A program made the position numbers and the translations under genes. The notes beneath the pieces were generated by a model, which was not told where the DNA came from, ran no database searches, and saw only the letters and a list, made by a program, of their open reading frames with translations. Shown one piece after another: positions 1 to 35,530 of a DNA stretch of 35,530 bases (within the stretch, counting starts at the first letter, position 1; each line of letters starts with the position of its first letter). This DNA is from Leptolyngbyaceae cyanobacterium C42_A2020_001 (lineage in GTDB: Bacteria > Cyanobacteriota > Cyanobacteriia > Leptolyngbyales > Leptolyngbyaceae), in assembly GCA_015272515.1 (NCBI GenBank), contig JACYLN010000024.1, positions 142,073-177,602 of the forward strand, given 5' to 3'.

Positions 1-741
1 CAGCGTACTCCAGATTGCCAAAAACAAATCACGGACTTAGAACATCGCTTACTGCAACGGAGAACGGAACTCGATGAACAACTCGCAGCCTTTGGACGCT
101 TGCAGCAACAGCAGCAACAGCTAGAAACCCTCAGCACTCAACACGCAGCGCTTAGCACTCAACTTCAAGCAACTCGCCGCCAGTACCGGGTTTACCAGGA
201 GCTATCCCAGGCATTTGGCAAGAACGGCATTCAGGCGCTGATGATTGAAAATGTGCTACCACAACTGGAGGCAGAAACCAACCGAATCCTGGCTCGACTC
301 AGCGCCAATCAACTGCATATTCAGTTCATTACGCAGCGATCGCACCGTCGCAATCCATCCCGTGCCATTAAAGCGAAACTCGAATCCGTTAAACTCATTG
401 AAACGTTAGATATTCTCATTGCCGATGCCAGAGGTACTCGCCCTTACGAAACCTACTCCGGTGGCGAGGCGTTTCGTGTTAACTTTGCTATTCGATTGGC
501 GCTAGCGCGGTTACTGGCTCAACGCTCTGGCACCGCTCTACAAATGCTAATTATTGATGAAGGCTTCGGTACCCAGGATGCAGAAGGGTGCGATCGCCTG
601 ATTGCTGCCATCAACGCCATCACTCCAGATTTTGCCTGCATTCTTACCGTCACCCATGTACCCCATTTCAAAGAAGCGTTTCAGGCTCGCATTGAAGTTT
701 GCAAAACTGAAGAAGGCTCCCAACTGCGACTATTCCTGTAA
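1..741 (+). CDS. sbcC: Exonuclease subunit SbcC, C-terminal part (5' end outside window)
   Basis: SbcC is the SMC/Rad50-like ATPase of the SbcCD nuclease, which cuts hairpins and processes DNA ends. The frame is open to the left edge, so the gene begins outside the window and 246 residues are visible. The first part is Gln/Leu/Arg-rich (a QQQQQQ run near residue 35) and looks like the return strand of the long coiled coil. The last part is the C-terminal ATPase lobe: an ABC signature (YSGGEAFRVN, about residues 149-158), then a Walker B and D-loop-like stretch (LIIDEGFGTQD). The TTG at 100 is an internal codon, not a start. SbcD would be expected nearby but is not in the window. Family assignment is firm; the choice of SbcC over another Rad50-like SMC rests on the overall resemblance of the C-terminal lobe. 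Confidence 0.88.
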   Translation, partial: QRTPDCQKQITDLEHRLLQRRTELDEQLAAFGRLQQQQQQLETLSTQHAALSTQLQATRRQYRVYQELSQAFGKNGIQALMIENVLPQLEAETNRILARLSANQLHIQFITQRSHRRNPSRAIKAKLESVKLIETLDILIADARGTRPYETYSGGEAFRVNFAIRLALARLLAQRSGTALQMLIIDEGFGTQDAEGCDRLIAAINAITPDFACILTVTHVPHFKEAFQARIEVCKTEEGSQLRLFL

Positions 742-1508
742 GCGGTTGCTGCCCATCATGGGGTCGTTCTACCTTAATTTTTTCCAAATTTAGACTTTAC
801 ACTTTACAATTGAGACCTAACGCAATAAATCTTTGGTCAAGATCGCTCTAGCTGTGCGATCGCGGATGGTTACTTCACCTGTGTCCGCAGTCCCCTGCGT
901 TCCGTCTACGCGCATCATCTATCGCGTGAAAAGCTTATGCACAGCGATTGTTTAACAGGTGAGTCCATTCTTGTTCGATGTGGCATTCGGTTACATGTAA
1001 GCCATACTCCAGGGCGATTTCAACCCCACCAGTTAAAAAACATAAGCAACTTCACCTACGCGCGATCGCCAATCTGGAGCAACACGATCGAAATCTATAG
1101 AAAATCACTTTAGTTCAATCTATGACAGTTGAAATATGCCACATTGAGAACAAGCCAATTTGTGTTGAGCAACTTGGCAAAAGCTGATGCGCTCTTTCAC
1201 AAAGCATTCTTGCTGATTGATGTTAAGGTTAGTCGCTAATTATGAGAGTGGTTGGGTCAGCAATTGTGTATGTAATCAATTGTGAATAATGCCATGTAAA
1301 TGCCCGGTGCAAAGTTCAATAGAAAGTTCCAATCAATTGCTAGCATCGAGATAGAGTGTGACTATTGACTGTCTACAGTTAATAGTTAACAAATGCAAAC
1401 TGATGTTTAACAAGCCAAAAGAAGTGTTGCAAATTCGTAACCTTTCCGGGTTCTGTTGGGTGTGCTGTTTAATCAATAACAAACTAAAAGTTCTGTGAAG
1501 GAGCTTTC
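742..1508. other. Long intergenic region before the pnt operon
   Basis: These 767 bases between sbcC and pntAA hold no convincing gene. On the minus strand near 950-1035 there is a short open stretch reading GGVEIALEYGLHV without an upstream start, perhaps debris of a gene. A near-perfect 26-bp palindrome at 1361-1386 is listed separately. The remainder is AT-rich and probably holds the pnt promoter, which I could not place with confidence. Confidence 0.5.
1361..1386. promoter_or_regulatory. 26-bp near-perfect palindrome upstream of pntAA
   Basis: The left arm ACTATTGACTGT (1361-1372) and the right arm ACAGTTAATAGT (1375-1386) are reverse complements at 11 of 12 positions, separated by only CT. 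A two-base loop makes an RNA hairpin strained and a dimeric-protein operator more natural. It lies 122 bp before the pntAA start codon. The function is inferred from position and symmetry only. Confidence 0.4.
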
Positions 1509-2669
1509 ATGAGGATTGCGATCGCAAAAGAAATTGAGGTGGGAGAACGGCGGGTCGCCCTGATCCCAGATACGGTGGGTCGGTTAGTGAAGCAAGGGTT
1601 TGAGGTATGGGTAGAAAGTGGAGCGGGAGAAGCCGCCTACTTCTCAAACGAGGCATACATTCAGGCGGGAGCGATCATCGTTTCAACCCCCGAAACTGCG
1701 TTTAGTGCAGATTTAGTGCTGAAGGTAAAGCCGCCTCAACTGCGGGAAGACGGACGGCACGAAGCTGATTTGCTCAAGCCGGGATCAACGTTGATTAGCT
1801 TTTTAGATCCCCTCGGCAATCCCAAGTTGTGTCAGCAGCTTGCTGATCGCAACGTGACGGCGCTCAGTATGGAGATGATCCCGCGCATCAGTCGGGCGCA
1901 AAGTATGGATGCGCTGTCGTCTCAGGCATCGGTGGCAGGCTACAAAGCAGTGCTGATTGCCGCATCTGCCTGCCCCAAGTTTTTCCCGATGTTAACGACG
2001 GCTGCTGGAACGATCGCGCCTGCGAAGGTGTTTGTGATTGGGGCGGGGGTTGCTGGACTGCAAGCGATCGCCACGGCTCGTCGGCTGGGTGCAGTGGTAG
2101 AAGCCTTTGATATTCGCCCTGCGGTGAAAGAAGAAGTACAAAGCCTGGGAGCCAGATTTGTGGAAGTGGCGCTGGAGGAAGAAACCGTTGCCGCTGGTGG
2201 GTATGCCAAAGAAGTATCGGATACTGCCAAACAAAAAACGCAGGCGGCGATCGCCGAACACGTCAAACTCTCGGATGTGGTGATTACGACGGCGCAGGTG
2301 CCCGGCAAAAAAGCACCGATTCTGGTAACAGAAGACATGATCGCCCAGATGAAACCTGGTGCCGTCATTGTAGACATGGCAGCCGAGCAGGGCGGCAACT
2401 GTGCCGGGATCGAAGCAGGCAGCCAAATCGTTCGTAATGGGGTAACGCTAATCGGTCCGGTGAATTTGCCCGCCACCATGCCTGTTCACGCCAGCCAGAT
2501 GTATTCCAAAAATCTGCTAACGCTGGTGCAGCATTTGGTAAAAGATGGGCAATTAACGCTCGATTTTGAGGATGAAATTACCCGTGAAACCTGCGTGACT
2601 CACGGCGGAGAAATTCGCAATCAGCGGGTTCACGCCTTACTCGAAAGTGCCGTCACCGTAGGACTGTAG
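1509..2669 (+). CDS. pntAA: NAD(P) transhydrogenase alpha-1 subunit (soluble NAD(H)-binding domain)
   Basis: This is the NAD(H)-binding component of proton-translocating transhydrogenase, which passes hydride between NADH and NADP+ driven by the proton gradient. The 386-residue protein starts at an ATG preceded by a good ribosome-binding site (GAAGGAGC). The N-terminal half begins MRIAIAKEIEVGERRVAL, as in the alanine dehydrogenase/PntA family. The mobile-loop region motif RAQSMDALSSQASVAGYKA is present, followed by a Rossmann dinucleotide site, VIGAGVAGLQAIATARRLG, ending in the acidic residue of EAFDIR. It lacks the membrane helices fused to the alpha subunit in E. coli; these are encoded by the next gene, the split arrangement typical of cyanobacteria and Rhodospirillum. 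The next start is only 14 bp after this stop, so the three genes form one operon. Confidence 0.96.
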   Translation: MRIAIAKEIEVGERRVALIPDTVGRLVKQGFEVWVESGAGEAAYFSNEAYIQAGAIIVSTPETAFSADLVLKVKPPQLREDGRHEADLLKPGSTLISFLDPLGNPKLCQQLADRNVTALSMEMIPRISRAQSMDALSSQASVAGYKAVLIAASACPKFFPMLTTAAGTIAPAKVFVIGAGVAGLQAIATARRLGAVVEAFDIRPAVKEEVQSLGARFVEVALEEETVAAGGYAKEVSDTAKQKTQAAIAEHVKLSDVVITTAQVPGKKAPILVTEDMIAQMKPGAVIVDMAAEQGGNCAGIEAGSQIVRNGVTLIGPVNLPATMPVHASQMYSKNLLTLVQHLVKDGQLTLDFEDEITRETCVTHGGEIRNQRVHALLESAVTVGL

Positions 2670-2683
2670 GAAGGAGTTTTGCT

Positions 2684-2971
2684 ATGACAGACGGATTAAT
2701 TATGGGGTTGGTGGTGTTCACTCTGGCAACCTTTATTGGGTTTGAAGTGATCAACAAAATCCCGCCCACGTTGCACACGCCGTTGATGTCGGGTTCCAAC
2801 GCAATTTCAGGGATCGCAATTGTGGGCGCGTTGCTGGTGGCAGGTGATCGCAATTGGCAACTCACCACCATTTTGGGACTGATTGGCGTGGTGCTGGCAA
2901 CAATTAACGTGGTCGGTGGGTTTTTGGTGACTGACCGGATGCTGCAAATGTTTAAGAAGAAAGAGGTATAA
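2684..2971 (+). CDS. pntAB: NAD(P) transhydrogenase alpha-2 subunit (small membrane subunit)
   Basis: A 95-residue integral membrane protein corresponding to the C-terminal membrane part of E. coli PntA. Three or four hydrophobic stretches are visible: GLVVFTLATFIGFEVI, a segment around GIAIVGALLVAG and a C-terminal TTILGLIGVVLATINVVGGFLV. The family motif HTPLMSGSNAISGI lies between the first two. The protein ends with a basic tail (FKKKEV). Its ATG follows a strong Shine-Dalgarno (AGGAAGGAG) 14 bp after pntAA, and pntB begins 3 bp after this stop, so translation is probably coupled. With PntB it forms the proton channel in the cytoplasmic or thylakoid membrane. Confidence 0.95.
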   Translation: MTDGLIMGLVVFTLATFIGFEVINKIPPTLHTPLMSGSNAISGIAIVGALLVAGDRNWQLTTILGLIGVVLATINVVGGFLVTDRMLQMFKKKEV

Positions 2972-2974
2972 GCG

Positions 2975-4381
2975 ATGAGTGAGTTTTTACCAGCGGTGAT
3001 TGAACTCAGCTATCTGGTCGCTGCCACTTTGTTCATCATTGGCTTAAAAAAGCTGGGATCACCTGCCAGCGCCCGGCGTGGTAATACGATCGCCTCCGTA
3101 GGAATGTTAATTGCGATTGTGGCAACCCTGCTGCACCAAAACGTTTTGAATTACGAAATGATTCTGGTGGCGATTGGGATCGGCTCCGCGATCGGAGCAG
3201 TCATGGCGTATCGGGTAGAAATGACCGCGATGCCGCAGATGGTCGGTCTGCTCAACGGCTTTGGTGGTGCCGCATCTGCCCTGGTTGCAGTGGGCGAATT
3301 TTGGCGCTACATCACCAGTGTTGAAGCTGTTCCCCTCAGCGAAACGATCACGATTGTGGTGAGTGTGTTGATTGGGGGAGTCACATTTACAGGCAGTTTG
3401 CTGGCATTTGTAAAGTTGGAAGGCTGGATCAGTGGTTCGCCCATCACGTTTCCATTCCAGCAGCCGTTTAACCTGACACTGCTAGGTGCATTTTTGGTTG
3501 CCAGCGGATTTCTGATCGTCGATCCCCATCAACCAGTTGTATTTCTCGGCTTAATTGGCATTTCCCTCGTATTGGGGATTCTATTTGTGTTGCCAATTGG
3601 GGGTGCCGATACACCCGTCGTCATCTCCCTGCTCAACTCCTTCTCTGGCTTAGCTGCCAGCGCTGCTGGGTTTGTGTTGATGAATAATATGCTGATCATC
3701 GCAGGTGCGTTGGTTGGCGCGTCTGGGATCATTTTGACGGAAATCATGTGTAAGGCGATGAACCGTTCTCTTGCCAATGTGCTGTTTAGTGCCTTCGGTT
3801 CAGCTCATACGGCATCAACTGGCGGTTCAACTGGAGTGAGTGGCGATCGCGTTCTACACCAGATCGATACGGAAGAAGGCGCAATGATGTTGGGCTATGC
3901 CAAATCAGTGGTGATTGTGCCCGGTTATGGAATGGCAGTAGCTCAGGCACAACACGCTGTTCGCGAACTGGCAGATCAGCTAGAGCGATTGGGAGTAGAC
4001 GTGAAGTACGCGATTCACCCCGTTGCTGGACGGATGCCGGGACACATGAACGTCCTGCTGGCAGAGGCAAACGTGCCCTACCCCAAACTGCACGATATGG
4101 AAGACATCAACCCCGAACTTGATCGCGTAGACGTTGCTCTGGTGATTGGCGCAAATGATGTAGTGAATCCGGCTGCCCGCCACGATAAGGACAGTCCTAT
4201 TTATGGAATGCCTATTCTAGAAGTGGATAAAGCCCATCACACCATCGTCATTAAGCGCGGCATGAATGCTGGGTTCTCAGGCGTGGAGAATGAACTGTTC
4301 TACAAAGACAAGACAATGATGCTGTTTGGTAGCGCAAAGTCTGTTGTAGAGCAGCTTGCAGCAGCCGTCAAAGAGTTTTAG
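2975..4381 (+). CDS. pntB: NAD(P) transhydrogenase beta subunit
   Basis: A 468-residue protein combining a membrane domain with the NADP(H)-binding domain III. About the first 270 residues contain many hydrophobic helices with the family stretch MTAMPQMVGLLNGFGGAASALV. The C-terminal domain holds VVIVPGYGMAVAQAQHAV (the NADP fold), HPVAGRMPGHMNVLLAEA and the highly conserved GANDVVNPAAR. Length and motif order match complete PntB. It completes the operon with pntAA and pntAB. Downstream, a palindromic repeat and a second inverted repeat fill the gap to the convergent STAS gene and could end transcription. In a cyanobacterium the complex adjusts the NADPH/NADH ratio in low-light or mixotrophic growth. 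Confidence 0.96.
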   Translation: MSEFLPAVIELSYLVAATLFIIGLKKLGSPASARRGNTIASVGMLIAIVATLLHQNVLNYEMILVAIGIGSAIGAVMAYRVEMTAMPQMVGLLNGFGGAASALVAVGEFWRYITSVEAVPLSETITIVVSVLIGGVTFTGSLLAFVKLEGWISGSPITFPFQQPFNLTLLGAFLVASGFLIVDPHQPVVFLGLIGISLVLGILFVLPIGGADTPVVISLLNSFSGLAASAAGFVLMNNMLIIAGALVGASGIILTEIMCKAMNRSLANVLFSAFGSAHTASTGGSTGVSGDRVLHQIDTEEGAMMLGYAKSVVIVPGYGMAVAQAQHAVRELADQLERLGVDVKYAIHPVAGRMPGHMNVLLAEANVPYPKLHDMEDINPELDRVDVALVIGANDVVNPAARHDKDSPIYGMPILEVDKAHHTIVIKRGMNAGFSGVENELFYKDKTMMLFGSAKSVVEQLAAAVKEF

Positions 4382-4401
4382 CCGGAGCGATAACGCTCCA
4401 C

Positions 4402-4509
4402 TTAGGGATGAGAATTGATTAAAAATGAAAAGTTAAAAGTTCAAGATGGCTACCAATCAAGCTTTGCCACTTTTAACTTTACATTTTTAAATTATTCATT
4501 GTCCTAGGG
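4402..4509. repeat. Palindromic MITE-like repeat, copy 1
   Basis: The left end (TTAGGGATGAGAATTGATT, then AAAAATGAAAAGTTAAAAGT) and the reverse complement of the right end (CCTAGGACAATGAATAATTT, then AAAAATGTAAAGTTAAAAGT) are largely the same sequence, giving arms of about 40 bp around a short centre. A second copy lies at 5432-5541; the two share long identical blocks such as TAAAAATGAAAAGTTAAAAG and GCTTTGCCACTTTTAA. It carries no coding potential. Confidence 0.75.
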
Positions 4510-4529
4510 TCGGCTCAACAGCATCAAAG

Positions 4530-4588
4530 GAGAAAAGACGGAGACAAAGAGGCATCGAATTTTCACCCTTTGTCTTGCGCCTTTTCTC
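4530..4588. terminator. Imperfect inverted repeat between convergent pntB and STAS gene
   Basis: GAGAAAAGACGGAGACAAAG (4530-4549) is matched by the reverse complement of 4568-4588 (GAGAAAAGGCGCAAGACAAAG) with a loop of about 18 bases. It lies between two genes that converge, so a bidirectional terminator is a reasonable inference, but there is no clean U-tract. It may equally be a degenerate intergenic repeat. Confidence 0.35.
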
Positions 4589-4653
4589 TTTCGTCTTCTC
4601 AAGGAGTCCAACCTGGTGATTGAGGCGGTAGCAAAATTTAGGAACTTTGCCTC

Positions 4654-4977
4654 TTAATAAGCCTGGTTAAACTCAGTCTGGCTTGGGAAAATTTCAAAGA
4701 CTTGATCCATTCCGGTGATTTCTAGCAGCATCCGAGCTTGCTCACACACAGAGCACAGAGCGAGTTTGCCACCCACTGCCCGGGTTGACTTAAAGGCATT
4801 GACCAAGCCACCCAGCCCAGAACTATCGATGAATGACACATTTTCCAAGTCAACTAAGACTTGGATGTTTCCGCCTTTGACAAATTCATCGACTTCACGA
4901 CAAAGTTGACTTGCCGTAGAACTATCCAGGATTCCTGATGGTTTTATGACTTTAGTTTCGGAATTCATGAGTTGCAT
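4654..4977 (-). CDS. STAS-domain anti-sigma factor antagonist
   Basis: A single STAS domain of 107 residues, like SpoIIAA/RsbV, which binds and neutralises an anti-sigma kinase when unphosphorylated. The signature VSFIDSSGLGGLVNAF (about residues 48-63) carries the serine that the kinase phosphorylates (Ser52 or Ser53). The preceding IQVLVDLENV strand and the later GGKLALCSV strand fit the fold. I chose the ATG at 4977; a TTG at 4986 lies closer to a purine-rich AGGAAAGAG and is an alternative. No anti-sigma kinase or PP2C phosphatase is in the window, so its partners are encoded elsewhere. It stands alone between two copies of a palindromic repeat. Confidence 0.9.
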   Translation of the reverse strand: MQLMNSETKVIKPSGILDSSTASQLCREVDEFVKGGNIQVLVDLENVSFIDSSGLGGLVNAFKSTRAVGGKLALCSVCEQARMLLEITGMDQVFEIFPSQTEFNQAY

Positions 4978-5158
4978 TGATCTCAAGCTCTTTCCTAGTT
5001 GATGTATTTTCGCATCAAAGCGATCGCTACAAAATTGCTTTAGTAGCTAAATATAGAGTTCCCTGAACCTGCACCCAATTCAACAGAGATGGCTAAATCT
5101 TTGTGGTGGCTTCAAAATAAATCAAACAGAAGCAGATTTACAACCATCTAAAAACCAT

Positions 5159-5201
5159 GTTTGATAAAGACTTGGTAACCCAGATGGCAAGGTTATCAAA
5201 C
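5159..5201. promoter_or_regulatory. Two-part stem-loop upstream of the STAS gene
   Basis: GTTTGATAA (5159-5167) is a perfect 9-bp reverse complement of TTATCAAAC (5193-5201). Inside it, CTTG (5171-5174) can pair with CAAG (5188-5191), giving a stem, a small internal loop and a second stem. It lies about 180-225 bp before the STAS start on the opposite strand. It could be a leader structure, an operator or a remnant of a small palindromic element; nothing in the sequence decides. Confidence 0.35.
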
Positions 5202-5431
5202 TGTTTGTAGCCACTGCTACACTGAAAATTGTGATCGCGATGCTTAAATTTTCCTAACGCGACCGTTCATGCACCTGAATCTATCACAGCACACTTAAAA
5301 GCAAATCGCCAACTCCTTGCACATCTGAAAGTCGGACAGCCATAATTTTCATGGAAACTTAGTAAATTATTCTCCGATGATGATTCTGGTAAATGTTATT
5401 TGAAGATTGAGAGAATTTTTGAAGGATTTGA

Positions 5432-5541
5432 TTTAGGAGTGAGAATTCATTAAAAATGAAAAGTTAAAAGTTCAAACTGGTTGCTAATAAAGCTTTGCCA
5501 CTTTTAATTTTGCATTTTGAATTATTCATTATCCTTAGGAG
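5432..5541. repeat. Palindromic MITE-like repeat, copy 2
   Basis: Same element as at 4402-4509, in the same orientation. The left end reads TTAGGAGTGAGAATTCATTA and the right end, reverse-complemented, CTCCTAAGGATAATGAATAA. The inner arms around AAAATGAAAAGTTAAAAG again face each other. It ends about 100 bp before the PBP2 start, so it may sit in that gene's promoter region. Confidence 0.75.
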
Positions 5542-5639
5542 TTTATTCAGATTTGTAATCGTTCTGAATAAGTATCTTTCCAGATTGCTCGGTTTCGTTG
5601 GGAAATGAGATAAGAACACCTATTCACTACGAAGTAGCA

Positions 5640-7418
5640 ATGGCTAGTGGGCTTTCCTTCGTATCTAAAGATCGGCTGGTCAATCTTACGTTGACTCAGC
5701 GATCGCGTCGGGCGATCGCACTCATTTTGTTGGGGAGTGCTCTGGTTGCGGTGTGTGGTGCTCGTCTGGCACAACTGCAAATTTTGCAGGGAAATTACTA
5801 TCGAGAACGGGCGGAGAAAAATCGCATCGCGCTGATTCCGATTCCGGCTGATCGAGGGAATATTATTGATCGAAACGGCAAGTTGCTTGCAGCCAATCGA
5901 TTGGCGCGATCGGTGTATTTGCGCCCTAGAGAGCAAACCAAAGAGCAATGGGCAAAAACGGCAGAGCACCTCGCTCCAATCCTCAACATTCCTGCTAGCG
6001 AGATCTTAGATAAACTCAAGCAATCTGGCTATCGTGCGGCAATGCCAATTCGCATCAGTCGCAATCTGTCTCTGGATGCCTTTGTCACTTTAGCCGAGAA
6101 AAATAATCAGTTTCCCGGCATTGAGATTCGAGGAGAATCGAACCGCTATTACCCAAACGGCAAGTTGGCAGCTCACGTTCTTGGCTATATCAGCGAGGCA
6201 ACGGCTGCTGATTTGAAGGCAAATCCAGATTACCCCGTTGGAATGCTGGTTGGGCAAATGGGGATCGAACGACTGGCCAACGAATCTTTAAAGGGGGTAT
6301 GGGGTGGTCAAGTGGTTGAAGTCGATGCCTCCGGACGAGAGATCGAAAATTTAGGCATCAAACAATCAATTTCTGGAGAACCAGTTCGGGTAACGCTGGA
6401 TGTTGAGTTACAGAAAACGGCTGAAAAAGCATTGGCAAACCGTCGAGGAGCAGCGGTTGTTTTAGACGTAAAAACGGGGGCAGTTTTGGCGTTGGCAAGT
6501 GGTCCTGCTTTTGATCCCAATCTGTTCACCCGACGCATTTCTAAAGCAGAGTGGCAAGAGCTACAAAATCAAGATGACCCATTTCTCAACCGCGCCCTTC
6601 AGGGCTATCCCCCTGGTAGCACCTTCAAGGTGGTAACCGCTACTGCTGGAATGCAATCGGGCAAATTTTTCCCAGATTCGACCTTAATGACTTATGCCGC
6701 CATTAATTTGGGCGGGCATCTGTTCCATGAGCATGGTGCGCCTCAAGGCGTGATTGGGTTTCGAGATGCGTTAGCGTTTAGCAGCAATACTTTTTTCTAC
6801 CAGGTGGGATTAGCAACCGGACCTGAGCAAATTTCCAAGTGGGGACAGTCGTTGGGGATTGGAAAGGTAACCGATCTGGGTTTGGATGGGGGCAGTCACG
6901 GGTTAATTCCTACGCCAGCCGAGAAAGAAAAGCTGTTCAAAGAGCCGTGGTACGGGGGTGATACGGTGAGTATGTCGATTGGGCAGGGCTTGGTGCAGGT
7001 AACTCCCTTAGAAATGGCGGTAGTCTATGCTGCGATCGCCAATGGCGGCTATCGCGTGCAACCCCACTTGTTAGCTGCCCAAACTGCCACTCCTGCTACA
7101 AAGCCTCAGAAGATTGGACTCAACCCTGATACTCTCGCGGTAATTCGTCAGGGATTGGCGGCTGTTGTGCAGCAGGGCACTGCCCGCCGATTAAATGATG
7201 GTGTGATTCCGCCAACAGCTGGTAAAACAGGCACCGCAGAAGTGTTAGGGCAACGCGATAATTCACTCTTTGCTGGATTTGGACCTGTTAACAACCCCAA
7301 AATTGCGGTGGCAGTTGTGGTTGAAAACGGTGGCTATGGAGCGGAGTCGGCGGTTCCCATTGCCCACGAAATTTATAAAACCTACTTTAAATCGGCAAAG
7401 GGCAAGCGGGGGCGGTAG
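5640..7418 (+). CDS. mrdA: Penicillin-binding protein 2 (elongation transpeptidase)
   Basis: A class B penicillin-binding protein that cross-links peptidoglycan in the elongation machinery with RodA. Counting from the ATG at 5640 (592 residues): a short cytoplasmic tail, one membrane anchor (AIALILLGSALVAVCGA, about 25-41), the N-terminal dimerisation module with the class B motif ADRGNIIDRNGKLLA, then the transpeptidase domain. All three catalytic motifs are present: STFK (nucleophile Ser327), SSN (381-383) and KTGTAE (Lys529). The frame extends 14 codons upstream to a TTG at 5598, but the ATG better fits the usual short cytoplasmic tail. The stop lies 7 bp from the end of the convergent rhomboid gene. 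LD-carboxypeptidase nearby also acts on peptidoglycan. Confidence 0.93.
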   Translation: MASGLSFVSKDRLVNLTLTQRSRRAIALILLGSALVAVCGARLAQLQILQGNYYRERAEKNRIALIPIPADRGNIIDRNGKLLAANRLARSVYLRPREQTKEQWAKTAEHLAPILNIPASEILDKLKQSGYRAAMPIRISRNLSLDAFVTLAEKNNQFPGIEIRGESNRYYPNGKLAAHVLGYISEATAADLKANPDYPVGMLVGQMGIERLANESLKGVWGGQVVEVDASGREIENLGIKQSISGEPVRVTLDVELQKTAEKALANRRGAAVVLDVKTGAVLALASGPAFDPNLFTRRISKAEWQELQNQDDPFLNRALQGYPPGSTFKVVTATAGMQSGKFFPDSTLMTYAAINLGGHLFHEHGAPQGVIGFRDALAFSSNTFFYQVGLATGPEQISKWGQSLGIGKVTDLGLDGGSHGLIPTPAEKEKLFKEPWYGGDTVSMSIGQGLVQVTPLEMAVVYAAIANGGYRVQPHLLAAQTATPATKPQKIGLNPDTLAVIRQGLAAVVQQGTARRLNDGVIPPTAGKTGTAEVLGQRDNSLFAGFGPVNNPKIAVAVVVENGGYGAESAVPIAHEIYKTYFKSAKGKRGR

Positions 7419-7425
7419 CGTTTTG

Positions 7426-8979
7426 TTATCGCTTGGGTTGGAACAAAATGCCCCCTACCAAAAACCCCAGGGAGAGTCCTGAAAGATGGCCAATAATACT
7501 GACCTGTGGCGTGATCAAATCCGAAAAGAGTTGCAAGATAACGATCATCCCGATCAGTCGCAGTCGCTCTTGAGCAATCTGGGCTTTCTCGATCCACCAT
7601 CCCTTTAATTGAATTGCCCCTTCCGCCCCTACCATTCCCAGTACAGCTCCGGATGCCCCAACCGTAAGTTGAGCTGTGGAATCTGTCAAGGTTGACAGAA
7701 ACACAACCGCTAGCATGGAGCCGATCCCGGTGAAAAAATAGGCAATCAAATACTTTTTGCGCCCCAGCGCTGCTTCAACCAGTGCACCAAAAACGTACAG
7801 CCCCAGCATATTGGTGAGCAAATGCACAACGCCGTGATGTAGAAAAATTGCCGCGATCGCCCGCCACCATTCTCCCATCAACACATCTTCAGGAACCAGC
7901 GCCCCCATCTGGTAAAGCACGAACAAATCTTCGCTACCACCCAACACACTCTCAACAGCAAACACCACTACATTTAGCCCAATCAGGGCGTAGGTGGCAT
8001 AACTCTTTTTCGTCGTTAGAGCCAGTTGACTGCTGTATCGCGCCTCTTGCTGTATTGCCGTTTTGATGCGATCCAGAATGGCGCGGGAGTCCTCAGTCAG
8101 TGATTGGTCAGGGTGGGCGAGTGGGTGAGTTAATCGCCAGCGAATGGCATGGGTGAGGGTGGTGTTTTTATTAGCTTGCAGGAGCGTTAGAATCTCTTGC
8201 GCGATCGCCCGATTCCCCGCCATCATTTCGGCAGTTGCCAGCCAAAATTGCCGAGTCTGCATTGGATACAGCCGGAGTGAGGTTTCAAATAAGCGTTGTA
8301 CTGACTGCGTCTGTCCACAAAATGCCAGGGCGTACAGGCGAACAGTTCCCAACACTTCAGGGTTACCGGGTCTCCCTAGTTGCTGCTCAAACTTCTCCAC
8401 ACCCTGCAACAGTCCATCAATGTCTCCTAATTCTCCGAGTGATCGCAAATAGGCAGCCCCCAGCCATACCTCACGATACAGTGTCTTCTCTGGAATACTG
8501 CTTTGCACCCACGCCACTAGCTCTGCCCATTGGGCTTCCATGCGGTAAAGCGTAGCTTTTGCCATCCGTCCAGTTGGGGTCAAGTTCGTTTCATACTTGC
8601 TAAGAAGCTGTTTTGCCTCGCTCAGGCTACCCTGTTTTGCCAGGTCCAGCCCGTGCAATAACTGTGGATATTCCATAAATCCATCGGCAGGATGCAACCA
8701 CCTCAGCCAGCTTGCCAGATAACTAGCTTGTCGATACTGCTCCTGGGAAACCAACCGATTCACTCTGGCAAATCCAATGATTGGCAGCAAAATCAGCAGT
8801 GCCCACAGGCTACCGCTGACAAACCCCGCCCACTCTGGAATGGTTAAAAAACTGCCAATTAATGCCATCACAACGATCGCGATCGCCGCTAACCAACCAC
8901 GGGGAAGTCGAGTTGCCTGAGTCAGCATAAAAATTGCGGTGAAAACAACAAGCTGAATCAGGAAAAGGTTGAAGGTCAT
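7426..8979 (-). CDS. Rhomboid-family intramembrane serine protease with repeat-like N-terminal half
   Basis: A 517-residue membrane protein. About three hydrophobic segments open it (LFLIQLVVFTAIFML, LAAIAIVVMALIGSFLTI, GSLWALLILLPIIGFA), followed by roughly 200 soluble residues rich in helical Leu/Ala/Gln patterns like TPR-type repeats. The C-terminal third is a rhomboid core: the HHGVVHLLTNMLGLYVFG helix with the HxxxN-type pattern, the nucleophile Ser443 in TVGASGAVLGMVGA, and the partner His498 in GHLSGLSLGF. Both dyad residues are present, so it is probably active. I chose the ATG at 8979; the frame is open to a TTG at 9024, which would overlap the LD-carboxypeptidase gene by 14 bp. Neither start has a clear ribosome-binding site. 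Substrates are unknown. Confidence 0.88.
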   Translation of the reverse strand: MTFNLFLIQLVVFTAIFMLTQATRLPRGWLAAIAIVVMALIGSFLTIPEWAGFVSGSLWALLILLPIIGFARVNRLVSQEQYRQASYLASWLRWLHPADGFMEYPQLLHGLDLAKQGSLSEAKQLLSKYETNLTPTGRMAKATLYRMEAQWAELVAWVQSSIPEKTLYREVWLGAAYLRSLGELGDIDGLLQGVEKFEQQLGRPGNPEVLGTVRLYALAFCGQTQSVQRLFETSLRLYPMQTRQFWLATAEMMAGNRAIAQEILTLLQANKNTTLTHAIRWRLTHPLAHPDQSLTEDSRAILDRIKTAIQQEARYSSQLALTTKKSYATYALIGLNVVVFAVESVLGGSEDLFVLYQMGALVPEDVLMGEWWRAIAAIFLHHGVVHLLTNMLGLYVFGALVEAALGRKKYLIAYFFTGIGSMLAVVFLSTLTDSTAQLTVGASGAVLGMVGAEGAIQLKGWWIEKAQIAQERLRLIGMIVILQLFSDLITPQVSIIGHLSGLSLGFLVGGILFQPKR

Positions 8980-9010
8980 GTGGGGAGCGGGAGGTGAGGA
9001 AGATTCAATT

Positions 9011-9907
9011 TTAGGAGGTCTCAAAGCTTAGGGTGCCCTGGTCACCGTCTAATTGGACAGGCACACCGACAGGCAGGGCGGCATTGGGGCTGGTGTGACC
9101 AAAGGGTAAATTGGAGACGATAGGGATGCCCAAATCACCCAGGCGATCGCGCAATACCTCTTCCACTGTAAAGCTTGGAATGTTTGGGGGGGGATCGCAC
9201 TGGCTAAACTGCCCAATTGCAATGCCTTGAATTTGGCGAAAGTGGCCAGCGAGTCGCCACTGCGTCAACATGCGATCGATGCGGTAAGGAACTTCCCCTA
9301 CGTCTTCGATCGCCAAAATTACGTTGGTACAGTTGGGTTGAAGGGGGGTTCCCAATAGATGGGTTACTACTGTGAGGTTAATGGGAAGCAACAGCCCCCT
9401 GGCACTGCCGTTACCCCAACCCTCACCTATCAATGGGGGAAGGGGTTGACCTTCTACCCAGCCAAACAACCGCTGTAATGACCAGTCAGGTTCGTCAGCG
9501 ATCGTGGTTAATAAAGGGGCATGAACGCCAGAGATCCCTTGCTGGCTCAGGCTGGTTAACAAACTTGTGATATCCGAAAAACCAATCAACCATTTGGGTT
9601 CAGTCCAGTTCCAGGCGAAATTTTCTAGCACTCGTGCCCCACCGTAGCCACCCCGCGCACATAAAATTCCTCGGCAGTCTGGATCTTTGAGAGCATCGCT
9701 CAATTGACGACGACGATTCTCATCCGTCCCTGCCAGGTAACCCCAGCGGTGATCAAAACCGAGAGTGAGTTCTACTTGGTAGCCGCGCGATCGCCAGACT
9801 TCGATTCCCGTTTGCATCCGTTCCAGTTCTCGTAACGTGCCACTGGGAGCAACGACACGCAACAAATCGCCCGGTCGTAAAGGAGGAGGAGGATAACAAC
9901 GATGCAT
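9011..9907 (-). CDS. ldcA: LD-carboxypeptidase (muramoyltetrapeptide carboxypeptidase, family S66)
   Basis: Removes the terminal D-alanine from the tetrapeptide of peptidoglycan fragments during cell-wall recycling, acting in the cytoplasm. The 298-residue protein has the full S66 triad: Ser111 in LIGFSDITSLL, Glu201 in AIEDVGEVPYRIDRM and His271 in PFGHTSPNAALPVG. The conserved CARGGYGGARVLE turn (83-95) precedes the nucleophile. The start MHRCYPPPPLRPGD leads directly into the first strand LLRVVAPSG, as expected. The gene ends close to the start of the rhomboid gene on the same strand, so the two are probably cotranscribed. No signal peptide is seen, in keeping with the family. Confidence 0.93.
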   Translation of the reverse strand: MHRCYPPPPLRPGDLLRVVAPSGTLRELERMQTGIEVWRSRGYQVELTLGFDHRWGYLAGTDENRRRQLSDALKDPDCRGILCARGGYGGARVLENFAWNWTEPKWLIGFSDITSLLTSLSQQGISGVHAPLLTTIADEPDWSLQRLFGWVEGQPLPPLIGEGWGNGSARGLLLPINLTVVTHLLGTPLQPNCTNVILAIEDVGEVPYRIDRMLTQWRLAGHFRQIQGIAIGQFSQCDPPPNIPSFTVEEVLRDRLGDLGIPIVSNLPFGHTSPNAALPVGVPVQLDGDQGTLSFETS

Positions 9908-10018
9908 GAATTATTCCAAATATGCTTGCCATACTCGATGTATGGTGGCTCGGAGTTCAATTATGTACGGAACATCCGGTGGTAACTGCCTTATGTTTAC
10001 CCGCTGCTTAACCAACTC

Positions 10019-10615
10019 CTAATTAATTTGACACGCAGCCAACCCTTTGCCTTTTGGAGAAGATTGTAAGCCCAATGCCACTGCTTTGACTCGTTGCGCG
10101 GGCGTACCATGATGGTTGCGGCTCCACTGGGCGTAGTCTCCCACTCGATAGGCAAAGGTCATGATTTCTTGGACATCTCGTTGATCCAGGGTGAGGTTGG
10201 GAATGGAGCGTAGGTATACTCCAGCTAAACAATCGGCTTGGAGTTCGGCGCTCGCAGTGGTTCTAGGCATAAAGCTATGCGCCGCCTGCATGGCATGAGC
10301 ATACTCATGGGCGATGATATAGGCAAGAGCCGCATCTCCATGCTGATATGCCATTCTAATATCCTGTTGGGCAATGTAAACTGTGTGGTTGCGTCCGCAG
10401 TAATGGCTGCCCCGCACTGCCCCACAGCCACCCCGCTGTCCGTGACGCACGTTCCATACCAGTTTTGGAGTGGCTTGATAGCCATGGATGTGTTGAATCC
10501 CTTCATAAACTCCATTAGCAACTGCTTCGGGAGACAGTTCTGCTTTTGCAGGTGTGCCGGTTAACACGCATCCCGCACTGATTAGGGCTGTAACCAACGC
10601 TTTGAGTTTTTTCAT
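10019..10615 (-). CDS. Exported neutral zinc metallopeptidase-like protein
   Basis: A 198-residue protein from the ATG at 10615, starting with a typical signal peptide (MKKLKALVTALISAGCVLTG, probable cleavage after TPAKA at about residue 25). The mature part has the gluzincin-type motif HEYAH (103-107) and a downstream ELQADCLAGVY (about 124-134), the arrangement of the YpfJ-like neutral zinc metallopeptidases (COG2321), where the Glu in the second motif completes the metal site. Two cysteines at CGAVRGSHYC could form a disulfide in the periplasm. The frame is open eight codons upstream, but that start would mask the signal peptide. Activity is likely from the motif; the target is unknown. 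Confidence 0.8.
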   Translation of the reverse strand: MKKLKALVTALISAGCVLTGTPAKAELSPEAVANGVYEGIQHIHGYQATPKLVWNVRHGQRGGCGAVRGSHYCGRNHTVYIAQQDIRMAYQHGDAALAYIIAHEYAHAMQAAHSFMPRTTASAELQADCLAGVYLRSIPNLTLDQRDVQEIMTFAYRVGDYAQWSRNHHGTPAQRVKAVALGLQSSPKGKGLAACQIN

Positions 10616-10740
10616 GATGAGTGGAGGAGCGAAAGTCAATATCTATGGGTGTAACGAAGCCTTGTGGAGCTGGGGTTACAAGGTTCCTTCTTCCCTATGA
10701 CAGACTTTTGTGCTGGTTGCTCCCAAATTGTTTAAAAAAT

Positions 10741-12219
10741 TTACCGAGTGTGATCTACTGCGCGATCGCGCATATCCAACTTAGCGCGCAATTCATCTTT
10801 AATGCGGCTCAGGATGGAGTTTTCGTCGAGGGATGCCAGAATGCGGCTGACTACTGCTTTCGGGCCGTCGGGTCCCCAGGATGCTCCATTTGCCAGATAG
10901 GTTTTGGTGACTTGCCCGATCGTGTAGGAAGAAACCCCGGCAACTCCGGCTTGAGTCACGGCAACGGAAGCATAGGCAGCAAGGGAAGCCCCGCCCGTTG
11001 CAGGAGCCGCCAAACCCAGTAAACTTTTCAAAGAGCTTAATCCCAGGTTGGCAAGCATTTCGCTGAGGCTGATGCCCCCCATTGTTAGGGCGATTTTTTG
11101 CAGCAATCCCAATGCGCCCTGCTGAGTCATAGGAATGCCGTATAAGCGCGATAGGGATAGGATCATGGCAACGTCGATTACCGCGCTACTGAGCAGATCT
11201 ACCACGGTAACTGGATTGAGGGCGATCGCCACGGCTTTGGTCATGACTCCATTCCAGATGATGCGGTTGGCGCTGCGATCGCGGATCATCATTTTGCGTT
11301 CCACCAGGCGCTCGTTGACATCATCTGCAAACAGCATGGAGTTGATCGCGACCAATGATTTTCCTTCTCGGTCTAAAATTTCCAGAATTTTGAGTTTCAA
11401 CTCATCGACTTGAGGTGTACCTGCACTCAGTTGAGCCGCGACTCGCCCATCAGGGCGGCGAACTGCCTTTGCTACCAAAGGCGATGCGGCTGCCATGACA
11501 ATTTCATCTGGTGAAAGCAGTTCTTTAACTCGCTCATCGCGGATCTTGTGGTAGATCGTCAAGCGATCGGTGTCGGGATATTGATCAATCTTGTTAAACA
11601 CTAGAATGATCGGTTTGCTTGCCTGCCGCAGTTGCGATAACGCTTGATATTCCACCTTCGTCATGTCGCCCGCGATGATGAACAGAATCAAGTCCGCCTG
11701 TTGAGCAATTTGCCGTGCCAGAGCTTCGCGGGCTTCTCCGTTTACCTCATCAATACCGGGAGTGTCGATCAGTTCGATGTGAGAGTCGCCCGCACCAGGA
11801 AGGGTGACGCGCGTTAGGGAGCGATCGCTGCCTTGTACCGATTCGTGGGTTAACTTCCAATTGGCAGTTTGTTGACTACGGGTAACTCCATGAATTGGTC
11901 CCGTTTCAAACACCGTCTCACCTAACAGGGCATTCAGTAGGGACGATTTGCCCCGTCCCACCATGCCAAACACGGCAATGTGAACAATCTGCCGATCCAG
12001 CTTGTCCATCATCGACTCTAAACCCTGAATTTCTGGCTCTAGCCCCCGTCGCTCTTGAGCAGTTAAATCTAGCCCATCGACTAAGTCGTGCAGGGCTGTT
12101 TGAGCCTGACGATAATTGAGTTCTGCCTGGATCGCTTCAAAGCTATGGATGGTAGCTTCCAGCGATCGATTTTCCTCATTAAAATCTGGCAGCGGGTCTA
12201 CTGGCACTAAGTCAGACAT
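10741..12219 (-). CDS. Membrane-associated GTPase with DUF697-like C-terminus
   Basis: A 492-residue GTP-binding protein. The G domain has G1 FGMVGRGKSS (84-93), G2 Thr113 in HGVTRSQ, G3 DTPG (152-155) and G4 NKID (209-212). An alpha-helical N-terminal stretch of about 75 residues precedes it. The C-terminal part has hydrophobic segments (VTVVDLLSSAVIDVAMILSLSRLYGI and the Ala/Gly-rich GLAAPATGGASLAAYASVAV) that resemble the DUF697/YcjF family often joined to GTPases in cyanobacteria. The start ATG is clear. The physiological role is not known; membrane attachment and nucleotide-driven remodelling or transport are the usual suggestions. Flanking genes point to the envelope but give no operon evidence. 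Confidence 0.85.
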   Translation of the reverse strand: MSDLVPVDPLPDFNEENRSLEATIHSFEAIQAELNYRQAQTALHDLVDGLDLTAQERRGLEPEIQGLESMMDKLDRQIVHIAVFGMVGRGKSSLLNALLGETVFETGPIHGVTRSQQTANWKLTHESVQGSDRSLTRVTLPGAGDSHIELIDTPGIDEVNGEAREALARQIAQQADLILFIIAGDMTKVEYQALSQLRQASKPIILVFNKIDQYPDTDRLTIYHKIRDERVKELLSPDEIVMAAASPLVAKAVRRPDGRVAAQLSAGTPQVDELKLKILEILDREGKSLVAINSMLFADDVNERLVERKMMIRDRSANRIIWNGVMTKAVAIALNPVTVVDLLSSAVIDVAMILSLSRLYGIPMTQQGALGLLQKIALTMGGISLSEMLANLGLSSLKSLLGLAAPATGGASLAAYASVAVTQAGVAGVSSYTIGQVTKTYLANGASWGPDGPKAVVSRILASLDENSILSRIKDELRAKLDMRDRAVDHTR

Positions 12220-12561
12220 AGATACGCGACTAATGGGTTGCCTGGGGTTCAGCTTGATTGAACCTTAATTTACAATTCCATGCTAGTAATTTCCGTCGAG
12301 ATGTGGGAAGCATCAAACTGTCCATAAAGCATCCGATGGTGCCTTTACTGTGACCGGAAGGTCTGATGATGCCTAAACTGCAACACTAGCGACTGCTAGG
12401 AGAAGAAAGTGGATCAGTTCAAATCCAGCAGCAGCAAATAACCTTTGCATTAACACCAAGATCTCTATTTGACCGCTTTGATGAGATGTTTCGCTCAGTG
12501 GCTGGAAATTATACAGCATCCGTCTCCTCTGAGTTTTTTCTTTTACTACACTGAACAAGCA
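12220..12561. other. Intergenic stretch without a convincing gene
   Basis: 342 bases between two minus-strand genes. A 61-codon minus-strand frame at 12373-12558 begins at a TTG with no ribosome-binding site and resembles nothing I know, so I do not call it. Two related 16-mers repeat directly 30 bp apart: GATGGTGCCTTTACTG (12335-12350) and GATGATGCCTAAACTG (12365-12380). Confidence 0.5.
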
Positions 12562-13140
12562 TTAGAAAGTATTACAAGGAACTTGGACCCATTTGCGTTG
12601 AAAGAAGATGTCAGGGTCATAGCACCCCGATACAGGAGGCTCACCTAGTACAAACCAAGCAACTACCCATCTAAAGGCAAGAATACTACCGAAAAAGAAC
12701 AGAATCCCCGTTAAAAACATAATCAAACATGTTGCCAAATTTCCTTCATCAAAACCAGAGGTCAAAGTCGCTTCACCCGGTTTTTTAGGATTATAGAAAA
12801 TCTGAATTTTGTGATTAGCAGAATATTTTGCTTGTGCTTGTGCTTCTGCTTGGTCGCTACTAGTGAAATGCCCTTGCCAAAAGGTAAAATAATACTGAAT
12901 TCCTTCAACAACATAAATGTAGGAAAATTGGCAGTAGTAATGAGCTACACCAGAGACGGCATCAGTCTCTGCACGAACACGAAAGTTATGGATTTGACCT
13001 TCAGTCGGCAACCGTTCTGAACTTTGCAAGCTGATTCTTAGGGTGTGAAATGAATTGGAGAGCAACTGATAGCCGCTAGTTCCCAAAAGTAAGGTAATAC
13101 AAGAGAAAACAAGAAACCCTGGAATATTTTCTGGTTTCAT
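12562..13140 (-). CDS. DUF3592-like membrane protein
   Basis: A 192-residue protein with one hydrophobic segment at each end of a soluble domain: GFLVFSCITLLLGTSGY (about 8-24) and LIMFLTGILFFFGSILAFRWVVAW (about 139-162). Between them are strands with the pattern seen in DUF3592 proteins: FSYIYVVEGIQYYFTF, an alpha-helical AEAQAQAKYSANHKIQIFYNPKKPGEATL, where the YNPxxP turn is characteristic. The loop after the second helix has a Cys-containing PVSGCYDPD. Function is unknown for the family. No operon with the neighbouring porin is evident; 68 bp separates it from the porin stop, both on the minus strand, so readthrough from the porin is possible. Confidence 0.7.
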   Translation of the reverse strand: MKPENIPGFLVFSCITLLLGTSGYQLLSNSFHTLRISLQSSERLPTEGQIHNFRVRAETDAVSGVAHYYCQFSYIYVVEGIQYYFTFWQGHFTSSDQAEAQAQAKYSANHKIQIFYNPKKPGEATLTSGFDEGNLATCLIMFLTGILFFFGSILAFRWVVAWFVLGEPPVSGCYDPDIFFQRKWVQVPCNTF

Positions 13141-13208
13141 ACAATCTAGTAGATTTGTCTAGGATGGCGGGCTAATCCAAGCAATTTATACCGTTACATG
13201 TAAGATAC

Positions 13209-14900
13209 TCAAAATGTAAATGTGGTTCGGATTGTGCCGATAAAGGCATCATCAGTTGTTTTAATTTGCCCTGGATTTTGAATCCAAATCAAACCTGGTG
13301 TAATCGAAATGTGATCGTTAATTTGATACTTGTAAAATACCTCGATATGAATTGGCACAGCTAATGCACCATAATCTCGCCGCGATTTTGGATTACCTAA
13401 ATAGGGCTGTGCCCCAATGACAATGCCGCCTAAATTCCCTTTCTTGCCTAAATCTTGGAAAGAAAGACCCAACCCATAAGTCCAAATTTCCCCAGTCTCG
13501 ACATTGGGCGCATTATAATCAGCCGTTACATAAGTTCCGAAGGCATTCAAAACAACCTTGGGTGTAATTTTGAAGTAGCCTGAAAGACCATAGGCATCAA
13601 TTTTTGCTCGATCGCCAATAATGAGTCCAGGGGTGGGAGCAAAGAAGCTGGTGACATTGGCATAGGTGGTGCCGACTGCCCCATCGGCACGGACGCGATA
13701 GCTACCTTCAAAAATTGCTTCGCCCTGGGTTTTATAGGCTGTTACATAGGTGGCACCGATGCCTACTCGATCGCCAGCATAGGCAACCTGGAAAAGCCCA
13801 GCATAGTTGCCATCAAACAGTCCATTCCCAGATGCCGGATTGTTGGCTGTATTGGCTAAATATCCAGCACTCAATATGACAGAACCCAGCTTAAAGTTGA
13901 GTCCTATCCCAGCACCCCCGCCAATTTCATAAATCGGGTTCCGCTGACCAAACACGGATAGCGTCGAGCTGCCACCATCTTGCGAATCCAGAGTTGGATT
14001 TAACGTGGGCGCATAGTAATAGTGGGTTCCTCCCACCGCTGGAATGTAAAAGTGAGCATGATCGCTAAAGACAGAGGTGTAATATGCCAGATGTCCCAGT
14101 TGAACACTGTTACCGCCGCCGCCGATAACGTTATGAGTTTGCAGTCCTTCGGATAGGTTGACAATGCCTGCCGGGTTACTGCCGACAAAGATTCCCGGCA
14201 ATTCGTCGGATTGAAAAAGTGCCGCATTTCCTGCATCCAGGCGGGTCACCAGGCGATCTTTCCCACTGAAGCTAGTTGTTAAGGTTAGCCGCACTCGATT
14301 TTGGAAAACGGTACTATTTTCCCGATCGCTAAACTCATCCGTCAGCGCAAAAATTACTTCACCCGACAGCTTTGTCGTTGTTGAAAACTGTTGCTTTTCA
14401 AGCGTAGACGTGCGAGCTTCTAAGGATTCCACACGACCGCGCAAACTGGCTAACTCCGCTGCAAACTCTTCTTGTAGCTTTTTAACCACTTCTAAGTCTT
14501 CTTTCTGGACGAGGTCAGTGGTTGCAGTGGAGATCAATTCCTGAATTTTGTCCAGACAAGCATTCAAGCCAGCCGCAAACTCAAATCGCGTCATGGCTCG
14601 GTTGCCCCGATAGGTTCGATCGGGATAACCAATAAGGCAACCGTACTGCTCCACCAAGGATTGCAACGCTTGAAAAGCCCAATCTGTTGGTTGAATATCC
14701 GTCAACTGGGAAACTGAAGTAACTTGATCGAGCGCAGCCCCAGTTTGCCCCTCAGCACTGTAGGCAGAGACTTGATTCATCACAGAATTTTGTGATGCGG
14801 CGGATTGAACCGTATCAGTTTGAGCAAACGCAGAAAATGCAGTGACTCCAAACAAAGTGGGAGCTAGCCAAAAAGAATGCCAAACAATGGGTGCCATCAT
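13209..14900 (-). CDS. SLH-domain outer-membrane porin (iron-uptake porin / SomA-like)
   Basis: A cyanobacterial major-porin-type protein, 563 residues from the ATG at 14900, which follows an AAGGAT ribosome-binding site by a few bases. It opens with a signal peptide ending AFSAFA|Q. Next comes a single SLH domain (LTDIQPTDWAFQALQSLVEQ through RTYRGNRAMTRFEFAAGLNA), which anchors the trimer to pyruvylated peptidoglycan-linked polymer. A coiled coil follows (VVKKLQEEFAAELASLRGRVESLEARTSTLEKQ is its extent, about 120-160), then a long beta-barrel ending in phenylalanine (TTFTF), the usual outer-membrane insertion signal. The frame is open upstream to a GTG at 14969, which would bury the signal peptide. 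A divergent LysR gene 117 bp from that point suggests regulated expression. The transported solute (iron, carbohydrate or inorganic ions) cannot be read from sequence. Confidence 0.9.
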   Translation of the reverse strand: MMAPIVWHSFWLAPTLFGVTAFSAFAQTDTVQSAASQNSVMNQVSAYSAEGQTGAALDQVTSVSQLTDIQPTDWAFQALQSLVEQYGCLIGYPDRTYRGNRAMTRFEFAAGLNACLDKIQELISTATTDLVQKEDLEVVKKLQEEFAAELASLRGRVESLEARTSTLEKQQFSTTTKLSGEVIFALTDEFSDRENSTVFQNRVRLTLTTSFSGKDRLVTRLDAGNAALFQSDELPGIFVGSNPAGIVNLSEGLQTHNVIGGGGNSVQLGHLAYYTSVFSDHAHFYIPAVGGTHYYYAPTLNPTLDSQDGGSSTLSVFGQRNPIYEIGGGAGIGLNFKLGSVILSAGYLANTANNPASGNGLFDGNYAGLFQVAYAGDRVGIGATYVTAYKTQGEAIFEGSYRVRADGAVGTTYANVTSFFAPTPGLIIGDRAKIDAYGLSGYFKITPKVVLNAFGTYVTADYNAPNVETGEIWTYGLGLSFQDLGKKGNLGGIVIGAQPYLGNPKSRRDYGALAVPIHIEVFYKYQINDHISITPGLIWIQNPGQIKTTDDAFIGTIRTTFTF

Positions 14901-14992
14901 CGATATCCTTGTAAAAAACTCGTTGGATTGAGCAGACCAAGCCTCTAACGGGTCTTTCTGGTAAACCACGTCAACTTTTCATTTTTTTACAG

Positions 14993-15021
14993 AAATTAAT
15001 TTGTTTTTTAGCCTTGGTCAA
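14993..15021 (-). promoter_or_regulatory. Candidate sigma-70-type promoter for the porin gene
   Basis: On the minus strand TTGACC (15021-15016) and TAATTT (14998-14993) are separated by exactly 17 bases, a good -35/-10 spacing. Transcription would start near 14986 and give a leader of about 85 bases before the chosen ATG. This is pattern matching only. Confidence 0.4.
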
Positions 15022-15055
15022 TATATATTTTTAGAATTTTTTAGGCTATAGTCAA

Positions 15056-15071
15056 ATATCTTTAGCGATAT
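15056..15071. promoter_or_regulatory. Candidate LysR-type operator
   Basis: ATATC-TTTAGC-GATAT is a perfect 5-bp inverted repeat with a 6-bp spacer, of the kind bound by LysR dimers. It sits 15 bp before the LysR start codon, just upstream of its TTGGAG ribosome-binding site, and about 35 bp upstream of the porin -35 candidate on the other strand. It could serve autorepression and porin control together. Confidence 0.35.
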
Positions 15072-15086
15072 ACTTGGAGTGGTTCG

Positions 15087-16040
15087 ATGGAGCTGCAACA
15101 GTTGAGCCGATTTGAGTTGCGCCAGATTTGTTATTTTGTGGCGTTGGTGCAAGCAGAAAATAACTTCACCGTTGCGGCCCAGCGTCTTGGCATTAAGCAG
15201 CCGCCGTTGACGCAGCGCATTCAAGCATTAGAAGAATTGCTAAGTGCTGGACAGATCGCTTCTACCGTCAAATTGTTCGATCGCAGTACACGTCCCATTA
15301 GGCTGACAGCAGCGGGTCAAGTGTTCCTAGAAGAAGTTCAACAAGCCCTGCTGCATCTGGATCGGGCTATTGTGAGATCGCAACAGGCAAGCCAAGGTCA
15401 GATTGGTCATCTAGTCGTAGGGATGACCAATTTCATCGCAAACAGTCTGTTGCCCGATATTGTGCAACAGTTCCAGCAACGCTTCCCGAATGTGACCTTG
15501 GAAATGTGGGAAGTTACCGTTGAACAACGATGGCATATGCTCAAACAACGGCAAGTAGATGTGATATTTGAACAAGCCGAAAATTTTGATCATATCGATC
15601 AAGCATTAATGTTCCAGCCAATTCTGCAAGAGCATTTTGTCCTGGTCGCAGCGGCGCAACATCGATTTGCCATGCAAGATCAGGTTTCCTTGAAAGATCT
15701 GCAAACAGAAAAAATTATCTTACCGCCAGTAGAGATATTTCCCTTTTATCAAAAGGTGATTACTTTATGCCAAGATGCAGGTTTTGAACCCACCATCTTA
15801 AAAAATGTAGTTGCAACTGGAGCCGTGACCTTACTCAGTCTTGTGGCTGCGGGTTTAGGCGTCTCAATCTTGCCGAATCATGTGGAGAGTTTACAACGGA
15901 AAGGTGTGATATATCGACCACTCGCAGCAACAGTGCCTTTAACACGCCAAGTTGCCGTCGTCTGGCGACAAAATGATAGCTCGATCGTTTTGCACCAATT
16001 TCTCCAGGTGATTCAAGAGATTACAAATTCATCCCTGTGA
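15087..16040 (+). CDS. LysR-family transcriptional regulator
   Basis: A 317-residue regulator with an N-terminal winged helix-turn-helix (FELRQICYFVALVQAENNFTVAAQRLGIKQPPLTQRIQALE, about residues 9-49) and a periplasmic-binding-protein-like effector domain (GHLVVGMTNFIANSLLPDIV onward, ending with the family stretch AAGLGVSILPNHV). A TTGGAG ribosome-binding site precedes the ATG. Between the recognition helix and the LFDRSTRPIRLTAAG wing there are about eight extra residues (SAGQIAST) compared with typical members. It faces away from the porin gene, the classic arrangement in which a LysR protein controls the divergent gene and itself. The inducer is not predictable. Confidence 0.9.
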   Translation: MELQQLSRFELRQICYFVALVQAENNFTVAAQRLGIKQPPLTQRIQALEELLSAGQIASTVKLFDRSTRPIRLTAAGQVFLEEVQQALLHLDRAIVRSQQASQGQIGHLVVGMTNFIANSLLPDIVQQFQQRFPNVTLEMWEVTVEQRWHMLKQRQVDVIFEQAENFDHIDQALMFQPILQEHFVLVAAAQHRFAMQDQVSLKDLQTEKIILPPVEIFPFYQKVITLCQDAGFEPTILKNVVATGAVTLLSLVAAGLGVSILPNHVESLQRKGVIYRPLAATVPLTRQVAVVWRQNDSSIVLHQFLQVIQEITNSSL

Positions 16041-16156
16041 GATTCATGGTGATTGCAGCGGTTCCCTGGTATGCCTCTCCCCGATAACCCAAGCAGCGGT
16101 TGCGTCATTGCATAGGTCGTCAATCCTGCCAAACTGTGCCCAATAAACGACGACAT
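16013..16156 (-). pseudogene. Possible 5' remnant of a membrane-bound metal-dependent hydrolase gene
   Basis: Starting at an ATG at 16156 the minus strand reads MSSFIGHSLAGLTTYAMTQ and continues to PLLGLSG, then loses similarity and stops after 47 codons at 16013, overlapping the end of the LysR gene. The opening resembles, from memory, the N-terminus of cyanobacterial YdjM-like membrane hydrolases, which begin with a short SFIGHSL helix and normally run several hundred residues. If so, only the first 25 or so codons remain. There is no ribosome-binding site. This is a tentative call on a short match. Confidence 0.25.
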
Positions 16157-16205
16157 AAAGGATTTGACAGATAAATCGCTTCAGATGGTTAGTTTCAGAC
16201 TGCGA

Positions 16206-17987
16206 TCAGACTGTTGATAGTGCCGCATCGGTTTGGGTGGCACTTGCACCCGCATAAATTACGCCACGTTGCACATCCAGCGTAATGATTTCGCCGTCTC
16301 GAATGGCAGCGGTGGCATTTTTTACACCCACAATCACCGGGACGCCTAACCGTAAACCAATCACAGCAGCATGGCTGGTCAAACTCCCATCTTCAGTAAT
16401 AATTCCGGCTGCTTTACGAATCGCTTCAACCATATCGACACTGGTGCCAGCAGCAACCAAAATCTCTCCTGGATTAAGATTGCTTGCCTCAAACCCATTT
16501 TGAACAATGCGGGCACGACCACTGACTGAGCCTTGACCAATACCAACGCCCTTGCCGCGCACCCCTGTCACCACTTCGACTTTGATCAAGTCTGTAGAAC
16601 CGGAAACACCTTGTAGGGTTCCAGCCGTCATCACGATCAAATCACCTTCCTGGAGGAGATCTTTCTCCTGAGCCACATTCACCGCCGCCTGAAAGGTTTG
16701 CCCGGTTGAAGGCAGATCCAAAACCAGCAGGGGTTTCACGCCCCAAACCAGTTGCAGCTGACGGGCAACATCGACGTGGGGAGTCACCGCCAGAATTGGC
16801 TTATGGGGACGGAACTTGGAAACGTTGCGGGCAGTGGCTCCAGTTTTAGTCAGGGTCATGATTGCTGCCGCATCCAACTGTTCTGCAATATTGCCCACTG
16901 CCTGGCTAATGGCATTGGGGATGGAGCGTCCGCTGTTAGTGCTGCGGTCTCGTGAGGGTTCTTGCTCAATCCGCAGGGCAATTTGCGCCATTGTTTTGAC
17001 GGCTTCAATGGGGTACTTGCCTACCGCCGTTTCGTTGGATAGCATTACGGCATCGGTACCGTCGATAATGGCGTTGGCAACGTCGGACACTTCGGCGCGG
17101 GTGGGACGAGGGCTATGCACCATGCTATCGAGCATTTGGGTGGCAGTGATGACAGGAATTCCCATCCGGTTTGCGGTAGAAATTAGCCGTTTTTGCAGGA
17201 TCGGCACATCTTCGGCGGGAAGTTCTACCCCCAAGTCGCCTCGTGCCACCATCACACCATCGCTGATGGAAAGGATCGCGTCCATTTCCTCGATCGCTTC
17301 GTGCTTCTCAATCTTGACGATGACGGGCACCTGCTTTCCGGCGGCTGAGATCAGTTCTTTAATCTCCAACACATCATTAGGATTGCGGACGAAACTGAGC
17401 GCTACCCAGTCTATGCCCTGATCCAACCCGAAGGTGAGGTCTTTGCGGTCTTTGTCGGTCATTGCCTTGATCGACAGATACACACCGGGAAAATTCACCC
17501 CTTTACTGTTGGAAAGTACACCTCCCACCACGACTTCACAGTGCAGTTCTCCCGCCGATCGCTTCACTTCTTCCACGCGCATTTCTACCCTGCCATCATC
17601 CAGTAGAATAGTTGCGCCTTCAGGGACTTCCTCGGCGAGGGGGTCATAGGTGACACAGCTCATCTCCTGTGTCCCAATCATTTGATTGCTAGTTAGAACA
17701 AAGCGATCGCCCTTTTTCAAGACAATGGAACCGTTTTCAAATCGACCCAGGCGAATTTTGGGTCCCTGTAAGTCTTGCAGAATGCCGACGGGTTGGTTTA
17801 GCTCAAACGAGGTTTGGCGAATCAGCCGAATGTTGCGCTGGTGGTCTTCGTGAGTTCCATGAGAGAAGTTGAGCCGGAGCGTGGTTGCGCCTGCTTCAAT
17901 CAGGGCCCGTAACACGTCTGGGCTACTGGTGGCAGGACCGATGGTGGCAACAATTTTTGTTCGACGCTGGGATGCTGGCAGTTGCAT
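16206..17987 (-). CDS. pyk: Pyruvate kinase with C-terminal PEP-utiliser-like domain
   Basis: Converts phosphoenolpyruvate and ADP to pyruvate and ATP, the last step of glycolysis. The 593-residue protein begins RRTKIVATIGPATSSPDVL and has the substrate-binding RLNFSHG, the catalytic-loop VPVIVKIEKHEAIEEMD, the metal site VMVARGDLGVELP and PVITATQMLDSMV. It is over 100 residues longer than E. coli PykF because of an extra C-terminal domain (about 485-590) with GSVSGRARIV and the swivelling-domain motif TSHAAVIGLRLGVPVIVG; its His539 lies where PEP synthase and PPDK carry the phosphohistidine. This extra domain is known from Bacillus-type and many cyanobacterial pyruvate kinases. It belongs functionally with the sugar-catabolism block at 23.8-30.8 kb. 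Confidence 0.96.
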   Translation of the reverse strand: MQLPASQRRTKIVATIGPATSSPDVLRALIEAGATTLRLNFSHGTHEDHQRNIRLIRQTSFELNQPVGILQDLQGPKIRLGRFENGSIVLKKGDRFVLTSNQMIGTQEMSCVTYDPLAEEVPEGATILLDDGRVEMRVEEVKRSAGELHCEVVVGGVLSNSKGVNFPGVYLSIKAMTDKDRKDLTFGLDQGIDWVALSFVRNPNDVLEIKELISAAGKQVPVIVKIEKHEAIEEMDAILSISDGVMVARGDLGVELPAEDVPILQKRLISTANRMGIPVITATQMLDSMVHSPRPTRAEVSDVANAIIDGTDAVMLSNETAVGKYPIEAVKTMAQIALRIEQEPSRDRSTNSGRSIPNAISQAVGNIAEQLDAAAIMTLTKTGATARNVSKFRPHKPILAVTPHVDVARQLQLVWGVKPLLVLDLPSTGQTFQAAVNVAQEKDLLQEGDLIVMTAGTLQGVSGSTDLIKVEVVTGVRGKGVGIGQGSVSGRARIVQNGFEASNLNPGEILVAAGTSVDMVEAIRKAAGIITEDGSLTSHAAVIGLRLGVPVIVGVKNATAAIRDGEIITLDVQRGVIYAGASATQTDAALSTV

Positions 17988-18078
17988 GGACGGCTGGATG
18001 AAAGATGGAGAAAAGTAGCGAACTAAACCAATCGAATGAGGATGATTTACGTGAATCTAGCAAAGGGATAGTAGCATG

Positions 18079-19389
18079 TTATCGGGGTAATTCTGTTTGC
18101 CATTCGCTTAAAGCCACTGCAATTCCAGCCCGAAGATTGTCAGAAAGCTCTTGGTTGGTTTGCATTTCCTCTAACCGGGCGTAGGCAGTTTTGGGATCAA
18201 TGGACTTCAATGCCGCGATCACGTGCAGCCGCACTCCCGCATCGTCGTCTGCTAAAAGCTGAATCAACGGCTCCAGCGTGGATGGCTGCTTGAGAGTTCC
18301 CAGAGCGGTGGCAATCGCCTGTCGCAAGGCAGTATCGTTGACAACGGATGGAACGGTGAGGGTATGAACCAGTGCCTCAGCCGCGATCAATTGTAGTTCT
18401 GGTTGACTCCAGCGCCCCAACGCCGCAATCACTTCCGACTGTACTTCCCTGGGGTATGGAGTAGCTTCTGCAAATAGCCATTGTTTCAATGTTTCCAGAG
18501 CATTACTGGTGCCCAGCCAACTTAACGCGCGAACCGTATCTTGCTGAAGCGGGATAGGTGTATTGGCGGAGGTTAAAATTCGCACCAGTGGGGGAATGGC
18601 GGCATCGCTGCCTAATCGACCCAGCGCTAGCGCTGCCTGCTGACAAACACTGAGATCCACATCCCATAAGCAATTGGCTAGTTGGGTGACGAGTTCCAAA
18701 GCTTCGCGCAGATCAGTTCGCACACTTAATGCGGCGATCGCTGCTTTTCGCACTGCTGCTGCCGGATCGGTCAATGCCTGGATGAACACATCAGGAGTAC
18801 GCGGGTCACGAAAACTGCTCAATGCCTCAATTGCGATCGCCCGAATCGTTGGCTGAGGGTCATGCACTACCGACAACAAGGGGGGGATGGTTTCTGGATG
18901 GCGGATTTGAGCCAGGGCTTGCAGGGCAAACAGGCGGGTTTCTGCCGCTGCCAATAGCTCAGCTAAAGCCGCGATTGCAGGCGTGCCTAAATTGGCCAGG
19001 GCTTCCGCTAACATTTGGCTCAAATCCTCATCGTCTGAAGCTTTGAGCTGTTCAACCAGTGCTCGAATTGCTGTGGGATGGTTGGAATCGCCCAGAATTC
19101 TGGCGGCAAACCATTGAGCCTCTAAATCCGCCTCCTCATCCTGCAACAAGGCAATCAAAGGCGCGATCGCCGCCACTCCAAAGCTCGAAAATACCTTCGC
19201 AACTTCCCACTGCTCATGAAAATCACCTGCTCTGAGTACTTGCAGCGCCAGATGCAGCAAAACTTCACCATTTCCCCCTTCCAGGAGCAACGCATCATCT
19301 GACAGCAAAATATGTTGTAAGAGGTCAGTTACCCTGGCCCAATTGCCACAATCGGCAGCCGCTTGAGCTTGACTTATCAGGTCAGACAT
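18079..19389 (-). CDS. HEAT-repeat protein
   Basis: A 436-residue all-helical protein made of about ten HEAT-like repeats of 30-32 residues, each with the pattern of a hydrophobic helix, a Pro or Asp turn and a second helix. Examples: AIAPLIALLQDEEADLEAQWFAARILGD, AIRALVEQLKASDDEDLSQMLAEALANLG and TIPPLLSVVHDPQPTIRAIAIEALSSF. No signal peptide, membrane segment or catalytic motif is visible. Relatives in cyanobacteria include bilin lyases (CpcE/CpcF) and NblB, but I see nothing to place this protein there, and no phycobiliprotein gene is nearby. It probably acts as a protein-binding scaffold. It starts 36 bp after the end of the ArsR gene. Confidence 0.85.
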   Translation of the reverse strand: MSDLISQAQAAADCGNWARVTDLLQHILLSDDALLLEGGNGEVLLHLALQVLRAGDFHEQWEVAKVFSSFGVAAIAPLIALLQDEEADLEAQWFAARILGDSNHPTAIRALVEQLKASDDEDLSQMLAEALANLGTPAIAALAELLAAAETRLFALQALAQIRHPETIPPLLSVVHDPQPTIRAIAIEALSSFRDPRTPDVFIQALTDPAAAVRKAAIAALSVRTDLREALELVTQLANCLWDVDLSVCQQAALALGRLGSDAAIPPLVRILTSANTPIPLQQDTVRALSWLGTSNALETLKQWLFAEATPYPREVQSEVIAALGRWSQPELQLIAAEALVHTLTVPSVVNDTALRQAIATALGTLKQPSTLEPLIQLLADDDAGVRLHVIAALKSIDPKTAYARLEEMQTNQELSDNLRAGIAVALSEWQTELPR

Positions 19390-19425
19390 TTATGGATGGA
19401 AAACGACGGGCTTCTCCATACCAGA

Positions 19426-19779
19426 CTACCGCTTTCCGAGAAAGCTAAAAGCCCGAAATTTTCGGGCTTGTTGTTCAATTCGGCGGGCAAGGCGATCGCA
19501 CACCAGCCCGCACAGCTCAAAGATCAGTTCGTCTTCAACCCGGTAATAAGCCTGAGTTCCTTCAGTTCGGCGACTCACAATCCCCGCCTGAACCATCACC
19601 TTCAAATGTTTGGAAACATTTGCCTGACTGGTTTCCGTTGCTTCCACGAGATCTTGAACACATTTTTCGCCATCGCGTAACAGGTTCAGAATTCGCAATC
19701 GCATCGGTTCACCCAAAACACTAAAGTATTCAGCCAGTTGCTGAACAACCTCTGGCGGAACAGGCTGAGAAGCACTCAT
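19426..19779 (-). CDS. ArsR/SmtB-family transcriptional regulator
   Basis: A 117-residue winged-helix repressor from the ATG at 19779; the frame extends 43 codons further but that part has no family resemblance. The helix-turn-helix region reads LGEPMRLRILNLLRDGEKCVQDLVEATETSQANVSKHLKVM as a span (about residues 22-62), followed by the wing GIVSRRTEGTQAYYRV. Cysteines are at 40 (in KCVQDL, the place of the ELCVxDL metal ligand in SmtB/CadC) and at 90 and 94 (ELCGLVC). The full metal-ligand set of SmtB, ArsR or CadC is not seen. Metal binding or thiol/persulfide sensing are both possible. A strong palindrome lies within its last codons. Target genes are unknown; HEAT and accB neighbours are candidates. 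Confidence 0.87.
   Translation of the reverse strand: MSASQPVPPEVVQQLAEYFSVLGEPMRLRILNLLRDGEKCVQDLVEATETSQANVSKHLKVMVQAGIVSRRTEGTQAYYRVEDELIFELCGLVCDRLARRIEQQARKFRAFSFLGKR
19449..19469. terminator. Hairpin inside the 3' end of the ArsR gene
   Basis: AAGCCCGAAA (19449-19458) and TTTCGGGCTT (19460-19469) are perfect 10-bp complements around one base. On the minus (coding) strand the stem is followed by TTTAGCTTTCTC, a partly U-rich tail, so it could end the ArsR transcript before the HEAT gene. The stem is translated as part of the C-terminal residues ARKFRAF. Confidence 0.5.
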
Positions 19780-19924
19780 GTATGTGAAATCCAGTGAGGA
19801 GAATTGATCCCCAGATTTTAACCAGTCAGTCTGCTTACCGCAAGGGCATTCCAACCGAACCTTACCAAATTTTCGGTAGAACCTTAAAACTAATGATGGC
19901 AAGGTCAATACACGAAAACCGCTC

Positions 19925-20458
19925 CTAGCTGGGCACCACTCGCATCAAAGGCTGATTGTATTCCACAGGTTCGCCATTTTGCACCAAAATTTCAATGATC
20001 TCTCCGCCTACCTCTGCCTCAATCTCATTCATCAGCTTCATCGCCTCAATGATACAGACGGTTTGCCCTACCCGCACTCGCTCACCCACATCGACAAAGG
20101 GAGGTTCATCAGGGGCAGGTGCTCGATAAAACGTACCTACCATAGGCGATAGAATTTCGACCCAACGCCGCTCATTGGTGGGTGGAAGTGCTGCCGAAGA
20201 GGGCATAGAGGTGGTATCTGGGGCAACTCTGGCTTCGGTACTGGCACCCGTTGAAGCGGAAGCGGGAGGGGAAGGTATGGGTGCTACGCCGTCTAGTATT
20301 GGAACGCGAGTCATCCCAGCGGCTAAGAGCTGTTCGTCCATCCGCATTCCTCGGCGGACTGTCAACTCAAAATCATTACTTTTTAAAGTTAACTCCGCGA
20401 TATCCATCTGGTTGATGGCTTCTAACAATTCGCGTAGTTCGTTTAAATTCAACGACAC
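19925..20458 (-). CDS. accB: Biotin carboxyl carrier protein of acetyl-CoA carboxylase
   Basis: Carries the biotin that shuttles CO2 between biotin carboxylase and carboxyltransferase in the first step of fatty-acid synthesis. The 177-residue protein has the BCCP N-terminus ([28 protein letters not shown]), a Pro/Ala/Ser/Thr-rich linker (about 50-95) and the lipoyl/biotinyl domain, with the biotinylated Lys141 in [16 protein letters not shown]. The thumb segment of [14 protein letters not shown] is present. The start is a GTG with a distant GAGAGG upstream. It follows efp by 58 bp on the same strand, a gene order found in other cyanobacteria, so cotranscription is likely. Confidence 0.96.
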
Positions 20459-20516
20459 AACTATCGCAAACCTCTCAGCTAAAAGGGTTAGGGGCTAGGA
20501 GCCAGGAGTTACTCAA

Positions 20517-21074
20517 CTATTCCCGTCCCAGATAAGTATCCGAGCGAGTGTCAATTTTAATTTTTTCCCCGATTGAGATAAAGAGTGGCACCATCACTTG
20601 AGCACCGGTTTCGACGATCGCAGGCTTGGTGCCGCCTGTTGCCGTATCACCCTTCACGCCTGGATCGGTTTGGGTCACTTCCAACACAACAGAGTTCGGC
20701 AGTTCCACTTCCATCACCTGCTCACCCCAGCGGACAACGTTGACTTCCATCCCTTCCTTCAGGTACTTGACGCGATCGCCAATTTGCGCTGGACTCAAGC
20801 TGGCTTCCTCATAGGTTTCCATATCCATGAATACGTAGTTATCCGCATCCTTATAGGTATGCTGCATCGTGCTTTTTTCCAGGTTTGCTTGGGGCACCGT
20901 TTCACCTGCTCGAAAGGTGCGTTCAACTACGTTCCCAGTTTGCACATTTTTGAGCTTAGTCCGAACGAAAGCGGCTCCTTTTCCGGGCTTGACGTGCAAA
21001 AATTCCACTACCCGCCAAACACCACCGTCTAGCTCAATGCTAACGCCCGGTCGAAAATCATTACTAGAGATCAT
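20517..21074 (-). CDS. efp: Elongation factor P
   Basis: Relieves ribosomes stalled at consecutive prolines by contacting the P-site tRNA. The 185-residue protein starts at the ATG at 21074 ([20 protein letters not shown]); the frame is open 75 codons upstream but that extension is unrelated and covers the divergent promoter region. The tip loop [17 protein letters not shown] carries Lys32 at the position modified with beta-lysine in E. coli (Lys34); no modifying enzyme gene is in the window. The C-terminal OB domain ends in [15 protein letters not shown] and [21 protein letters not shown], as in complete EF-P. It leads the efp-accB pair. Confidence 0.96.
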
Positions 21075-21269
21075 TGGTTTTTGAATTCGGAATAATTGAC
21101 TGGCACCCCATTTTACCGCTCCGGTGGACGAGATACGAAAAATCTCCCCGTCCCCTCCTGTGGCAAGATAAGAGGTTGGAGCTACATTGGAGAGTTTTTG
21201 GCTGTCGCCTGCGATCGCTCTAACGTACCCAGTACCCAAACCGTTGTGCCAACTAAGCGAGCAGTAGAT

Positions 21270-22376
21270 ATGCAATTCCGAGGAATTAACGTAAAGCACT
21301 GGCTAAAGACGGGGCTAACGCTGCTCCTGATGATGTCTTTGTCTGTTGGGCTGATGGCAGCAAAACCGGTGCAAATTAGTCGCCTACCCGCTGGAAATGC
21401 TATTACAGACGGGAAAGCTTTATTACGCTACGCCTTACCCATTGACAACCAACCTGTGCGAGATTTGCAAGCCAGCCTGGAAGACATTTCCACGCAACTG
21501 CGAGCACAGCGGCGCTGGGGGGCGATCGCAGGCGATATTACCAGAGCCAACCGGATTTTGACCGATAAAACGGATGCTTTGTTAGCCAGTGTTCCAGAGG
21601 CGAACAAAGCCAAAGCTCAAGCATTGATTGCCCAAATTAAGGATGTAATTCCAGCACTGCAAGCTGCAAACGAAGCGAAAGATCGGCAGCAGGTCTTTGA
21701 AATGCGTGGCAAAGCCCTGGATCTGGTGGGTCAACTTGAAGAAGCGATGGTGGTAGATTTCCCCTATGAAGTGCCAGCCGCCTATAGTCACCTGCCCCAG
21801 CTTAAAGGACGCGCTACTGTTGAATTCACCACCAACAAGGGCAAAATGACGGCGATCGTGGATGGCTACAACGCCCCTGTTACCGCTGGCAACTTTGTTG
21901 ATCTGGTGCAACGCGGATTCTATAACGGGTTACCCTTCACACGGGCTGAAGAATCTTACGTGCTGCAAGTGGGGGATCCCCCCGGACCTGAAGTGGGCTT
22001 CATTGATCCCAAAACCAAACAATATCGTGCCATTCCGCTGGAAGTGATGGTGAAGGGCGACAAGGAACCCACCTACGAAATCACCCTGGAAGATGCAGGA
22101 CGCTTCCGCGAACAACCCGTTTTGCCCTTTTCGGCGTTTGGCGCAATGGCACTAGCCCGTCCCGGTGATGATCCCAACGGTGGCTCCTCTCAGTTTTTCT
22201 TTTTCTTGTTTGAACCGGAACTTACCCCAGCCGGAGCGAACCTCCTGGATGGACGCTATTCTATCTTTGGCTATCTGACAGAGGGCAAAGACGTATTAGA
22301 CGAACTGAAGGCTGGTGACAAGATTGAGTCGGCAAAAGTTGTTCAAGGGCTGGAAAACTTGCAACAGCCTGGATGA
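21270..22376 (+). CDS. Thylakoid-lumen-type cyclophilin (TLP40/CYP38 family peptidyl-prolyl isomerase)
   Basis: A 368-residue exported protein from the ATG at 21270. The first 33 residues form a signal sequence ([21 protein letters not shown]). An all-helical N-terminal domain follows ([25 protein letters not shown] onward to about 165), then a divergent cyclophilin domain ([34 protein letters not shown], then [30 protein letters not shown]). This two-part layout is that of plant CYP38/TLP40 and its cyanobacterial homologues, which help assemble and repair photosystem II; isomerase activity is weak or absent in characterised members. The frame extends 58 codons upstream into the efp promoter region, but the signal peptide sets the start here. 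It is divergent from efp. Confidence 0.9.
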
Positions 22377-22438
22377 TTGGATTTAGAAGGGGATAGGGTT
22401 TAGGGTATGGGGTGAGTACTGCTTACTGAACGCTTACA

Positions 22439-23428
22439 ATGAAAGTCCGGAAAATGGGCGAACAAGCGCTGTTGCAGCGGCTTCAGGCGTTTTGTCCGGC
22501 TGAGGTGATTGGCGATGATGCGGCTATTCTCGCCCCTCAACCAGGTATGGCGCTGGTAGTAACGACGGATGTTTTAGTAGATGGTGTGCATTTTAGCGAT
22601 CGCACCACGGCTCCAGAAGATGCAGGCTGGCGGGCAGCGGCAGCAAATTTGTCCGATCTGGCGGCAATGGGAGCCAATCCGATTGGGCTGACGGTGGGGT
22701 TGGGGTTGTCTGGTGAGGTAACGGTTGAGTGGGTGGAGCGGCTATACCACGGCTTAGTTGAGTGTTTGCAGACCTATAACACTGTAATTGTGGGCGGAGA
22801 TGTGGTGCGATCGCCCGTCACAACCATCGCTATTACTGCATTGGGGGAAGCTCCGCCTCAACGATTGATTCGTCGTTCCCATGCCAAACCAGATCAGGCG
22901 ATCCTAGCAACTGGCTGGCATGGAGCTTCCCGTGCTGGTTTGGAGCTGTTATTGCATCCAGAAACATCCCATCATCCATTAACACCCACTGAACAGGCTT
23001 TCTTTGTGCAAGCCCATCAACGCCCGATCCCGCGATTGGATGTACTGCCGCTGCTGTGGCGGGGGGAAGCCACCTTGATTGCTGGTATGGATAGCAGCGA
23101 TGGACTGGCAGATGCGGTTCTACAAATTTGCCGGGCGAGTGGGGTAGGGGCAGAGTTGGAGCGATCGCAACTTCCGATTCCTCCGGGTTTAGTCAACTGG
23201 GTAGGAGAGAAAGTAGCCATTGAATGGACGTTATATGGGGGAGAAGATTTTGAATTGGTGCTGTGTTTACCGTTTGACCTTGCCGAAAAGTTGGCGGGGC
23301 AATTGGGCAAAGGCGCAGCGATCGTTGGTAAAACAACTGTAGAGCCAGATATTTGGTTGCTTGATGCTAACGGTATTGTTCCCCGCGATCGCCTAACCCT
23401 AGAACAAAGCTTTCAGCACTTCAGTTAA
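22439..23428 (+). CDS. thiL: Thiamine-monophosphate kinase
   Basis: Phosphorylates thiamine monophosphate to thiamine diphosphate, the active cofactor of transketolase and pyruvate-handling enzymes. The 329-residue protein has the AIR-synthase-like fold motifs of ThiL: GDDAAIL, the metal and substrate loop VTTDVLVDGVHF, ANLSDLAAMGANPIGLTVGL, VGGDVVRSP and GMDSSDGLADAVLQIC, and the late YGGEDFELVLCLP. The start MKVRKMGEQALLQRLQ fits the family N-terminus; no clear ribosome-binding site is seen. It begins 62 bp after the cyclophilin stop and could be read from the same transcript. Confidence 0.95.
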   Translation: MKVRKMGEQALLQRLQAFCPAEVIGDDAAILAPQPGMALVVTTDVLVDGVHFSDRTTAPEDAGWRAAAANLSDLAAMGANPIGLTVGLGLSGEVTVEWVERLYHGLVECLQTYNTVIVGGDVVRSPVTTIAITALGEAPPQRLIRRSHAKPDQAILATGWHGASRAGLELLLHPETSHHPLTPTEQAFFVQAHQRPIPRLDVLPLLWRGEATLIAGMDSSDGLADAVLQICRASGVGAELERSQLPIPPGLVNWVGEKVAIEWTLYGGEDFELVLCLPFDLAEKLAGQLGKGAAIVGKTTVEPDIWLLDANGIVPRDRLTLEQSFQHFS

Positions 23429-23806
23429 ACGATTTCGTCTTCAGTCTGGCGTTTTTGCAGATTTCCCTTATTTATAAGACTAACTCTGTGAGTTAACGTT
23501 TTAGATAAAAATTCAGATCTAACGCGATGTGCGACTTTCTTGAAGTTTCCTTCGATGCTGCATTTGCCCTCATCCCCAGCCCTTCTCCCAATATTGGGAG
23601 AAGGGAGCCAGAAATGGTTCAAACTCCCTCCTCGCCCAGATTTGGGAGAGGAGGGTAGGGGAGGTGAGGGCGAAATAGTTGCACATCGCGTGATCTAAGT
23701 CATTTGCGTACTGGAACACTGCTCCTTAGTTCGATAATTGCTGAGACTGCTGGAATGACAACGTGCCCGTCTAAAAACCAACGTCAGTACAAGGAGATGA
23801 TCAAGT
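23429..23806. other. Intergenic region before the sugar-catabolism block
   Basis: 378 bases, mostly occupied by the palindromic element at 23515-23696. A 65-codon minus-strand frame here (23425-23622) crosses that repeat and is not a credible gene. The remaining 110 bases before ldhA must contain its promoter; I could not place one with confidence. Confidence 0.5.
23515..23696. repeat. Nested palindromic intergenic element with terminal inverted repeats
   Basis: The ends, AGATCTAACGCGATGTGCGACT (23515-23536, in two overlapping parts AGATCTAACGCG and GATGTGCGACT) and AGTTGCACATCGCGTGATCT (23677-23696), are inverted repeats with a 2-base gap and one mismatch. Within lie a perfect 26-bp palindrome (23580-23605, arms CCCTTCTCCCAAT) and a second hairpin (arms CCCTCCTC at 23626-23633 and GAGGAGGG at 23648-23655). 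The inner block also has outer GCCCTCA/TGAGGGC arms. CCCTTCTCCC-type palindromes are common between cyanobacterial genes. It is probably non-autonomous and non-coding. Confidence 0.7.
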
Positions 23807-24823
23807 ATGAAAGTGGCGGTTTTTAACACAAAACAATACGATCGCAGATTTTTGAGTGCTGCCAACGCCGAGCACGGACATGAGCTAATTTTCTACGAAG
23901 CGCACTTAGAACCAAACACCGCTAGCCTGGCAAGCGGTTGCCCTGCCGTTTGCCTCTTTGTTAACGATCATGCCAGTGCCAAAACCCTGGAAACTTTGGC
24001 GGCGGGCGGTACGCAACTCATTGCCCTGCGCTGCACCGGGTACAACAACGTGGATCTGGAAGCCGCTGCGAGTTTGGGAATGCAAGTGGTGCGAGTCACT
24101 GATTACTCTCCCTATTCAGTGGCCGAACACGCCGTTGGGTTGGTGATGATGCTAAATCGCAGATTGTATAAAGCATACAACCGGGTTCGAGATGATAATT
24201 TCTCTCTAAATGGATTAATGGGCTTTGATCTTCATGGCAAGACAGTAGGCGTGATTGGGACGGGCAAAATTGGGCAATGCTTTGCCCAAATTATGAAAGG
24301 CTTTGGGTGTCAACTGCTGGGTTACGATGTGCAGCCAAATCCTGCTTGTCTTGAATTGGGGATGCGTTATGCTGACCTGTCGAATGTTTTGGCCATCGCC
24401 GACGTTGTTTCCCTGCATTGTCCTCTACTGCCAAGCACCTACCACCTGATCAACGCCACCACAATCCAGCAGATGAAACCAGGGGTCATGGTGATTAATA
24501 CCAGTCGGGGTGGATTGGTGGATACCAGAGCTGTAATTGAAGGGATCAAATCTGGGCAGATCGGGTTTTTGGGCATCGATGTTTATGAGGAAGAAGCCGA
24601 ACTTTTTTTCGAGGATTTATCAGACACGGTGATCCAAGATGATGTATTCCAGCTTTTGCAGTCGTTTTCTAACGTAGTGATTACTGCCCATCAAGCATTT
24701 TTTACGCAGGAGGCAGTTGGTACTATTGCAGAAACCACTCTAAATAGCATTACGGAATTTGAGCAGGGTCGGTCGTTAACTAATGCGATCGCGTTACCCG
24801 CAAGAATTCCGGCAAATGCTTGA
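23807..24823 (+). CDS. ldhA: D-lactate dehydrogenase (2-hydroxyacid dehydrogenase family)
   Basis: Reduces pyruvate to D-lactate with NADH, a fermentative outlet for electrons in the dark. The 338-residue protein follows a strong AAGGAG ribosome-binding site. It has the NAD site [11 protein letters not shown] (147-157) with the acidic Asp174 that prefers NADH. The catalytic residues are Arg234 in NTSRGGLVD, Glu263 in [13 protein letters not shown] and His295 in TAHQAFFT. The FFED and AHQAFFT stretches are characteristic of the E. coli LdhA-like subfamily, distinguishing it from phosphoglycerate or glyoxylate reductases. It opens a same-strand block with glk, pgi, gap, gpm and tal; glk begins 77 bp later. 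A related Synechocystis enzyme works in both lactate synthesis and phenylpyruvate reduction, so substrate range could be broader. Confidence 0.9.
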
Positions 24824-24842
24824 ACAACCTGTAAGTGTGAAT

Positions 24843-24861
24843 GGAGCGGCATAACTGCTCC
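24843..24861 (+). terminator. Small hairpin after ldhA
   Basis: GGAGC (24843-24847) and GCTCC (24857-24861) form a 5-bp stem with a 9-base loop, followed by TTCTCCTTT. It lies 20 bp after the ldhA stop and could partly end transcription before glk. The stem is short, so this is weak. Confidence 0.25.
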
Positions 24862-24900
24862 TTCTCCTTTGAAGATCATGAGACAAAGTTGAGATAGCCC

Positions 24901-25959
24901 ATGACAATTCTGTTGGCAGGTGATATCGGTGGCACGAAAACAATTTTGCGGTTGGTTCGATCTGATCACCTGGAGAATGCTCGGTTGCCGCTGCTCACTT
25001 CTCTCTATGAAGAAACCTACGCCAGCCGTGAATTCCCCGATCTCGTTCCGATGGTGCGTTTGTTTATGGCAACCGCCCAAACAGCTCTGGGGGAGGCTCT
25101 AATCCCAGAAAGAGCGTGTTTTGGGATTGCGGGTCCCGTGATTAATAACACCTCAAAACTCACGAATTTAGGGTGGCTGTTAGAAGCAGACGCGCTGAAA
25201 AAAGAATTAAAAATTCCCTTCATTCGTTTGATTAATGATTTTGCCGCCGTGGGATATGGAGTTTTGTGTTTGCAGCCTGATGATATTTATACGTTACGGG
25301 CTGGTGAACCTGATCCCCAGGGTACGATCGCCATTATTGGGGCTGGAACAGGCTTGGGGCAGGGCTATGTAGTGCCCTATCCCGGCGGGTGTCGGGTTTT
25401 TGCCACGGAGGGCGGGCATTGCGATTTTGCTGCTCAAACGGAGTTAGAAGTGCAACTCTGGCGCTACCTCAAGGAGCATTTCAATCTGGAGCGGATTTCA
25501 ACAGAGCGGGTGGTATCGGGCATTGGAATTCACTCGGTTTACTCATTTATGCGGAGTCGCGGCATTTGTGAAGAATCGCCTGACGTGGCGGAGGCATACC
25601 AAATCTGGCAGCAAGAGGCAGGCAAAGAAGAAAAAACAGTGGATCTGGCAGCGGTCATTTCTAAACACGCGATCGCTGAAAGTGATTATCTTTGTACCGA
25701 GACGATGAACTTATTCATCCGGGCTTACGGGGCAGAAGCCGGAAACTTAGCCCTAAAACTGCTGCCCTACGGCGGTGTTTACATTGCCGGAGGTATCGCA
25801 GCGAAGAATTTGCCCCTTTTGCAAAGGGGCGATTTTTTGGCAGCGTTCAACCACAAAGGGCGAGTTAGCTCCGCGATCAATCGCATCCCCGTTCATGTGG
25901 TGCTGAACCCACGGGTCGGGCTGATTGGTTCGGCGCTTTGTGCAGCTCAACTGATATAG
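24901..25959 (+). CDS. glk: Glucokinase
   Basis: Phosphorylates glucose to glucose-6-phosphate with ATP, letting imported or glycogen-derived glucose enter catabolism. The 352-residue protein belongs to the hexokinase-like Glk family (PF02685 type, not ROK). It has the phosphate-binding LAGDIGGTKTIL (5-16), the catalytic-Asp region FIRLINDFAAVGYGV, the second phosphate loop IIGAGTGLGQGYVV and the family motif ATEGGHCDFAAQT. Its C-terminal adenosine loop is GGVYIAGGIAAKNL. No ROK zinc motif is present. It precedes pgi, whose substrate it makes, by 200 bp. Confidence 0.95.
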   Translation: MTILLAGDIGGTKTILRLVRSDHLENARLPLLTSLYEETYASREFPDLVPMVRLFMATAQTALGEALIPERACFGIAGPVINNTSKLTNLGWLLEADALKKELKIPFIRLINDFAAVGYGVLCLQPDDIYTLRAGEPDPQGTIAIIGAGTGLGQGYVVPYPGGCRVFATEGGHCDFAAQTELEVQLWRYLKEHFNLERISTERVVSGIGIHSVYSFMRSRGICEESPDVAEAYQIWQQEAGKEEKTVDLAAVISKHAIAESDYLCTETMNLFIRAYGAEAGNLALKLLPYGGVYIAGGIAAKNLPLLQRGDFLAAFNHKGRVSSAINRIPVHVVLNPRVGLIGSALCAAQLI

Positions 25960-26159
25960 CGTCTAAAATTTGCCATAAAGAAAGGCGAACTCTTCAGATG
26001 GGTTGAAGAAAACACAGGAAAGTCTAAACAGCCTCCACAATGTAAGCGTGAATTCTTTGGAATAAGCTTGAACGGTGATTGAGTTTGTGGGCTTGGTAAA
26101 GGGATGTGAATTGTATAGGTGAATTCATTCAGATATTGAGATAACAGGCAGCGTCAACT

Positions 26160-27767
26160 ATGGTCGCAAGTGTAAGTAGAGATATGGACACGCAAGCACT
26201 TTGGAAACGTTACGAAGACTGGCTCTACTACCATTCGGGTTTGGGGCTGTATTTAGATATCAGCCGAATGCGGTTTGATGACACTTTACTTGAAAGCCTC
26301 AAACCCAAGTTTGAAAAAGCTTTCAAGGATATGGAAGCACTGGAAGCGGGCGCGATCGCCAACCCCGATGAAAACCGCATGGTGGGTCATTACTGGCTCC
26401 GCGATCCCGATATCGCTCCCGCTGAACAAAAGCAAGAAGTCATCGAAACCCTGGAGCAAATTCAAGTCTTTACTCAAAAAGTCCATTCTGGCGAGATTGC
26501 TCCCCCAGCAGCCCCCAAATTTACGGATATTCTCTCCGTTGGGATCGGCGGCTCTGCTCTGGGTCCGCAGTTTGTTGCAGAAGCGCTGGCTCCCCTAGAC
26601 TCGCCCATGCCTATTCACTTTATCGACAATACCGATCCGGCTGGCATTGACCGGATATTGACAAACTTGAGCGATCGCCTCAAGAGCACCCTCGTCATCG
26701 TTACCAGCAAATCTGGCGGCACTCCTGAAACTCGTAACGGGATGCTGGAAGTGAAACACGCCTACGAGCAACAGAATTTAAACTTTCCCAAACACGCCGT
26801 TGCCATCACCATGAAAGGCAGCAAGATGGATGAAATTGGGCAAATGGAAGGCTGGCTTGCCGAATTTCCCATGTTCGATTGGGTGGGCGGTCGTACGTCT
26901 GAAATGTCTGCCGTTGGGCTGTTAGCTGCTTCCCTCCAGGGTATTAACATTCAAGCGATGTTAGATGGCGCAAAAGAAATGGACGCTGCCACCCGTATTT
27001 CTGACCTCAAAACCAACCCTGCTGCCTTGCTAGCGCTCGCCTGGTACGCCGCTGGTAACGGCAAGGGTGAAAAAGATATGGTAATTCTGCCCTACAAAGA
27101 TAGCCTGTTGCTATTTAGCCGCTATCTTCAGCAACTGGTGATGGAATCGCTCGGTAAGGAGTTAGATTTAGACGGCAACCGGGTGAACCAGGGCATTGCT
27201 GTATATGGCAACAAAGGCTCAACCGACCAGCACGCCTACGTCCAGCAATTGCGAGAAGGAGTTCCAAATTTCTTTGCCACCTTCATTGAAGTGCTCAAAG
27301 ACCGTGAAGGCGAATCGATTGAAGTAGAACCCGGTGCGACCTCTGGTGACTTTCTTTCCGGCTTTTTACAAGGCACTCGGCAAGCACTTTACGACAATCA
27401 CCGCGACTCCATCACCATCACCGTACCCGAAGTCACACCCTATACAGTAGGCTCACTCATCGCTCTCTACGAACGAGCCGTGGGACTGTATGCCTCACTG
27501 GTAAACATCAACGCTTACCACCAACCAGGTGTAGAAGCTGGGAAAAAAGCTGCTGCTTCTGTGCTGGATTTACAACGGCGTGTAGTTGAAGCCTTAAATA
27601 CCGCAGCACAGCCCCTTTCTCTGGTAGAACTAGCCAACGCCGCCAATGCCACAACTGACGTAGAAACCGTTTACAAAATTGTGCGGCACCTGGAAGCGAA
27701 TGGGCGTGGGATTACAGTTCAGGGCGATCGCGCCAAACCCTCCAGCCTCAAAATCACACTCACCTGA
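26160..27767 (+). CDS. pgi: Glucose-6-phosphate isomerase
   Basis: Interconverts glucose-6-phosphate and fructose-6-phosphate, the branch point between glycolysis and the oxidative pentose phosphate pathway. The 535-residue protein carries the sugar-phosphate-binding [20 protein letters not shown], then [30 protein letters not shown], the catalytic-Glu region [16 protein letters not shown] and [15 protein letters not shown]. An ATG eight codons in ([17 protein letters not shown]) lines up better with the usual cyanobacterial N-terminus and may be the true start at 26184. The gap start lies 16 bp after this stop, with its own AAAGGAG ribosome-binding site, so the two are cotranscribed. Confidence 0.96.
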
Positions 27768-27771
27768 TTAA

Positions 27772-28806
<1,035 letters not shown>

Positions 28807-28811
28807 CTCTT

Positions 28812-28844
28812 AAATCTCGGAGTTCTTAAAACACTCCGAGATTT
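28812..28844. terminator. Strong hairpin between gap1 and gpmA
   Basis: AAATCTCGGAGT (28812-28823) and ACTCCGAGATTT (28833-28844) are perfect 12-bp complements around a 9-base loop. No U-tract follows on the plus strand. It could be a partial terminator, an mRNA-stabilising structure or a processing site that sets gap1 and gpmA levels apart. Confidence 0.5.
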
Positions 28845-28864
28845 GGAAAGACTTAATAATCATC

Positions 28865-29560
28865 ATGGCTCAACTGATATTGACCCGTCACGGGCAAAGT
28901 CTCTGGAATGCTGCAAATAAATTTACAGGGTGGGTGGATGTTCCCTTAAGCGAATGGGGACGGGCAGAAGCCACGATCGCATCTTGCAAACTCAAGGATT
29001 ATCGAGTTCACGTTTGCTTTACCAGCAAATTGATACGGGCAATTGAGACGGCGATCTGTATTTTGACTGAGCGCGATGATATTTGTGGCGGTAAAATTCC
29101 TGTCATCAAACATGAGTTAGAAGATCAAGATTGGCACGGCTGGGATAGATACAGTGGTGACCCAATGCAAGAACTGCCAATTTTTACGAGTGCTGCTCTA
29201 GACGAACGGTACTACGGGGATTTGCAGGGCTTAAATAAAGCAGAGACGGCTGAAAAATATGGTGCGGAACAAGTTCATGAATGGCGACGTTCTTATCATG
29301 TGCGTCCACCAGGGGGAGAAAGTTTAGAAGATACGCAAAAACGTGTGATTCCATACTTCACGAATCGAGTAATGCCTCATATTTTGGAAGGTGAGAATGT
29401 GTTGATTGCAGCGCATGGAAATTCTCTCCGCTCTATTATTATGCGGTTAGAAAATGTGCCCCCTGAAGAAGTTCCAGGACTAGAACTGGAAACGGCTGTG
29501 CCAATTGTGTATGAGATAAATTCGACTGAGCAAGTCACCAGCAAAAAAATTCTAAAGTGA
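28865..29560 (+). CDS. gpmA: 2,3-bisphosphoglycerate-dependent phosphoglycerate mutase
   Basis: Interconverts 3- and 2-phosphoglycerate in lower glycolysis. The 231-residue protein has the phosphohistidine His9 in LILTRHGQSLWN, then FTGWVDVPLSEWGRAEA and the substrate loop LDERYYGDLQGLNKAETAEKYG, which marks the cofactor-dependent GpmA type, and the second His in VLIAAHGNSLRSII. There is a short insertion region (GGKIPVIKHELEDQDWHGWDR) around residue 80 that is longer than in E. coli GpmA. It lies 58 bp after gap1, past a strong hairpin, and 65 bp before tal. Confidence 0.93.
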   Translation: MAQLILTRHGQSLWNAANKFTGWVDVPLSEWGRAEATIASCKLKDYRVHVCFTSKLIRAIETAICILTERDDICGGKIPVIKHELEDQDWHGWDRYSGDPMQELPIFTSAALDERYYGDLQGLNKAETAEKYGAEQVHEWRRSYHVRPPGGESLEDTQKRVIPYFTNRVMPHILEGENVLIAAHGNSLRSIIMRLENVPPEEVPGLELETAVPIVYEINSTEQVTSKKILK

Positions 29561-29625
29561 AGCCAAAAGATTGTACGCAGACGGTCAATTTCGTATTTGT
29601 ATCATCACTGTAGAGGATTCTGAAC

Positions 29626-30801
29626 ATGGCAAAAACCTTACTTGAGCAATTGCGGGACATGACGGTTGTGGTTGCGGATACTGGCGATTTGCAAGCGATC
29701 GAGAAGTTTACTCCACGCGATGCAACAACGAACCCATCGCTGATTACCGCAGCCGCTCAAATGCCTCAGTATCAAAGTATTGTGGATGATACATTGCTTC
29801 AGGCAAAACAGGATTTGGGCGATCGCGCCTCGGATGATGACGTGGTGACGTTAGCGTTTGATCGCCTTGCTGTTTCCTTTGGCAAAAAAATTATCGCCAT
29901 TGTACCTAAACGCGTATCAACTGAAGTGGATGCTCGCCTGTCTTACGATACAGATGCCACGATCGCCAAAGCCCGGTATCTGATTACAGAATACGAAAAA
30001 GCCGGAATTTCGCGCGATCGTATTTTGATTAAAATTGCGGCAACCTGGGAAGGCATTAAAGCTGCCGAAGTTTTAGAAAAAGAAGGGATTCACTGCAATC
30101 TGACGCTGCTGTTTGGGCTACATCAAGCGATCGCCTGTGCCGAAGCCGGGGTCACGCTGATCTCTCCATTCGTGGGGCGCATCCTCGATTGGTATGTGAA
30201 AGACACGGGCAAGCAATATGAAGGAGCTGACGATCCCGGCGTGCAATCCGTTACAAAGATCTACAACTACTACAAAAAATTTGGCTATACAACAGAAGTG
30301 ATGGGAGCCAGTTTCCGCAATATTGGTGAAATCATTGAATTAGCAGGTTGTGACCTATTAACAATTTCTCCAAAACTGCTGGCAGAACTCGACTCTACCG
30401 AAGCTCAACTCATTCGCAAACTCGATCCTACCAAAGCCGCAACTCTGGATCTTGAGCAAATCACCATCGACAAAGCTACGTTCGACCAGATGCACGCCGA
30501 AGACAAAATGGCATCCGAAAAGCTGTCTGAGGGCATTCAAGGCTTTACAAAAGCGCTGGAAACCCTGGAACAGTTCTTGAAAGACCGCTTATCCCGTTTG
30601 ATGGCTGGCAACACGGTTAATATGGCGGCAGAGGATATTTTCCATGCCTACGATATGGATGGCGACGGCTTTATTACTCGTGAAGAGTGGTTGGGTACGG
30701 ATGCCGTATTCGATGCATTGGACGAAGACCACGACGGCAAAATTTCACCGCAAGAAATGAATGCTGGATTAGGAGCTGTGCTTCAGTTGGCGAAAGTTTA
30801 G
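29626..30801 (+). CDS. tal: Transaldolase with C-terminal EF-hand pair
   Basis: Transfers a dihydroxyacetone unit between sugar phosphates in the non-oxidative pentose phosphate pathway. The 391-residue protein has an intact transaldolase barrel: the N-terminal [26 protein letters not shown], the Schiff-base Lys136 in [12 protein letters not shown] and the phosphate-site region [12 protein letters not shown]. After about residue 325 comes an added domain with two canonical 12-residue calcium loops, [12 protein letters not shown] (343-354) and [12 protein letters not shown] (366-377). Each has Asp at 1, 3 and 5, Gly at 6, Ile at 8 and Glu at 12. Similar fusions are known among cyanobacterial transaldolases, but calcium control is not established to my knowledge. 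An AGAGGA ribosome-binding site precedes the ATG. Confidence 0.94.
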
Positions 30802-30810
30802 AGCATCACA

Positions 30811-30839
30811 GTGGGGACGTTCATGGCTAATGTCCCTAC
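30811..30839. terminator. Hairpin between convergent tal and histidine kinase genes
   Basis: GTGGGGACGTT and the reverse complement of AATGTCCCTAC form a stem of about 10 pairs, including one G-U, around TCATGGCT. It is the only structure in the 66-bp convergent gap and likely ends both transcripts. Similar GGGAC...GTCCC palindromes recur between cyanobacterial genes. Confidence 0.45.
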
Positions 30840-30867
30840 AATACTCAATTCTCCATTGCAAAAACTT

Positions 30868-33800
30868 CTACAGCCGCAGGGAAGTTTCTATTTGAAGCGG
30901 AAATTCCACAGTAAATCGAGTTTCAGAGTTGGCACTTTGAACGGTGATTGCTCCTTGCAACCGATCCACCAATTTTTTGACCAGCGCTAATCCCAGTCCT
31001 GTTCCGCCATGTCTCCAGGGATCATTGTTAGGAATGCGATAGAAGCGATCAAACACACGGGTTAATTCTGTAGATGGAATTTCAACTCCAGTATTGCTGA
31101 CTGTGATTTGAATGCTGTAGGGACAGTGGAAGTCAGCATTGAATTGTTGAGCGGCGATCGCGATCGTTTCCCCAGCAGGAGTATACTTACAGGCATTTTG
31201 CAGAAGTTCAGCCAGGATGCGCTCAATGTATTTGAGATCGGTCGTCAGTGGTGGCAAATCATCTGGAATCTGAAAGTGCAATTGCTGCTGATGTTGAGCG
31301 ATTTTCTGCTCAAACGGTTCTGCGATCGCGGGTATCCAGTCTTGCAGGCGAATTGTGCTGAGCAGCAATGGATCGGCATCTGCTTCCAACCGAGACAGAT
31401 CTAAAAGATCATTAATTAAGGTGATCTCTCGATTGCATTCCGTGTTGAGGATCTGAAAATACTGAGATGTATGATTAGCCTCCTCACTAAAATTAAGCCG
31501 ATTCAGTTCCAAAAAACCTGCATCTTTTAGAACAATTTCCAACATTTGAGTTGCCATTTTAATGTTGGACATGGGGGTTCGCAGTTCATGAGAAACCGTG
31601 CTGAGAAAATCATCCTTGAGTCGATTCAATCGTTCTAATTCTCGCACCTGGGTTTGGGCGGCTTGATAGAGACGAGATTGACGCAGCGCGATCGCGCATT
31701 GATTAGCAACTTGTTGAATCAACCGTACTTCCAGATCGTTAAACCATTCCCCCTGCGGTTTAAACAACCAAAGATTGCCCAAAACCCGTTGACCTTCTGT
31801 AATGGGACACGCAAAGACCGTATACCGACAAGCATTTTGGCGGAGCTGATCAGGTGCAATCAAACAGATATGGGCAGCTTGTCCCTTCAGCAACTGAAGA
31901 TGAATCAGCGTATTTTCAGTAATTTTAAGCGTGCGTCCTACTGCCGCAGTTAATAAATGAGTGCATTCATGCGTGATCGTGCAAATAGTGTTGTCATCAG
32001 AGTAAAGTCCAGCATCACAACAGGCAACGCCCAAGCCGTGCGCTAATTCCTGAACAGCCGTTTGGAGAATTTGATCTTCATCCAAACTATCGCGCACACT
32101 GTCCGTGATTCGTTTTAGTAAGGATTCAAACAACAGAGATTGCTGAAGCTCAGCCGTGCGGTCTTGCACTTCTCGCTCTAATTTGATGTTGAATTGTTGC
32201 ACCTGTTGATAGAGGTAGGATTGATGAATGGCGATACTCACCTGATTGGCGATCGCAATCAATAAATCAATCTCCCACTGCTGCCAATTCCGCGGCGCTG
32301 AACATTGATGAGCAATTAAAAATCCCCAAAGTTGATTTTGATGCAGGATCGGTACAGTCAATTGAGCCTTAGCCGTTGAAGCCAATAAATAATCGAGCGG
32401 ACAATCAATCGCTGCATCCCTTGAAAAATCATTAATCACTCTGGGTTGCTGGCACAGAAGGGGTTCGCACTTGGGGTGGCAACTGGTGATATACACCTCG
32501 TGAAGTAATGAAGACTGTCCTTGAGCCAGTGCCTCTGTTTCTACTTTCCCAACGCTGCTAGGGCAGATGCGATAAGTTAAAACGCGATCGCACTGGAGTA
32601 GCGTTAAAACATCTGTCACCGTCACATTTAGGATTTCATCCAGTTCCAAACTCTGTCGAATGTGCTGAGTAATTGTGTTTAACAATCGTTCTCGCTCAGT
32701 CTGTTGGTGCAGCGATTCTTCGGCTAATTTGCGTTCGGTAATGTCTTGAAGGACTCCGTGCCACGCGATCGCGCCATTGTTGCGGCGCTCTGGCTGAGAA
32801 GCTGCCCGTAACCATTTAACCTTGCCGGAAGGCGTGATAATTCGCCACTCATGCAGAAACGGCGATAGATTTTGAGCACTTTGAGCGCATGCCTCCCTGT
32901 ACTCTTGCAAATCGTCAGGATGCACCTGGTTCAAAAGGGCAATTGCAGCATTTTGCTTGAGCAATTCGAGTGGTGTTTCATGAATTGCCTCAGCTGCCGC
33001 GCTCAGATATTCAAACCACACATAGCCATCCGGATTTTGCACAATAGTGTAGATATTGGCAGGAGCCTGTCGGCTGAACTGGTCAAGCCATTGCTGATTC
33101 TTTTGTAAGATCTCACTCTGCAATCGCAATTGTTCTTCCGTGCGTTTGCGGTTAATTAGGGAAGCGACGTAGTTCGCCAAACTATTTCCCCAGGTTAGAA
33201 ACTGTTCACTAATTGGCACAACATCAGAATGAGCCAGGCTCAATGTTCCCAGGATTTCCTGCTCTACCCGCATGGGAATGCAGAGAAAGGTTCTAATCCC
33301 CAATTGGTTTAAGGTTTGATTAGCGTTGCAGATTTTTGTTTCATTAGAGGAGTAAGTTTTGACAATGAGTTGCCCAGTTGTTGCAACCATACCAGACAGT
33401 GTTTGGCAAACAGGAACTTCCAACATTGTTGAACCCTCAGGCAGGGGAATTCCTTTAACGCCAACAAATTGCATCAATTGTTTGGTAGGGTCATATAGCT
33501 CGATCGCCACAATCGGAAACTGAGTTGTTGTACTAATTTCCTCCACGATGGCTTGAAATGCACTTTGGAGGGAGGGGGCATTGAGAGTGATTTGGGAAAT
33601 TTGGCACAACGTTCGCAATTCGTTGTTTCTAAGATTCAGTTCAATCTCTGCCTGTTTGCGATCGTGTACCTCTTGTCTTAATTCCGCGTTGATCTGCTCT
33701 AATGCCTGAGTTCGTTCCTGAACGCGCTGTTCTAGTTCCTGCTGCAATCGGTAATTTTCAATTTCTGCCTGTTTGCGATCAGTAATATCGCGCAACACAG

Positions 33801-34170
33801 ATAGATGTTTGTGAGGCAAAAAATTGGCAGTTGCGGCAAACTTTACCGTCCGAATGCTGCCATCAAGACGAACCAGTTGAAACTCCCCCCTACTTTGTTT
33901 TTGGTGTTGAAACGACTGCCAGGCCTGACTAAAGTCAAAATTCGGCGGTGCAAAATCACTAATTCGTCGTCCCAGTAGTTGTTCTCGTGGTAGCCCAAAC
34001 AGATGACAGGCGGCTGGGTTGGCATCCACATATCTGCCATCGTCATCGGCAATGAGCATGGCATCGATCGCCGCTTCAAACAAGATGCGTGATGGGTGAT
34101 CACTCGGTGAGGGAGTAGGGTGGTGTAGATTCACGAGACAACTAACAAAATCTCCAGGTTGAGTGTGCAA
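30868..34170 (-). CDS. Multi-sensor histidine kinase (PAS-GAF-PAS-GAF-GAF-HisKA-HATPase)
   Basis: An 1100-residue soluble sensor kinase without membrane helices. In order: PAS1 (about 28-133, ending VLRDITDRKQAE), a coiled coil (133-185), GAF1 (188-345), PAS2 (365-480, ending LQDITERKLAEE), GAF2 (about 495-655), a coiled coil, GAF3 (680-840), HisKA with the phospho-acceptor His861 in STVSHELRTPMSN, and a HATPase domain with LLQNACKYTPAGE and GGTGLGLALVKK. GAF2 reads CDRVLTYR and LWGFLIAHQC like phytochrome-type GAFs and has Cys590 in DCPLDYLL near the bilin-linking position, plus Cys564 and Cys568. There is no receiver domain and no response regulator nearby, so it is an orphan kinase. The start is a TTG at 34170 with weak AGAG upstream; a GTG 12 codons later is an alternative. 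It converges with tal. Confidence 0.92.
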   Translation of the reverse strand: MHTQPGDFVSCLVNLHHPTPSPSDHPSRILFEAAIDAMLIADDDGRYVDANPAACHLFGLPREQLLGRRISDFAPPNFDFSQAWQSFQHQKQSRGEFQLVRLDGSIRTVKFAATANFLPHKHLSVLRDITDRKQAEIENYRLQQELEQRVQERTQALEQINAELRQEVHDRKQAEIELNLRNNELRTLCQISQITLNAPSLQSAFQAIVEEISTTTQFPIVAIELYDPTKQLMQFVGVKGIPLPEGSTMLEVPVCQTLSGMVATTGQLIVKTYSSNETKICNANQTLNQLGIRTFLCIPMRVEQEILGTLSLAHSDVVPISEQFLTWGNSLANYVASLINRKRTEEQLRLQSEILQKNQQWLDQFSRQAPANIYTIVQNPDGYVWFEYLSAAAEAIHETPLELLKQNAAIALLNQVHPDDLQEYREACAQSAQNLSPFLHEWRIITPSGKVKWLRAASQPERRNNGAIAWHGVLQDITERKLAEESLHQQTERERLLNTITQHIRQSLELDEILNVTVTDVLTLLQCDRVLTYRICPSSVGKVETEALAQGQSSLLHEVYITSCHPKCEPLLCQQPRVINDFSRDAAIDCPLDYLLASTAKAQLTVPILHQNQLWGFLIAHQCSAPRNWQQWEIDLLIAIANQVSIAIHQSYLYQQVQQFNIKLEREVQDRTAELQQSLLFESLLKRITDSVRDSLDEDQILQTAVQELAHGLGVACCDAGLYSDDNTICTITHECTHLLTAAVGRTLKITENTLIHLQLLKGQAAHICLIAPDQLRQNACRYTVFACPITEGQRVLGNLWLFKPQGEWFNDLEVRLIQQVANQCAIALRQSRLYQAAQTQVRELERLNRLKDDFLSTVSHELRTPMSNIKMATQMLEIVLKDAGFLELNRLNFSEEANHTSQYFQILNTECNREITLINDLLDLSRLEADADPLLLSTIRLQDWIPAIAEPFEQKIAQHQQQLHFQIPDDLPPLTTDLKYIERILAELLQNACKYTPAGETIAIAAQQFNADFHCPYSIQITVSNTGVEIPSTELTRVFDRFYRIPNNDPWRHGGTGLGLALVKKLVDRLQGAITVQSANSETRFTVEFPLQIETSLRL

Positions 34171-34229
34171 TAGAACTCTATGAAATCTCTAACTTGATGG
34201 AGATTCAACGAACCTGCTTGACAAAAGTC

Positions 34230-34260
34230 AGGAACCTGGGGAGTTCCTAATCTTAAGATT
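34230..34260. promoter_or_regulatory. Two adjacent palindromes in the divergent kinase/deaminase region
   Basis: AGGAAC (34230-34235) pairs with GTTCCT (34243-34248), and the perfect 12-bp palindrome AATCTTAAGATT (34249-34260) follows directly. A TTGACA (34218-34223) lies just upstream on the plus strand, but no good -10 follows at normal spacing. They could be operators for either gene. Confidence 0.3.
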
Positions 34261-34289
34261 CCCACACTTTATTGGCAAAATTACTTGAA

Positions 34290-34787
34290 ATGGCTGAAGC
34301 TAAAAATCATCCTAACCACGAACAAATGCTGCGGCATTTGCAACGAGCAAACGCGATCGCAATCCGGGCACAGCAGTTTGGGCATCATCCGTTTGGCGCA
34401 ATCCTGGTTGCCCCAGATCATGAAACCGTCTTGCTGGAACAGGGCAACGTAGATACTGTAAACCATGCTGAATCGGTGCTAGCGCGGGTTGCGGTCACCA
34501 ATTTTAGCCCAGAATATCTCTGGAACTGCACCCTCTATACCACTGTGGAGCCGTGTGTGATGTGTGCTGGAACTCAATACTGGGCAAATATTGGGCGATT
34601 GGTGTATGGCATCTCCGAAGCACGACTGCTAGAACTAACGGGCAATCACGCTCAAAACCCAACCATGAATATTCCCTGTCGTTACGTGTTTACCCATAGC
34701 CAAAAAGCGATCGCAGTATGGGATCCATTTGCCGAAGTCGAAGCAGAAATCGTAGCAATTCACCAAGACTTTTGGAGAACTTTGTGA
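34290..34787 (+). CDS. Nucleoside/cytidine deaminase-family protein
   Basis: A 165-residue zinc-dependent deaminase of the CMP/dCMP-type fold (which includes guanine deaminase and TadA). The zinc and proton-shuttle motif HAE (59-61, in VNHAESVLARV) and the PCxxC motif (88-92, in EPCVMCAGTQYWANIGRLVYG) are complete. GHHPFGAILVAPD matches the substrate strand. The sequence lacks the features that would settle on tRNA adenosine rather than a free base or nucleoside; the spacing and the VYGISEARLLEL stretch are closer to guanine-deaminase-like nucleoside deaminases. The frame opens six codons earlier at a TTG (34272); the ATG is preferred. A stem-loop follows the stop. Confidence 0.88.
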   Translation: MAEAKNHPNHEQMLRHLQRANAIAIRAQQFGHHPFGAILVAPDHETVLLEQGNVDTVNHAESVLARVAVTNFSPEYLWNCTLYTTVEPCVMCAGTQYWANIGRLVYGISEARLLELTGNHAQNPTMNIPCRYVFTHSQKAIAVWDPFAEVEAEIVAIHQDFWRTL

Positions 34788-34798
34788 CTGCAACTCAA

Positions 34799-34835
34799 GC
34801 GACTCAGTAGAACTACCCATTCTTGACTGAGTCGC
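34799..34835 (+). terminator. Stem-loop after the deaminase gene
   Basis: GCGACTCAGT (34799-34808) and ACTGAGTCGC (34826-34835) are perfect 10-bp complements with a 17-base loop, which can fold further through AGAA/TTCT. It begins 12 bp after the stop. No U-tract follows, so terminator function is inferred from position. Confidence 0.5.
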
Positions 34836-34912
34836 GCAAATTCTCCGGAGGGTCAGAAACAAGGGGCGAAGGAGTTGTCAGCAAATGCTCTCAACGCTAC
34901 TCATCTCTACAC

Positions 34913-35530
34913 ATGACCGTTAAACCTTTAACCCGCGTCACCTGTACGGCTGGTTTACTACTTGTTGAACTTGCGCCCACTGCTACCGCGCAGCCGATTG
35001 ATCTCCCTGCTGAATCAGGACCCGATTCCGTTCCCATCTCAGCTAAGCAGACCGCAAAAACCTTCGCTCAAGTACCAATTTCTCCTAACGCTCCAGCATT
35101 TGCGGCACAACCTGAACGGTTAGTCTCCACCGAAACTCCCACCAAATCTGCCGCGATCGCCCAATCTGCTGAAGCCGTCACGCGATCGCCCGAATCTGTT
35201 ACCATTGCCTCCCCGGAACGCCTCCAAGCCGTTGAGCTTGCCTCATTCAAAACAACCTCCGCCAAAAATATTTCCATCTCCACCCGCGCCCGCGACTTAG
35301 GAAGCCCAGCCTCAGTGGCGATTTCCCAACCAGAAACAATCAGAGAGGCGGGAGGCAGGAGGCAGGAGGCAGAAGGTGAGGAAGGTGGGGGAGACATTCC
35401 CTTCGGTTCGACTCAGGTTTCCCAGAGCGTCAGCGGCTCGACTGAGGCTTCGCTGAACGTCCGACGGGGAGAACAAAATTCTTCAACACCGCAATCTCTA
35501 ATCTCCAATCCGCAATCTCTAACCACTCCC
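34913..35530 (+). CDS. Probable exported low-complexity protein, N-terminal part (runs off right edge)
   Basis: From the ATG at 34913 the frame stays open for 206 codons to the window end. It begins MTVKPLTRVTCTAGLLLVEL and continues to APTATAQ, a plausible though weak signal peptide. The rest is rich in Ser, Thr, Ala, Pro and Glu with no globular domain, as in the long linkers of cyanobacterial envelope proteins. In-frame HIP1 sites are frequent. From about codon 145 composition changes: a purine-rich GGAGGCAGGAGGCAG run gives EAGGRRQEAEGEEGGG, then a stretch resembling the TTCGACTCAGG-type intergenic repeat, then AATCTCTAATCTCC/CAATCCGCAATCTC repeats read as PQSLISNPQSL. The function presumably lies in a C-terminal domain outside the window. 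It could be a broken gene if the frame closes soon. Confidence 0.6.
   Translation, partial: MTVKPLTRVTCTAGLLLVELAPTATAQPIDLPAESGPDSVPISAKQTAKTFAQVPISPNAPAFAAQPERLVSTETPTKSAAIAQSAEAVTRSPESVTIASPERLQAVELASFKTTSAKNISISTRARDLGSPASVAISQPETIREAGGRRQEAEGEEGGGDIPFGSTQVSQSVSGSTEASLNVRRGEQNSSTPQSLISNPQSLTTP

Follow-up and report, generated by a model that had tools for sequence, protein, structure and literature searches.

A single STAS-domain gene in the genome of Leptolyngbyaceae cyanobacterium C42_A2020_001 is bracketed by two palindromic repeats. The question that this locus raises is whether the repeats belong with the gene, as the ends of a unit that carries it or as control elements of its neighbours, or whether they came to lie beside it separately. 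The window analysed here is a stretch of 35,530 nucleotides on contig C70 of a 5.55-Mb draft of 149 contigs (genome G000 in our numbering). The initial annotation regarded the repeats as possible non-autonomous, MITE-like elements, which could move or delete the enclosed gene or act as terminator and promoter modules. It proposed a genome-wide copy count, a search for flanking target duplications and for a transposase with matching ends, and a comparison with relatives that might lack the interval between the copies; only two copies, absent from relatives and conserved in position, were to indicate a local regulatory duplication instead. Our analysis shows that the two repeats are very probably decayed copies of one MITE family, inserted separately beside a pre-existing STAS gene.

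A repeat search of the window identified 4402–4490 and 5433–5521 as an ungapped match of 89 nucleotides, 87% identical and in the same orientation, with a repeat-to-repeat spacing of 1,031 bp and the STAS gene in between. Both intervals start with the flanking TTA; the ends of the two bodies (100 and 99 bp, Table 1) were set by family alignment together with direct reading of the letters. The description of two palindromic, same-orientation elements around the gene is thereby confirmed. The palindrome of copy 1 is imperfect, its arms at 4412–4440 and 4469–4497 being 86% complementary, and the consensus of the family described below folds into a long hairpin, so that the terminal inverted repeats characteristic of a MITE are present. 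The RNA fold z-scores on the plus strand are −4.4 for copy 1 and −3.1 for copy 2. No open reading frame (ORF) of at least 80 amino acids in the ORF list overlaps either copy. The product of the gene between them matches the Pfam STAS domain with an E value of 5.8e-19. A second palindrome lies between pntB and STAS, at 4529–4590. Its fold is strong whichever strand is taken (z −2.5 and −3.0), and it may be a bidirectional terminator, although the terminator scan gave no site there. This palindrome is single-copy and was rejected as a member of the family.

Table 1. Positions in the window of the two elements, their flanks and the enclosed gene, with the family copies that lie at stop codons (by locus)
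Feature	Position or loci	Strand	Remarks
Left target-site copy TTA, element 1	4402..4404		Inside CTTAG; direct reading and family alignment
MITE copy 1, 100 bp	4405..4504	+	Between convergent pntB and STAS; absent at the matching place in G002
Right flank TAG, element 1	4505..4507		No intact TNA copy
STAS-domain gene, 110 aa, TTG start in ORF list	4654..4986	-	Present in G002 without the elements
Left target-site copy TTA, element 2	5433..5435		Direct reading and family alignment
MITE copy 2, 99 bp	5436..5534	+	Divergent region between STAS and PBP2-like gene; empty site in G002
Right target-site copy TTA, element 2	5535..5537		Direct reading, family alignment and G002 empty site
Family copies at an ORF stop codon	L032, L034, L039, L040, L045, L046, L047, L050		8/30

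The genome-wide copy count used a covariance model, for which the 18 full-length copies among an initial 30 loci were taken. The model gave at least 64 distinct loci in the same genome (E ≤ 1e-3), some of them fragments; this is a lower bound, as 150 of 1,950 candidates were scored. Blastn found at least 40 places (40 of 114 candidates scored), and the remaining 15 blastn matches are palindrome arms at the same or nearby places. With up to two mismatches, the terminal pattern matches 49 times in the genome versus once for the reversed control; with up to three, its matches in the window are at copy 1 and copy 2 only. Given the number of loci, the excess over the control and the restriction to these two places in the window, we conclude that the repeats are not a product of chance. 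The family is approximately 99 bp long, with ends GGAATGAG...CATTGTCC and no room for a transposase gene, and is thus short, multi-copy and dispersed, as expected of a MITE. Among 41 other genomes of the same taxonomic family, searched with stricter filters than the genome itself, three contain matches at E ≤ 1e-4, namely G011 (24), G002 (1) and G007 (1). A strict pattern scan of a named genome collection, which possibly does not include the genome studied here, returned four stretches, three in the MAG Leptolyngbyaceae cyanobacterium RU_5_1 and one in a Bacteriovorax MAG. The combination of two copies only, none in relatives and a conserved position, which was to mark a local regulatory duplication, is therefore not what was found. 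The proposal of a non-autonomous MITE-like element is supported by the copy number, and also by the TNA duplication and the empty site in G002 described below.

Thirty of the at least 64 copies were available with flanks of 1.5 kb. None of these lies wholly within an ORF of at least 100 amino acids, and their neighbouring genes are tandem in 16 cases, convergent in nine and divergent in five. Some copies contain nested repeats of other kinds, which suggests that the family has some age. Small repeats or insertion-like pieces, for example TATAGCC...GGCTATA, were seen in or beside MITE copies at L118, L120, L134, L051 and L101, and several repeat families seem to be present in the genome. At about 149–185 of locus L165 (contig C124) there is a minimal derivative of about 30 bp, in which only the two ends are kept.

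The target site was analysed from an alignment of 70 loci (the 64 and six weaker ones), using the 34 copies with both ends intact (at least 6 of 8 positions matching at each end). The 3-bp flanks match exactly in 11 of these, where 6.2 would be expected (p 0.0125 by permutation); at the middle base of TNA the two flanks agree in 22/34, versus 14.2 expected; duplication lengths of 4–9 show no excess in the same 34 copies. The bases bordering TNA are C in 23/34 and G in 23/34. Taken alone, the duplication signal in this genome is modest. The MITEs of G007 that share these ends show exact 3-bp matches in 20/33, versus 9.1 expected (p 0.0002), where the search pattern itself favoured a left TNA and the duplication signal is consequently that of the middle base; no signal was found at lengths 4–8. 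This test took 33 of the 49 left-end matches in G007 and kept several with weak right ends (4 mismatches). The flanks agree solely in the 3-bp register, and we therefore conclude that C|TNA|G is the target of the family and that TNA is duplicated on insertion. The flanking target duplications are thus 3 bp long, as seen at copy 2 with TTA on both sides, while the right flank of copy 1, TAG, departs from TNA.

The locus was compared in eight relatives, and empty sites for copies 1 and 2 were checked against one genome, G002, which belongs to the same genus. On a single contig of G002, positions 3500–6500 of the window find their matches in the order pntB, STAS, upstream region and PBP2. Neither copy is present there, and the STAS proteins are 93% identical over 109 amino acids. 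In the copy 2 interval, 114 unmatched bases of the window correspond to 12 bases in G002, and the empty site reads TGA-CTTA-CC with a single TTA, compared to TGA-TTTA-G...CC-TTA-GG in the window. The copy 1 region in G002 is also without the element, in intergenic sequence that is too diverged for the junction to be read. The element-free order pntB-STAS-PBP2 and the 93% identity show that the STAS gene stood at this place without the elements.

The gene neighbourhood of pntB, STAS and PBP2 varies among the other relatives. STAS adjoins PBP2 in G003, from another genus (locus L090, 52% identical), with pntB on a separate contig, and G011 has a STAS relative (74%) on contig C184, a different contig from its pntB and PBP2 matches, with neither gene in the 2.6 kb examined. 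In G001, which is of the same genus and 84% complete, other genes follow pntB with no adjoining STAS, and no STAS match was found downstream of pntB in the 3.8 kb up to the contig end. The genes 3' of pntB that replace STAS in this genome (locus L246, contig C733) are unrelated, and the gene order shifts where copy 1 sits in the window. No copy of the family was found in G001. Because G001 is element-free and the window order occurs in G002 without the elements, nothing links this rearrangement to the repeat pair. On the question whether relatives lack the interval, STAS is missing beside pntB in G001, whereas recombination between the copies is not evidenced, that genome being free of the element.

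In the mechanism that we propose, a transposase acting in trans would have inserted the two copies independently, each at C|TNA|G with duplication of TNA. Both would have landed in the intergenic regions flanking STAS, with the gene already in place, and as the first base of the element is G and its last is C, CTNAG would be re-made at each end upon insertion. We infer that insertion took place after the split from G002, rather than that the elements were lost in G002, and that the family is mobilised in trans by a transposase of the IS5 family (IS1031-like). If 64 copies were placed at random, the chance that some two of them lie no more than 1,031 bp apart would be 0.53, with a mean of 0.74 such pairs, and G011 has another close pair, on contig C214 at 3855 and 4662. 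A close pair is therefore expected by chance, and the pair in the window is not special. In our reading, the copies are insertions in decay that have no conserved role, although individual copies may still affect their neighbours.

Three other explanations were weighed. The common orientation of the copies, their 87% identity and the single gene enclosed, together with a pntB that lacks an adjoining STAS in G001, could be taken to mean that they are the ends of a composite unit which moves or deletes the STAS gene. We find this scarcely credible, given that STAS is at the same place in G002 with the elements absent, that it lies beside PBP2 in a second genus (G003), that G001 has no copy of the element at all, and that a close pair is expected by chance. 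In a composite transposon the gene travels with its flanking copies; here the gene of G002 is in place without them, and the suggestion that the pair moves it is not supported. It is also highly improbable that the repeats are palindromes of the REP/RAYT or IS200/IS605 type, moved by a tyrosine (HUH) transposase. Being short, palindromic and dispersed between genes they resemble such repeats, but the 3-bp duplication and the terminal inverted repeats fit DDE transposition. HUH elements of the REP and IS200/IS605 kind are not known to make a target duplication, and a duplication is present here.

A conserved regulatory function, with the elements serving pntB, STAS and PBP2 as hairpin modules (RNA regulators or terminators), is unlikely as well. 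In its favour are the strong hairpins, the location of copy 1 where two genes converge and of copy 2 in a divergent promoter region, and the overlap of copy 1 with two of the four promoter-like matches (4464–4493 on the plus strand and 4518–4491 on the minus strand). However, covariation in the hairpin of 18 copies does not exceed that in shuffles: 88.1% of cells are paired, versus 88.4% when shuffled, and pairs changed on both sides number 3, versus 4.0, so that compensatory base changes of the kind that mark a structured regulatory RNA were not seen beyond the chance level in these copies. There are no terminator-like sites, versus 1.3 expected, and the four promoter-like sites are near chance (2.6 expected, sd 1.7). 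No Rfam family was matched at gathering score, the one weak match having an E value of 0.87; G002 is without both elements; and the neighbours of the 30 copies described above are mixed. Apart from the two promoter-like matches overlapping copy 1, the covariation and the site scans thus speak against terminator or promoter modules, and separate insertion of two MITEs remains the explanation that we favour.

The transposase with matching ends was not found among the four Pfam families searched. Matches in the genome number two for PF01609 and one for PF13586, with none for PF13340 or PF13359, and beside these matches no MITE-like end next to TNA was found within 5 of 16 mismatches. No autonomous IS with the ends of the MITE was found using these families in the 149 contigs, in which, as in any draft, an IS may be missing or broken. 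At 13 of the one-ended places of this genome and at the listed G007 matches, no transposase ORF was found between two matching ends, with the exception of L204 (below); the places read proved to be additional MITEs, degenerate ends, nested insertions or probable matches by chance. A partial DUF4096 match lies near a MITE end in G011 (contig C227), with no complete IS. A 1.4-kb sequence in G007 (L204) was rejected as the partner, because it is an element of the IS110 family that lies within a MITE. A true partner IS would begin GGAATGAG or GGACAATG and be flanked by TNA.

Direct reading of the genome showed an end AGAGCGCATTTCTAAA at the start of two contigs: on C41 it is immediately next to the CTAAG of a MITE, and on C96 it lies beside part of a DDE transposase. 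These two places suggest an IS5-type element which shares the target of the MITE and has different ends. In G007, a sequence beginning GAGGGTGTTTTAAAAG is inserted at CTTAG inside a MITE with the same ends (L199); we take this sequence to be IS1031-like. According to PMC12016507, a 3-bp TNA duplication characterises the IS1031 group of the IS5 family, and the MITE family has this duplication in common with it. The ends differ, in that the IS5-type elements encountered here begin GAGACTGTTT (L237 of G007, with a DUF4096 match) or GAGGGTGTTT (L199 of G007) whereas the MITE begins GGAATGAG; ends shared with an IS1031-type IS were found at none of the IS loci examined. Nezha is likewise a cyanobacterial MITE, and is likened to the present family by kind alone, not by sequence or duplication. 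NuwaII transposons, from the IS5-related PHIS superfamily of eukaryotes, prefer the target C|TNA|G according to PMC4482050 and so share the target signature of the family; being eukaryotic, they are cited for the target only. The type II MITEs of Anabaena sp. 90, which PMC3542288 describes as 77–541 bp long, 132/147 intergenic and in a genome without a matching IS, are also cyanobacterial and mostly intergenic, a likeness of description and not of sequence. In listings of the open-licence literature, no paper that describes the element by its target, host or name was found.

The MITEs of G007 and G011 have ends like GGAATGRGAA and the target CTNAG, as in the window family. The interiors of the complete G007 copies are formed by several unrelated hairpins, and one G011 subfamily has yet another. 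The left-end pattern with up to two mismatches gives 49 matches in G007, some of which look like chance or degenerate matches, versus none for the reversed control. With slightly more doubt than confidence, we suggest that these elements may form a modular MITE superfamily within this cyanobacterial family, with the window element as one branch, which would combine shared ends (GGAATGRGAA) and the target C|TNA|G with interiors that are exchangeable across genera, and for which landing on a stop codon would be harmless. We note in addition that IS110-family transposase sequence occurs at the same interior site of three MITE copies in G007 (L201, L204 and L218), as if it targeted the MITE; the transposase of L204 matches Pfam Transposase_20 and DEDD_Tnp_IS110. 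IS110 elements are known for guided, site-specific insertion.

As regards stop codons, the stop of an ORF of at least 100 amino acids lies inside the junction in 8/30 of the copies with 1.5-kb flanks (Table 1), versus 6/84 for exact CTNAG sites in non-coding parts of the window and flanks (one-sided Fisher p 0.009). In three of those eight copies, however, the junction deviates from exact CTNAG, and dropping them leaves 5/30 (p 0.13). With its initial G and terminal C, the element re-makes a TAA or TAG stop within CTNAG on insertion. The idea that insertion at a stop codon does no damage is suggestive only, and the modular superfamily is for that reason graded lower.

The paired repeats around the STAS gene are thus explained by two independent insertions, which removes the tempting reading of a composite element. 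The stop-restoring target offers a small, testable idea of how such elements stay harmless. The definition of a cyanobacterial MITE family by its ends and its C|TNA|G target is usable both in the hunt for its transposase and in tracing insertions among closely related strains.
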